Source of the DNA: Phycisphaerae bacterium
GTDB taxonomy: Bacteria > Planctomycetota > Phycisphaerae > Tepidisphaerales > Tepidisphaeraceae
Direction: 5' to 3'
Length of the DNA: 53,611 bases
NCBI GenBank assembly: GCA_030448225.1
Contig: JAUJNJ010000032.1
Location: 1 to 53,611, forward strand
In this document: one piece after another, positions 1 to 53,611 of the stretch
Numbering within the stretch: the stretch's first letter is position 1
How the letters are laid out: each line of letters begins with the position of its first letter
Position numbers and translations under genes: made by a program
The notes under the pieces: generated by a model
Databases searched by the model: none
The model's input: the letters and a program-made list of their open reading frames with translations, nothing else
Told to the model about the DNA's origin: nothing

Positions 1-338
1 TTGCGCAATGCGGGGCGGGCCTCGGCGGGCGTCTCGGCTTCGTCCATCGCCGCCTCCATGAGGCTTACCCAGCGGTCGCGGCCGGCCCGGGTGATGGCGA
101 ACGGGGCGTGGCGCATGCGGAGGCGCGGGTGGCCGCGCTCGCGGATGTAGGTGTCGGGGCCGCCGAAGCGGAAGATGAGGAAGTCGCGCAGTCGGCGCTC
201 GGCGCCGGGGAAGGCGTCCGGCGGGTACATCGGGCCGATCAGGTCATCGGTCCGCACCCGGCGGTAGAACGCGGCCACGAGCCGGGTGAACCCTTCATCG
301 CCGAGCAAGTCGTAGAGTTGGGTGTCGAGAAGATCCAT
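1..338 (-). CDS. Truncated haemoglobin, group II (GlbO-like), partial
   Basis: A haem protein of the truncated globin family, group II (O type), thought to bind oxygen or handle oxygen and nitric-oxide chemistry in the cytoplasm. The reading starts at the ATG at 338-336 (MDLLDTQLYDLLGDEGF) and shows the helical N-terminus (FTRLVAAFYRRV), a loop with PMYP, the FRFGGPDTY segment, and the hallmark RGHPRLRMRHAPF block, which contains the proximal histidine. About 112 residues are visible and the 3' end lies beyond the window edge. A typical member has 120-140 residues, so little is missing. The next gene upstream, purF, is on the same strand 227 bases away, across a repeat element. Family assignment is secure; physiological role is not shown by the sequence. 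Confidence 0.85.
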   Translation of the reverse strand, partial: MDLLDTQLYDLLGDEGFTRLVAAFYRRVRTDDLIGPMYPPDAFPGAERRLRDFLIFRFGGPDTYIRERGHPRLRMRHAPFAITRAGRDRWVSLMEAAMDEAETPAEARPALR

Positions 339-385
339 TGCCGCGGGGTGGAAGTTCCGAAACTCGATGGACTGCTGCGACGCGG

Positions 386-540
386 AAAATCGAAATACGA
401 AGTACGAAATCCGAAACGAATCAGGAGCGCGAGGGCAGAGAGTCAGGAGCAATCGGCGACGCGAACGGCCGGGGCACCTTTTCGCGTTTTCTCTTTTGTC
501 TTTGGTACTCGTTTCGGATTTCGAGCTTCGGGTTTCGAAC
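386..540. repeat. Inverted-repeat element E1 (CGAAAT words)
   Basis: The left arm (386-421) is built of degenerate words such as GAAATACGA and CGAAATCCGAAACGA. The right arm (505-538) carries the reverse complement words (CGTTTCGGATTTCG). About 80 bases lie between the arms. It fills the gap between the globin gene and purF. It belongs to a set of similar elements in this window that differ in word but share the build. Confidence 0.7.
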
Positions 541-565
541 TTAACCGCGCAGCGGTTACCCACTT

Positions 566-2089
566 TCAGAACATCTTCAACTGATCCCGCTCGAAGCTGA
601 ACTTCGTCTGCGGCTGGTCGATCGGGATCTTGTACTCGCCGCTCCAGCAGGCGGTGCAGTAGTCGGCCCGCTCGCGCTTCATCGCCGACAGCAGGTTGTC
701 GAGCGAGAGGTAGGCGAGGCTGTCGACCTCGAGGAAGTCGGCGATCTCCTGCACCGTGCGGTTGTGGGCGATCAGTTCCTGGCTCGTCGGGAAGTCGATC
801 CCGTAGAAGCACGGGTGGCGGATCGGCGGGCAGGAGACGCGCAGGTGGATCTCCTTCGCGCCGGCCCGCCGCAGGGCGCGCATCTTCGAGCGCGTCGTCG
901 TGCCGCGGACGACCGAGTCCTCCACGATCACGACGCGCTGGTCCTTCACCACGTCCGGGATGATGTTCAGCTTCACCGCCACCGCGCGGTCGCGGGCGGC
1001 CTGCCCGGGCAGGATGAACGTGCGGCCGACGAAGCGGTTGGGGACGATCCCCTCCTCGAACGGGATCCCCGACTCCTTCGCGAACCCCAGCGCCGCGCTG
1101 CGGCCGGAGTCGGGCATCGGCATGACGAAGTCGGCCTCGACCGGCGCCTGGCGCGCCAGTTCGCGCCCCATCGCCTGGCGGGCGCGGTGGACGTTCTGCC
1201 CGAACACCTGGCTGGCGGGGTTGGCGAAGTAGACGTGCTCGAACACGCAGTGCGCCCGCTCGCTGGCCGGGTGGTCGTAGAAGCGGCTGTGCAGGCCGTC
1301 GTCGTCGATGCGGACGATCTCGCCCGGCTCGACCTCGCGGACGTACTCCGCGTCGAGCGCGTCGAAGGCGCACGTCTCGCTCGCCACGCAGTAGTGCCCG
1401 TCCGGCGTGCGGCCGATCACCAGCGGGCGGATGCCCCACGGGTCGCGGACGGCCTCGATGCGGTTGGGGAACAGGAACAGCAGGCTGAACGCGCCCTGCA
1501 GGTGCTTCAGCACGTGGGGCAGCGGGTCGACCTTGTTCACGTGCGACGGCTTGGCGAGCAGGTGGACGATCACCTCGGTGTCGGTCGTGCTCTGGAAGAT
1601 GTGCCCGTGCTTCTCGTACTCGTTGCGCAGCGCCTGGGCGTTGATGAGGTTCCCGTTGTGCGCGACCGCGACCGGGCCGAGCGAGAACTGCCGCAGCAAC
1701 GGCTGCGCGTTGCACAGCTTGCTCGAGCCGGTGGTGGAATAGCGGACGTGGCCGATGGCGGCGCTGCCGGCGAGTTCCTCGCGCAGCATCCGCGGCGGGA
1801 AGATCTGGCTGACGAGGCCCATCCCGGTGTGGCCATTGATGCCGACGCCGTCCGACACGGCGATGCCGGCGGACTCCTGTCCGCGGTGCTGCTGGGCGAA
1901 CAGCCCGGTGTAGACGTACTGGCTGGCGTCCTTCGGCCCCCAGATGCCGAACAGGCCGCACTTCTCCTTCTTCTCGTACTCCTCGTGCAGCGCGTCGAGG
2001 TCCGCCGGCGACGGCGAGACCGCGGGCGCGACGGGCGCGATCCCACCGCCGGGCGACCCAAGACGGTCACCCCTGCCGCTGTTCAACAC
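566..2089 (-). CDS. purF: Amidophosphoribosyltransferase (PurF)
   Basis: Catalyses the first committed step of purine synthesis, glutamine plus PRPP to 5-phosphoribosylamine. The N-terminal nucleophile glutaminase domain starts at the conserved cysteine of KCGLFGIWG and includes QQHRGQESAGIAV and the HVRYSTTG loop. The C-terminal phosphoribosyltransferase domain has the PRPP-binding VVIVEDSVVRGTTT. Cysteines expected for a 4Fe-4S cluster of the Bacillus-type enzyme are present (HCVFEHVYF, HPCFYGID, YCTACWSGEY). The start is unclear: no ATG lies near the catalytic cysteine, and the open frame runs up to 2350 into repeat DNA. I chose the GTG at 2089 (TTG at 2086 follows), which leaves a propeptide of about 44 residues, longer than the usual 1-11. 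Identity is certain; the 5' end is not. Confidence 0.93.
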   Translation of the reverse strand: MLNSGRGDRLGSPGGGIAPVAPAVSPSPADLDALHEEYEKKEKCGLFGIWGPKDASQYVYTGLFAQQHRGQESAGIAVSDGVGINGHTGMGLVSQIFPPRMLREELAGSAAIGHVRYSTTGSSKLCNAQPLLRQFSLGPVAVAHNGNLINAQALRNEYEKHGHIFQSTTDTEVIVHLLAKPSHVNKVDPLPHVLKHLQGAFSLLFLFPNRIEAVRDPWGIRPLVIGRTPDGHYCVASETCAFDALDAEYVREVEPGEIVRIDDDGLHSRFYDHPASERAHCVFEHVYFANPASQVFGQNVHRARQAMGRELARQAPVEADFVMPMPDSGRSAALGFAKESGIPFEEGIVPNRFVGRTFILPGQAARDRAVAVKLNIIPDVVKDQRVVIVEDSVVRGTTTRSKMRALRRAGAKEIHLRVSCPPIRHPCFYGIDFPTSQELIAHNRTVQEIADFLEVDSLAYLSLDNLLSAMKRERADYCTACWSGEYKIPIDQPQTKFSFERDQLKMF

Positions 2090-2280
2090 GGGAAGCGATA
2101 AGGCCAAGTCCCAGACTCCGTTAGCTCGTGACGCGGGCACGCCCGACCCTGAACAGGTGGTACGCCGCCGCGGCGGGCGGGGTTCCGGCGGCCGCGACGG
2201 CTGCGTCGGGACACCGGGATCAAGCACAGCAGAGCCGGGAGCATACGGGGCGGGGGGATTGGCGGTCAAATGATGGGAAA

Positions 2281-2636
2281 GGCTCGGTGAGGTGGTGGAG
2301 TGGTGGTGTGGTTGAGTGGTGGAGTAGGAAGCGACGCTATGGTTCGTCACATCTCGATTATGGGCGACCTACACACCCTCTTCCCGGTACTCCGGGGAGA
2401 GGGCAGGGGAGAGGGGCGGAACGTAAGGATGAAGGATGAAGGCGGAAGGATGAAACGGAACGTCGGGGACACGCTTCATCCTTCATCCTTCCGCCTTCAT
2501 CCTTCGATGCGGCCCCTTCCCCCGCCCCTCTCCCCAGCGTACTGGGAAGAGGAGGAGCGCAATTCACTAATCCACGTGTGACGGATCATCACGGCCCTCC
2601 TACCCCACCACCCCACCACTCCACACACACCACCAC
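2281..2636. repeat. Composite nested inverted-repeat element E2
   Basis: Three nested arm pairs. Outermost, a G-rich GGTGGAGTGGTGG tract (2281-2332) faces a C-rich CCACCACTCC tract (2602-2636). Next, 2378-2419 (CCTCTTCCCGGTACTCCGGG and GAGAGGGGCGG words) faces 2514-2553. Innermost is a perfect 23-bp inverted repeat, 2432-2454 against 2482-2504, made of AAGGATGAAGG and GGAAGGATGAA words, with a 27-base spacer. It occupies the whole space between the divergent purF and rsgA genes, so their promoters must lie inside or beside it. The ORF upstream of the chosen purF start reads through the outer left arm. Confidence 0.8.
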
Positions 2637-2678
2637 TCTTTGACATCCCCGACGCCCTGCGCTACGATGCGCGGCCAC

Positions 2679-3757
2679 ATGGGTCGACGTTCGAAGAAGG
2701 TCCGCGGCGAGAAAGATCTGACCGAACGGTTCCTGTCGGGCAACTACGACGAGGACCGGGCCGAGTCGGTCGAGCGGTTCTCCGCGCGCTCGAAGGGGGC
2801 CCAGCAGAGCAAGATGCTCCGGACCGCGCTCATGCGGGCCGAGCAGGAGGCGATCGAGGACCTCGACGCCCTGCCGGTCGGCGAGGTGCGGCAGGTCTTC
2901 TCGCTCTACAGCGAGGTCGAGCACGCGGGCGAGACCGTGCTCTGCGTCGTCCGCAAGACGCTGTCGAAGCTCATGGAGACCGCGATCGTCGTCGGCGACG
3001 AGGTGAAGTTCGCAAGATCGAGGCCCCTGAAGAGGAGACGGCCGTCATCGGCGGCAAGCCGGAGGGCGTGATCGATGGCGCTGCCCCGGCGGACTGTGCT
3101 GACCCGCGCCGACAGCTTCAAGGCGGTCACGCAGCACCCGATCGTCGCCAACGCCGGGCAGATGCTCGTCGTCGTCAGCATCCGCCTGCCGAACGTGAAG
3201 TGGGGCCTCGTCGACCGGATGATCGTCGCCGCCCGCGCCGGCGGCCTGCGGCCGCTGATCTGCCTCAACAAGCTCGACTTGGCGACCGGCACCGGCAAGC
3301 CCGGCGAGGGCGGCTCGGACGTGCCGAAGGACCTCATCGACGCGGGAGGTGCTGGCGCACTACGCGACGCTCGACGTGCCGTCGTTCGAGGCGAGCGTCG
3401 TGAACGACATCGGCCTCGACGCGCTGCGTGCTACGCTGAAGGACCGCACGACCGTCCTGGCCGGCCACAGCGGCGTCGGCAAGAGCAGCCTCGTGCGGTC
3501 GATCCAGCCGCAGCTCGACCTGCGCATCGGCGCGATCAGCGGCTACACGAACAAGGGCCGCCATACGACCACGTCGGCCCGCCACTACCCCTGAGTTTCG
3601 GCGGCCGTGATCGACACGCCGGGCGTGAAGATGTTCGGCCTGTGGGGCGTCACCCGCGAGAACCTCGACGAGTTCTTCCCCGACGTCCGCGCCGGCACCG
3701 CCCCGGCGTGGCCGCGTCGACAGCCACGGGCGGATCGCGGCGAGCCTGGCGGAATGA
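2679..3757 (+). CDS. rsgA: Ribosome small-subunit GTPase RsgA, frameshifted as sequenced
   Basis: RsgA is a circularly permuted GTPase that helps mature the 30S subunit. The ATG at 2679 starts MGRRSKKVRGEKDLTERF, then an OB-fold-like part. The frame then shifts (near 3013-3075) into SFKAVTQHPIVANAGQ, with the G4 motif NKLD, and shifts again near 3345 into the segment with the G1 motif GHSGVGKSSL and SGYTNKGRHTT. It shifts once more near 3590 into IDTPGVKMFGLWG (G3) and ends in a third frame with SHGRIAASLAE and TGA at 3755-3757. The order G4-G1-G3 is the RsgA permutation. The C-terminal Cys-His zinc knuckle of textbook RsgA is not visible after FFPDV. It is either absent in this lineage or lost with the indels. 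Codon bias continues across the shifts, so errors are likelier than decay. Confidence 0.8.
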
Positions 3758-4004
3758 CCGACCCTCGTCGCGAAGACGCAAGCGGCGATACCGACGTCCT
3801 CGTCCGCCCCGATGCTGCGACGGCGCCGGCGTAACGCTTCCTCCCCAGCCCGTCTCACGCTCGGACGACGCAGCCCCCCTCACTCCCTCCCCACGTCCAA
3901 CTCCACCACTCCACTACTCCACCACCTCCCTCCTCTACCCCCCACTCCCCACTCCCTTGTCCCGGGTGAGGCGAACCCCTAAAGATAGAGCCTGACCGAG
4001 GGTT
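3758..4004. repeat. Pyrimidine-rich intergenic tract
   Basis: No gene seen between rsgA and infA. Positions 3886-3958 are almost pure C/T/A words (CCACTCCACTACTCCACC, then CCCCACTCCC), the same word family as the outer arms of E2 and E8. No G-rich partner arm is evident nearby, so this looks like a solitary arm. Confidence 0.6.
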
Positions 4005-4256
4005 GTGGCCCGTTTTACGACAGCGGAGCGTGTTGTAGCCAAGTCCGAGCCCATTGAAATCGAAGCGACCGTCTCGCAGGCGTTGCCCAACGCCATGTTC
4101 AAGCTCCGCCTCGACGGCTCCGACAAGGAGATCCTGGGGATCGTCTCGGGCAAGATGCGCAAGCACTTCATCCGCATCCTGCCGGGCGACCGCGTGAAGG
4201 TCGAGCTCTCCCCCTACGACCTGACCAAGGGTCGCATCGTCTTCCGCCAGAAGTGA
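4005..4256 (+). CDS. infA: Translation initiation factor IF-1
   Basis: A small OB-fold protein that binds the A site of the 30S subunit and works with IF-2 and IF-3 in initiation. The 83-residue product contains the near-invariant family core: [37 protein letters not shown] and [10 protein letters not shown]. Most IF-1 proteins begin about ten residues later with a Met just before the EPIE block. Here no usable start lies there, so the GTG at 4005 is the best start and gives an 11-residue N-terminal extension. It stands alone, not beside secY or rpmJ as in many bacteria. Downstream there is a GC hairpin at 4315-4335. Confidence 0.92.
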
Positions 4257-4581
4257 TCGGGCGCCCGGCGCGCGTGATCGACACGCCCCGCGCAAGAACG
4301 TGCCCGCTGAAGCGGCCACGCCGGCGGGGCGTGGCGGGCCCGCAGACTTGCCCATCCCTTTCGCAGCATTCCCAACTTTTAGATAACGGCGCCATTCTGG
4401 GCGCGAACGGTTTTTGTCTGCGCCACCACCGGAGCGATCGCGCACCGCCTGTCCCGCATCGTCGCACGCGTGCGGGGACCGTGGGAGCAAGCTCTCACGG
4501 CGTTCGAGGACGCCACACCGCTGGCTACGTTACCCTGGCCTCGGGTGAACGCAGCCGCCACTGGTCACGACGACGCCTAGT
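4257..4581. other. Intergenic stretch with hairpins only
   Basis: No coding frame supported. Besides the hairpin at 4315-4335 there is a second one at 4479-4500, CCGTGGGAGC / GCTCTCACGG around an AA loop (10 pairs, one G-T). It lies between convergent infA (plus) and a TPM gene (minus), so either hairpin could serve as a terminator. Confidence 0.5.
4299..4335. repeat. Dispersed hairpin repeat downstream of infA
   Basis: The word CGTGCCCGCT, then RAAGCGGCCACGCC, occurs here and again at 22565-22588. It is followed here by an 8-bp stem GCCACGCC/GGCGTGGC (4315-4322 with 4328-4335). It could end infA transcription, but there is no T-tract, so I treat it as a repeat first. Confidence 0.5.
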
Positions 4582-5271
4582 CTAATCGATCATCACGAGC
4601 GCGTCGGGGATCTCGTTCACGTCGTCGGCCGCGTCGGGCAGGACGCCGGCGAGGCGGTCGCCGGTGGCGTCGATCGTGGCGCAGATCGCGTCGGTGAGGT
4701 CGCCGCCGGCGCGGAGGCGGGCGGTGAGCGTCTCGACGAGGTCGACCACCGCCGCCTCGCCGAGCTTTTCCGTCACCGACTCGTCGGCGAGCACGGCCGC
4801 GACGCGCTCGTAGAGCGAGACGTAGACGAGCACGCCGCCGCGGCCGGCGGTGTGGTGGACGCGGCGGTCGAAGAACGCCTCGCGGGCGGCGCGGCGGACC
4901 TCCTCGCGCATCTGCACGTCCGGCGTGAACAGCCGCCGCAGCGGCGCGACGCGCGACGCGATCACCGCGCCCGCCACGAACCCCGCCACCGCCGCGGCCA
5001 CGAGCGCCAGCGCGCCGAGCCAGCGGCTCGGCGCGTCGGCGAAGCTGTGCGGGTCGTCGCCGGCGTCGGCCGACGGGAGCAGGAAGAAGACGAGCACCAT
5101 CAACGCCAGCCCGACGTAGAGCCCGACGACGTCCTCCGCGCGGTCGTATCGCCCCGAGGCGGTGGCGACGACGGGGACGATCTCCGCGCTCGTCTCGACC
5201 TCCGCGACCGCGACGGCCGCGTCGATCCGCTTGCGCTGTTCTTCGTTGAAGTGCTCGGAGGCAGTTCGCAT
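4582..5271 (-). CDS. TPM-domain membrane protein
   Basis: A 229-residue protein starting at the ATG at 5271 (MRTASEHFNEEQRKRIDAAV). The N-terminal part (about 1-40) begins like a TPM/DUF477 domain (ETSAEIVPVVATASGRY). Two membrane segments follow (about 48-68, LYVGLALMVLVFFLL, and about 82-106, LGALALVAAAVAGFVAG). The rest of the domain comes after (FDRRVHHTAGRGGVLVYVS, then a helix-rich tail). TPM proteins of this type are usually membrane-bound and of unclear biochemistry. The open frame extends upstream through repeat DNA to 5541, but the conserved part starts at 5271. A second TPM gene lies just upstream on the same strand, the usual paired arrangement, so the two probably form one unit. 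Confidence 0.8.
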   Translation of the reverse strand: MRTASEHFNEEQRKRIDAAVAVAEVETSAEIVPVVATASGRYDRAEDVVGLYVGLALMVLVFFLLPSADAGDDPHSFADAPSRWLGALALVAAAVAGFVAGAVIASRVAPLRRLFTPDVQMREEVRRAAREAFFDRRVHHTAGRGGVLVYVSLYERVAAVLADESVTEKLGEAAVVDLVETLTARLRAGGDLTDAICATIDATGDRLAGVLPDAADDVNEIPDALVMID

Positions 5272-5621
5272 GTGGGGTTTCCGAAAAGAGAACCGACCGG
5301 GGAGACGCGGAGGGCGCGGGGAGTCGACGAGATTCAGACCGCCTTGATCCACTCCAACCGCAGCGTCTCGATCCCACGGTACGGGGGATCCGTGAAGGCC
5401 TAGGCATGTACCGCAGGAAGATCCTTTGCTGCGCTGGGGATGACGTCGAACATGCTGCCGGTACGTTGAGAGGCTCGCTGCTCCACTTCTCCGCGTCCTC
5501 CGCGTCTCCGCGTTCATTTCCGCGTATTCCCACGGGCGCACGCCGGCTCGCTAGCCTGCCGCGTCGCCGGACGCGCTCGCGAGTGAGCGGGCTAAATGGC
5601 GGCGTCGACGCCGCGCCGTCG
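5272..5621. repeat. Inverted-repeat element E3 (CGCGGAG words)
   Basis: The left arm at 5299-5320 has GGAGACGCGGAGGGCGCGG. The right arm at 5491-5515 reads CCGCGTCCTCCGCGTCTCCG, its near reverse complement (19 bp, one mismatch). The arms are about 170 bases apart. The rest of this gap between the two TPM genes shows no gene. Confidence 0.7.
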
Positions 5622-6833
5622 TCACCACGAGCCGGTGGCGCCGCCGCCGCCGGAGCTGCCGCCGCCGAACGAGCTGCGCCCGCCGCCGAAGCTGCCGCCG
5701 AAGCTCGACCGTCCGCCCGAGCTGCGGCCGCCGCCGCCGCCGCCCGAGGAGAAGAGCCCGCCCGACGAGAGGCCGAAGCCCGAGCCGAACCGGTGGCGCG
5801 ACGACCGGTGGCCCCACATGCCCCCGCCGTAGCCCCGTCGGCCGCGGCCGGAACTGGCGAGGACCGTGAGCAGCGTGCCGAGGCCGGCGGCGGCGCCGTG
5901 GCCGGTCACGTAGCCGATGCCCCGCACGCCGCGCCGGATCGTCGAGACGATCGCGAAGATGATGAGGCCGACGACCAACAGCGGGAAGAGCCCGCAGAAC
6001 GACAACCCGACCGACGTCTGGCGCCGCGTCGGGTCGAACGTCGGCTCGTAACGCGTCGGCTGCCGCGCGGGCGGCGGCTGCGAGGAGAACACCCCGCCAC
6101 TGCCGCCCGCGCCGCCCGCGCCGCTCTCACCAGTGTCGATTCCGCCCCCGCCGCTCGCTGCGCCGGCGTCGGCGTCGGCGGGCGGCAGTGCCGGCAATCC
6201 GGCCGGGGGATCGGGACGCTCCACCGGCTGCTGCTCGGGCGGCAGCAGCGGGACGGCCGGGCCGGTGTCGATCCCCTTCAGGGCCGGCATCGCCTGGCGC
6301 GCCATCCGGTCGAGCGCGTCGACGCCCCCGACGATGCCCCCGGAGAAATCGCCCCGGCGGAAGCGCGGGACGATCTCGGTATCCATGATGCGCGACGCGC
6401 GTCGGTCGTGCTCGCGCCGCCACCCGCCGCCGAGTTCGATCCGGGCCTTGCGGTCGTCCTTCGAGACGAGCAGGAGGATGCCGGTGTTCCAGTCCTGCCC
6501 GTCGAGGCGCGCTTGGCCGACGCCCCACTGGTCGAACAGGAGGGTGGCGAACGTCTCGATCCGCAGTCCCGCCCCGCCGTGGTCGGCCATCGAATCGATC
6601 GTGACGACGATGACCGGCGTGTCGGCGTTGTCGAGCAGGCGGGCCGCGATCTGCTTGATGCGCTGCTCGTCGGCGTCGGAGATAAGGTTCGCCAGGTCGC
6701 GGACGAACTCCCGCCCGCCCGGCCGCTCGAGCGAGAGGTTCAGCGCCATCGCCGGCGACGCGGCGGCGGTCAACAACAACACGACCGCCAGGAGGCCGAG
6801 CGGCGCGCGGGTGGCGGGTGGGGTGCGAAGCAT
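5622..6833 (-). CDS. TPM-domain protein with Gly/Ser-rich C-terminus (YgcG-like)
   Basis: A 403-residue exported membrane protein. Residues 1-30 are a signal peptide (LLAVVLLLTAAASPAMA). About 38-165 is a TPM domain (LANLISDADEQRIKQIAARL, NTGILLLVSKDDRKARIELG, then DTEIVPRFRRGDFSGGI). A proline/alanine-rich linker follows, then one membrane segment near 270-292 (FPLLVVGLIIFAIV). The tail is rich in glycine and serine (FGGSFGGGRSSFGGGSSGG). This layout is that of YgcG/TPM proteins, thought to sit in the membrane with the TPM domain outside the cytoplasm. Function is unknown, and the family name 'phosphatase' should not be taken literally. It lies upstream of the other TPM gene on the same strand, separated by element E3. 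Confidence 0.85.
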   Translation of the reverse strand: MLRTPPATRAPLGLLAVVLLLTAAASPAMALNLSLERPGGREFVRDLANLISDADEQRIKQIAARLLDNADTPVIVVTIDSMADHGGAGLRIETFATLLFDQWGVGQARLDGQDWNTGILLLVSKDDRKARIELGGGWRREHDRRASRIMDTEIVPRFRRGDFSGGIVGGVDALDRMARQAMPALKGIDTGPAVPLLPPEQQPVERPDPPAGLPALPPADADAGAASGGGGIDTGESGAGGAGGSGGVFSSQPPPARQPTRYEPTFDPTRRQTSVGLSFCGLFPLLVVGLIIFAIVSTIRRGVRGIGYVTGHGAAAGLGTLLTVLASSGRGRRGYGGGMWGHRSSRHRFGSGFGLSSGGLFSSGGGGGGRSSGGRSSFGGSFGGGRSSFGGGSSGGGGATGSW

Positions 6834-6884
6834 GGGCAGAGCCTACTTCAACCGGCACAGGCCAACAACGAGCGACATACCGAC

Positions 6885-7155
6885 CGTTGAGTGTGGTGGT
6901 GTGGTGGTGTGGTTGGGTGTTGGGTAGTGGAGTAGTAAGAAGTAGTGGAGTGGCGCGGGTGGACAGCGGGCACGACCCGTGCCGACGCGCCGCTCTTCGA
7001 GCGGCGGCTAAACCGGCGGACCACTTCACGACGCATCTCCCGCTCTGCAGAGGCATCGGCGGTGTCCCGCCGCAATCCCGACCCCACCACCCCACCACCC
7101 CACCACTCTTCTACTCCCCACTCCTCGACTCCCCACTCCTCCACTCCCCCCTCCC
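6885..7155. repeat. Inverted-repeat element E8 (CCACCACTCC words) with inner hairpins
   Basis: A G/T-rich left arm (6885-6957, words GTGGTGGTGTGG and GTAGTGGAGTGG) faces a C-rich right arm (7079-7155, words CCCCACCACCCCACCAC and CCACTCCTCGACTCC). Between them are two small perfect hairpins, GGCACG-acc-CGTGCC (about 6968-6982) and CCGCTC-ttc-GAGCGG (about 6987-7001). The element fills the gap between the divergent TPM and uvrD genes. No gene is seen in 6834-7266. Confidence 0.7.
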
Positions 7156-7266
7156 CCCGCGTCGCCCGTCGCGGGTTGGTTTGCTATCATCCGCCGTTCG
7201 GCAATCGTTCGCCCGCCGGGGGCGTGTCGTGCGGGGCGGGCTGGGGAGCGAAGCATCGGGAGTGAC

Positions 7267-9503
7267 GTGGTAGAAGTCGAAGAGCTGTTGAAGGATCTGA
7301 CGCCCGAGCAGCGGGCCGCCGCCACGCACGTGGACGGGCCGTTGTTGATCGTGGCCGGCGCGGGCAGCGGCAAGACGCGGGTGATCACCCGGCGGGTCGC
7401 CTACCTCGTCGCCCAGGGCATCCCGGCGCCGTCGATCCTGGCGATCACGTTCACGAACAAGGCCGCCGGCGAGATGAAGGAGCGCGTCTCCAAGGTGCTC
7501 GGGCGGCAGATGCGCGACTTCGGCCGGCTCGACCAGCCTTGGCCGACGATCTGCACGTTCCACTCGCTCGGCCTGGCGCGTCCTGCGCGCCACTACGCGC
7601 CGGCCGTCGGGCTGCCGCCGAACTTCACGATCTACGACTCCGGCGACCAGACGAAGCTCATCAAGGAGGCGCTGAAGCTGCTGGAGATCTCCAGCACGAA
7701 CTTCAGCCCCTCGTCCGTCCACGGCACGATCAGCAACGCGAAGAACCAGCTCATTACCGCAGAGGCGTTCGCGCAGGGGCCGCGAACGACTTCTACCAGA
7801 AGACCGTCGCCCGCGTCTTCACGAAGTACCAGCAGCTTTTGAACCAGAACGGCGGCCTCGACTTCGACGATTTGCTGCTGCGCGGCCCACGCGTTGCGCG
7901 ACCACCCGGCGATCTGCGCGAGCTGCAGGACCGCTTCGGGTACCTCATGATCGACGAGTACCAGGACACGAACCACGCGCAGTACGTGCTGGCCCACGCG
8001 CTGGCGATGCGCGGCCGCAACATCTGCGTCGTCGGCGACCCCGATCAATCGATCTACGCCTGGCGCGGGGCGGACCTGAAGAACATCCTCGACTTCGAGA
8101 AGGATTACCCCGACGCCAAGGTCGTGCGCCTCGAGCAGAACTACCGCTCGACGAAGACCGTGCTGGCGATCGCGTCGAAGCTCATCGCCAACAACCTCTC
8201 CCGCAAGGAGAAGGGCCTCTGGACCGAGAACGCCCAGGGCGAGCCGGCCGACCTCTACCTCTGCCAGGACGAGTACGACGAGGCGCGCGTCGTCACGCGG
8301 CAGCTCATCGAGCTGCACGAGAAGCAGAAGATCGACTGGAACGGCATGGCGATCTTCTACCGCATGAACAGCCTCTCGCGCGTGATGGAGGACGGGCTGC
8401 GGCGGGCGAACGTGCCGTACCAGATCGCGCGCGGCGTCGAGTTCTACAACCGCAAGGAGATCAAGGACGTTTTGGCCTACCTCCGCGTGATCGCCAACCC
8501 GTGCGACGAGGTGAGCCTCACGCGCATCGTTAACGTCCCGCCGCGCGGGCTCGGCGACACGTCGATCAAGCAACTGCACGCGTGGGGCGTCGCCAACGGC
8601 CTGTCGCTCTGCGGCGCGCTCGAACGGGCGAACGAGGTCGACACGCTCTCGTCTCGCGCGCAGAACGCGGCCCGGCAGTTCGTCTCGCTTCTGCGGCGCT
8701 GGCGCGAGTTGGCCGCGAACGGACAGCCACCGGACGGCGGGATGTTCGTCGAGCAGAAGGGGATCGTGCAGCGCGTGATGGAGGACGTCGTCCGCACGAG
8801 CGGCCTCGAGCAACTGCTCCGCAAGGAGGGCGGCGAGGAACTGCAGGAACTGGCGAACGTGAACGAGTTGATCACGTCCGCCAGCGAGTACGACGCCGGA
8901 AACGCCGAGGGGTCGCTCACGGATTACCTGGCGATCGTCAGCCTCGTGAGCGACGCCGACCACATGAAGGGCACCGGCGGCGCCGTCACGCTCATGACGC
9001 TGCACGCGGCCAAGGGCCTAGAATTCCCGGTCGTCGCGATGATCGGCCTGGAGGAAGGCGTCCTGCCGCACGCCCGCGCGCGGGACAACCTCGACGAACT
9101 CGAAGAGGAACGCCGCCTCTGCTTCGTCGGCATCACCCGCGCGGAGCAGCGGCTGATCCTCAGCAAGGCCGCCTACCGCACGGTGAGGGGCCTGCGCGAG
9201 CGGACCGTCACCAGCCCGTTCCTCAACGAGATGCCGCCGGACCATTTGCGCGTGTTCGACCGCACCGGCGTCGATACGCTCGGCGACCGCGACGACGGCC
9301 GGGAAGACGCCCGCGCCGAGGCCAAGGGCCTGGCCGGCCAGTACCGCAAGGGAAAGCTCGTGCGTCACCCCACGTTCGGCCTCGGCCGGATCGCGGAGGT
9401 GACCGACATGGGCCAGCACACCCGCGCGGTGATCGAGTTCAACTCGGCCGGCCGGAAGACGCTCATCCTTCAGTACGCGCGGTTGGAAGCGGTGGGCGGC
9501 TAG
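7267..9503 (+). CDS. UvrD/PcrA-type DNA helicase, frameshifted as sequenced
   Basis: A superfamily 1A 3'-5' helicase used in excision repair and in removing proteins from DNA. The GTG at 7267 starts VEVEELLKDLTPEQRAAATH. Motif I is VAGAGSGKT, then ITFTNKAAGEMKERV (Ia) and TFHSL. Near 7775-7795 the frame shifts and continues as ANDFYQKTVARVF, DEYQDTNHAQY (II), VVGDPDQSIYAWRGA (III), LEQNYRST (IV), VTLMTLHAAKGLEF (V) and FVGITRAEQRL (VI). The C-terminal GRIAEVTDMGQHTRAVIEF resembles the Tudor-like domain of PcrA. Around 7880-7920 (GPRVARPPGDL) the expected AAHALRDHP appears in another frame, so two compensating shifts are likely there. Full family length (about 745 codons) is kept. UvrD, PcrA and Rep cannot be told apart with certainty here. 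Confidence 0.92.
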
Positions 9504-9879
9504 CGCGGGCCGGGCCGATGCGTTTGCCGCACTCGGGACATCGCATTTCACTCGCCCGCAAGTCGTACCCGCACCGAGGGCACAGCCCGGCCCGCGCGGC
9601 CTCACGCTCGAAGGTGCGACGGTATGCGCCGACCGCGACGAGCCACCCCACCGCCGCCATCGCCGCGAGCATCAGCGACACGACGACCAGCGCGGGCACG
9701 GTCCGAAGTCCGGCGTAGGCCAGCACGCCGGTCAACACGATCGCGATGAAGAAGACGAAGTAGCACGCGGCGTAGACGTTCTCGCGCGCCGCGGCCCGCG
9801 CCTTTTGACGGCAGTCATCCAATGTCGGCCGGGCGTACCCGACGACGGTGGAGACTACAGGTCCTCCAGCCGCTTCCAC
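9463..9879 (-). CDS. Membrane protein with C-terminal planctomycete-type zinc ribbon
   Basis: A 138-residue protein with two membrane segments (about 36-57, ACYFVFFIAIVLTGVLAY, and about 62-84, VPALVVVSLMLAAMAAVGW). These are followed by the zinc-ribbon CPRCGYDLRASEMRCPECG (about 100-118). The CPxCGYDLR..x..RCPECG string is typical of many small membrane proteins in Planctomycetes and supports the taxonomic placement. The 3' end overlaps the convergent helicase gene by 41 bases and the 5' end overlaps the next upstream gene by 25, suggesting translational coupling with that gene. Function unknown. Confidence 0.7.
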   Translation of the reverse strand: MEAAGGPVVSTVVGYARPTLDDCRQKARAAARENVYAACYFVFFIAIVLTGVLAYAGLRTVPALVVVSLMLAAMAAVGWLVAVGAYRRTFEREAARAGLCPRCGYDLRASEMRCPECGKRIGPARASRPPLPTARTEG

Positions 9880-10499
9880 TGCTGGCTCCCGTCGCTGAGG
9901 GGCGAGAAGTCGGGCGGCGTGTCGGGGTCTTCCAGCACCGGGCGGTTCAGCTCGCGCGTCAGCTCGATCACCTGCCGGATGAAGTGTCCGGCGACGACCG
10001 CCGCCACGACGGCCAGCAGCGCGTAGGCGATCCCCTTGGCGTGCGCCCCTTCCAGCCGCAGGCGGCCGTACGCGAGCAGCGCGAGCTTCACGGCGGCGAT
10101 CACGAGGAAGAACGCGGCGATCATGCTGTACGACCGCGAGCGGTACGCCGCCCGCCGCATCGCCGACAGCGCGCGGACCTTCAGCGTGTTGAGCTCCGAT
10201 TCCTCCGGCTCCGGCTCATCATGTTCGTTGTCCGCGGCGACGTCGGGCGTGTCGTCTTCGATGATGAACGGCTCGGGCGCGCCCGGCGCGGGCTGCCGGG
10301 CCGCGGGCGCGACTGGCGCTTCGGCCGTTGCGGGCGCGGCTGGGGTGGCCGCGCCGCCGGCGAGCTTGAAGCGGGTGCTGCAGAACGGGCACTGAACGGT
10401 GCCGTCCGCACCTCGGAATTGGGCCTCGGCCTCGGGGTCGAACGCCTCGGCGCAGCCGGGGCACGTCACCCATTGCCGGTCGGACGCGGTGTTGTCCAT
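9855..10499 (-). CDS. Zinc-ribbon membrane protein of unknown function
   Basis: A 214-residue protein starting at the ATG at 10499 (MDNTASDRQWVTCPGC). The N-terminal zinc ribbon has CPGC at about 12-15 and CPFC at about 36-39. An Ala/Pro-rich then acidic linker follows (EDDTPDVAADNEHDEPEPEE), then two membrane segments (about 121-141, SMIAAFFLVIAAVKLALLAY, and about 153-172, AYALLAVVAAVVAGHF). The first ribbon is of the kind that opens many MJ0042-type proteins. It overlaps the downstream zinc-ribbon gene by 25 bases, so the two are probably one operon. The frame is open to 10523, but the later ATG fits the domain better. Confidence 0.75.
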   Translation of the reverse strand: MDNTASDRQWVTCPGCAEAFDPEAEAQFRGADGTVQCPFCSTRFKLAGGAATPAAPATAEAPVAPAARQPAPGAPEPFIIEDDTPDVAADNEHDEPEPEESELNTLKVRALSAMRRAAYRSRSYSMIAAFFLVIAAVKLALLAYGRLRLEGAHAKGIAYALLAVVAAVVAGHFIRQVIELTRELNRPVLEDPDTPPDFSPLSDGSQQWKRLEDL

Positions 10500-10676
10500 G
10501 GGTAAGCGTAGGATACCTTGCATCCGGCCGCCACGGCACCAAAATCCCCCAAAGTCGCGCGGGAAGTTGACGCTACTGCTGAGGCGGGTGGAGGAGAGGG
10601 ATGAGAAAGGTTGGGGCGCCCACTGGCCATGACGTCGTGTTTTACCCGGCGTCGCGACTCGCCGATTTCTCTGCCG

Positions 10677-11288
10677 TTAGCAAAGACGAACGACATTGTA
10701 GATCAGCGTCCAGAGCAGTGCTAAGGCGAGGGGGTGATGAAACAGACCGCCGCATGTCCAATGCCGCAACCATCTCTCCGACCGCTGGACCACGACTCCT
10801 TTGCGAGGCAACGCTTCGGCGAGCTCAACACTCCAGAAACTTGACAAGTCCGCGAGTACATCGTCGGCCGACGACAATACCCACACCCCATCTCGGTCCC
10901 AGTATTCGGGGTGTCGGTATGTGACGAGCTTGATGTCGGCGTAGGGAATGCGACGATCCGGAAACAGCACGCGCCGATGGATGATATCGCGATCATCCAA
11001 TAACAGTGATGACACGCGGGACTGCACCATCATGCAGGCCGACGCGAAGGCCAAGGAGCACGATATGACTTGGGCCACTGCCGGGGCCGCGTCCTGCACG
11101 GTAAGCAGCAACAGGGTAAGCAGGAAATATGTAAATGCATCCCACACGGACGCAACCCAACCCGCGCAACTGAACACCGTTACCCCACGAACTTCATGAG
11201 GTCGTCGCGGCCACACAATCCCGTGAAACTTCTTTATGGTTATCGCGACCCCAAGGCAGGTCACTGTGATAAAGCAAATCGCATACAC
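10677..11288 (-). CDS. Hypothetical multi-pass membrane protein (PH-like)
   Basis: A 203-residue protein I do not recognise. It has membrane segments near 4-18, 40-62 (WDAFTYFLLTLLLLTV) and 70-86. A soluble part follows (LLLDDRDIIHRRVLFPDRRIPYADIKLV) that resembles the first strands of a bacterial PH domain, and a final hydrophobic stretch (HHPLALALLWTLIYNVV). Base composition and codon use look less GC-rich than in the neighbours, so it may be a recent arrival. It stands alone between the zinc-ribbon pair and a region of low coding potential. Confidence 0.55.
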   Translation of the reverse strand: MYAICFITVTCLGVAITIKKFHGIVWPRRPHEVRGVTVFSCAGWVASVWDAFTYFLLTLLLLTVQDAAPAVAQVISCSLAFASACMMVQSRVSSLLLDDRDIIHRRVLFPDRRIPYADIKLVTYRHPEYWDRDGVWVLSSADDVLADLSSFWSVELAEALPRKGVVVQRSERWLRHWTCGGLFHHPLALALLWTLIYNVVRLC

Positions 11289-11676
11289 GTCGCTACTCCA
11301 CGATGTTGGAATCCACGTCGCGTTCCATGGCCTTCAATAATCTACTCTTACGATCGGAAAGGTGATGCGTGATGACAAGCCACCAAACTCACTGCTCGTC
11401 CCAAGATCCGTCTTAAGGACTAAACCAAACGTCGTACCCTGGCATCTGGCGTGCCTTGCCGGGGGGCATCAACAGCGGGATCCCCTCACCCCCGCCCGCT
11501 CCCCCGACTACAGGGGAGTGGAAGTAAGCGATTTGGCCTGCCGAGCGTTGAAAGTATGGTGCGTTTACGAGCATCAAGGCGACTCCGTCACGCCGCTGCG
11601 GACTTGCGGCGAAGAGTCGCTCAATCTTTTCACGCCTTTCGTCACTCCAGCGCCGTCGCGTAACGTACTATCTCTG
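11289..11676. other. Intergenic stretch, lower GC, solitary repeat arm
   Basis: No gene supported. Positions 11478-11524 carry a CCCCTCACCCCCGCCC-like arm followed by CCCCCGACTACAGGGGAG, which is similar to the second arm pair of E2. The rest shows nothing that I can name; it must contain the promoter of the PHP gene. Confidence 0.4.
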
Positions 11677-12591
11677 ATGTCCTTCCCCGAGTCCGACCGC
11701 GTCGACCTCCACACCCACTCCCGCGCTTCCGACGGCACCCACGCCCCGGCCGAGCTCGTCCGACTTGCGCACAAAAGCAGCCTCACCGGCCTCGCGCTGA
11801 CCGACCACGACACGCTCGCCGGCGTCGCCGAAGCGGCCGCCGAGGCCGCCGCGTGCGGGATCGATTTCCTGCCCGGCATCGAGGTGAGCTGCCTCTTCCC
11901 GCGTCCGGGTACGATGCACATCCTCGGCTACGGGCTCGACCCGGCGGCCGCGGCCGCGCGCGAGCTCGTCGACGTCCTCACCGCCGCCCGCGACGAGCGG
12001 GTCGCGCTCACCGTCGAGCGGCTGAATCGAGCCGGCGTCGACCTGTCCGTCGCGGAGGTGCTCGACGCCGCCGGCCCGGGCGCCGGGTCGATCGGCCGGC
12101 CGCACGTGGCGAAGCTGCTGGTGAGGAAGGGGTATGCGATCTCGACGCGCGACGCGTTCGACCGCTTCATCGGCGGCGGCGGCGTCGCCTACGTGCAGAA
12201 CCACCCGCTGACCGCGCCCGAGGCGATCGCGCTGATCCGCGCCGCCGGCGGGATGGCGTCGCTCGCCCACCCGCTGCAACTGCGCCGCCGGACGTGGGCG
12301 CAGACGGCGTCGCTCATCGAGGAACTGGCCGAGCAGGGGATGGAAGGCGTCGAGACGATCCACAGCAGCCACCGCGAGGAGGACGTGCACCGCCTCACCC
12401 GCCTCGCCGACCGCCTCGAACTCATCACGACCGGCGGCAGCGATTTCCACGGCGCCGCCAAACCCTGGATCCGCCTCGGCGAGGCCGCCGGCGGACGGCT
12501 CGTGCCGCGGCCGCTCTTCGACGCGGTCCGCGCGCGGGTAAAAGACCGCCAACCCGCGCCGGCCCCGACGGAGACGAAGAGCGCGGCTTGA
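11677..12591 (+). CDS. PHP-domain phosphoesterase (YciV/RNase AM-like)
   Basis: A 304-residue metal-dependent phosphoesterase of the PHP family. The ATG at 11677 begins MSFPESDRVDLHTHSRASDG, with the first metal ligands in HTH. Further ligand motifs are LTDHDTLAG, PGIEVSC, ASLAHPL, IHSSH and the late GGSDFHG. A three-helix insert typical of the TrpH/YciV group (DERVALTVERLNRAGVDL, RPHVAKLLV) is present. Members act on 3',5'-nucleoside bisphosphates or trim RNA 5' ends. Which one applies here cannot be seen. It is monocistronic, with element E4 right after its stop. Confidence 0.85.
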   Translation: MSFPESDRVDLHTHSRASDGTHAPAELVRLAHKSSLTGLALTDHDTLAGVAEAAAEAAACGIDFLPGIEVSCLFPRPGTMHILGYGLDPAAAAARELVDVLTAARDERVALTVERLNRAGVDLSVAEVLDAAGPGAGSIGRPHVAKLLVRKGYAISTRDAFDRFIGGGGVAYVQNHPLTAPEAIALIRAAGGMASLAHPLQLRRRTWAQTASLIEELAEQGMEGVETIHSSHREEDVHRLTRLADRLELITTGGSDFHGAAKPWIRLGEAAGGRLVPRPLFDAVRARVKDRQPAPAPTETKSAA

Positions 12592-12607
12592 TACGACCCA
12601 GGAAGAA

Positions 12608-12791
12608 ATTGAACCACGGAGACACGGAGACACGGAGGTAGGAGGAGAAGACGAAGATGGGGGATGGGGGATGAGAGATGGAGGAAGACGTGTGGCGAAG
12701 TCGCGCTCGTCGTCTTCCTCCATCCTTTATCTTCCATCCTCCATCCTCGTCTCCGCCTTTCCTCCGTGTCTCCGTGTCTCCGTGGTTCAAT
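12608..12791. repeat. Inverted-repeat element E4, perfect 31-bp arms
   Basis: Outer arms 12608-12638 and 12761-12791 are perfect 31-bp reverse complements made of GAACCACGGAGACACGG words. Inside, 12677-12690 (GATGGAGGAAGACG) and 12711-12724 (CGTCTTCCTCCATC) form a second perfect 14-bp pair, extended by GATGGGGGATG/CATCCTCCATCC words. Total span 184 bp between the PHP gene and mug, both on the plus strand, so a transcript crossing it would fold into a long hairpin. Confidence 0.85.
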
Positions 12792-12826
12792 TCCTCCTCA
12801 TTCGCCAGACGCCTTAGAATCGCCGC

Positions 12827-13393
12827 ATGATCCCGCCCACCCGCCGGCCGACCGCCGCCGAACTCGAAGCCGCCAAGGACAAGCTCTTGCCGGACCTCAT
12901 CGCGCCGGGGCTGAAGGTGCTGTTCTGCGGCATCAACCCCGGGCTCTACACCGCCGCGATCGGCCATCACTTCGGCCGCCCCGGCAACCGCTTCTGGCCC
13001 GCGCTGCACGCGGCGGGATTCACGGACCGGTTGCTCTCGCCGTACGAGGAGCGCGAACTGCTCGCCCGCGGCTACGGCATCACGAACATGGTCGCACGCG
13101 CCACCGTCGCGGCTGATGAACTGAGTGCCGAGGAACTCTTCGAAGGAGGCAAGCAGGTCGTCGCGAAGGTCGAGCGGTACGAGCCGGCGTTCCTCGCCGT
13201 CGTCGGCGTCGGCGCGTACCGCTCGGCGTTCGGGCGCAAGAAAGCCGCCGTCGGCCCGCAGGCGGAGACGATCGGCAACACCCGCCTCTGGGTGCTGCCC
13301 AACCCGAGCGGCCTCAACGCGCACTACCGCGCCGGCGACTTCGCCGCCGCGTTCCGCGCGTTGCGCGAGGCGTCGGACGCGGCGGCGCAGTGA
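12827..13393 (+). CDS. mug: G:T/U mismatch-specific DNA glycosylase (Mug-like)
   Basis: Removes uracil or thymine mispaired with guanine by base excision. The 188-residue product has the uracil-DNA-glycosylase family 2 motif GINPG (about 41-45, in VLFCGINPGLYTA), GHHFGRPGNRFWPALHAAGF, the central GYGITNMVARAT, and the DNA-wedge motif NPSGLNAHY near 161-169. Length and motif order fit Mug/TDG, not UdgB. It starts at the ATG at 12827, 35 bases after E4. Confidence 0.9.
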   Translation: MIPPTRRPTAAELEAAKDKLLPDLIAPGLKVLFCGINPGLYTAAIGHHFGRPGNRFWPALHAAGFTDRLLSPYEERELLARGYGITNMVARATVAADELSAEELFEGGKQVVAKVERYEPAFLAVVGVGAYRSAFGRKKAAVGPQAETIGNTRLWVLPNPSGLNAHYRAGDFAAAFRALREASDAAAQ

Positions 13394-13737
13394 CGTGCGC
13401 GATCGGACGCACCCTCATGTAGATCGGATGACGAGTCCTCTTCCCAAGCCAATCCCTCGGCTCAGGACGGGAGGGGACGGGCCGCATGCCTCGGTAACGC
13501 GCTCCTTCCGAACTGGTTGATCGCGTCATACGGATCGGGTTTGCTCCCGCGCGAACAAGGCCACCATGCGGCGAAACCGCAAGCGCCCGCCACGCCGTTC
13601 GCGCGCGCCGACCAAACCGCGACCGGATCAGCTGTCGCTTCACTGGCCGGAGGCCCGGCACGACAGTATCTCGAGGCCGGTCACGGGAACGCTTCGGACG
13701 GGACAGGAATGCACGCGCGCGGTAACGTGACGGGCGC
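13394..13737. repeat. Intergenic stretch with GCGAAAC hairpin repeat, copy 1
   Basis: No gene supported. Positions 13566-13600 hold ATGCGGCGAAACCGCAAGCG followed by CCCGCCACGCCGTTC. This segment recurs at 23284 and 37721. Its core TGCGGCGAAACCGCA folds as a 5-bp stem around CGAAA. Confidence 0.6.
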
Positions 13738-15134
13738 ATGTCGTCACCCGGGGACCCACCGCCGCCAGAGCAACTGCCGCCGCTCGCCGCGCCGTACCGG
13801 CCGATGCCGCCGTTGCCGCCCGTGCCGTCGTTCGAGCCGGCGCCGCGGGCGGTGTTGCCCGTGGGGCCGCCGCCGCCGGGGGCGTACGGGATGCCGGTCG
13901 GCTACGCCCCGCCGCGACGCGATCGGCGGCCGGGCATCATCACGACGATCGGCGTGTGCAGCATCCTCGTCGCGCTGCTCGGCCTGGCCGGGGCGGGCCT
14001 GACGGCCGCGGGGGCCGTGGGGGTTCTCGTCTCGGCGGAGCGGGTCGCGGCGATGCTGGTGCGCTCCGCGGCGACCGCGCCGGCCGCGCCCGCGCCCCCC
14101 GCCGCGCGCCGGACGACGTCGGGCCGCAGGGGTTGCCGCGCGCCGAGCGGGCGGCGATTCGGCGACGCGCTGCTCTACCTCGAGCGCTGGACAACACCGC
14201 CAGCGCGAGCTCGACGCCGTGCTCGCCAAGGCGGGCGCCGTCGCGTTCCCGGCCGGCGAGGGCGGGCGCACGCGGCGGGCGGTCCACGACGCGGTGATCG
14301 AGCACGGCGAGATGTTCAGCCTCAACAAGCCGCGAGGTCGGCCTCCACTTCTTCGTCACCGAGGGCGGCCGCCTCGAGTTGTACGACACGCGCCGCCGTT
14401 TTCCACCCCGACGACGGCTCCCCGATCGTGCGCACCTCCGCCACCGGCGCGGAGCGCGCGCGGGCTGTCGGTCGCGCAGGTGGATTCGATCATCCAGCAG
14501 GTCCGCGACGCCGGCGCGCAAGGCCCGGCGCAGCTATGCTGGCGGGCGCTGGGTTGTCGAACTCCGGCCAGCAACTCGTCCCGTCGCACCGCGCCAAGAC
14601 GGCGGTGAAATCGGTCGCTGCAGCAATCCGGCGGCGGGCTCGATCCGCTTCGCGGGCGGCGGCGACGGCGGCGCGCGGCTGTCACCCTCGGCGCGGGCGG
14701 CGAGATTGTCACCATGCCCGGACGGCCCGCGCGCGGCAGCCGCGTGGGCGCTCGGCGTGGTCCTCGTCGGTGCGCGGTGGCGGCGGTGCTGGCGATGTAC
14801 CTGCTCGCCGCCGGGATCGTGGTGCGCCGCTCGACGCGCGCGGGCCGTTCATGCACCGCTCCTACGCGCGCGATCAAGATCGCTGACGCTCGTCGTCTCA
14901 GCGCGGCGTGGTGGCTGTCCGACTTCACCGCCCGCGTCCTCGACGCCGCCGACGTGGCGACGCCCGCCGGCGCGCCGGTCGCCCCCGCCGGGCGCGGCGG
15001 CGTTCTGGGTGAACTGGGGGCCGCTGACGATCGTCCCGAGGGTGCTCGGCTGCCTCGTCCCCGTCATCCGGCTGCTCCTGCTCCGCGGCCGCGCCGTGCG
15101 GGAGTATTACGCGTCGGTCCGAAACGGGACCTGA
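13738..15134 (+). CDS. Proline-rich membrane protein(s), unrecognised, heavily frameshifted
   Basis: The ATG at 13738 starts a proline-rich cytoplasmic head (MSSPGDPPPPEQLPPLAAP). It is followed by a membrane segment (about 66-96, GIITTIGVCSILVALLGLAG). The frame then jumps several times. Recognisable pieces in order are AFPAGEGGRTRRAVHDAVIE and HGEMFSLN (frame 2), LHFFVTEGGRLELYDTRAAV, then FHPDDGSPIVRTSATGAE, LSVAQVDSIIQQVRDAGAQG, a second membrane segment (VAAVLAMYLLAAGIVVRR, about 14780-14830) and a final WGPLTIVPRVLGCLVPVI ending at 15134. At least five indels are needed. It could be one membrane protein of about 460 residues or two. I recognise no family. Confidence 0.45.
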
Positions 15135-15266
15135 CCGCGTACCGGTCGCGCGATGCGGGCCGCGAGTCTTGCCCGCGGCGTTACCACGGTCTCCCCGCCC
15201 TCACGTCAACAGGTGATCGGCGCACGCCGCTGTGTGACGGTTCGAACGTGCGTCGCGCCGCGCGTC

Positions 15267-16109
15267 TTACCGCGTCGGTTCCGGTTGTTCCTTCACCACG
15301 CGTTTGGCCATCACGCGGTCGACCCATCCCGGCGCGAGCGTGGCGAGGCTCAGCATCCAGCGGGACGGGCGAAACGGCCAGCACTCGGGGGTCGGGCGCT
15401 CGATCGCGCGGACCATCGCGCGGGCGACGTCCTCGGCCGTCTGGCGGACCTCGCCGGTGTTCTGCGTGATGCGGTCGGTGGACCCGCCGGCGCGCTGGTA
15501 GGCCTCGGTGAACTCGGTCTCGGTGCCGATCGGGTGGACGCTGGTCACGGCAATCCGTTGCGGGCGGAGTTCGACGCGCATCGCCTCGGCGAGCGACAGT
15601 TGCGCCGCCTTCGTCGCGGAGTAGACGCCGAAGTACGGCAGCCCCCGCCGGGCGGCGGCCGACGAGACGATGATCATCTGCCCGCGCCACCGCCCCGCCC
15701 CGACCGCCCCCGCCGGGTCCTGCGACGCCATGATCGGGACGGCCGCCCGCACGCAGTCGGCGGTGCCGTACAGGTTCGTGCGGAACAGGTGCTCGACCTC
15801 GGCCGGACTCGACTCGGCGACCGGCCGAAGGATGCCGTAGCCGGCGTTGCAGACGAGCGTGTCGAGGCGGCCGAAGGCGTCGATCGTGCGGCGGATGAGC
15901 GCCTCGCACGCCGCGCGGTCGGCGACGTCGGTCGGCACGCAGAGGTGCCCGCCGCCGAGCGCGCGGTTCAGTTCCTCGAGCCGCTCCGCCCGCCGGGCCG
16001 CCAGCACGAGCCGCGCCCCCCGCGGCGCCAGGGCCTCGGCGAGCGCTTTGCCGATGCCGGCGCTGGCGCCGGTGATGACCACGACCATCCCGCGAAGTTC
16101 GCGCCGCAT
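15267..16109 (-). CDS. Short-chain dehydrogenase/reductase (SDR)
   Basis: A 280-residue NAD(P)-dependent oxidoreductase of the classical SDR type. It has the cofactor motif TGASAGIG (13-20), the structural VCNAGYGI near 88-95, the catalytic serine in IIVSSAAARRG, and the YSATK Tyr-Lys pair near 168-172. ARRAERLEEL after the second strand suggests NADP preference. The C-terminal TLAPGWVDRVMAKRVV resembles the SDR group related to fatty acyl or steroid reductases. Substrate unknown. It stands alone on the minus strand; its promoter side abuts element E5. Confidence 0.9.
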   Translation of the reverse strand: MRRELRGMVVVITGASAGIGKALAEALAPRGARLVLAARRAERLEELNRALGGGHLCVPTDVADRAACEALIRRTIDAFGRLDTLVCNAGYGILRPVAESSPAEVEHLFRTNLYGTADCVRAAVPIMASQDPAGAVGAGRWRGQMIIVSSAAARRGLPYFGVYSATKAAQLSLAEAMRVELRPQRIAVTSVHPIGTETEFTEAYQRAGGSTDRITQNTGEVRQTAEDVARAMVRAIERPTPECWPFRPSRWMLSLATLAPGWVDRVMAKRVVKEQPEPTR

Positions 16110-16473
16110 CGCCGCAGTATAGACTCGGTCTCCGCGGTGGGCTGGTGGGAGAAGGAGGATTAACCGCGAAGCGCGCGAAGGACACGAAGGAAGGCGAGTG
16201 AGGTTCAGAGGCTACGTCCGGGGAAGGACCGGTGCATCGCGCGGGCCGCGCACCAGCGACCCGGAAAATGAAATCACACTTCGGACGGCCGGTCTCGAGC
16301 GGCCGTTCCTCTCGATCGTTCGCTCGCTCCGCACTGATCCCGCTTCGTGTCCTTCGCGTCCTTCGCGGTTCGATCACCTTGTTCAATCTCCGCCCGCGTC
16401 CGTAGACACCCGCGACCGCTGGCGGCTATTCTCGCGTCCGCATTCCAACGTCCCACTCACGCGGAGCGCGCAC
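16110..16473. repeat. Inverted-repeat element E5 (GCGAAGGACACGAAGG words)
   Basis: Left arm 16162-16190 (AACCGCGAAGCGCGCGAAGG, then ACACGAAGG) and right arm 16343-16370 (CTTCGTGTCCTTCGCG, then TCCTTCGCGGTT) are imperfect reverse complements, about 150 bases apart. No gene in the gap. It lies between divergent SDR and DUF2231 genes. Confidence 0.7.
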
Positions 16474-17700
16474 TTGACCAAAGAGTTCATCAATCCGAAC
16501 TGGCACGTCATCCTGATCCACCTGCCGCTCGGCGTGTTCGTCATGGGCGTCCTGATCGAGCTGTTCAGCTTCCTGTACCGCGACAGCGCGATCCGCATCG
16601 TCGCGCGCGGGATGATCTGGCTCGGCGCGCTGTCGACGCTCCCGGCGGCCTACTCCGGCGTCTACGCGTTCGCCAACGTGGTCCGCATGGAACTGCCCGC
16701 CGAGGCGGGCGGCGACCCGGAGGGGCGACCGTGGCACGAGACGGCGGCCGCGGCGAGCGGCCCGGGGGGGCTGAACGAGCACCAGTGGGAATACCTCGGC
16801 CGCCACGCCTGGGCGCAGGGGTCGTCCGCCGTGCTGGCGGCCCTGCTCGTGACGATCGGCTTCGGCGCGTCGGACCGGTGGCGGCAGAAGCTCCAGGTCC
16901 CGATCATGGCCGGGCTCGTGCTCGCGCTCGTCGCGATGGCGTGGGGCGCGTACTTCGGCGGCGAGATGGTCTACCGCTACGGCACCGGCGTGAACGTCGT
17001 GCAGGAAAAGGGCGCGATGCCCGAAGCGTCGGCCCCCACCACGACCGACAGCGCCGCGCAGGAACAGACCGAGGTCAAGGCCGGCGTCGAGCGGTACGTC
17101 CCGCCGCTGCAACTGCACGTGACGCTCGCCGGCGTGGCGGCGGCGCTGTCGCTGGCGGCGCTGGGGATGTCGATGCGCGTCATGTCGACCGCCGACGCGT
17201 GGCGCGACACCGAGGTCGCGCCCGCCCGCAACCTGCTCGACCTCGAGAGCGGCCCGCGCGACGACTACGACCTCGACCGCACCTCCCCCGACCCCGACTC
17301 CGGCGCCGGCCCCCACGGCATCCCGTCCGCCCGCTTCTGGCTGCTGGCCGCCCTCACCGGGGGCCTGGCGGCCCTCGCCGGGTGGTGGTTCCTCGGCGGC
17401 CTCGACGAGACCGGCACCTGGCAACCGCAGGCCCTGTGGCAGGCCGTCGCCCAACACCAGCGCAGGCTCTACCACGTGATCGGGGCCGGCGTGTTGTTCG
17501 TGCTGCCTCTGATCCTCGCGCTGATCGCCCGCTTCGCGCGGCGGAGCAAGTTCCTCCTCGGCCTCTTCTCGCTCCTGCTCATCGCCTCGCTCGGCGCGCA
17601 GGCGTGGCTCGGCGTGCTGCTGATGTTCGACACCCCCAACGGCAGCGTCTTCCGCTTCAACCCCGCCGGTGAGATCGCGGTCAGCACCGAGGCGGAATGA
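16474..17700 (+). CDS. DUF2231-type multi-pass membrane protein
   Basis: A 408-residue integral membrane protein. The conserved start is LTKEFINPNWHVILIHLPLG, so I place initiation at the TTG at 16474; the open frame goes back to 16198 through repeat DNA, which is unlikely to be translated. The motif NWHVILIHLPLGVFVMG followed by four helices is the DUF2231 signature. A second half repeats the theme (VPPLQLHVTLAGVAAALSLA) and ends with further membrane helices (FWLLAALTGGLAALAGWWF; FLLGLFSLLLIASLG) and AWLGVLLMFDTPNG. Histidines at the helix ends suggest haem or metal binding as proposed for such proteins, but this is inference. Convergent with the DUF3299 operon. Confidence 0.75.
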   Translation: MTKEFINPNWHVILIHLPLGVFVMGVLIELFSFLYRDSAIRIVARGMIWLGALSTLPAAYSGVYAFANVVRMELPAEAGGDPEGRPWHETAAAASGPGGLNEHQWEYLGRHAWAQGSSAVLAALLVTIGFGASDRWRQKLQVPIMAGLVLALVAMAWGAYFGGEMVYRYGTGVNVVQEKGAMPEASAPTTTDSAAQEQTEVKAGVERYVPPLQLHVTLAGVAAALSLAALGMSMRVMSTADAWRDTEVAPARNLLDLESGPRDDYDLDRTSPDPDSGAGPHGIPSARFWLLAALTGGLAALAGWWFLGGLDETGTWQPQALWQAVAQHQRRLYHVIGAGVLFVLPLILALIARFARRSKFLLGLFSLLLIASLGAQAWLGVLLMFDTPNGSVFRFNPAGEIAVSTEAE

Positions 17701-17733
17701 CTCGAACTGCGCTATCCTGACGAATTGATGCGC

Positions 17734-17763
17734 AAGAAAAACCCGGCCACCGAGGTGGCCGGG
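17734..17763 (-). terminator. Intrinsic terminator of the metal-ABC/DUF3299 operon
   Basis: A perfect 10-bp stem CCCGGCCACC/GGTGGCCGGG (17742-17751 with 17754-17763) is followed, reading the minus strand, by TTTTTCTT. It lies 39 bases past the stop of the last gene of the minus-strand operon and may also slow plus-strand transcripts from the DUF2231 gene. Confidence 0.85.
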
Positions 17764-17801
17764 CGTCGGGGTTCGGCAATGCGGAAACCGGGAGCGCGCG
17801 G

Positions 17802-18332
17802 TCACACGGGCTCGATGCTCTCGATGTCCATCTCGTAGAGCGACGACGCCTGGCCCTGGTCCTTCTTCAGGTTCACGCGCAGCTTGCCGAGCACGCGGAC
17901 GAGTCCGCGGTAGGTGTAGTTCGGGACGCCCGCCTCGTCCGGCACGTGGACGAAGACGCGTTCCTGCACCTTCGGCGGGCCGCCGAAGCAGCACTTCTGG
18001 ATCGAGTAGACGAGCTGGAAATCGCGCACGCGGTCCGACGCGCTGTCTTGCGTGAACATCTCCCCCTCGAGCAACACCCGCTTGCCGTCGAGCTGCCGCC
18101 ACCGCTCGGGCACGTTGTCGAGCGTGTCCTTCGCGGGGTCGAACGGGAAGTACCCGAGCGACTTCAGGTCCACCTCCACGTACGTCCCCCGGTCGATCAC
18201 GCCGCCGGTCACAGCCTGGCGGACGATGATGAACAGGAAGTACAAGAACGGCACCGCCACGACCGACATCAGCACGACGAGCCGGACGTTCACCCGGCTG
18301 GTCACGGGAGGTTTGGAGAGTGTGAGTTCCAT
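17802..18332 (-). CDS. Membrane-anchored DUF3299-type protein
   Basis: A 176-residue protein with one N-terminal membrane anchor (about 17-42, VRLVVLMSVVAVPFLYFLFIIV). Its soluble domain contains LDGKRVLLEGEMFTQDS and the cysteine motif IQKCCFGGPPKVQERVFVHV, then YTYRGLVRVLGKLRV and LYEMDIESIEPV. The GKRV.L.G...P..........L......CCFG.PP layout is that of DUF3299, an OB-like exported domain found beside LolD/FtsX-type ABC transporters. The paired cysteines could bind a metal. It is the last gene of the operon, before the terminator at 17734-17763, and a paralogue lies just upstream. Confidence 0.7.
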   Translation of the reverse strand: MELTLSKPPVTSRVNVRLVVLMSVVAVPFLYFLFIIVRQAVTGGVIDRGTYVEVDLKSLGYFPFDPAKDTLDNVPERWRQLDGKRVLLEGEMFTQDSASDRVRDFQLVYSIQKCCFGGPPKVQERVFVHVPDEAGVPNYTYRGLVRVLGKLRVNLKKDQGQASSLYEMDIESIEPV

Positions 18333-18333
18333 A

Positions 18334-18448
18334 GGAGTAGGCAGTAGAGAGTAGGCAGTATGCAGAAATCCGAAGAGGGGGTAGTCGACGGCAGGCGTTT
18401 GGCAGTAGCTGTTCTCTTCCTGCCTACTGCTTATCGACTATCAGTCTA
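18334..18448. repeat. Inverted-repeat element E6 (TAGGCAGTA words)
   Basis: The left arm (18334-18360) is GGAGTAGGCAGTAGAGAGT followed by AGGCAGTA. The right arm (18410-18448) has CTTCCTGCCTACTGC and CTATCAGTCTACC. It sits between the two DUF3299 genes inside the operon and touches the start region of the downstream gene. Confidence 0.65.
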
Positions 18449-19244
18449 CCCCGCCGCACTTCGGCGCCGGCTTCACGCTGGCGATGTCCATTTCGAAGAT
18501 GCTGACGATGAAGCCGTCGTCCTTCTTCTCGTCGACCTTCAGCTTGCCCTCGACGGTGATCTCGTCGGCGAAGCTGACGGCCTTTCCGTCGGGGCAGTGC
18601 GCGACAACCGTGTGCTGCACCTGCGGGGGCTGGCCGAAGCAGCAGGCGAACAGGCTGGGGACGAGGGCGAACTGCGTGATGTTTTCGGCCTGGTCCATCG
18701 GGATCATGTAGCCGCGGAGTCGGACCGTGTGGCCCGTCAGCGACTTCACGTCATCGGGGATGTTGCCGCCCTTTCTCCTGGTCGTACTCGAAGTTGCCGA
18801 GGTCCTGATCGACAGTTCGACGACCTGCCCGTCCTTCGGCTTCGCGTGGGGCTTGCGGCTCCTCGGCCGTCGGCGGGGCGCTCTGGGGCGAGCGGGTTGC
18901 TGCCGGGCGTCGTCGTGACGGCGCCGGGGTTGTTGCGGTTCTTCAGGTTGGCAGCGGCCTGCTTGGCGAGGTTGCGGCTCGCAGACGCGGATCTGCTCCT
19001 CGACGTTCCCCAGTCGCTCGGGCTGGTCCTTCACGAGCCGCGGCCACCTTCTTCAACAGCGGCAACGCGTTGGCCCACTCGCCGGCGGCGAAGGCGGCGT
19101 TGGCCCGCACCTCCACCGCGCCGGCGGACGCCGCGGCGTCGTCCTTCGCGGCGGCGGTCTCGGCGGCATTTTCGGCCGCGAAATCGGCACGCCCGACCCC
19201 AGCAGGCTGGCGACGACGAACATCGAAACAAACTTTCGCATCAT
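18441..19244 (-). CDS. Exported DUF3299-type protein with helical N-terminal region, frameshifted
   Basis: Starts at the tandem ATG at 19244/19241, preceded by a good Shine-Dalgarno (GGGAGGAG). The signal peptide is MMRKFVSMFVVASLLGSGV. The frame then shifts near 19190 into AAKDDAAASAGAVEVRANAA and AFAAGEWANALPLLKKVAA, a TPR-like helical pair, and again near 19040 into VKDQPERLGNVEEQIRVCE. More shifts follow near 18960-18780. The well-kept C-terminal half is one frame: GHTVRLRGYMIPMDQAENIT, FALVPSLFACCFGQPPQVQ, DEITVEGKLKVDEKKDDGF. The CCFGQPP cysteines match the downstream paralogue. Net length is a multiple of three, so the indels cancel. Same operon as the ABC genes. Confidence 0.7.
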
Positions 19245-19497
19245 TTGACTCCTCCCACAGTTACGACAGCACCCGGGCGAGGTTCCGGGCGGCGAGTCAA
19301 CGGTCGGCAGACGGGAACGTCGACTATCCACAGATTACGCGGATTCAACACATTTCGACGACGTCCGGATCAGGCTGTGGCTCTCCCCACTCCTCATCTC
19401 TCGAACCTGTGATCGAACCTCTGGTTTTTCTCCGTGCCTCCGCCGTCCGATTCGCTGCGATCTGTACCTACTTCAAGACGCACGCCCGGGGCGATCC

Positions 19498-21379
19498 TCA
19501 CCCGGCGACGAGGTTCGTCGCCACCGGCGTGCGGTAGGCCTTCAGGGCCGGCACCAGCCCTTGCCAGCAGGGCGATCAGGACGACGACCAAGTACATTAT
19601 CTCCGCGCCGCCGGCGTGAGCCAATCGATTCCTTCCCCCATGGTACGCTCGAAACATGCCGAGCCGACGCCCGCGATCGCGTGGCCGCCACCAGCCCGAG
19701 CAGGCCGCCGATCAGCCCGATCAGGCCCGCCTCGACGCAGATGAGCGTGAGGATGCGGACGCGGGTAGCGCCTGGCCGCCCGCAGGACGGCGATCTCCTT
19801 CTGCCGTGCCGACACCGAGTTATAGATGCTGACGAGGATCGACACGGCCGCCACCACGCTCACCAGGGCCGCCAGCACCACCAGCAGCAGCGTGCTGCCG
19901 CGGAGGAACGTGTCGAAGAACTCGCGCATCACGCCCGCCGGGTTCACCGCCGCCGCGTCGGCCCTGCCGACCTGGAGGTCGTAGAGCAGTCGACCGGTCT
20001 GGAACGGCCCGGCGCGTTTTCACGAGGATCGCCGACACCTCCACTCGTCCTCCGGCAGGTCCGGGACGATGTTCCCCTCGTCCCCCGTCGTCGAAGTGGA
20101 ACGCCTCGGCGTGGGCATGATTGTGGTCGCCGTGGGCGTGGTCGGCGTGTTCGTCACCCTCCTTGTGGACGGTGCCGTCGCTGTGCGTGTCGCCTTGGGC
20201 GTGGTCGGCGTGGTCGTCGCCCTCTTCGTGGGCGGTGCCGTCGCTGTGCGTCTCGCCATCGGAGTGCGCCTTCTCGTCCTGCCGTGGCTCGGCGGCCGGG
20301 GCGGGGGCGGCCGGGGCGGCGGGCACCGGCTCGGTGGGTCGCAGCAACTCGCCGATCGGCTGGTCGGCGCCGGCCGGTTGCAGCAATTCGCCGTCGGCCG
20401 GCCGCGAGGCGGGACCTGTCTTTGGCGCCGCGCCGGCCCGCCGGAACAGCTTCATCACCGACTTCGGCGGCACCTCGTTCGGGTCGAACCCGAGCTTCTT
20501 CAGCACCTCGGGGATCATCTCCGGCGGCACGGCGTCCGGGTTGATGCCCGCCTTGATCATCGCCTGCTGGATCAGGCCCGAGCTGTGCTCCTCGATCGCG
20601 TAGAGGCTGATCACGGGGATGAACAACACGCCGTCGTTGGCCGTGCGGGTGGGTTCCAGGACGCCGACCACCTCCCACTCCAGATCGTGGATGTCCGGCT
20701 CCTCGCCGGGCGCGGGCATGCCGTGGGTCGCCTTGAACTTGTCGCCCACTTTCAGCTTCTGTCGCGTCGCCACCTCGCTGCCGATGACCGCCTGGAATCG
20801 CCGCGGGTGGAAGACGCGCCCCTCGGCCAGTTCGTACTTCTTCCCACGGCGGTACTCCATCGTCGACGCGGCGACCGGCTGGTCCGGGTCGCGCTGGCGC
20901 TCCGGGACGTTCGGGTCCTGGAACGCGGCCAGGCGCCGGCCGCGGTCGTCGTATCCCTCGAAGGGCTTGCCGTCGTCGTCGAAGCCGAACATCTGCGGCG
21001 ACGTGCCGACGATGCGGTGCCCGTTGTAGCTGTCGCCGACCATGAACGGGACCGCCAGCCGCACCCACGGCGCGTAGAACGGCTTGCCGGGCACCTGCCG
21101 CTTGCGGGACAGGTCCTCGTAGACGTCGTACGGCACATTCCCCGCGCTGCGGTCCATGTGGTAGACGGTGTTGAGCGTGAGTTGCAGCGGCGAGCCTTTC
21201 GGGGGGCCGACGAGCACTTCGTAGCCGAAGTCGGTCTGCCCGAATAGCCGCCCGCTCTCCCGCCGCGCCAACAGCACCGCCACCGCCAGCGCCACGCCCA
21301 GCAGCACCGACAGCAACGTCAGCGACGTGCCGAGCGCCCGCTCGCGCATCTGCTTCAGGACCAGTTGGAACAGGTTCAT
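19498..21379 (-). CDS. FtsX/MacB-type ABC permease with His-rich loop, frameshifted
   Basis: Membrane subunit of a LolCE/MacB-type transporter. The ATG at 21379 gives MNLFQLVLKQMRERALGTSL and the first helix (LTLLSVLLGVALAVAVLLA). A large extracytoplasmic MacB_PCD-like domain follows (GYEVLVGPPKGSPLQLTLNT, QAVIGSEVATRQKLKVGDKF). Inside it, about 20085-20275, is a stretch dominated by His, Asp and Glu (DHADHAQGDTHSDG; GDHNHAHAEAFHF). Frames then shift near 20040, 19950 and 19780. The last three helices are seen as FLRGSTLLLVVLAALVSVVA with SIYNSVSARQKEIAVLRA, ILTLICVEAGLIGLIGGLLG, and QGLVPALKAYRTPVATNLVA, ending with TGA at 19498-19500. About 627 residues. The His-rich loop suggests metal capture or sensing; that is inference. 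Confidence 0.75.
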
Positions 21380-21425
21380 GCGTTCAATGCCCGGTGATCA
21401 ATCGGTCGCATTACTGTTAAGCCTC

Positions 21426-21655
21426 AATGACCAAGGACCAAGTCGCAATGACCATCGAGCGCCCGGAAGCAATGACCAGGTGCCTAGGAAAAACTGACCC
21501 GACCAGTGTATGCCCTGTAAAGCCGCGGATGTCATCCATGGGGAAGACCGCCGATGACATCGGCGGCTTTACACAGGAAAGCCCTCCGTCTTCATTGGTC
21601 TTTGGTCGCTGGTCATTTGTTGGTCATTGAGACTTGATCATTGGTCATTACATTC
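21426..21655. repeat. Inverted-repeat element E7 (CAATGACCAAGG words) with inner hairpin
   Basis: Left arm 21426-21480 (ATGACCAAGGACCAAG, CAATGACCAGG) and right arm 21596-21655 (TTGGTCTTTGGTCGCTGG, TGGTCATTG repeated) frame an inner inverted repeat: 21513-21536 (TGTAAAGCCGCGGATGTC core) against 21553-21577 (GACATCGGCGGCTTTACA core). It lies between the ABC ATPase and permease genes and supplies the last codons of the ATPase. Confidence 0.8.
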
Positions 21656-22437
21656 CTCCCGGCTCGGTTCAGTTCCGCCAGCGACACCACGCGGTCGAAC
21701 CGGCCGGTGATCTGGGGGTCGTGGCTGACGAGCAGGAGGCTCGCGCCGACCTCGGTGCAGAGGCGACGGATCAGGTCCACGACCTGGCCGGCGTTGCCCG
21801 GGTCGAGCGCGCCGGTCGGCTCGTCGGCCAGCACGAGGCTCGGGCGGTTCGCCAGCGCGCGGGCGACGGCCACGCGCTGCTGCTGGCCGACCGAGAGCTT
21901 GGCCGGAGTGTAATCGGTGCGATCCGCCAGCCCCACCTCGGCGAGCAGGTGCCTCGCCCACTTCGGGTCCGGGCGGCGGCCGGTGAAACTCATGCCGAGC
22001 AGCACGTTCTCCAGCGCGGTGAACCCGGGCAGCAGGTGGTGGGTCTGGAAGACGTACCCGACGTGGCGGCCGCGGAACACGTCGCGCTGCGCCTCGCCGA
22101 GCTGCGCCAGGTCCGACGCGACCGGCTGGCGCGACGCGCCGGCGCGGTAGTTCAAGGTTTCCCCCGCGGCCCCGTCCCCGCCGCCCCCGTTCGCGACGGC
22201 CGTTGCGGCGGCGGTCGCCGGCTCGGGAATGTCGTAAAGGATCTTGCCGCCGTCGGGGGTGAGGATGCCGGCGATCAGGTGCAGCAGCGTGGTCTTGCCG
22301 GTGCCGCTGCCGCCGACGAGCGCGACCTGTTCGCCGCCGGCGAGGTCGAACGACTCGACGTCGATGACGGGCACGGCCGCCCCGTCGGGCGAGACGTACC
22401 GCTTCGTCAGGCGTTCCAGCCGCAGGCCCATGTCCAC
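21613..22437 (-). CDS. ABC transporter ATPase (LolD-like)
   Basis: A 274-residue nucleotide-binding subunit for the FtsX-type permease encoded downstream. Walker A is GGSGTGKTT (42-50), Q-loop region YVFQTHHLLPGFTALENVLL, signature LSVGQQQRVAVARAL, Walker B LVLADEPTGALD, and H-loop LLLVSHD. Between Walker A and the Q-loop sits an unusual Gly/Ala-rich insert of about 30 residues (PATAAATAVANGGGGDGAA). The last eleven residues (MTNDQVSMTNK) are encoded by the right arm of repeat element E7, so the original stop has apparently been replaced. It starts at the ATG at 22437 (or 22431), just after a 15-bp palindrome at 22447-22461. First gene of the ABC/DUF3299 operon. Confidence 0.88.
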   Translation of the reverse strand: MDMGLRLERLTKRYVSPDGAAVPVIDVESFDLAGGEQVALVGGSGTGKTTLLHLIAGILTPDGGKILYDIPEPATAAATAVANGGGGDGAAGETLNYRAGASRQPVASDLAQLGEAQRDVFRGRHVGYVFQTHHLLPGFTALENVLLGMSFTGRRPDPKWARHLLAEVGLADRTDYTPAKLSVGQQQRVAVARALANRPSLVLADEPTGALDPGNAGQVVDLIRRLCTEVGASLLLVSHDPQITGRFDRVVSLAELNRAGRNVMTNDQVSMTNK

Positions 22438-22446
22438 CGCCTTAAG

Positions 22447-22461
22447 TGCAAGTCACCTGCA
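22447..22461 (-). promoter_or_regulatory. Palindromic operator candidate before the ABC operon
   Basis: TGCAAGTCACCTGCA is a 15-bp dyad (TGCA-n-GT-n-AC-n-TGCA; the outer 4 and inner 2 bases of each half match). Its edge lies 10 bases upstream of the ATPase ATG. A possible -10 box (TATTCT, reading the minus strand; AGAATA at 22465-22470) is just upstream. Placement fits a repressor site, and a Fur/Zur-family gene lies upstream on the same strand. No similar site was seen elsewhere in this locus. Confidence 0.45.
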
Positions 22462-22564
22462 TGAAGAATAGTGGCCGGGCCGCGACGGGTCAACCGCGTA
22501 CAGTCGGGAGCGAGTCGGCGAGAGGGGTCATCGTCTTCCGGCTGAGTAATCGATTTGCGTTGCG

Positions 22565-22588
22565 ACGTGCCCGCTAAAGCGGCCACGC
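22565..22588. repeat. Second copy of the CGTGCCCGCT/AGCGGCCACGCC repeat
   Basis: Matches the copy at 4299-4322 except for one base (TAAA here, TGAA there). The core CCGC-TAAA-GCGG is a small hairpin. It lies between the Fur-family gene and the ABC ATPase. Confidence 0.55.
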
Positions 22589-22677
22589 CGCGTGGAATGG
22601 GCACGGACAGTGCGAGGACGACGTCGGAGAGGACGGAAACGCCGTCGCCGCCTTCACCCGTTGGAATCGAGTCGCCG

Positions 22678-23142
22678 CTACTCCCGGCACTTGGGACACA
22701 GTCCGTGCAGCAACACCTCGGGGTACCGCACGGCGTAGCGCGGGCCGACGCGGAGCGATTCGACCAGGCCCTTTGGGATCCGCGCCGCCGCGAGGCACTC
22801 GACGTTGCCGCACGCGTCGCAGACGAAGTGGGCGTGCGCGTGCGGGGCGCCCGACGCCGCCGCGGGGCCGCCGCCGGCGGCGGTCATCGCGTAGCGCCAC
22901 GTGCGGTCGGCACCGCGGACGCGGTGGACGAGGCGCTCGCGCGTGAACGTGTTGAGCGTTCGATAGACCGTGACGGCGTCGGTGTCGTTCGGGAGTTGGT
23001 CGAGCACCTCGGGCACGCCGAGCGGGCGGGCGCTCTTGGCGAGCACCGCCAGCACCCCCATCCGCACCGGCGTCCGACGCAGCCCGGCCTTTCTCAACAA
23101 CCCGCCGGACGTGCCCGTGTCACCGCGCTTCACGGCGGGCAT
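22678..23142 (-). CDS. Fur-family metalloregulator (Zur/Fur/PerR type)
   Basis: A 154-residue winged-helix regulator. I take the ATG at 23142 (MPAVKRGDTGTSGGLLRKAG), because the family domain starts there; the frame is open to 23220. The DNA-binding part has LRRTPVRMGVLAVLAKSARP and the recognition helix DAVTVYRTLNTFTRERLVHR. The metal-binding part has PHAHAHFVCDACGNVECL, giving the His cluster plus first CxxC, and the C-terminal CPKC for the structural zinc site. The His-x-His-x-His-F-V-C-x-x-C string looks most like Zur. Metal identity cannot be settled from sequence alone. It lies 240 bases upstream of the ABC operon on the same strand, which points to control of that operon. Confidence 0.85.
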   Translation of the reverse strand: MPAVKRGDTGTSGGLLRKAGLRRTPVRMGVLAVLAKSARPLGVPEVLDQLPNDTDAVTVYRTLNTFTRERLVHRVRGADRTWRYAMTAAGGGPAAASGAPHAHAHFVCDACGNVECLAAARIPKGLVESLRVGPRYAVRYPEVLLHGLCPKCRE

Positions 23143-23593
23143 TATAGCGGTTCGCCGCGCCGACGGCAGGAATGCATGGCCGTGCGGGCCGCGCCGGCCG
23201 CCGCGCGCGACGGGTCGCACTCGCCGCGTGGCCGCGTCCTCTCACGGACCGGGTCACAAACCTGCGCGTGTGCGGCCCGCTGGTGCGGCGAAACCGCAGG
23301 CCCCCACGATGCCGTTCGCGCGCGGCGACGGGGAACGACGCCGTCCCAATGGGCTTTATCCGATATCGGAGTCGAGCGGGCGCGCGAAGATGTCAGCATC
23401 GCCAACTGAGCGCGCCACACACGCATGGATCGCGCGATAGAGCCGGCTTGCGCACGCCTGATATCGCCCGCGGATCCCCTCTCAACCGGCCCGGGCAAGC
23501 CGGTGCGCCGGGGGACCGGCCACGGGATGGAAACAAGAACGCCGACCTTTCGGCCGGCGTTCGTGCATCTTTCGAAGATCGTTGAAGTCGAGC
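23143..23593. other. Intergenic stretch with GCGAAAC repeat copy 2 and a terminator
   Basis: No gene supported. Positions 23284-23324 repeat the TGCGGCGAAACCGCA-type segment of 13566, here diverged (CAGGCCCCCACGATGCCGTT). The reverse of the Fur start carries TATAAT overlapping the ATG (23139-23147 region), which may be the promoter of the fur gene or chance. Confidence 0.45.
23533..23562 (-). terminator. Intrinsic terminator of the small secreted-protein gene
   Basis: Reading the minus strand, GAACGCCGGCC-gaaa-GGTCGGCGTTC (stem 23552-23562 with 23537-23547, one mismatch) is followed by TTGTTTCC. It lies 32 bases past the stop of the gene at 23594-23842. Confidence 0.75.
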
Positions 23594-23842
23594 TTAGCGG
23601 TTCGGGTTGTGGCTACGACCGAAGGCGCGGCTGTTGTTGCGGCGGTCGCGGGGCTTGCCACGGCCACGGCCCGGGGCGTGGCTCTCGATCGCGGGGGTGG
23701 ACGGGGCGCTGTTCACGAAGGGGTTGAACGTCTTCGCCTGCGGGGCGACGACGACCTTCTTCGAGGCAGCATTCGCGGTGCCCGCCAAAGCGAGGCAAGC
23801 CACGGCCACGGCCGAAACTCCGATAAATCGCTTACGCATCAT
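23594..23842 (-). CDS. Small secreted basic protein, unrecognised
   Basis: An 82-residue product with a clear signal peptide (MMRKRFIGVSAVAVACLALA, cleavage likely after TANA). The short mature part begins ASKKVVVAPQAKTFNPFVN and ends in a strongly basic tail (HAPGRGRGKPRDRRNNSRAF). A Shine-Dalgarno-like GGGAG precedes the tandem ATG, and a terminator follows, so it looks like a complete single-gene unit. I do not recognise a family. The Arg-rich tail suggests binding to nucleic acid or acidic polysaccharide outside the cytoplasm, which is speculation. Confidence 0.65.
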   Translation of the reverse strand: MMRKRFIGVSAVAVACLALAGTANAASKKVVVAPQAKTFNPFVNSAPSTPAIESHAPGRGRGKPRDRRNNSRAFGRSHNPNR

Positions 23843-24247
23843 CTTCTACTCCCTCGTAACGGCCACAGCCAAGGTGCCAGACAACGTCGGCTATTCCCGG
23901 GACTGGGTACTTTTTAGACGTGCCTTAAGAAGAGCGACCTGCACTCTTCAACCCACTTAGGGTCAGGCTGCTAAGCTGCCTCTCGTTGACTATATCGAAC
24001 TCCGAGCAACATGCAACCAAAAAAAACAATCGCGTCCACAATCGGCTGCACTTTCGAACCCTCCGGCCTCATCAGTACTGTGCCGCATCGCGTTGGGTTC
24101 GTTTTGCAATTAAGCGCGACGGATGTTTAGAGCAGATGTTCTTCGCGTGCATTTCTCTGCTATCTACAAGTCGACGCGAACTCCGCTCACACAAGTTATT
24201 TGGACAAAACAGGTTATGCCGCACACCAAGCCGGCGTGCACTGCCCG
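23843..24247. other. Intergenic stretch, lower GC
   Basis: No gene supported. The sequence is visibly less GC-rich than average, with an A-run at 24012-24020. It separates the metal locus from the exopolysaccharide locus and holds the promoter of the small secreted gene; I see no clear -35/-10 pair. Confidence 0.4.
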
Positions 24248-27110
24248 TCAGTTGCTCGATTCCGCGGCCGATTTTGCAGGCGGAGCGGACTTGGTTGTCG
24301 GTCGCGTCGTCGGAGCGGTCGCCGGGGCCTTACGAAAACCGAAGGTGCTCCGCCCGCTCCCGGTCTGCGTCTCGGGCGGCGGCGGCGGCGGCACGACAGC
24401 CCGTCGCGTCGATGGCCTGGCCTCTGACGGGGCGGCGGACGTGGTCGTCGGCCGGGTCGTTCGGCCCGTCGACGGGGACGTTGCCGTTTGGCCGGCAGGT
24501 CTCGTCGTACCGGGCTGCGTCCACGGGTTCGTCGCGGCCGCTTTCGTGGCCAGTTCCGCGTCGATCCGGGCGGTCATCTGCTCCGCTTCAGTGTTGTACG
24601 GACTGAGACGGCGGATGGTTTGAAGTTCTTTTGAAGCTTCCGCCAATTGTTTCGTCGCGACGAGCGATTTGGCCAGGTCCAGCCGCCACTCGATGTGCCC
24701 GAGGTGATAGGCGAGCGCGCCGCGATAGTACCGGACCGCCGCGGCGTGGTCGCCGTCCTCGCGCGACAGTTGGGCGAGCCGGGCGAGCACCCCCCCCGGC
24801 TCGGGCAGCGTCTCGGCGTTGGATTTCAGCACCTGATAGGCCCTCGCGCGGGCCCGGCTGGCGAGGTCGGCGCCGCCGGGCGTCTCGCGCAGGGCGGCCT
24901 CGAGCCGCAGCAGCGCGTCGGCGTCATTCTCGGCGACCGCGACCGCCAGGTCCGGCCGCGTCGCCTCCTTGAGGTAGAACCGCTCGGCCCGCGCGAGCAG
25001 GCGGCCGTCGAGGGCCACGGCCTGGCGGTAGAGCGCCAGCGACGCCTCCCACCGGCCCGCGTCGGCCTCGGCCTCGGCCAGCGCGGCGGCGACGGGAGGG
25101 TCCTGCGGGTCGAGCCGGTAGCCCAGCCGCATCAGTGCGACGCCCTCGTCTTTCCCCAACACCGTCGCCTCGAGTTCGCCCACCAACACGACCGCCGGCG
25201 CGTAGATCGGGCAGAGCAGACGGGCCGTGTTGAGCTCGCTCACGATCCGCTCGACGAACTCCGGCGCCTGCGGCGCCAGGAGGATCCGTCCGGTCGCCGG
25301 GTCACGCTCGCGACTGATCGACCGCCAGCGGATGGCGTTGAGCTCGTAACGATACCCCGGGCTCGACGGCAGGATCTCGACGGCCCGCGCCAGCGCGGCA
25401 AGCACCGTGGCGTACTCCTCGTCGTCCCCCTGCCAGTTTCGATCGCGGAGGCGGTCGGCGAGGGGCTCGACGTTGACCCACGCCGCGTCCGCCCGGCGGA
25501 CGTCGTTCGCGCCCGGCAGGACCAGCAACGTCGACGCCGCCAGCCCGCCCGCCACCGCGATGCCCGCGCCGCGCTGGGGCCGCCGGCGCGGCGCGGCGGG
25601 AGTGGCGGGCGCCACGCCCTCGTCGTCGGCTTCGCCTTCGCCTTCGCCCTCGTCGACGTCGTCGACGTCGGCAGCTTTCCGAGCCGTCATGAAGCCGCCG
25701 CCCGGCTTGTACCGCGCGACGGAGACGATCAGCCCGCAGGTGACGGCGGTCAGGCAGGCGTTGGCGGCATGTGCTGGCCGAAGTCGCTCACGCTGTGGAT
25801 CAGGATCGCGATCAGCCCGTACCCCAGCCCCACCGCCGCCGTGCAGATCGGGGCGGCGTCGCACGGCGACCGCAGCGCGACAGGACGTAGGCGGCGAACG
25901 CTGCGCGAGCACGAGCCCGACGACGCCCGCCTCGCCGAGCAACTGCACGTACTCGTTCTCCGCGTGGGTCGCGATCGTCGCGTGGCCCGAGCGGCTGTAC
26001 TGCGGGTACATCCGCCGGAACGTGCCCAGCCCGGTCCCCAGCACGGGGAACGTACGCCAGCAGCCAGTCCGATGATCTGCCGGGAAGCCGACGGCCGCCC
26101 CCTCTTCGATCGCGAACCGCTCGTAGACCGCGTCGAACCCGACAGCAGCAGGCCGAACGCCGCGAGCGTCAACAGCACGAGGAGCGACCCGTACCCTGCG
26201 ACCGCTTGCTGAACGTGAGCACGACGGCGGTGACGGCGGCGGCGAGCAGCGTCGAGATCAGCCCGAAGCGGGACCGCGACAGCGCGCCACGCTCACCAGG
26301 CCGATCACGATCACCACCGCCAGGCCGACGATCCCCTTCGCGTGCGGCTCGAACTGGAACTGGAGCAGCCGGGCCGGGCGCGAACACGTCGTGCGCGGGA
26401 ACATCTCCTGGAGCTTCACCAGCATCAGCCCCAGCGCGGCACCGATCGAGAGGTTCATGAACTGCGCGTAGTGGCTGTGGTTGAAGAACGGCCCGCCGTC
26501 GGCGAGGTCGCCGTCATCGGTCGGGACGAACCAGTACACCTCGATCGACCGCGTGAGCACCTGCGCGAGTTGGAGGATCGCGCCGGCCAGCCCGACGAGC
26601 GCGTCGTCAGGAGCAGGCGTCGGATGCGGCCCGAGCGCTCGCACGTGTTGACGGTCGCGACGAACAGGGCGACGGTCGCCAGGACGAGGCGGAGGTCGTG
26701 GAGCGTCGCGAGCGGGAAGAACGAGAGCGGCGTGCGGCCCAGCCCCCGCCTGCCGAGCAGGTCCGCCAGCAGTTCGCCCTTCATGCGGACCGTGTTCGGG
26801 GAGATCAGCGTCACGACCGCCGCCGGCAGCGAGAGGAGTTGCAGGACCCGAGCAGGAGGAACAGCCGCCATCGGCACATACGCCCCCGACCAGACGAGCC
26901 GCGCCTCGGGGTGGCGGACGAGCTTGGCGCACAGGCAGACCGACACGGCCGCCGCGACGGCCAGCACGACCGCCTCGGCCCACGACGGCCCGGCGAGCCG
27001 AGCCGCGAACGGGGCGAAGACGAGCAGGCCGATCAACAGGTACTCGATCGCGCGCGGTCCCAGACGGTCGAGCCGTCGGCCGTGAAGGTCCGGTGTGGAG
27101 AGTTGCGCAT
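24248..27110 (-). CDS. O-antigen ligase family protein with TPR region, frameshifted
   Basis: A polytopic membrane protein of the Wzy/WaaL (O-antigen ligase) superfamily. Helices are seen near the start (AIEYLLIGLLVFAPFAARLA; AVVLAVAAAVSVCLCAKLV). The frame changes at least five times (about 26600, 26390, 26280, 26180, 26050 and 25900). The family motif GTGLGTFRRMYPQYSRSG followed by HAENEYVQLLGEAG is intact at 25930-26040. The last 450 codons are a single frame with TPR-like helices (WEASLALYRQAVALDGRLLA; HAAAVRYYRGALAYHLGHIE) and a Thr/Pro-rich tail. The start is uncertain; an ATG at 27110 fits. Such proteins polymerise or transfer polysaccharide to a carrier in the periplasm. It is the last gene of the exopolysaccharide locus. 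Confidence 0.7.
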
Positions 27111-27558
27111 GGGTAGGCGGCCGATTGGAACGGGTGCGGCACGCGATGGCAAGGATGGCCCGCGTACCGCGCCACCGGCGGCGGGCACGAACGCGTGGGG
27201 CAAGCGAGGCGGATGCCCCGCCTGCGAGCCGACCGCGCCTCGCGACTTGGCGTCGCGCCTCGAACTCCTCGGGAGCTTGCTCTTGCCGTTCTCGCGGATC
27301 AGGGTCGTTAGGTGAGGTCACCCGCCGCTCAACGAGACCGAAGCGTCGCCCGCCGCGGCTCGCAAGCGAGCCGCCCGAACTGGGCCAAATTGATCAGAAG
27401 GCGAGGGTGGTGCTGCTCACGGCTCGTACCTGCATTCCCGCGATGTCCCTGCTGGCCGGCAAGCTCGCTCGCCGGGAGGGACGTCACGTAGTGCGATATC
27501 CCAGTGAGTCCCAGTAGATCGGGAGCGGTGACCCGTCTCGCCCGACCTCGCGCCGCCC
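27111..27558. other. Intergenic stretch within the polysaccharide locus
   Basis: No gene supported between the ligase-like gene and the CpsB-like gene. GC-rich with short dyads only (CAAGCTCGCTCGCCGGGAGG region, 27460-27490). No word-repeat element of the E1-E8 type is seen here. Confidence 0.35.
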
Positions 27559-28404
27559 TCACAGCACCACGGTGTTGGCACGGCGGGCGGCCTGGAGGAG
27601 GTCGAGGCCCTGGAGGACGCGGTACGGGTTTTCCACGCAGACGCGGCGGGCGGTGTCGGGGCCGATCCGCTGGGCGATCATCCGCATCGCCTCGCGCATG
27701 CGCGCGGGGCTTCTTCACGCGTGCGTGTCGGTGGCGATCAGCCCCGCGCGGCCGGTCTCGAGCCAGTACCAGCTTGCGCGCGGTCGAGCCGAACTCGCCG
27801 GTGACGCTGGCGGCGGTGATCTGCAGGACCGTGCCCGCCCGCACCCACTCCTCGAGGATCGCGGGCCGCGCGGTGAGGAAGCGGTTGCGCTCCGGGTGCG
27901 ACATGATCGGCCGGATCCCCCGCTTCACGAGCAGGCGGAGCAGCGGCAGCGGGTCGATGAACGTCTCGTGCGGCAGTTCGAGCAACAGGTACGCGCCGCT
28001 GCGGTCGGCGAGCGTGAGCACGCGGTCCTCGGCGAGCAGCTTGACGATCCGCTCGTCGACCCGCACGTCGCCGCCGGGCAGTACCTTCAAGGGGACGTTC
28101 TCCATCATCAGCGAGCGGTTCAGCGCCGCGACGGCCGTCCGACGGCGGCGGCCTCGTTGCGGCCCTGGTAGCGGCCGAGCTGGTGCGGCGTGGCGATCGC
28201 GGTCGTGATCCCGTCGGCCACGAGCTGGCGCACCGCGATCGACTCGACGAGGTCTGCCGGGCCGTCGTCGACCGACGGCAGGCAATGACAGTGGACGTCG
28301 ACCGCCTCGTCGATCACGAGCGGCTCGCCCGCGGGCGGCGTGGCGTGCGGGCGGCGGCCAGGCCCGGCCGCCGCGGTGTCGTCGTCGAAAGGCATCAGTG
28401 ACAT
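27559..28404 (-). CDS. Tyrosine-protein phosphatase, CpsB/YwqE (PHP) family, frameshifted
   Basis: A manganese-dependent PHP-fold phosphatase that removes phosphate from the tyrosine tail of Wzc/CpsD-type kinases. The start is at the ATG at 28404 or 28395 (MPFDDDTAAAGPGRRP). Motifs in order: DVHCHCLPSVDDGPAD (first metal ligands), IATPHQLGRYQGRN, a shift near 28140, LLLELPHETFIDPLPLL, IMSHPERNRF, a shift near 27760, a DTHA motif in another frame, another shift near 27720, and a closing VCVENPYRVLQGLDLLQAAR with TGA at 27559-27561. Length (281 codons) is slightly above the usual 250. It lies directly downstream of the kinase gene, the normal pairing. Confidence 0.8.
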
Positions 28405-28647
28405 CGTTCGCCCCGACAAGCTTGACCTGCGGGGCCGCGGCCCACGCACGTTCCTCGATTCCAGCCCGACGGTCGGCCGTCCACAGTCACGTCGTCGCGA
28501 ACGGCCTCGGCCCGCCGCCGCCGTCAGCTGCGCGGGTTCGGTGCATCGGGCGCACCCAGGCGCCGTTTGGGCCGGTTACCGGGGCGCGGCTCAATTCGCC
28601 GCCCCGCGTGGTGGGGGGGGCGGACCGTTCGATGGGGCAGACAGTTG

Positions 28648-28679
28648 GCCGCCGCCGCACGTTTGGGTGCGGCGGCGGC
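28648..28679 (-). terminator. Strong hairpin after the Wzc-like gene
   Basis: A 13-bp GC-only stem, GCCGCCGCCGCAC (28648-28660) with GTGCGGCGGCGGC (28667-28679), around a 6-base loop, lies 41 bases past the kinase stop. There is no T-tract on the minus strand, so it may end transcription weakly or protect the upstream message. The remaining intergenic DNA (28405-28719) shows no gene. Confidence 0.5.
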
Positions 28680-28719
28680 GTTGCGCGACACGCGCGTGCG
28701 CGGTCGCGCGGGTTGGCAG

Positions 28720-30921
28720 TTAGTCGGCGTTGTTCGGGGCGGCGAGCACCGGGGTGCCGTTCTCGCCGTCGGACCCGGCGCCGGCCAGTTCCTTGCCGCC
28801 GCCGCGGCCCGCCCGCGGGGCCGGCGTGCGGTAGTACCCGTAGCCGTAGCCGTGGTACCCGTACGCGCCGCCCTGGCGGATGCCGTTGACGACCACGCCC
28901 AGGATCTGCGTGCCGACCGACAGCAGGCTCTCGCGGGACGCGATGCTGACCTTGCGCGTCGACTTGTTCGCCCGCACGACGAAGATCGTCAGGTCGCACA
29001 GCGCGCCCAGGATGCGGGCGTCGGTCACCGGCGCGACCGGCGGGGAGTCGATGATGATGTGGTCGAACTTCGTGCCGAGCTTCTCAATCACCTGCTTGAA
29101 CAACTGGCTGTTGAGGATCTCGGCCGGGTTCTGCGGGATCGGGCCCGACGGCAGCACGTAGAGGCCCGGCACGCTCGTGGTCTTGACCGCCTTGCTCAGC
29201 GGCGTCTTGGCCGACACGACCGTCGTGACGCCGACCGTGTTGTCGAGGTCGAAGATCCGGTGCTGCGACGGCTTGCGGAAGTCGGCGTCGAGCAGCAGGA
29301 CGCGCTGCCCGGCCTGGGCCATCGCGATCGCCAGGTTGCTGGCGCTGGTCGACTTGCCGTCGCCCGGCGAGCCGGACGTGACCAGCAGCGTGCGGGCCTT
29401 GTCCTCGGGGGCGCCGAAGTAGATCGCCGTGCGGATCGTGCGGTACGCCTCGGCCACGTCGCTCATCGGGTCGAGCTGAACCTTCTGGCCGCGGACCGAC
29501 GCCGTCTCCTTGCCGCCCATCTGCGGGACGGTGCCGAGCACGTTCAGGCCCAGCAGCGAGCGGACCTCCTCGGCCGTGCGCAGGCGGTGGTCCATCAGCT
29601 CGCGGAGCTGCGCCAGGCCGCCGCCGATCACGAGGCCGATCATCAGCGCCTGGAACATGACCAGCGCCTTGCGCGGCTTCACGGGGAACACGCCGGGGCG
29701 GGCGGCCTCGAACACGGTGATCTTCGGACCGTCCTCCTCGGCGAGGCGCACGTCCTTGATCTTGTTGTCGAGCGTCTCGCTCGACCGCTCGAGCTGGCGC
29801 GCCTCGCTCTCCATGGCGGCGTACTCGGTGCCCTGCTCGTTGAGGGTGGCGGCCTTCGCCTTCAGCTCGTTGTACTTCTGCAGGAGCTCGGCCTCGCGGC
29901 CCTTCGAGCCGGCCCGGCGCTGATCGAGCGCCGACAGGTACAGCGCGAAGTTGGTCTGGGTCTCCGCGTCGGCGATGTCCTTGATCTCGCTGATCTGGAG
30001 TTGCAGGCTCTTCACCTCGGCGTGACCGGCGCCGAGGCTGAGCATCTTCCGCTTCAGCTCGACCTGCATCCGCGCGATCTCGCCGGAGTACTCGCTGGCG
30101 CCGCCGGGGCTCTGGAGGCGCATCCACTGTGCCATCCGGCCGGGGTCGCCGGACATCTGTCGGGCGCCCTCGTACGCGCCCTGCGCGTCGCCGGCTTCGG
30201 TGCTCGCCGTGGACAGCGCCTCGCTCGTGCGCGCCAGCTCCTGCTGGATCACGTTGTGCACGCCGTCGCCGGCGGAGGCGAACTCGGGGTGGGCCTTCTT
30301 GAACTCGAGCATGTCGCGGAGTTTCGCCCGGAGCTCGGCGTCGAACTGCGCCTTCTCCTTCGTCAGCAGTCGTAGCGCGTCGGCGGCTCCGGTGCGGCGC
30401 TGACTCTCGTGGTAGCTCTGGTAGGACGCGACGACCGCGTTGACCACCGCGGCGGCATCGGCCGGGTAGGGCGACTCGAACGTGACGGTGATCAGGTCGT
30501 CGAACTTCGTCGTCAGCGCGGCCAGGTCGCGCTGGAGCAGGCCGATCGGGTTGTCGACGTCCTTGAACGTCTTCATCGTCCGGAATTCGGGCATCTCGGC
30601 GACCGGGCCAAGGATCCGCGCCGACTCGATGAGCTGACACTGCGTCGGCAGGTAGTTCATCGAATTCTGCTGTTGCATGAAGCTGTCGGTCATCCGGTAC
30701 TGGCTCGCCTCGACGTAGACGCGCGACGTGCTGGCGTAGATCGGCGTCTGCTTCGTCAGGTAGAACACGCCCCCCGCCAGCGCCAGCGCGACGCACAGCA
30801 GGATGATCCACCGCCCGCGCCAGGCCACCTGGAAGATGTTGACGTGCCGCGGGCCGCTGGACTGTTGGATCCCGTACCCGCTCTCGGCCTCGGACGCTCG
30901 ATGAAGTTCGATGTCGGACAT
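28720..30921 (-). CDS. Wzc-like chain-length regulator and tyrosine autokinase
   Basis: A 733-residue inner-membrane protein that controls polysaccharide chain length and export. The Wzz domain begins after a cytoplasmic head with the first helix (WIILLCVALALAGGVFYL, about 38-56). A long coiled coil follows, then the second helix (VMFQALMIGLVIGGGLA, about 420-437). The cytoplasmic BY-kinase has Walker A GSPGDGKST (near 520), Walker A' LLLDADFRKP (near 545) and Walker B HIIIDSPP (near 622). The tyrosine cluster YGYHGYGYGYYRTP lies near 690 and is the expected autophosphorylation site. Reading frame is intact and complete. The start (ATG 30921) has GGGGCAGGAAAC upstream as ribosome-binding site. 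The cognate phosphatase is encoded next. Confidence 0.93.
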   Translation of the reverse strand: MSDIELHRASEAESGYGIQQSSGPRHVNIFQVAWRGRWIILLCVALALAGGVFYLTKQTPIYASTSRVYVEASQYRMTDSFMQQQNSMNYLPTQCQLIESARILGPVAEMPEFRTMKTFKDVDNPIGLLQRDLAALTTKFDDLITVTFESPYPADAAAVVNAVVASYQSYHESQRRTGAADALRLLTKEKAQFDAELRAKLRDMLEFKKAHPEFASAGDGVHNVIQQELARTSEALSTASTEAGDAQGAYEGARQMSGDPGRMAQWMRLQSPGGASEYSGEIARMQVELKRKMLSLGAGHAEVKSLQLQISEIKDIADAETQTNFALYLSALDQRRAGSKGREAELLQKYNELKAKAATLNEQGTEYAAMESEARQLERSSETLDNKIKDVRLAEEDGPKITVFEAARPGVFPVKPRKALVMFQALMIGLVIGGGLAQLRELMDHRLRTAEEVRSLLGLNVLGTVPQMGGKETASVRGQKVQLDPMSDVAEAYRTIRTAIYFGAPEDKARTLLVTSGSPGDGKSTSASNLAIAMAQAGQRVLLLDADFRKPSQHRIFDLDNTVGVTTVVSAKTPLSKAVKTTSVPGLYVLPSGPIPQNPAEILNSQLFKQVIEKLGTKFDHIIIDSPPVAPVTDARILGALCDLTIFVVRANKSTRKVSIASRESLLSVGTQILGVVVNGIRQGGAYGYHGYGYGYYRTPAPRAGRGGGKELAGAGSDGENGTPVLAAPNNAD

Positions 30922-31302
30922 AGTGTTTCCTGCCCCTAATCCGTCGCCTGGAGACTTGAACCGAAAGGTGAGGTTTGACGCGTGCCGGCGGCACCTGGCC
31001 GCAGGGTCACGCCCGCCTTGGGTTTACGCAGGAGCTTGATGAGAAGTTCGCCGCATTGTGGAATGGAAGTCGTCTCTACGTGAACCCCATCACGCGCAAT
31101 TGAACGACTGAACGCCCCGGCTTTCTCACGGCCGCCTCCCGGCCGAACGGACGACGGCGAGCCCAACAACTCACCCTATTCTACCCCACGTTTCCAAGCC
31201 GTGAGACGAAATACGCGATCGGAACGCGATCGCCGTCGTGCATTCTCTCGGTCGATATAACCCTTTTTCATTTCTACACTTGCGATCGTGAAAAGCGACC
31301 GT
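30922..31302. other. Intergenic stretch upstream of the kinase gene
   Basis: No gene supported; a 77-codon minus frame at 30936-31169 has no recognisable features. Positions 31250-31290 are AT-rich (GATATAACCCTTTTTCATT) and may hold the promoter of the kinase-phosphatase-ligase unit. Confidence 0.4.
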
Positions 31303-32674
31303 TCAGATCAGGCCGCCGTACACGTCCCGCACCTGCTCGGGCAGCCCATTCGAATTGAACCGCCGGACGACCGCGCCGCGTGCGGCCGCCCCCAAGCGGG
31401 CTCGAGTTGACGCGTCGCCGCAAAGGCGGAGCAACGCGGCTGCCAGCCCGGCGACGTCGCCGGGCACGAAGGCGAGAGCATCCTCGCCGTCGGTGAACAG
31501 TTCCGCCGCACCGCCGGCGCGGGAGACGATGGTGGCTCGCGCGCACGCCATCGCCTCGATCACCGTCAGCCCGAACGGCTCCGGCAGGGTGCTGGCGTGG
31601 ACGACGACGTCTGCCGCCCGGTACACGTCGAGCGGGTCCTCCTGAAACGGGACGAAGCCAACACATCGTTCCAAACCGAGCGCGGCCGCTTTAGCGCGCA
31701 GCTCCCCTTCCGAAAATTGCGTGCCCGCCGTCCGATAAATCGGGCCGCCGACGATGAAGAATCTCACGTCACGGCGCTGGCGGATCACCCGGGCGGCGGC
31801 TTCGAGGAAGATGTCCTGGCCCTTCCAGCGGGCGTAGGTCGCGATGAGTACGACGCGTACGACATCCGCGTCCGTCGCGTCAAGGCCGCCGCGCGCGTCG
31901 AGCCACCCGGGGCCGCCTTCGGGGGTGCCGGGGGCGAAGTGTTCGACGTCGGTCACGTTGTGAACGACGCGGACGGGCAGTCGGGGCAGAGTGCGACGCG
32001 CGTCGTCCGCCACCGCCTCCGACGCCGCCACCGCCACGCGGACGCCGCCGGTCGCGCGGCCGAGCAGTTTGCTGACGAGCGGGCGGTGGCCGACGAAGTC
32101 TTGCAGGTGCCACACGATCGGCGCGCCGCCGGTGCCGGCGAGGCGCAGGAGCAGGTGCGACTTCAGCCCATTGGAGTGGACAAGCGTCGCCCCGAGTCGG
32201 CGGAGGGCGCGCGGAGCCGGAGCACGTACCCCGCCGTGCGGCGCGCGCGCCGCCGACCACGCGAGCCGCCCCGCCGCCCTGAACCGGCCGCGGCCCCGCA
32301 GCCGCCGTCGCCGGACCGTCCATGCCCTGCGGCAGCGGGCAGTTCGACCGTGACGCCCGCCGCGCGCCCGCGCGCGCGGAGACCGTCGGTTGGCACGATC
32401 AGGTGCACCGCCGCCGCCGGGTACGCCTGCCGCGTCGCGCGCATCCAGGCGACGAGCGCGCGCTCGGGGCCCCATACTCCCCCAAGGAATGCCCGGCGAC
32501 GACGTCGGGGCGCAGTCCCAAGCCGCGGCTCTCGTCGGCATCGACGGCGGCGCGGGCGAAGTGCTTTACCTGGTCGGGCACCGCGTCGCCGACTACCTGA
32601 CGGATCGCGGGCATCAGCCTTTCGTCGGGCTCGGCGACCCCGCCCCCCTGACCCGGAAACACGAACGCCCTCAT
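31303..32674 (-). CDS. Glycosyltransferase family 4-like protein, N-terminus uncertain
   Basis: A cytoplasmic GT-B glycosyltransferase for repeat-unit assembly. The body is one frame: LVHSNGLKSHLLLRLAGTGG, IVWHLQDFVGH, VRVVHNVTDVEHF, the C-domain RVVLIATYARWKGQDIFLEA, FFIVGGPIYRT, and the donor-site motif ASTLPEPFGLTVIEAMACA. It ends with TGA at 31303-31305. Upstream of about 32320 the frame shifts; MRATRQAYPAAAVHLIVPTD at 32400-32460 belongs to the same protein. The true start is unclear. An ATG at 32674 with GGAG upstream is used here, but the in-frame product from it shows FPGQG and GHSLGEY, motifs of malonyl transacylases, not of this family. A GTG at 32845 opens RIVFLNPVGEFGG, which looks like a glycosyltransferase start. 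The junction may be misassembled. Confidence 0.7.
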
Positions 32675-33211
32675 CTCTTCTCCACAACCTCCGCGTCGCC
32701 AACGACCAACAGAGCCCTACAAACCGTCAGAGCGAACCCCCCTTTTACCACAGCCCTTCGCCTCGGGAAAGCCCGGTACGTCGCCGCGCACCAGTTCCCC
32801 CCAGCCACCGAACTCCCCGACCGGGTTGAGGAACACGATCCGCACGGGCGGCGAATATACCGGCTCGGCGGCCGGACTCCTACGGCCCGGCGCGATCTAC
32901 ATGTCAATCAGGCGTACGGGCGACGCGTCCGCGTCGGACCGCTGGACACGGAGAACTGCGCTCGCGCCCCGGAGACTTGCCCGCCGACGCGGCCGTGCCT
33001 CCCTCGGACGCCCCCTGTGCGCCCGCGCCACTGCTCGAACGCACCGCGGGCACGCACGCCGTTATCGGCGTTCCCCGATCGAGTCGGTCCGCGAACCGCA
33101 TACGACGAGCGTTCTGCAGCGGATGACACGCGAGTTGAGTGGTATGGCCACGCCGGCGGTCGCCGATCACGCGGGGTCGCGACACCTCAAGTAGACAGTG
33201 TCAGGCGGGGG
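32675..33211. other. Intergenic or disrupted stretch
   Basis: No complete gene. The reading VRIVFLNPVGEFGG at 32804-32845 (minus) is a possible orphan glycosyltransferase N-terminus. The rest (32850-33211) is GC-rich with no coding frame that I trust and no element of the E1-E8 type. Confidence 0.35.
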
Positions 33212-34348
33212 TCAGATGAGCCGGAGGTAAGCGTCCAGGATCGTCTCGGCGTGGCGGCGCCAACTGAAGCGGGCGGCCCGGGCGAGCCGTTCGTGCCGCG
33301 GCGGCGCGCCCCCGACCGGGCCGTCGCGCAGGATTGCGTCGGCGGCGGCGGCCCAGGCGGCGACCTCACCCACCGGGCGGTACGTGGCCGCCGCGCCGCC
33401 GACCTCGCGCAAGACGGGGATGTCGCTGGCGAGCACCGCCGCGCCGCACGCGAGCGCCTCGATGACCGGCAGCCCGAACCCCTCGGCCTCGCTCGGCTGG
33501 AGCACGAGCCGCGCGCCGCGGTACAGCGACGCGAGTTGCAACCGCGACAGCCCGCGCAACTGGCGGACGGCCCCGGCCAAACCGAGGCGCCGCAGCTGTT
33601 CGCGCTGGTCGCCGTTCCAGTCGCCGCCGACCTGCACGAGCACGAGTTCCGGCCGCGCGTGGCGCAGCTCGGCGACGACGTCGAGCAACACGTCGATCCG
33701 CTTGCGCGGGATGTTGCTGCCGACGTGGAGCAGATAACTGTCGGCCGGCGGGACGAAGTTCTCGAGGAGGTCGTGCCAGGGCTCGCCCGCCGACGGCGCC
33801 TCCGCGGTGAACTCGGGCGACGTGCCGTACGGCGCGTGGACGAGCTTCGCCGGGTCGAGGATGCCCGCGCGTCGCACCTGCTCGTACACCGGCGTGGTCG
33901 AGTAGAACACGACCGCCGCGCGCTGCAGTCCCCGCAGGACGTGGGTGGCCATCGCGCGGAACCAGCGCGGCCGCGGCTCGCGCGCGGGGTCGAGCACGCT
34001 GCGGAACGTGTCGAGGTCGTGGAGGTAGACGCCGGTGCGCGCGGGCGGCAGGCGGTGAACGAGCTGCGAGTAGCTGTGGTCGGCGACGTGGAACAGGTCG
34101 TAATCAGACGCGATCCGGCCGGCGAAGCGCGGGTAGTCCCAGAGGCGGTTGAGGAGCCGGTCGGCGTTGACCGCCGCGCCGCGCTGCCCCACGACCGGCA
34201 TCCGCGCCGCGCGCCGTCGAAATCTTGGCACGACGCGCGTGGCCGACACGCGGTCGCCGAATTTGGCGCGCAGCTCCGCGGCCAGCATCTCGGCCGCCAG
34301 GTCCATGCTGGGCCAGTTCTCCTCAGCGTAGTCGGCGAGGATCGCCAT
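33212..34348 (-). CDS. Glycosyltransferase family 4
   Basis: A 378-residue GT-B glycosyltransferase, intact. The ATG at 34348 starts MAILADYAEENWPSMDLAAE. The acceptor domain has LFHVADHSYSQLVHRLPPAR and GVYLHDLDTFRSVLDP. The donor domain starts near 215 with YLLHVGSNIPRKRIDVLLDV, and the family motif is LQPSEAEGFGLPVIEALACG, with the two glutamates that bind the nucleotide sugar. Sugar specificity unknown. It lies 59 bases after the stop of gmd, so the two are co-transcribed, and a mannose-derived donor such as GDP-rhamnose is a reasonable guess only. Confidence 0.88.
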   Translation of the reverse strand: MAILADYAEENWPSMDLAAEMLAAELRAKFGDRVSATRVVPRFRRRAARMPVVGQRGAAVNADRLLNRLWDYPRFAGRIASDYDLFHVADHSYSQLVHRLPPARTGVYLHDLDTFRSVLDPAREPRPRWFRAMATHVLRGLQRAAVVFYSTTPVYEQVRRAGILDPAKLVHAPYGTSPEFTAEAPSAGEPWHDLLENFVPPADSYLLHVGSNIPRKRIDVLLDVVAELRHARPELVLVQVGGDWNGDQREQLRRLGLAGAVRQLRGLSRLQLASLYRGARLVLQPSEAEGFGLPVIEALACGAAVLASDIPVLREVGGAAATYRPVGEVAAWAAAADAILRDGPVGGAPPRHERLARAARFSWRRHAETILDAYLRLI

Positions 34349-34407
34349 CCGCGGGAGACGCCCGACGGGTCCCGCGACGGCGCCCGCGGCGGGGGTGTTG
34401 GCGGCAT

Positions 34408-35345
34408 TCAACGCGGGGGCCTTTCCGCGCCCGTGCCGGGCGCCACGGGTGCCTTGCCCTCGAACCGGACGAGGTCGTCCTCGACCATGTCGCGGACCAT
34501 CTGGTCGAACGGGATCGACGGCTCCCACCCGAGCTGCCGCCGCGCCTTCGACGCGTCGCCGACGAGCACCTCGGCCTCGGTCGGGCGGAAGAATGCGGCG
34601 TCCACCACCACGTACTTCTCCCAGTCCAGCCCCGCGGCGGCGAACGCCTGCTGCGCGAAGTCGCGGACGCTGCGGGTGCGGCCGGTGGCGACGATGTAGT
34701 CGTCGGGGCGGTCCTGCTGGAGCATCAGCCACATCGCGCGCACGTAGTCCTTGGCGTGGCCCCAGTCGCGCAGCGCGTCGAGGTTGCCCAGCCGCAGCTC
34801 CTTGACCTGCCCGAGCTTGATGCGGGCCGCGTGGCTCGTGATCTTGCGCGTGACGAACTCGTAGCCGCGCCGCGGGGACTCGTGGTTGTAGAGGATCCCA
34901 CTGGCCGTGAAGACGTTGTACGACTCGCGGTAGTTGCGCGTCAGCTCGAAGCCGGCGACCTTGCTGATGCCGTAGGCGCTGCGCGGGCGGAACGCGGTCT
35001 CCTCGGTCTGGGGGACCTGGCGGGCCTTGCCCATCATCTCGCTCGACCCGGCGAAGTAGAACCGGCACTGCGGCGCCAGGTCCTTCAGGGCCGCCAGCAC
35101 GTGGTGGGTGCCGCTGATGTTCGCGTCGAGCGTGCTGAACTCGTCCTCGAACGAGCGGCCGGCCCGCGCCGCCGCTCGGCCGTACGCGTCAGCCCGGGCC
35201 GCGCTCCATGAGAACCGCAAGACGCCGGCCCGTCCAGACGCCGCGCACGCGCACGGGACCAGCGCTGCCGCCGCGCGCCGGCGGCCGGGCCGCGTCCCCC
35301 GGCCGACGAACGCGCCGACGCGCTCGACGCGCTCCACGCGCCGTC
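34408..35345 (-). CDS. gmd: GDP-mannose 4,6-dehydratase, N-terminal part garbled
   Basis: Converts GDP-D-mannose to GDP-4-keto-6-deoxy-D-mannose, the precursor of GDP-fucose, GDP-rhamnose or GDP-perosamine. From about 35155 downward the frame is intact: RSFEDEFSTLDANISGTHHV, AGSSEMMGKARQVPQTE, the catalytic YGISK Tyr-Lys, GILYNHESPRRGYEFVTRKI, LGNLDALRDWGHAKDYVRAM and DYIVATG. The first 85-90 residues expected, including the TGxTGQDG cofactor motif, are not readable. Only about 190 bases separate the intact part from the upstream stop, so roughly 75 bases seem lost, with frameshifts around them (a trace of the Rossmann start, GAFVGR, is seen). No fcl or rmd partner is in the window. Confidence 0.75.
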
Positions 35346-35347
35346 GC

Positions 35348-36520
35348 TTACCCGGCCACGGGGCGCGCCGCGTTCGCCGCGGAGCACTTCGACCGTACGG
35401 CGGAGGTCGAACCGGGCGTCGTACACGTGTCGGCCCGTCGCCGCCAGCGCGCGGCGCGCAGGTCGGGGTCGGCGAGGAGTCGCTCGGCCTCGCGGAGCAT
35501 GTCGGCCGCCCCCGGCGACGCCGCCAGCGCGACCGCGCGCCGGTCCGGCGCCCCAGACCGGCTCGGTCAGAGACCCGTGGTTCGTCAGGACCGGCGCCGG
35601 AGCGCGGCGACGCCATCACGCTCGTGCGGCGGCAACTGACGCCGTCGGGGTAGGGCTGCACGAGCAGGTCGCACGCGGCCAGTCGGGCGACGACCTCCGC
35701 GGCCGGGAGGGCGCCCGGCGCGCGGAGGCGGTCGCGGAGGAACGGGTGACGTTCGACGAGCGACGCGGCGAACTCCGGCCCGCCCCGCCCGATCAGCAGG
35801 CCGGCCCGGTCGCCGCGCGCGGAGCAGGTCGGGCAGGATCTGGCGCAGGAGGTCGGCGATGTGGGACCCGAACGTGCCGAAGTGTCCGACGAGGAGGCGG
35901 CGATCGTTCAGCGCCTGCCGCCGCACCGCGGCGACGGCCGCCGGGTCGGCGACGGTCGGCAGCGTCGCCGGCACGGGCAGCCACTCCGCCGTGCGCCCGG
36001 CGGCGTCGAGCGGCCGAAGCAGTTCGGCCCAGGCCGGGATCGTGACGAACACGCCGGCTCGCGTTGACGACGAGCCCCGCCATCACGCGGTTCAACGCAC
36101 CGAGCAAGTTGTGGCGCGGCCGCTGCCGCAGGCCGACGGGGAACGCGACCTCGTGGAACAGCGTCCAGATCTCGTCGCGACGCCCGCGGCGGGCGAGCCA
36201 CGGGCAGAACGGGACGTTCATGCCGCGCGCGCCGAACGCGTGCGGCACGTACTGTACGAACAGGCGGGTCGGGCGCGGCCGGGTGTCGAGGTACTCGTCG
36301 AGCAGCCGCAGCCCGGCGCGGGCCGAAGTGGTCGGGCAGGGCGGCGCGCGCGGGCTGCGGGCCGTCGGCCGCCGCGGGCTGCAAGCCGCCGGCGGCGGGC
36401 GCCCAGACCGTCACGTCGTCACCCGCCCGCGCCCAGCGCCTCGCCGACGAGCCGCGTGTAATCGCTCACGCCGCCGGGCTGGGGCGGGTACTCGCCGGTG
36501 ATAATATCCCAAGGCTGGCG
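35348..36520 (-). CDS. Glycosyltransferase (GT4-like), frameshifted
   Basis: The start region near 36520 reads WDIITGEYPPQPGGVSDYTR, a typical glycosyltransferase N-terminus. After shifts it continues as RLFVQYVPHAFGARGMNVPF, EIWTLFHEVAFPVGLRQRPR, FVTIPAWAELLRPL, LLVGHFGTFGSHIADLLRQI, DLLVQPYPDGVSCRRTSVMA, SGAPVLTNHGSLTEPVW and a C-terminal GRHVYDARFDLRRTVEVLRG, ending with TAA at 35348-35350. At least six indels are needed. The GTFGSHI and SLRSGAPV blocks match the donor half of GT-B enzymes that lack a classical EPFGL motif. The exact start codon is not visible, so the 5' coordinate is approximate. Confidence 0.65.
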
Positions 36521-36551
36521 CGGACGTGCGGCCCTGTCGGTAGGGATCGCG

Positions 36552-37668
36552 TTAGCACCGGCCGCTCCCGATGACGGCCTCGTAGTGCGACGTGAGTCGC
36601 TCGACGTGCCGCCGCAGGCTCGCCGGCCCCACCGCCGCCGCCCGCCCGGTCGCGCCGAGGCGGGCGGCGAACTCGGGGTCGGTGGCGACGCGTTGCATCG
36701 CCGCGGCCAACCCGTCGACGTCGTGCGGGTCGACGAGCAGCGTGTTGCCGAGGAGCGACGCGTACTCGGGATCCCGCCGGAGCGGCCCGCGATCGCGCGC
36801 GTCCGTGCGCGGCCGCCTCCAGCGTCACGAGTCCGGCCGGCTCGTGCCAGACGGACGGGAACACCACCGCCCGACTCGCCCGCACGAGGACCGCCACCTC
36901 CCGTTCGCTCAACCAACCGTGAAACACGACCCGGTCCGCCTGCCCGAGTTCTGCGGCCAATCGCCCCACCCGTTCGCGCCCGGACCGCCGCCGGCGATGT
37001 CGACCCGGACGTCCGCCCGCACGCGCGGCGGCGGCACGAGCCATTCGACGCCCTTCTCCCGCACGAGCCGGCCGGCGAACACGAACCGCGGCGCGCGGCG
37101 GCGTCCGGCGGGACGGGCGCGCGCCGGCGTCGTCGTGCACCTCCGGCGTAGGCAGGTGCAGGACGTGGACGTCCGCCGCCGCGTAGCCGGGCGGACCATC
37201 TGGCTCTTCACGAACTCGCTGATCGCCAGCACCCGCACGCCCTTCAGCCGTCGCATCTCCGACCACGTCCGCCGGAAGTCGTCGGCGAACTGTTGCGCGC
37301 ACGCTCCCCGCACCGGTCGACCACGTGGCCCCACGTGCAACCGACGAGGTTGTACGGCCGGTCGCACAGCCGGTCCCATCGCTTGAAGTAGCGGCTGCCG
37401 CTGGGGCAGTACGCCCAGTGGGCGTGCATCGTCCGGACGGTCGGCGCGCGATCGGCGAGCGACGGGCCGGCGAGAACGTGTGCGCGTGCAGCACGTCCAG
37501 CGTCGCGTCGGACGTCCCGGTCGCCATGCCGTCAGGATCCCCCTCGTAGCCGAACAGCGTGATGTGATGCCCCTGCTCCCGCTGTGCCGTCGCGACGCGC
37601 TTGACGTACGTGGTGACCCCGCCTGGCCCCCCCAGGCCGGTCAGGTCGTGTCCGATCCGCAACTCCAT
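36552..37668 (-). CDS. Glycosyltransferase family 4, frameshifted
   Basis: The ATG at 37668 starts MELRIGHDLTGLGGPGGVTT. Pieces in order: LFGYEGDPDGMATG, VLHAHTFSP, MHAHWAYCPSGSRYFKRWDR, GCTWGHVVDRCG, RVLAISEFVKSQMVR, RFVFAGRLVREKGVEWLVPP, DRVVFHGWLSEREVAVLVRA, VFPSVWHEPAGLVTLEAAAH and a closing SHYEAVIGSGRC with TAA at 36552-36554. WHEPAGLVTLEA is the donor-site glutamate motif. Several frame changes interrupt it. The conserved cysteines in AYCPSGSRYFKRWDRLC resemble the zinc-binding acceptor loop of some GT4 enzymes. Net length fits a normal 370-residue enzyme. Confidence 0.72.
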
Positions 37669-37720
37669 TCGGCGCGCTCTCGTACCACGTTCGGTTTGCT
37701 TCCCGCGGGCTCGGGCTCTG

Positions 37721-37760
37721 ATGCGGCGAAACCGCAAGCGCCCGCCACGCCGGTCCCGCG
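37721..37760. repeat. GCGAAAC hairpin repeat, copy 3
   Basis: ATGCGGCGAAACCGCAAGCG followed by CCCGCCACGCCGGTCCCGCG matches the copy at 13566 for about 32 bases. Upstream both copies also share a CGGTTTGCT..CCCGCG-like stretch. It sits between two glycosyltransferase genes. Confidence 0.6.
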
Positions 37761-37831
37761 CTGGACTACCCCGACGCGGTGGCAGTCCGGATTATCAGCG
37801 ATCGCCGTTCGTGTTGCGCGCGGCCGGGCCG

Positions 37832-38907
37832 TCAGGCCTGATCGTAAATGCGCAGGCGGCGGCTCGACCACCGCCGGCCACGTGAACTCCCGCAGCACGC
37901 GTTCGCGGGCGGCGCGGCCCATCGCCGCCGCACGGTCGGGGTGGTCGCGAAGCCAGCGCGCGCGCGCCGAGCGACTCGGGGTCGTTCAGGGCACGACCAG
38001 CCCCGTCACGCCGTCCTCGACGACCTCCGGCATGCTCGCGACGTCCGTGCAGACCGCCGGCGTGCCGCACGCCATCCCCTCGATGAGCGTCTGTCCCAGC
38101 AGTTCCGGCACGACCGACTCCACGCCGTACCGCGTGCGGTAGACGCTCGGCAGCACGACGCACAGGGCCGCGCGGTAGGCGTTGACGATGTAGGCGTCGT
38201 CCGCGTCCTGGACGAACTGGACCGGCTTGCCGGCCGCGAGTTGCCGGAGGTCGGTCATGAAGTTCGGGTCGTACGGCCGCCCGATCACCCGCAGCGGCAG
38301 GTCCTCGCCGACGGCGTCCACGAGGTCGTCGACGCCCTTGTGCGGCAGGACCCGGCCGACGTAGACGACGCGCCCGTCCCGCGGCACGTTCTCGTCGGGC
38401 GAGAACTTCGCGGTGTCGACGCCGCCCATGATCACGTGCGACCGCGGGTCGCCCGCCTGTCGGAAATCCTGCGACTGTACTGGCTGATGTGCAGGTACCC
38501 GTGGAACCACCCGTCGGTCGACACGTATGCCGAGATGTCCCACCCGCCGCCCCCAGGTCGCTGACGAACACCTTGCGGTCGCCGAGGCGTGCGACCGCGG
38601 CCGCGACGCTGCTGACGAGGACGCGGCGCGCGATGGCAGTGGATCACGTCCGCCTCGAGCAGCTCGGGGATCACCGCCGGCTTGAACGGGTTGAACGTCT
38701 GCCCGCGCCCGCCACGGGCGCGATCACGCGGATCGACAACCGGCCGGCCGAGGTCTCGCGGTCTTCGGGGCCGAAGCTGACCAGCCGCGTCGGCACGACG
38801 TCGGCCATGTGACGCGCCCAGCTCCAGCGCGTACCGCTCGGCGCGCCGATCACGCCCGAGGCGTCGAACGTGGCCGGCACGACGTGGACCACGCGGCGGC
38901 GCGCCAC
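37832..38907 (-). CDS. Glycosyltransferase family 4, frameshifted
   Basis: The GTG at 38907 starts VARRRVVHVVPATFDASGVI. After shifts come YALELG, DVVPTRLVSFGPEDRETSAG, TFNPFKPAVIPELLEADVIH, KVFVSDLG, DGWFHGYLHISQYS, then an intact run: VIMGGVDTAKFSPDENVPRD, VVYVGRVLPHKGVDDLVDAV, LPSVYRTRYGVESVVPELLG, QTLIEGMACGTPAVCTDV. The tail is AMGRAARERVLREFTWPAVV and RLRIYDQA with TGA at 37832-37834. The donor motif is ELLGQTLIEGMACGTPAV. About five indels. A normal-length GT4 of roughly 358 residues. Confidence 0.75.
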
Positions 38908-38964
38908 GGCGGCGAGCGGGTGACGGACGTGAGGGGACGTTCTGGCTCACGCGACCACCGGGGG

Positions 38965-39495
38965 TTAGGAACCCTTTAGCACTTCAAGTTCGAAGTGGAG
39001 GAACCACGCGGGAAACACCCATGCCCACCGCTGCTCATACCGCTTGGGCCACCGGTTCGCGTACCGGTGGACGAGCTTATTCATCAGGCTCTGTGTGAAC
39101 ACGATCCCGGAGGAGCGTCGGCGAAAGCGCGAGCGGGAGTAGAACGAGAACTCGTGCTCGCCGGTGAAGTAGTGGAAGCTGAACCAGCCGAAATAGTGCC
39201 GGTGCGTGGGGTCGGTAAACGCGTTGGCGCTGGAGAAGTGCGGGACCGTGATCCGGAGGACCGCGCCCGGCCGGCAGATGCGGTGGACCTCCTCCATGAC
39301 CTTGACAATGTCATCCAAGTGCTCGACGACGTCCAGCGCAATCACCTCCTCGAACTGATCGTCGGGGAACGGCCAGGGGAGCACGTCCAGGTCGTGCACG
39401 ACGTCCGGGTTGGTGTCCGGCGTCACGTCGAGGTTTACGGCGTCCGTGCGATGCTTGCGGCCGCAGCCGAGGTTGAGCACTACCTTGCTATTCAT
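38965..39495 (-). CDS. Class I SAM-dependent methyltransferase
   Basis: A 176-residue methyltransferase starting at the ATG at 39495 (MNSKVVLNLGCGRKHRTDAV). Motif I is VLNLGCG, followed by VNLDVTPDTNPDVVHDLDVL. Motif II/III is FEEVIALDVVEHLDDIVKVM and PGAVLRITVPHFSSANAF. The HFSSANAFTDPTHRHYFGW block is typical of small methyltransferases in polysaccharide loci. It probably methylates a sugar or end group; target unknown. The frame is intact, although it opens earlier (39558). It lies between a flippase and a glycosyltransferase, all minus strand. Confidence 0.85.
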   Translation of the reverse strand: MNSKVVLNLGCGRKHRTDAVNLDVTPDTNPDVVHDLDVLPWPFPDDQFEEVIALDVVEHLDDIVKVMEEVHRICRPGAVLRITVPHFSSANAFTDPTHRHYFGWFSFHYFTGEHEFSFYSRSRFRRRSSGIVFTQSLMNKLVHRYANRWPKRYEQRWAWVFPAWFLHFELEVLKGS

Positions 39496-39667
39496 CACTC
39501 CCACGCTCCTGCCCACCCCTCCGATGCATTGCCCGTCATCGCCGCCACCGCCACCCACGATTAGCGACCTCGCATCACCGCGTGCGCCGGGGTGCCGTTC
39601 TTCGGATGTCGGCCGTGCCGCGCAACACGCACATTCCCGGCCGACGGTTCAAAACGATGGCAGCGGC

Positions 39668-41275
39668 TCAAGCCGCCGCGTCCGACAGGCGACGCCTGGC
39701 GGTGAGAATCCGCGCAAGGCGAGCGCGCCACTCCGTCCGTTCGTCCCGGTTCAGGAGGACGACCCAGCAGTAGCCGAGCGAGGCCGACCCGACCACCGCG
39801 AGTTCGGCGGCGAACCCCGCCCACCCGCCGGGGGGCACGTGCGAGTGGGCGAGCAGCCACACGCCGGCGCCCCATGGCAGGCCGACTGCGACGCCCCGCA
39901 GGACCGCCCGCACGAGCCGGCCGGCGCCGACGCCGTACCGCCGGCAGACGAGGTACGGGCAGTGCCAACCGTCGGTCGCGCAATACGCCAGCAGCGTCCC
40001 AAGCGCGACGCCGGCGATGCCGATGGCCTTAACAAGCACGAGGCTGAACCCGAGGTTCAGCACGGCGCCCAACATGCTGATCGACAGCCGGTGACGGGTG
40101 TCGCCCTGAACGTCGATGATCCAGACGAACAGGCTCAGGAATCCGACCGTCACCGTCACGAGCACGGTGATGATGGTCAGTGCGTTGCCGCCGTAAAGGT
40201 CGGCCCCGACCCACAGCCGCACGAAGTGAACGTTGTAGGCGGCCACGGTGCTGCTGAGAACGAGGCCCGAGCCGACGATGAGCCGGGTCAACTCCACGAC
40301 GCGGGATTCGAAGACGTCGGCGTGCCCGGCCGCCCGGAGTTCAGCCAGCGGGGCCCAGGTCGCGTTCGACAGCGAGTTCACGTAGCCGCCGCCGAGGACG
40401 ATGATCCGCTGCGTCAGGAACAGCGCCGCGACGGATGTGGACCCCAGCAGCAGGCCGACGACGATCGCGTCGGTCATGACGTTCAGCCGGTAGGCAACAT
40501 TCCCCAGTGCCAGTGGCCAACTCAACCCCCACAAGCCTCGCAAGCTGACGCCAGTCGACGGGGCCGCCGTCGCAGCATCGCCGTCCCGTCCCTTCAGGCT
40601 GTGCGTCGCCCAGCGGGACACCAGCGCGGTGTAGATAGCCAGCCCGGCCAGCGCCGCGCCTGCTTGCCCGTAGAGGCCCCACCCCGCCCACGCGAGGTAG
40701 AGGGACGCCCCGGTGATGAACAGGGATTGAACCAACAGCGCCAAGTGGACGACGTATCCGCGCTGGTCGGCTTCGAGGATCGACCGCATGACCGCCAGCG
40801 GGGCGAGGAACAGGCCGCCGAGTGAGATCGCCGCCGCAACGCGCAGTTCCGTCGTCAGCTCCGGGTCGATCTTCACTAGGTTAGGCATGAACCACGCGAG
40901 CGCCAGGCCGACCGGTGCAGTCACCAGCGCGACCAACGTCAGCACCCGGAACGCCAGCCGCGTAATCGCGACGACGTCCTGCCGGCTGCCCGCCGCCATC
41001 GCCCGCATGACTGAGACGGTGAACGCCCCGCCGAACCCGATGTCGATGAGCGCGAGGTACCCCAGCCACTCGGTCGCGGCCCGGTGCGCGCCGAATCGCT
41101 CGGGGCCGAGGAACCGCAGGAGGATCGGCGTCGCGACGAGCCCGATCAGGAGCGTGACGGTGCTGTAGACCCCCCCCATCGACCATGTCATTAGCGCCCG
41201 GCCGAGGCGGCTGCGCGCGGGCGGGCGCGAGTCACGAGGCAGGGTGGCGACAGTTTCGACAAATTCGGGACTCAT
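39668..41275 (-). CDS. Polysaccharide flippase (Wzx/MOP superfamily)
   Basis: A 535-residue polytopic protein, intact. It flips undecaprenyl-linked repeat units across the inner membrane. After a short cytoplasmic head (MSPEFVETVATLPRDSRPPA), helix 1 begins at GGVYSTVTLLIGLVATPILL, followed by RFLGPERFGAHRAATEWLGY, which is the typical MOP start. The protein then runs through about 12-14 hydrophobic segments to AELAVVGSASLGYCWVVLL and a basic tail. The NVMTDAIVVGLLLGSTSVAA block at mid-length matches the second half of the MOP fold. It is placed between a glycosyltransferase and the methyltransferase. Confidence 0.88.
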   Translation of the reverse strand: MSPEFVETVATLPRDSRPPARSRLGRALMTWSMGGVYSTVTLLIGLVATPILLRFLGPERFGAHRAATEWLGYLALIDIGFGGAFTVSVMRAMAAGSRQDVVAITRLAFRVLTLVALVTAPVGLALAWFMPNLVKIDPELTTELRVAAAISLGGLFLAPLAVMRSILEADQRGYVVHLALLVQSLFITGASLYLAWAGWGLYGQAGAALAGLAIYTALVSRWATHSLKGRDGDAATAAPSTGVSLRGLWGLSWPLALGNVAYRLNVMTDAIVVGLLLGSTSVAALFLTQRIIVLGGGYVNSLSNATWAPLAELRAAGHADVFESRVVELTRLIVGSGLVLSSTVAAYNVHFVRLWVGADLYGGNALTIITVLVTVTVGFLSLFVWIIDVQGDTRHRLSISMLGAVLNLGFSLVLVKAIGIAGVALGTLLAYCATDGWHCPYLVCRRYGVGAGRLVRAVLRGVAVGLPWGAGVWLLAHSHVPPGGWAGFAAELAVVGSASLGYCWVVLLNRDERTEWRARLARILTARRRLSDAAA

Positions 41276-41332
41276 TCCGGTGTGGCTGCCGTTACCCGTC
41301 CTCAGAATGGCGTGGCCGCCGGCGGTCGGGTG

Positions 41333-42493
41333 TCAGTTGTGTTGGATCAGGTCGGTCACGCGCCGCGCCATGTCGTCCCACGTGTAGTGGCGCAGTCGCT
41401 CGCCGAGCGTCCGCGCCTGCCGCGCGCAGTCCTCCCGGCGATCCCGCCACGCCCGCAGGCGACGCGCGAGGTCGGCCGCGTCATCCGGGTCGGGCAGGAG
41501 CAGGCCGGCCAACTCGGGCGGGTACTGCTCGGCGACGCCGGCGTCGGCGCTGACGAGCGCCGGTAGGCCGCAGCACAGCGCCTCCTGCACGCCGAGGCCG
41601 TACGCCTCGTACCGCGTCGGGGCGACCAGTGCGTCGCAGGCGCCGAGCAGGCGCTGGACGTCGGTCCGGTACCCCAGGAACTTCACGCGCGGCGCGAGCC
41701 GATCGTCGGCGGCCACCCGGGCGCGCCACGCCGGCAGTTCAGCGCCGGTGCCGATCGCGACGAGGTCGGCGTCCCAGGCGCCATCCTTGCACAATTCCGC
41801 CCACGCAGCAAACAGCGTGTCGAACCCCTTGCGGCGGTCGCCCAGCGCTCCGACGAACGCGACGACCGGGCGTTCAGCTGGCCAGTTCAGCTCCGCCCGC
41901 GTGGCCCTCCGCTCCTCCGCGGTCGCGGGTCGGAAGGCGCCCGGCTCGGTCCCGTAATAGATGACGTGGACGCGTTCCGGGCGCAGGCCGAGGCGCCCGA
42001 CGAGGTCGCGCTTCGTGCGGTGTGAGTTGGCGATCACCACCCGCGCGCGGGTCAGCGCGTCGCGCTCGCGGGCGAGGAACACGCGGTGACTCCAGCGGCC
42101 CTTCAGCCGGCGCAGCGCGCCGCCGGCGACGGCGGGCGTGTACGCCGCGTGAACGTAATGGACCCAGTTGACGTCACCCCATTGACAGTTGCCGCCGTTG
42201 ACGATCACCCGGCCGCCGGCGTCGCTGATCTCGGCGGCGCGGCGGCGGCCGGCGCGGTCGAGCAGGGGCTCGCCCAGGAAGTAGGAGTTGGCGGGCTTGG
42301 GGACCCGGTGGAACGTGACGTTCGGGCACGCGAGCAGGTCGTCGGCCGCCCGGTGGGCGACGAGGTGGACCTCGTCGCGTCCGCCGCCGCCGCCGCCCGC
42401 GTCGCGCCGGGCGAGGTGATTGGCCACGGCGTGGATCGCGCGGTCCATCCCGCCGCACGGCGCGACGTCCGCGGCCACGATCAGGTAGCGCAT
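41333..42493 (-). CDS. Glycosyltransferase family 4
   Basis: A 386-residue GT-B glycosyltransferase, intact. The ATG at 42493 (MRYLIVAADVAPCGGMDRAI) overlaps the stop of the upstream polymerase gene (TGATG), so translation is probably coupled. Acceptor domain: NANGGNCQWGDVNW-like region (VIVNGGNCQWGDVNWVHYVH). Donor domain: VVAFVGALGDRRKGFDTLFA, VKFLGYRTDVQRLLGACDAL, and the motif APTRYEAYGLGVQEALCCGL with its glutamates. A glycine-rich patch (DAGGGGGGRDE) near residue 35 is unusual for the family. Sugar specificity unknown. Confidence 0.88.
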   Translation of the reverse strand: MRYLIVAADVAPCGGMDRAIHAVANHLARRDAGGGGGGRDEVHLVAHRAADDLLACPNVTFHRVPKPANSYFLGEPLLDRAGRRRAAEISDAGGRVIVNGGNCQWGDVNWVHYVHAAYTPAVAGGALRRLKGRWSHRVFLARERDALTRARVVIANSHRTKRDLVGRLGLRPERVHVIYYGTEPGAFRPATAEERRATRAELNWPAERPVVAFVGALGDRRKGFDTLFAAWAELCKDGAWDADLVAIGTGAELPAWRARVAADDRLAPRVKFLGYRTDVQRLLGACDALVAPTRYEAYGLGVQEALCCGLPALVSADAGVAEQYPPELAGLLLPDPDDAADLARRLRAWRDRREDCARQARTLGERLRHYTWDDMARRVTDLIQHN

Positions 42494-43945
42494 CAGGCCG
42501 CCCCCGCCGGCGATCGACCGAGCCTGCCGCCGCGGGCTCGGAAATTTGGCGGCGGTCCGGCGGGGCGCCGGGGTCGCCGCCGGGCGCGGCGATGAACCGC
42601 CGCCCTGCGATGCCCGCCAGAGCTCCCAGCGAGCAGCCAGTATTGCTGGCCAATCGGCGCGCGAGGAACGGCGTGTACGACAGGACCAGCGCGAGCGTCC
42701 CGAGATTGGCGGCGAAGATGATCCCCGCCAGCGACCGCACCTGGCCGTCCTGGGCGAACCGCGCCAGACGAAACTCGCGGTACGCGGCGACCAGGGCGGC
42801 AGGCCGCCGTAGACCACCAGCAGGAGGATGCCGCCGTCCAAAATCCACCCGGCGAACTGCACCTCGGCCCAGATGAGGGTCGAGTTCGTGTTGGACTCGT
42901 CACCGAAGTAGGTGCGCATCATCCCCCCACCGGCCGAGCCCGGCGCCCAGCGGTGCTCGCCCGCCAGTTTCGTCGCCGCGTCCTCCACCATCGCCGCGGT
43001 TCGCGTAGTAGATGAGCCGCGGGTCGTACGCGAACAGCGACGTCACGCTCGAGCATTTCCGGCCCACCGAGCACGACAGCGAACACGAGGCCAGCCATCA
43101 TCAAGCCGATGCCGGTGCCGATCAACGCCACCGCGCGGCAGCTGCTCGCGCTGGAGGAAGAGGACCACGATAGACCGCGACCGAGCCTGCCAGGATGAGC
43201 AGACTCGTCCGGCCGTGCGTGAGGAAGATGGCGGAGACGCCGGTAAAGGAGAGGCCGATGGAGGCGACGCGTTTCCACCAGGCGAGGCCGGGCGACGGCG
43301 AACACGAGGCCCAGCAGGCCGGCCGTGACGCCGGGGCCGGCGACGCGCCGGGAGCGCGTCGGACAGTCCCGGCGGCCGAATGATGCGTTGGCCCGTGGGA
43401 CCGATATAGGACAAGTCTTCAGCCCGCCCGCTCATGTTCATCCCGATGTAGCCGCTGAACTCCCGCGGCAGCCACCGGTCCGGGTCATAGACCTGCATCA
43501 CGCCGACGAACGAGTTGATGCCGTTGCAGATCAGCAGGATCGCCAGGACCCGGGCGCAACTGCTGCGGGCCGCGGATCATGTCCGGCGCCCAGATGACCG
43601 GCGAGAGGATCGCCAGGTAAAGCGTCGCCTGGGCCGCCCCGGCCATCAGCGTGTTCGTCGTCGGGTGGAACACCATCATCGCCAGCCACGCGACCGCCGC
43701 CACGAGCCACGGCCGACTCGGGTGCGGCTGGGCCGTCTTCCGCGAATGCACCATCCAGAGCCGCCAGCATGCCCAGGCTGATCCGTACGCGCCCACGCGA
43801 TCGGCACCCGGATCGCCCGCGTGCCGGGCAGGTACAGCAGCCGCGGGCAGGACGATCTGGCTGATCACGAACAACTCGATTAGGCCCCACCGGAAGCCGC
43901 GGCGACGTGCGGCTCCGGCAAAGGAACAGCCGGGGCGTAATTCAT
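42493..43945 (-). CDS. Wzy/O-antigen polymerase-like membrane protein, frameshifted
   Basis: The ATG at 43945 starts MNYAPAVPLPEPHVAAASGG. Hydrophobic segments follow in shifting frames: LIELFVISQIVLPA, RPWLVAAVAWLAMMVFHPTT with NTLMAGAAQATLYLAILSPV, then VMQVYDPDRWLPREFSGYIG and MNMSGRAEDLSYIGPTGQRI, GVSAIFLTHGRTSLLIL-like pieces, VFAVVLGGPEML, MMRTYFGDESNTNSTLIWAE, QFAGWILDGGILLLVVYGGL and LGTLALVLSYTPFLA. TGA overlaps the next start. The RPPGLSD and the NTNS...AEVQFAGWILDGG parts fit the O-antigen polymerase family, where a loop ending in 'E.G..G' precedes late helices. Role: joining repeat units in the periplasm. At least five indels. Confidence 0.65.
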
Positions 43946-44166
43946 TGGGAGGGACGCGCTTCTCATGCGGTCATACCCTCGTTAGGCGAGACTCGGCCGA
44001 GCTATTTGCTCTACGGTCCGCGTCCGCGACAGCCGGCCGCGATCGTCCGCCGCGCCGCCGACATGAACTGCGGCGGCGACGCCGGCTCCGACGTCATCCT
44101 TCAACGCGTACGACGGAACGGCGGCGCGGGGATCGCCGTCCGCCGGCGACGAAGCCGCCTGCAACG

Positions 44167-45453
44167 TCACAAAAACGGAATCCGCCACGCCGTCCGCGGC
44201 GGCTTCAGCGTCCGACACCGCCGGGGAGATCCGAGGAACCCCGCCGCCCGTGTTCCCTGCGTCGCCCCGTCACGTTCCATGCCGAGGGCCGACCGGTACA
44301 CGTCCAGCGAGCGGGCCGCCATCTTGAGGTGGTCGAACATCTCGACCGACCGCGACCGAGCGGCGGCGGACAGGCGGTTGCGAAGGCCCTGCTCGTCGAT
44401 CAGCCGGCGGGCGGCGGCGGCGAACGCGTCCGCATCGCCGATCAGCACCGTCAGGCCGTCACCTCGTGGGGGCTCACCACGGCACGCCGCTGGCGGGGAT
44501 GCTCGGTGTTGACGATCGGACAGCCGCTCGCCATCGCCTCGACCTGCACGAGCCCGAAGGCCTCGCTCCGTGCGTTGGACGGGAACCAGAGCCGCGGTCG
44601 CCGCCCGGTAGCACGCGGCCACCTCGTCGGCCGTCGCGTACCCATCCAGACGACCCGGTCGCTCACGCCGAGCGACGCCGACAACTCCTTCAGCCCCTCT
44701 CGCAGGACCCCTGCCCGATCACGATCAGCGTGCCCGGCGGAGCAAGCGCCCGCAGGGCAGTGTCGTAGCCCTTGTAGTAGACGCACCGCCCCACCGCCAG
44801 CCAGATCGGACGACGCCCACCGTTCCTTCAGTCGCTCGGCGTGCCGCTTCCACCGCGTCGCCCGGCGAGGAACGCGAGGTCCAGGCCCATCGGCACCGTT
44901 TCGACCTTGTCGCGGAACCGCTGCAACAGGTCGGAGCCGTCGATGTACGGCGGGCTGTCGGAGAGGACGCGGGCGCGCGCCGGTAGACGATTCGCTCGAA
45001 TGGGCGCGAACGCGTGCCGCAGCGTCCGCTGCTTGATCACGTCGCTGTGGTGCGTCACCACCAGCGCGCCGACGGCGACATCGCGGCAACTGCGAGCAGC
45101 ATCGTGGGGTTGGGCGTGTGGAGGTGAATCAGGTCGACCGCGTCGTGCTTGAACCGCCGGAACGCACGGACGAGGTCGGGCACGAGGTCGACCTTGGCGA
45201 CATGGGCGGCCCGCCCGAGGCGCATCACGCGGACCGGGCCGTCCGACTCCTCCACGCTCCGCGTCGCGCCGAGGCGGCTCCAGGTGACGTCATTGCCCTG
45301 CTCGTTCTTGTGGTTCACGCACATCACGCGCACGTCCGCCCCGAGCGCGGCCTGAGCCCGCGCGAGCGTCCTGACGTGCGTCTCGATGCCACCCGGGGCC
45401 GGCGGGTAGTACTTGCCGAGGTGGCACACGCGAAGGGGTCGATCCGACCGCAT
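44167..45453 (-). CDS. Glycosyltransferase family 4, frameshifted
   Basis: The ATG at 45453 (MRSDRPLRVCHLGKYYPPAP) follows a GGGAGG-type ribosome-binding site. GGIETHVRTLARAQAALGAD and VDLIHLHTPNPTMLLAVAAM are the acceptor half. After a shift: VVTHHSDVIKQRTLRHAFAP, RARVLSDSPPYIDGSDLLQR, VPMGLDLAFLAG. The donor half is WLAVGRCVYYKGYDTALRAL, GTLIVIGQGSLREGLKELSA, then SNARSEAFGLVQVEAMASGC with PIVNTEHP, and GLTVLIGDADAFAAAARRLI. It ends with TGA at 44167-44169. The product is a classic GT4 with a net length of 429 codons. First enzyme gene of the locus. Confidence 0.8.
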
Positions 45454-46084
45454 GAAGGAAACCTCCCGACCGTCTGGGGGCCGAGCCGAGTCACGAACGC
45501 TCGGGAAGGGCACGGCACCCCCGTGCCGATCCACTCCGCCTGCCTCGTCCAGCATACCACAAGAACCACGACAGCCCCGAACGCCGCCTCCGAAGGTCGT
45601 GCGGGGCGGGACACATCATTCTGTTTTCGCGCAGCTCTTTCAACGACACGCGCACGACCCGTTCGCGTGCCGCCCCTTGCCTCTGCCGCGCGCCGCGGCC
45701 CATTCTGGCACCGATGAGGGTTTCGACCGAGCGTCGGTCCCGATGCTTGCGTCCCGGACGACATTGCCGCTCCGCCGACCGCGTTATGGGCCGGTGGCGC
45801 CGCGTTTTATCGGTCCTACGGGAACGCGTTTCGGTCGGTTCGCCGACGTGGATATGCTCGGGGGTCGATCCCGATGCTCAACCGGAGCGGCGGGAGGGAG
45901 GGGGAAGAAGTGCGCGACTAAACCCGCGCCGACGCACGGAGTGACGGCCGGTGGTCGCCGCCAAGACTCGTCGCCAAAGAGCGCAACGATTGACGACTAG
46001 CTCGGCGCGCGACGCCTATGCGCACTGACGATCGGATCGGACGAAGACTCCGACGGGTCGCGCGGTGCGACCGGGTCCTTGACG
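45454..46084. other. Intergenic stretch upstream of the polysaccharide genes
   Basis: 631 bases with no gene that I trust. The frames here have no conserved strings. Several short direct and inverted words (CGGCCATTC, GACGGCCGG) occur but no long dyad. It separates the receiver-protein gene from the first glycosyltransferase gene and should contain the main promoter of the locus. Confidence 0.4.
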
Positions 46085-46480
46085 CTACGGCGCCTCGGCC
46101 GGGGCGGTCTTGGCGAGGTGCTCTTCCACGTGGCGGTAGAGTTGCTCGAGCGGGATCGTCTTCGGCAGGTACGTCTGCTCGCCCTGGTAGCAGAGGCTCG
46201 GGCGCGTCTCCGGCTCGTCGATCGTGGCCGTCAGGAACATGAAGGGGATGTCCTTCAGTTCCGGGTCGTTCTGGATGACCGAGGCCACCTCGCCGCCGTC
46301 CATGCAGGGCATCATGCAGTCGAGCAGGATCAGGTCGGGCTTGAACGCCCGCGCGACCTGCTGGAAGGTGCCGGACACCACGCTCGTCCGCACCTCGTAC
46401 ACCCCGGTCATTTCCAGCGTGCGTTTCATGATGTAGGCGAAATCGATCTCGTCATCGAGGAGCAGAATTCGCTTCTTCAT
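46085..46480 (-). CDS. Stand-alone response-regulator receiver protein
   Basis: A 131-residue single-domain receiver. The acidic pair is D9-D10 (LLLDDEIDF), the phosphoacceptor D54 (LILLDCMMPCMDGG), the switch Thr84 (FMFLTATIDE) and the Lys107 (TYLPKTIPLEQL). There is no output domain, so it would act by protein contact, as in CheY- or Spo0F-type relays. The ATG at 46480 follows AAAGGGG as ribosome-binding site. It lies upstream of the polysaccharide genes on the same strand, 631 bases away, and could link them to a sensor kinase encoded elsewhere. Confidence 0.92.
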   Translation of the reverse strand: MKKRILLLDDEIDFAYIMKRTLEMTGVYEVRTSVVSGTFQQVARAFKPDLILLDCMMPCMDGGEVASVIQNDPELKDIPFMFLTATIDEPETRPSLCYQGEQTYLPKTIPLEQLYRHVEEHLAKTAPAEAP

Positions 46481-46776
46481 GGCTTGACCCCTTTGTCGTT
46501 AGCGAGCGATGGCGGGTGCGCGATCCCGGGACGATCGGATCAACCCGACATTTCAGCACGGATGCTTGGCTGGCGAAACGGGAAATCACCCGTGCGGACA
46601 CTTTAAAATTCGATGTGTCGCGCCGCGGAAAGATCCAAGAATCCCGAAAAGAAGCCGTCGCCTGTTGATGGGCCCGGTGCCGCGGAGGAGGCCAGGTCGT
46701 GACGCGTATGTCGGAGCATGCGCGTGGCGCAAATGGCGCGGCACGGGGCGGCACGACGTGAGCGGGCGAAGGAGGT

Positions 46777-47725
46777 TTAGGCGCGCAGGCGGAACGGGTG
46801 CTCCGGGCAGGGCGGCAGGCAGATGCAGCGGAGTTGTTCGGCCGACGGCTCGCCGACGAAGACGTCGGCCCACGCGGGCGGATCGGTGACGGCGACGCAC
46901 GCCGCGGCGCGGGGGCCGTTCAGGCGCGTGACGAGCGCCACCCACCCGAGCAGCGACTCGGCCGCCGACCCGCCCGCCGGCAGCCGGCGGTGCTCCGCCG
47001 CCTTCGGCGCGGCGCTGAAGAACGAGAGCGGCCGGGCGAGCCACGCCGGCACGCCGCCCGACCCGCCCGCGCCGGGCCAGTGGAGCAGCAGATATGCGCG
47101 GGCCGGGCCGAGGTGCGCGCGTCCAGCAGCGCTGCGACAGCGCCTCCACCGAACACGCCTCAACCGACGGGCCGCGCCTCCACGCTCGACGCCCAGGGCG
47201 TCGCGCGTAATGCCGGTTCCGATGCAGAAGCCGCTTCCGCCGATGATTCGACAGCCGCCGCCGGGGCAGAGGCCGATTTCGCGGCGTGCCGGATCGGCCG
47301 GTCGATCGCCTCCTCATGCCAGCGTTCGACCTCGGCCCGCAGCACTTCGTTGAGCCGCGCGCGGCTATCGTCGCCGCGCGCTTGCGACGATCTCCCGCAG
47401 CGCTACCGCGGCAGCGCGAAGCGGACGAGGTCCAGGCCGTCGGCCGCCGACAGCGACACGCAGGTGAAGAACGGCCGCCGTCGGCCGGACGTCCTCGCTG
47501 GCCCACGCCGAGGCCAACGCCGACCGCCCCCGGTGGCGGCAGAAGATCAGGAAGTCCGCGGTTCGACTCCGCCGCCGGCGATGGCGGCGTCCGCCGGGGC
47601 CGGCCGCGACGCGAACGCGTCACGAAACATCTTGCAGAACCACCGAGCCCTGGATCGAACGGCAGGTCGTGGTCGAGGTCGTTCAGGAAGTCCCAGTAAC
47701 ACGGCAGCTTCCCGAAGAACGCCAC
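46777..47725 (-). CDS. TagF-like type VI secretion accessory protein, frameshifted
   Basis: The GTG at 47725 starts VAFFGKLPCYWDFLNDLDHD. The opening FFGKLP followed by a DF motif is how TagF/ImpM proteins begin. Pieces in other frames: ARWFCKMFRDAFASRP, DFLIFCRHRGRSALALAWAS, TCVSLSAADGLDLVRFALPR, LNEVLRAEVERWHEEAIDRP, AYLLLHWPGAGGSGGVPAWL, LSFFSAAPKAAEHRRLPAGG, LGWVALVTRLNGPRAAACVA, and the end PPCPEHPFRLRA, stop 46777-46779. TagF tunes type VI secretion post-translationally in Pseudomonas and relatives. The assignment rests on the N-terminus and on nearby TssA/TssM pieces, and remains tentative. Confidence 0.45.
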
Positions 47726-49670
47726 CGAGCTGCCGACGCCTCCGCACGCGCGGGCGACGGCGGCGGCGGGCGGGCGGCGGCGCGAAGCGCGACGTCCACG
47801 GCCGCCGCCAGCGTAGAAGGCGTCGCCACGTCCGCCGCCGACGGCGGATCGCCCGTCGGATCGACGGCAGGTTCCTCGTCCCGCATCTACCGGCCGCGGC
47901 GATGCGACAGGTGCCGTCGTCCGGTTCGAATCGGCGCCGCGTCGCCACCCTGCCGGGGCAGGTCTCGACCATCACCAGCAGTCGACGGAACACGATCAGG
48001 GCGGTGCCGACGCCGTGCAACCCTTGCCGCACGGCCGGCACAACCGGCGACCCCTGCGCGCCGCCGCAGCACCTGCCCGCAAGCGCGGCCGATGCGGGTG
48101 CCGGAGCCGGTGTGGTTGGGCGCAGTCGATCGTGGTGCCGCGACCGACGCGCTGCGCAGCCGGTGGCGGCGTCGGGGCCAACCCAGTCGGTGCGGTCGAA
48201 GCCGTGCCGCCGTGGCCGATGCAGACTGCCCGGCAGCCGCGGGTGTAGTCGCCGTCGAGCGGGAGCAGTCGGCGAGCGTGGCCGCCGCGCGAGCCGGAAC
48301 TGTTGCCGCGGCCGTCGCTTGAGCCGGCCGGTGGAGGGTGCCGGCAGCCGGTGCCGATACCGGTGCCGGTGCCGGTGCCGATGGTGAGGCTGCGGCGGAC
48401 GCGGGGGCCGGGTGGCCGCGGCGTCGGCAGCGGGCACCGACACCGCGGCGAGGGCGCGCAGCGGCGTGCGCGCGCGGCAACCGGGCGCGGACGCCGCATT
48501 TAGTGCGCGTCCGGCGGCGACTGGGCGCGTCGGCCGCGGTAGGCGTGCGTGCCGCGTCAACCGCGGACGCCGGTCCTGCGAGCGGATGTACGGGGTGCCC
48601 CGCGACGCGCGGGATCCACGGCCGTCGCATCCGGGCTGGGTGCGACGGAAGGCGGACCTGGCTGCTTCGCGGCGGACGACACGGTCGGGCGCGGCAGGCG
48701 CGGGTGCCGCAGGAGACGTCGCCGGCGAGGAGGCCGACGGGCGTGTCGCAGGAGGAGGGTCGGCAACGTAACATGGCCGTGCCGCCGATCCGATTTCGCC
48801 GTTAGCGTCGGTCTCGTTCCGGGCGCGCGCCGGACGCGGCGGCGGCAGGTTCGCACGCACCCGCCGGCTCGGTCGTCGCAGCACGCCGCCGCGCCGAGGG
48901 TGGCTGTCGACGCGCCGCAGTCCCGCCGCCGCGGTGGCCAAGACATCCGCGCGCGGCGGCGTCGGTCAATGCCGGTGCCGGGGCATGAGTCACGGCCCGC
49001 GCGGGCGTCGCAGCAGGCGGCGGCGGCGGCGGCGCGCGGCTGAGACGGAGTCCAACGGCGCGGCCGGACGCAACTCGGCGGGAACGGCGGGGACGGCGGA
49101 AGCGCCGCGGCGACTTCCTCGGCGAATCTCGAACGCGGCCGCCGCGATGTCCTCGGCGACGAAGTCGTTGCGCAGTCGTCGCGGCGCGCGACGTCCGCGA
49201 CAATGGCGGTCGCGACCGTAGCGGTTGCAGTGGTGCGCGCGACGTCGGTAGTGGTGATCGTGGTGGCGATCGTTCGCGGCCGCTGTCGGCGCCTCGCCCG
49301 GCGGCCGCATCAACGGGCGGACCGCATCGCCGGAGATGATCTCCTCGCACTTCGGGCACGGGGTTCGGATAGAAACGCGGTCCGCCGGGGCGCCTGGCGG
49401 ACCGCGGCGAGCGTGCGGTCTGTCGCGACGACGGCGGCGACGATGCGGGCGACGGCGGTGGCCCGCCGCCGTCGGCGTCGGGTTCGCCTTTCGCCGTCGC
49501 CGTCCGCCGCCGGTCGGCGGCTGGCGAGCCCTTCGCGCCGCCGCCTTGCGGGCGCCGCGGGCCACTCGACCCGGGCCGGGATGGTGGGGATGCCGCCGAC
49601 GTTCGAGGGCCGGCCGAAGACCAGGACGATCGGCCGCGCCCGTCTCGGCGCCGCGACATAAGACCGTCAC
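47726..49670 (-). pseudogene. Frame-broken coding DNA, unassigned
   Basis: About 1.9 kb with GC-rich coding-like composition but no frame longer than a fragment that makes sense. One possible gene starts near 49670/49659 and contains LVFGRPSNVGGIPTIPARVE and a zinc-ribbon-like CPKCEEIISGDAVRPLM (about 49320-49370). Another ends near 47740 with DPTGDPPSAADVATPSTLAA. It lies between TssM- and TagF-like genes, where phosphatase, FHA or DotU genes are often found, but I cannot identify any of them. At 48344-48390 there is a short run of GGTGCC hexamers. Confidence 0.3.
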
Positions 49671-49702
49671 CTCCGTCCCTCCCTGCCCGGGCGGGCCGCG
49701 GG

Positions 49703-52000
49703 TCAGAGGCGGAGCAACGCCCAGGGGCCCTTGTACGCCGGCGGGCTCACGTACGGCCTGTTCGCCACGGCGCGGTCAGGGTGATCTCGATCCCACCCTC
49801 ACTGCGGGGCATGCGAGCGTGAGTCGCTGCTGCACGTTCGGGTTGTCCTTGTCCTTGTGCGGTTGTTCTCGCCGACGCGCGACAGCGGCAGGTTGATGCC
49901 GGTGATCGACAGGTTCTGCCACCCGTCCCTCGTCGACGACTCCCAGCCGAACGTCGCCTTCACGGTCGCCGCCGGCCCCCGGCTTCAGCCACGGCCGCAG
50001 CGTTTTCGAGGTTCACCAGCCACCGTTCGACCGCCTGCGACAATCTCGCCCCCGTCGCGGACGGGCGAGCCGCGGGGACGGACCTCACGCTCTGCTCCGA
50101 ACCCGCCGGCCGCAGCACCTCGATCGCCGCGAGGAGGTCCTCGACGTCCTTGCTGGTGGCGTCACGCTCGGGCGCCCTTCAAGAACGGGAAGCGCGCCGG
50201 CGACCCGGGCAACCTTGTTGAGCTCTCGCACCGGCGTCCTTGAAGCCCTCGGCCAACGCCCGGACGCGCCGGCGTGAACGGTCCTCCAGTAGTGGCCGGG
50301 ACGAACCCGCCCGTCCGGGTCAGATCCCTCAGGCTCGGCGGAGCCGCGGCGGCGCTCAGCATGCGGACAGGGACGTGAGAAGCGCGCGGCGGGCACGTCC
50401 TTGGCCGCGGCGGCCGCCGCCAGACTTTGCCGAACAGGGCGGCCGAGACGCCGTCTCGGCCCCGCGTCGGCAACGGGGCTGCTGTCCGAGGTGGACCAGG
50501 GCTGGCCGGGGCGTCGGGGACGAGTTTCGCCGCGGCGGTCACCGCCTTCGGATCTGGCGGAGCGTCGCCGACCTCGCCGTCGCCCACCATCGTGCCGAAG
50601 CCGGGTCGACGCTCGGCCAGTCGCCGACGTTCACCGTGAGTTCCGCCGGCAGCGTCCGCGTCCAGTAGTCCTTGTACTTGCCGACGAAGCCGCGGACGGC
50701 CTCCGTGCGCGCGTCGACGCGGGCGGCGACGCTCGCCTCGTCGAGACGGAGTTTCCCGCCGGCGCGCGGGCCGTGCGGTCCCACGCCGCCAGCCATGCCT
50801 CGACGCCGGGCCGGCTGGAACGCGGCGATGGTGACGTCGCCGTTGAGGAACGGGACGGGCGCTGAACGGTTGGTCGGCGGCGGCTGCGGGCCGGGGCGAG
50901 GTCCTCGTCGCCGCGACGTGCGCGTCCCAGACCTTCTCGGTCACGTTCGCGAGGCCGGCCGTCCAGACGTGCGTCAGGCGCCCACCGCCAGCGCCGCGCG
51001 GCTTCGCCAGCGCGTCGCCCTCCTTGCCCGGCCGGGTGGCGGGGCTGTAGGGGTCGATCACGTCGCGGTCCTTGTCGGCTCGAGCCGAGGATCGCCGCCT
51101 GCGCCGCCTTGACCGTGCTCGAAGTGCTGCGGCAGTCCGGGCGCCGTCACCTCGCCGCCGCGTCGCGCAGCCGCTTCGTCCAGTTGCTCGTAGCCGCGGA
51201 CGCGCTCGACGAGCGGCCACCAAGGGTCTTCGAAGTCCTCCCGCTGGGTTCGCGAGAGGCCGGCCTTGGCGAGCCGCTGGTACTCCTGTTGCTGGACCTC
51301 CAGCTTGTCGACCAGTTCCTGCTCCAGCTTCCAGGTCCGTCGCCAGCCGGGCCGACGCGGTGCCCGGGGCCGCCGTTGAGCCGCGACGAGCATGCGCTGA
51401 TAGAGCGCGCGCCGTTCCTGGAGCGCGTCGTTCACCGGTCGCCCCAGGCGTGCTCGATCCCCCTGGCTACGCGCTTCACGAGGTCCGCGGCGGGTGGCTG
51501 GCGAGTTGCTTCACCGCGCGGCGAGTTGCGTACGTCCCGCGCCCACACGTTGCGGTACGAGATGAAGTCCTGCTGCGTGACCGACGCCAGCGCCGCCGCC
51601 GGCCCCGTACCGCCGGGGCGTCGCCGCCGCTGCCCCAGTCGCGGACCTCGGCAGGGTCGACAACATCGCGGTGCGGAACCGGTCTTCCGCGCGCGCGGGT
51701 CTGGAGGGCGAGGTCGAGGAACGAACAGCTTCTGGCCGTGGCCGGCCAGCAGCACCGCCAGTGCGCGTGCCACGCCGTCAAGGCGTCCCGGGGACGTTCG
51801 GCGCCAGTTCGGTGTCCGTGGCCGGGTCGGCGGGGCGAGTTGCTTCTGGCGGCCACTGCGACGCGTCGCCGTCCTGGCCGTCGTACATCCGGGTCGCCTC
51901 GGAGCCGAGCCAGTCGTGCACGCCCGCCTCGCAGCGCCGGGCGAGAGCGTGTGCAGGTCGTCCTGGACCTGATTCATCGGCGGGACGGGAAGCTTGTCAC
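49703..52000 (-). CDS. TssM/IcmF-like protein, heavily frameshifted
   Basis: TssM is the inner-membrane core subunit of type VI secretion. Evidence is in the C-terminal part. One stretch reads (across shifts) ELNKVARVAG, FPFLK, DATSKDVEDLLAAIEVLRPA, matching the IcmF pattern of a 'YPF' motif followed by a phased helix. Next come QAVERWLVNLENA, RSITGINLPLSRVGENN, and the final YKGPWALLRL with TGA at 49703-49705; GPWALxRL is characteristic of IcmF ends. Upstream pieces include AVRGFVGKYKDYWTRTLPAE and KLEQELVDKLEVQQQEYQRL. No Walker motif or membrane segment is readable. The boundary with the upstream gene is not visible. Confidence 0.45.
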
Positions 52001-52756
52001 CTTCCTGGCAACGCACGGTCGGCTTGACGGACGACGCGGACGGTCAGCGCGTCGAGCAGCGCGACCTTGTCCGGCGTCCACGCCGTCGCCGGCTGTTTCT
52101 AGCCCGGCTGCCGCGTCGAGGATGATCCGGTTGACCATCCGGCTCTTCGAACACGCGCCGGTGGGCCTCAAGGTCGCTGGTCGTCGAGGGCCGCCCACCT
52201 TCGTCTGCGGGAAGAGCCAGTAATCGGTCTTCTGTTGCGACAGTTCGAGGTTTTGCTTCTGCAGGTCGAGCGACGCTGGCGTGACCGGCCGACCCGTCCG
52301 GCCGGCCGTCGAGGTAGAGCTCCGCGTCGCGCACGCGCGCAGGACGCGGGCCTGGGCCAGTTCGTTGATCCAGTTGATGCGTTGCACGCCGACCGCGTCG
52401 CCCGCGGCCCGGCGCGGTGCAGGTCGGGCCAGAACGTCGCACAGGTGGGAGACGAGCCGCGGCCCCGCCGTCAGCCCGCACAGGCCGTTGAGGCGGATCT
52501 GGGCGATCGTCCAGTAGGTAGAATCGAGGTCCTTCGACTCGCGCAGCAGCTCGACCGACTTGGCCTCGACCTCCGCCCACTCGGACTGGTTGACGGCCGG
52601 GTCGCCGCCGGCGCGGAACCTGCTCGACGGCGTCGACGAGCATCTGCTGGCGGATCTCGCCGGTGAGCCGAGCGCCGCACGGGTCGAGGCCCTCGGGCGC
52701 GGGCGTGCCTGGCCTCTCCCTTGCCCGATCAGTTCTTCGCGCGGTACGCCCACCAT
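52001..52756 (-). CDS. TssA-like (ImpA N-terminal domain) protein, frameshifted
   Basis: TssA proteins cap or nucleate the type VI sheath. The ATG at 52756 starts MVGVPREELIGQ. The family entry DPCGARLTGEIRQQMLVDAV follows after a shift. Next is SEWAEVEAKSVELLRESKDL and DSTYWTIAQIRLNGLCGLTA with GPRLVSHLCDVL, a close match to the ImpA_N pattern (W..V...a..LL..SKDLR.a.WL..A..r..GL.GL..GL). Then RVQRINWINEL in another frame, and helical pieces (LQKQNLELSQQKTDYWLFPQ). The 3' limit is approximate. The gene lies directly upstream of the TssM-like gene on the same strand. Confidence 0.5.
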
Positions 52757-53234
52757 CGCCGTGACACCCTGACTGCCGACGTGCGGCCCCCGAACAGACG
52801 TGGAATCTTCCCGGCCAGGCCCCGTGCGTCCCCACGCACCTAATGCAGCGCAGCGAGCCGAACCCCGTGGTGCAGCGCGGCGTTTTCTGTTTACGTTAGC
52901 CCTTCCGCGGACAGGTCGCGCGGAGGACGCGCGAGAAACCGCTGGCGACGCAAGAAAATATTGAACCACGACGGTGATTCCCCTGCGATGATCTCCGGCT
53001 GCGACGCCCGCGCGCGGATCTCAATTCAGCGCGGGGGACGAGACACTAGCACGAGGTTAAGGCCTCCGTCGGGTCGTCGCGCCGCACTCATGTCCGCGGC
53101 GTCAGCCTATGGCGACGGCGCGGCCGTCGGGCGCATCGCCACGTTCGGCCTGGCGGCAATAACAAGGTGACCCGCACGTAAGGAGCGGGAGGGGCACGTC
53201 TGGGCTGCAGGTCGTTGAACCGGGATACACACCG
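52757..53234. other. Intergenic stretch
   Basis: No gene supported between the divergent TssA-like gene and the exported protein. A GAACCACGA word at 52963-52972 recalls the E4 arm, but no partner arm was found. Confidence 0.35.
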
Positions 53235-53611
53235 ATGCGAGTGCGACGCGCGATCCTCCTCCTCACGCTGCTCGACTTCGGCGGCGGCACGCGCCGGAGG
53301 CTGTCGCCAACGAAGGAGACGGCGGCGACGGGCGGGGCCATGCCGGCGGTCATCACGAGCGCGGCCGAGCGTGCCGGCTGACGCCCGCCAGGGCGGTGCG
53401 GCAGCGGCCGGTGAAGCTCCGCGGCGTCGTCACGCTCATGGCCGGGTCGCCGCCCTGCTGTTCGTGCAGGACGACGCGGGCGGCGGCGTCTGCGTCGGAG
53501 AACCGCGGCGCCGCGATCCCGCCAAGCCGCCGGTCCGCGCCGGCACGTCGAGGTCGAGGGCGGGACGGCCGCCGCCGCGTCGTCCCAACTAGAGCGCCCC
53601 CTCCCCGCAGC
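53235..53611 (+). CDS. Exported protein, N-terminal part only, frameshifted
   Basis: The ATG at 53235 starts MRVRRAILLLTLL, a signal-peptide-like start. In a second frame follows RLTPARAVRQRPVKLRGVVT, and in a third LLFVQDDAGGGVCVGEPRRR with DPAKPPVRAGT. The string RPVKLRGVVT...LLFVQDDAGGG resembles an extracytoplasmic OB-like domain that precedes sensor kinases in Planctomycetes and Verrucomicrobia (from memory). The gene runs past the window edge, so the rest is unknown. Confidence 0.4.

Follow-up and report, generated by a model that had tools for sequence, protein, structure and literature searches.

Organization of the locus

The window analysed here is a 53,611-nucleotide stretch of DNA from a Phycisphaerae bacterium. 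Pfam and NCBIfam scans of its ORFs identified five genes on the minus strand in the order proposed by a first-pass annotation, encoding a FUR-family regulator, an ABC ATPase, a MacB-type permease and two DUF3299 proteins (DUF3299a and DUF3299b). The features of the locus are as follows.

22678 to 23142, minus strand: Zur-like Fur-family regulator (PF01475, orthologue clade, PDB match)
22465 to 22493, minus strand: sigma70-like promoter, TTGACC-17-TATTCT (consensus scan, 9/12)
22447 to 22461, minus strand: predicted operator dyad TGCAGGTGACTTGCA (consensus TGCAA-N5-TTGCA, 1 mismatch; also 5' of the ATPase gene in 8 other genomes with the Fur clade)
21613 to 22437, minus strand: LolD-like ABC ATPase (PF00005; LolD the best NCBIfam family, under its cut-off)
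21380 to 21612, no strand assigned: intergenic hairpin stretch flanked by inverted ATGACCAATGACCA-like repeats
19498 to 21379, minus strand: MacB/LolE-type permease (PF12704), frameshifted past about 20100, end placed by eye from homologues
21032 to 21034, minus strand: Asp codon, residue 116 (55/57 permeases; His in the other two)
20723 to 20725, minus strand: His codon, residue 219, in ATHG (55/57; Cys in the other two)
20687 to 20689, minus strand: His codon, residue 231 (56/57; Glu in the other)
20633 to 20635, minus strand: Asp codon, residue 249, invariant (57/57)
20096 to 20266, minus strand: His/Asp-rich permease loop (14 His among 60 residues), with comparable loops in further members of the family
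18441 to 19244, minus strand: DUF3299a (PF11736, 4hsp, tblastn frames), N-terminal half frameshifted, start placed by eye
17802 to 18332, minus strand: DUF3299b, OB-like fold (PF11736, model)
17741 to 17764, minus strand: intrinsic terminator, 10-pair stem followed by a T run

The dyad 5' of the ATPase gene, the terminator closing the gene set and the His/Asp-rich loop had all been noted in the first-pass annotation and were found in place. Contrary to its description, the permease and first DUF3299 genes are not intact ORFs: tblastn frames showed that both are frameshifted in the record, and only the Fur, ATPase and DUF3299b genes are open. Of P0002, the closest permease homologue (73% identical), residues 1-333 match one frame of the window and residues 361-554 another, with further breaks read by eye; the N-terminal half of DUF3299a also switches frame. 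These frameshifts are probably sequencing indels. Within this candidate transcription unit, the gap between the Fur and ATPase genes is 240 bp, and that between the ATPase and permease genes, which holds the repeat-flanked hairpin, is 233 bp.

Conservation and kinship with the Zrg systems

The ATPase-permease-DUF3299 module recurs across the Phycisphaerae: of 45 related genomes, 21 have a DUF3299 match at E <= 0.001 no more than about 2 kb from the permease, and 18 of these pass the Pfam cut-off. In four of the 45, which is far above chance, a FUR gene lies no further than 3 kb from the permease; the full five-gene neighbourhood is uncommon. A hidden, divergent DUF3299 at the loci lacking one was looked for and rejected (Pfam, 0/10 downstream proteins; our own profile, 0/4 rescanned); the iterated DUF3299 profiles were weak for L079, L082 and L083.

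Both DUF3299 proteins matched PF11736 over its cut-off of 22 (46.4 bits for DUF3299a, 23.5 bits for DUF3299b), and both are assigned an OB-like fold and a CC motif. DUF3299a matched the crystal structure of PA4066 (PDB 4hsp) by sequence (E 6.2e-6). The model of DUF3299b (pLDDT 86) found the same structure as its best PDB fold (E 1.3e-6, TM 0.50/0.58), and its N-terminal helix is long enough for a membrane anchor. The window permease is homologous by tblastn to permeases of ZrgA operons, its plasmid matches lying in Fur-ZrgA-ATPase-permease-DUF3299 and ZrgA-ATPase-permease-DUF3299-DUF3299 operons, one of them preceded by genes for a zinc ABC binding protein and a pair of GTPases. Since the closest kin among plasmid records are the Zrg operons of Rhodobacterales, the proposed link to ZrgABCDE and PA4063-PA4066 holds. 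ZrgA itself (DUF2796, PF10986) was over the Pfam cut-off in none of the 45 related genomes, five of which gave sub-cut-off matches, and in none of the 10 ORFs or ORF pieces scanned near the operon; the first-pass annotation had likewise seen no separate His-rich protein here. The locus is therefore a ZrgA-less variant and not a ZrgABCDE system in the strict sense. The suggestion that the doubled DUF3299 gene stands in for ZrgA did not survive, as two such genes are also present in three ZrgA-bearing alphaproteobacterial operons.

The permease: a conserved residue set and a variable loop

The permease matched MacB_PCD (PF12704, 44.9 bits) followed by FtsX (PF02687, 18.8 bits, below cut-off). 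A model of the homologue P0004 has four TM helices and a large periplasmic domain, and its top Foldseek matches were LolCDE chains; the ATPase scored 177.5 bits against NCBIfam LolD (cut-off 307.75). Aligned permeases of the family share a near-invariant Asp/His/His/Asp set, and the two rows without the first Asp/His pair carry His and Cys in its place. Judged by this pattern of conservation, the set is likely a metal site.

The His/Asp-rich loop, of low complexity, belongs to a variable linker and differs widely in length and His content among homologues. The equivalent loop of P0004 is mostly modelled at pLDDT below 50, and in P0002 the loop is absent, with two His in the region. No homology to ZrgA was found in the loop, so that "fusion" of a metal-capture protein into the permease, as originally proposed, is ruled out in the homology sense. 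A threshold of 8 His per 40 residues was reached by 9 of 46 permeases from planctomycetes, compared with none of four from ZrgA operons and none of 20 FtsX paralogues; on the permease tree this amounts to eight changes, the loops having arisen repeatedly in ZrgA-less members. Both ZrgA and the loop are missing from two members in the Deinococcota. The loop as a functional replacement of ZrgA is a fair hypothesis. It is also quite possible, at somewhat below even odds, that the loop is a neutral linker with no part in zinc capture, given its variability and the rarity of the trait among the closest homologues (only three of 120 protein matches reached the threshold, the window itself among them); the repeated gains within the family, and the lack of any such loop in the ZrgA-bearing members and the paralogues, argue against neutrality.

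The fold is equally that of a MacB-like pump, and the operon could encode a Zur-controlled exporter of a metallophore or metal complex, as proposed for PA4064/PA4065, with the DUF3299 pair acting like an adaptor. Two alphaproteobacterial members adjoin a biotin/lipoyl-HlyD adaptor gene (by Pfam for one of them), and the accessible part of one study reports that PA4065 mutants accumulate pyochelin and cobalt intracellularly, argues for pyochelin-cobalt export, describes no evident zinc binding by PA4066, and disputes zinc import by the family (PMC11481552). On the other hand, the 20 ORFs or pieces scanned, which cover part of the window, included no recognisable gene for an adaptor or a metallophore, nor was a MacA or LolA partner seen among the ORFs scanned, and the ZrgA study, in the sections available, takes the same family as an import system (PMC9820375). 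We consider such an exporter unlikely. The proposal of a zinc system stands on kinship and on the regulator-dyad co-occurrence described below. Against it count the statement on PA4066 and the unaffected growth of zrgE knockouts reported in PMC9820375, and import of zinc by the family is contested in the accessible text of PMC11481552.

The Fur-family regulator and its predicted operator

The regulator matched PF01475 at 43.8 bits (cut-off 23.1) and starts at ATG 23142, or at GTG 23133 as its orthologues do. Its FUR domain has two CxxC pairs, as expected of a Zur, and the orthologue clade shares these pairs together with the motifs HxHxHFVC and VEC. Its top PDB sequence match was EcZur (4mtd, E 2.8e-7), and it scored 40.4 bits against the NCBIfam Zur equivalog, under the cut-off of 167. 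In a pairwise alignment, at the four positions that we take to be the sensor residues of EcZur, two His match, Glu is replaced by Cys and Cys by Thr. The regulator is probably Zur-like.

The dyad was spotted in a comparison of the window with L001 by eye, and in the window it sits downstream of the predicted promoter; a generic palindrome search 5' of the ATPase gene did not list it at the thresholds used. Most relatives did not fit a longer pattern, TGCMRGTSAMTTGCAYTT, and the core form was adopted after L060 gave five mismatches in 14. With a pattern built from the window, L001 and L055, and with the sites of G005 and G015 already seen beforehand, the dyad was found 5' of the ATPase gene in all eight testable tree rows with the Fur clade (window included) and in none of 33 rows without it. 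The two thus agree in 41 of 41 rows of the permease tree (8 both, 33 neither; Fisher p 1e-8 with kinship ignored), and in 7/7 independent pairs (p 0.0156). G106 lacks the dyad, and its Fur relative is weaker (44%, E 3.5e-25); if this genome is counted, the agreement becomes 8/9. Only single-sequence phmmer matches were counted as Fur homologues; an iterated profile was dropped when it drifted into prepilin-like proteins, because the L084 ORF runs from Fur into prepilin-like sequence. At the level of sequence, this coincidence of a TGCAA-N5-TTGCA dyad at the operon promoter with a planctomycete Fur clade is new.

Elsewhere in the clade genomes, the dyad was found 5' of a ZnuABC set (ZnuA, ABC ATPase and ABC-3 permease), another ZnuA, FolE (a gene facing a His-rich fasciclin protein), MerC and a His-rich beta-barrel-like protein, and 0.7 kb from ZigA (630 bits, cut-off 600). 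In the strict search, five of nine non-transporter dyad sites had no zinc link. The loose pattern ATGCAAN5TTGCAT, for which 12 sites picked among the matches listed were inspected, occurred in all 24 genomes with hardly any enrichment in the clade (48 sites in nine clade genomes, 66 in 15 others; 5.3 versus 4.4 per genome). Many dyad sites in the clade genomes are uninterpretable. A dyad at every ZnuA operon of the clade was ruled out (2/15 ZnuA loci; 1/6, in G003, among loci fetched from other genomes), as was one at separate DUF3299 pairs (1/2 clade loci, present in G001 and absent in G015; 0/7 elsewhere).

A response to zinc is supported by the co-occurrence of regulator and predicted operator and by the partly zinc-related dyad sites in relatives. 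That the regulator instead senses iron, manganese or nickel, leaving the operon outside the zinc response, seems improbable: its sensor positions differ from those taken for EcZur, and the ZnuA-type proteins under dyads score with manganese families too, but the best NCBIfam family of those proteins is AztC (under its cut-off), and FolE, MerC, ZigA and the ZrgA-bearing relatives all point to zinc.

Proposed function

We favour, with a probability of about 0.68, a ZrgBCE-type unit for zinc starvation that lacks ZrgA, under Zur-like control and handling metal through the loop and the conserved site. Loaded with zinc, the regulator would occupy the start-site dyad and block transcription; it would release the dyad when zinc drops. 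The ATPase and permease would then form a MacB/LolCDE-like machine acting on the periplasm by ATP-driven motion, with the Asp/His/His/Asp set of the periplasmic domain as its metal site. The disordered loop may collect zinc in the periplasm, in the role held elsewhere by ZrgA, and the two DUF3299 proteins, one of them membrane-anchored, may take up the metal or pass it on. The net result would be zinc acquisition, or its redistribution within the envelope, with transport possible in either direction. A LolCDE-like machine for lipoprotein or envelope maintenance, merely co-induced with zinc starvation, would suit the Foldseek matches and the LolD-like ATPase but is very improbable in view of the Asp/His/His/Asp set, the lack of His-rich loops in FtsX paralogues and the association with ZrgA and DUF3299.

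More tentatively, and doubtfully as a whole, the entire Zrg/DUF3299 family could be zinc-binding mechanotransmission machines, in which the D/H/H/D site is loaded by ZrgA or by a repeatedly built-in His loop and zinc moves between periplasmic carriers (from loop or ZrgA to DUF3299) and not across the membrane, with control in planctomycetes by a Zur clade that uses an operator of its own. Import versus export, and the working of the Zrg/PA4063-4066 systems, are disputed in the accessible literature. The comparison made here offers three things open to direct test: a candidate permease metal site, a natural ZrgA-less variant whose permease contains a His-rich loop, and, in planctomycetes, a predicted operator of Zur-like type. 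We found no description of such a variant or operator in the literature searched, which left out most subscription journals.

Comparison with known systems

In Vibrio cholerae and V. parahaemolyticus, ZrgABCDE comprises the ATPase ZrgC, the MacB-like permease ZrgB and the DUF3299 protein ZrgE under Zur control, according to the accessible parts of two studies (PMC9817125, PMC9820375). The window shares these three components and differs in that ZrgA was not found, the permease has a His-rich loop, two DUF3299 genes are present, and the Fur clade and operator are others. PA4063-PA4066 of Pseudomonas aeruginosa has a split MacB (PA4064/PA4065) and the DUF3299 protein PA4066, to whose structure both window DUF3299 proteins are related; a counterpart of PA4063, the ZrgA homologue, was not found. 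The Rhodobacterales operons (Phaeobacter, Sulfitobacter, Pseudooceanicola and SC52) have the same gene order after ZrgA, with Fur upstream in Phaeobacter and DUF3299 doubled in three, but they encode ZrgA, and the linker of their permease is short and free of His. With the wider MacB/LolCDE superfamily the locus shares a four-TM permease, a large periplasmic domain and a LolD-like ATPase, whereas the Asp/His/His/Asp set and, in some members, the His-rich loop set the window family apart.

Organization of the operon

The operon lies on the minus strand of the contig, and its features are as follows:

23142..17741, minus strand: FUR-family gene, ABC ATPase gene, MacB/FtsX-type permease gene, two DUF3299 genes and intrinsic terminator, in that order
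22493-22465, minus strand: promoter-like site, directly before the dyad
22461-22447, minus strand: dyad TGCAGGTGACTTGCA, between the promoter-like site and the ATPase start
22437, minus strand: ATPase start, 3' of the dyad

In the window record, the reading frames of two of the five genes are broken: the permease gene changes frame after approximately 20100, with a further change downstream read by eye, and the first DUF3299 gene changes frame within its N-terminal half. The Fur, ATPase and second DUF3299 reading frames are unbroken. Sequencing indels are the likeliest cause. The frameshifts are clustered in two adjacent genes (19498-20110 and 18800-19244), a pattern that could stem from long-read indels; they could also mark early decay of the operon.

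A hairpin with flanking inverted ATGACCAATGACCA-like repeats is found between the ATPase and permease genes (21380-21648). This repeat has three matches with at most two mismatches in the whole window, all between these two genes (0.04 expected), and one copy is read into by the ATPase C-terminus (MTNDQVSMTNK). Across the terminator, a DUF2231 membrane protein (16198-17700, plus strand) is encoded convergently with the operon; a relative occupies the same convergent position at loci L013 and L014, and lies upstream at L006. At the other end, a TATAAT read by eye immediately 5' of the regulator's GTG start (23131-23146) suggests that the regulator transcript may be leaderless.

Conservation in Phycisphaerae

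Permease profile matches were obtained in 99 of 298 same-class genomes, many by the FtsX end only, and 18 loci came from a scan of genome contigs; the working set comprised 45 genomes. On the tree, the window's permease is closest to that of a Humisphaera sp. MAG, at 58% identity. The five-gene neighbourhood looked for in relatives was recovered in part. By the Pfam model, a DUF3299 match is found at most about 2 kb from the permease in 21 of the 45 genomes, three of which (G106, G116 and G159) score just under the Pfam cut-off. Four genomes (G001, G041, G177 and G262; approximately 0.12 expected by chance, p ~7e-6) have a FUR gene no more than 3 kb from the permease, those of G177 and G262 belonging to other Fur clades and being divergently oriented. 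An iterated DUF3299 profile raised the count to 28 of 45 loci, some weak, and two of the remaining 17 stop at a contig edge. In G001, G009, G108 and G015, a DUF3299 pair is located elsewhere in the genome. In G177, a His-rich lipoprotein-like protein is encoded directly after the permease (L070:7294-8109), and the Fur gene is divergent to the ATPase.

Relationship to Zrg and PA4063-PA4066

A tblastn search of plasmids with the planctomycete permease P0068 returned 104 records, all below 60% identity, and 11 neighbourhoods were inspected. The gene order is Fur-ZrgA-ATPase-permease-DUF3299 in Phaeobacter, and ZrgA-ATPase-permease-DUF3299-DUF3299 in Sulfitobacter, Pseudooceanicola and Rhodobacteraceae SC52. 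In Alisedimentitalea and Ruegeria the place of ZrgA is taken by a biotin/lipoyl adaptor gene, and Catenovulum (L099) has MerC, an oppositely oriented DUF3299 gene, ATPase and permease. In Rhizobium (L097), Paracoccus (L105), Meiothermus (L101) and Deinococcus (L102), an annotated alkaline phosphatase and a small protein precede the ABC genes; the small protein resembles DUF3299 by iterated profile (15.6 to 38.5 bits), with no DUF3299 match by Pfam. Alkaline phosphatase is a metalloenzyme, and this proximity suggests that metal may be delivered to it. From these varied neighbourhoods, the family core is DUF3299, ATPase and permease, with changing companions. The doubled DUF3299 gene, pointed out in the first-pass annotation, is nothing special to planctomycetes, as the ZrgA-bearing operons of Sulfitobacter, Pseudooceanicola and SC52 also have two. 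ZrgA (PF10986) was above cut-off in none of the 45 planctomycete genomes, and sub-cut-off matches occurred in 5 of 45 and likewise in 2 of 14 control genomes.

Permease and DUF3299 proteins

Across 57 permeases of all branches, an Asp (55/57), a His (55/57), a second His (56/57) and a second Asp (57/57) are conserved. The exceptions carry other ligand-type residues: in L082 and L083, which form one clade, the first Asp is replaced by His and the first His by Cys, and in L077 the second His is Glu. The HG...H...D part, written as a regular expression, matched 50 of the 57 family permeases and 117 of the 120 protein matches listed (including the window's own entry), versus none of 20 FtsX paralogues of the same class. 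In the model of the intact homologue P0004, the two conserved His flank a beta hairpin, and the four residues probably form a metal site of the permease. With a mean pLDDT of 88, this model contains four long helices fitting a 4-TM permease with a large domain between the first two; LolCDE and MacB are its top PDB matches, and pLDDT falls below 50 over most of the His-rich loop.

At least 8 His per 40 residues, a threshold set after the data were seen, occur in 9 of 46 planctomycete permeases including that of the window. In seven of the nine the segment forms the linker that follows the last conserved Asp, and in L071 and L072 it lies between the two His. Both adaptor-type members and two of the four phosphatase-type members also have one; the maximum His count is 2-3 in all four ZrgA-bearing members, which are one clade, and 2-6 in 20 FtsX paralogues. 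The label changes eight times on the tree. Only three of the 120 protein matches listed reach the threshold, the window itself being one, and the closest homologue, P0002, has two His in the loop. A loop derived by fusion of ZrgA was rejected, and the earlier wording of a "fused" metal-capture part was too strong; on our reading of the sequences, His-rich segments may have been recruited repeatedly to the transporter where ZrgA is missing.

The DUF3299b model (pLDDT 86) has a single N-terminal helix long enough to span a membrane, and its best PDB match is 4hsp (PA4066; E 1.3e-6, TM 0.50/0.58), to which DUF3299a is related by sequence (E 6.2e-6). CCF is present in 24 of 39 DUF3299-like ORFs. 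A metal role for DUF3299 is weakened by two reports which, in the parts available, describe no evident zinc-binding ability of PA4066 (PMC11481552) and unaffected growth of zrgE knockouts (PMC9820375).

Regulator and predicted operator

Among 42 upstream regions scanned for TGCAA-N5-TTGCA, eight had at most one mismatch and the rest at least three. L001, where the regulator is divergent to the ATPase with two dyad copies in between, brings the count to nine; these copies are located at and after an over-called ORF start, beyond the scanned region. These nine loci are the window and eight loci in genomes where a protein search found the regulator's clade (at least 53% identity, E 1e-37 or better). 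G123 also has the clade, its ATPase upstream region being off the contig. Of 41 tree rows scored for both traits, eight (window included) have clade and dyad, 33 have neither and none is discordant, which corresponds to 7/7 independent pairs (p 0.0156; L018 is absent from the tree). A weaker Fur relative in G106 (44%, E 3.5e-25), which has no dyad, would make the agreement 8/9 if counted. The motif was derived from the window, L001 and L055, the G005 and G015 sites having already been seen, and its core was trimmed after a longer 14-position form gave L060 five mismatches; L018, L064 and L067 are independent of its definition.

The sensor site of the regulator differs from EcZur at two of the four positions that we take to be its ligands. 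A Cys (VEC) stands where EcZur has Glu, and is kept in 10/10 clade members aligned. In the available part of a PVC superphylum study, Fur-family genes near zinc exoprotein genes are treated as Zur, and that text gives no motif letters (PMC10957091). At L084:5354-6550, a Fur-family ORF continues into prepilin-type sequence without an intervening stop; prepilin-like proteins also occur a few kb from transporter loci L067, L071, L076 and L091, and adjoining a perfect dyad in G005 (L180).

Other genes with the dyad

With at most one mismatch of 14, 11 sites were found in the nine clade genomes and 5 in fifteen others, versus 1 for the reversed pattern in all 24. Two of the 11 belong to the transporter itself, and five have no clear zinc link. 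In G129 the dyad stands before genes for a small protein, a protein unmatched in Pfam, ZnuA, an ABC ATPase and an ABC-3 permease; one G005 dyad separates the gene for GTP cyclohydrolase I from that for a His-rich fasciclin protein, and the G041 dyad is upstream of a His-rich beta-barrel-like protein. Another G005 dyad is at the start of MerC (L181), a family also encountered beside the Catenovulum locus.

A looser pattern was hardly enriched (48 sites in clade genomes versus 66 in the others). Twelve of its sites were picked among the matches listed, eleven of them in clade genomes. In G015, a dyad with a perfect core lies 0.7 kb upstream of ZigA, and another goes with a choice-of-anchor M protein that weakly matches PEP-CTERM; no interpretation emerged for the remaining ten sites. 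Proteins of the ZnuA type are encoded in 8 of 9 clade genomes versus 6 of 15 others. An upstream dyad was found at 2 of 15 ZnuA loci of clade genomes (G129 and G062), and a one-mismatch dyad about 0.1 kb upstream at 1 of 6 fetched from non-clade genomes (G003, in which no Fur clade was found), two further partial loci being outside the comparison. The separate DUF3299 pair has a one-mismatch dyad upstream in G001 and none in G015. The dyad-headed genes resemble an incompletely seen Zur regulon.

Proposed function and comparison with known systems

At low zinc, the regulator would come off the dyad at the start site, allowing synthesis of the transporter; its periplasmic domain, the loop and the DUF3299 pair would then handle zinc, driven by ATP. 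The outcome may be zinc entry into the cell, hand-over to ZnuA-like carriers or expulsion of a metallophore. Import, with ZrgA as the binding protein, is argued in the available part of PMC9820375, and export of pyochelin-cobalt in that of PMC11481552.

The system is real and conserved, and we put at roughly two in three the probability that it is a zinc-linked variant of the Zrg/PA4063-4066 kind, without ZrgA and with its own Zur-like clade and operator. The poor enrichment of the loose pattern, the dyad in G003, the dyadless Fur relative in G106 and the 3/120 His count lower this estimate slightly. The original assignment to the Zrg/PA4063-4066 family holds well, the plasmid kin including ZrgA-ATPase-permease-DUF3299 operons. 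ZrgA is present in those systems, whereas the planctomycete kind has none over cut-off in the 45 genomes, and its putative Zur-like clade and operator are its own.
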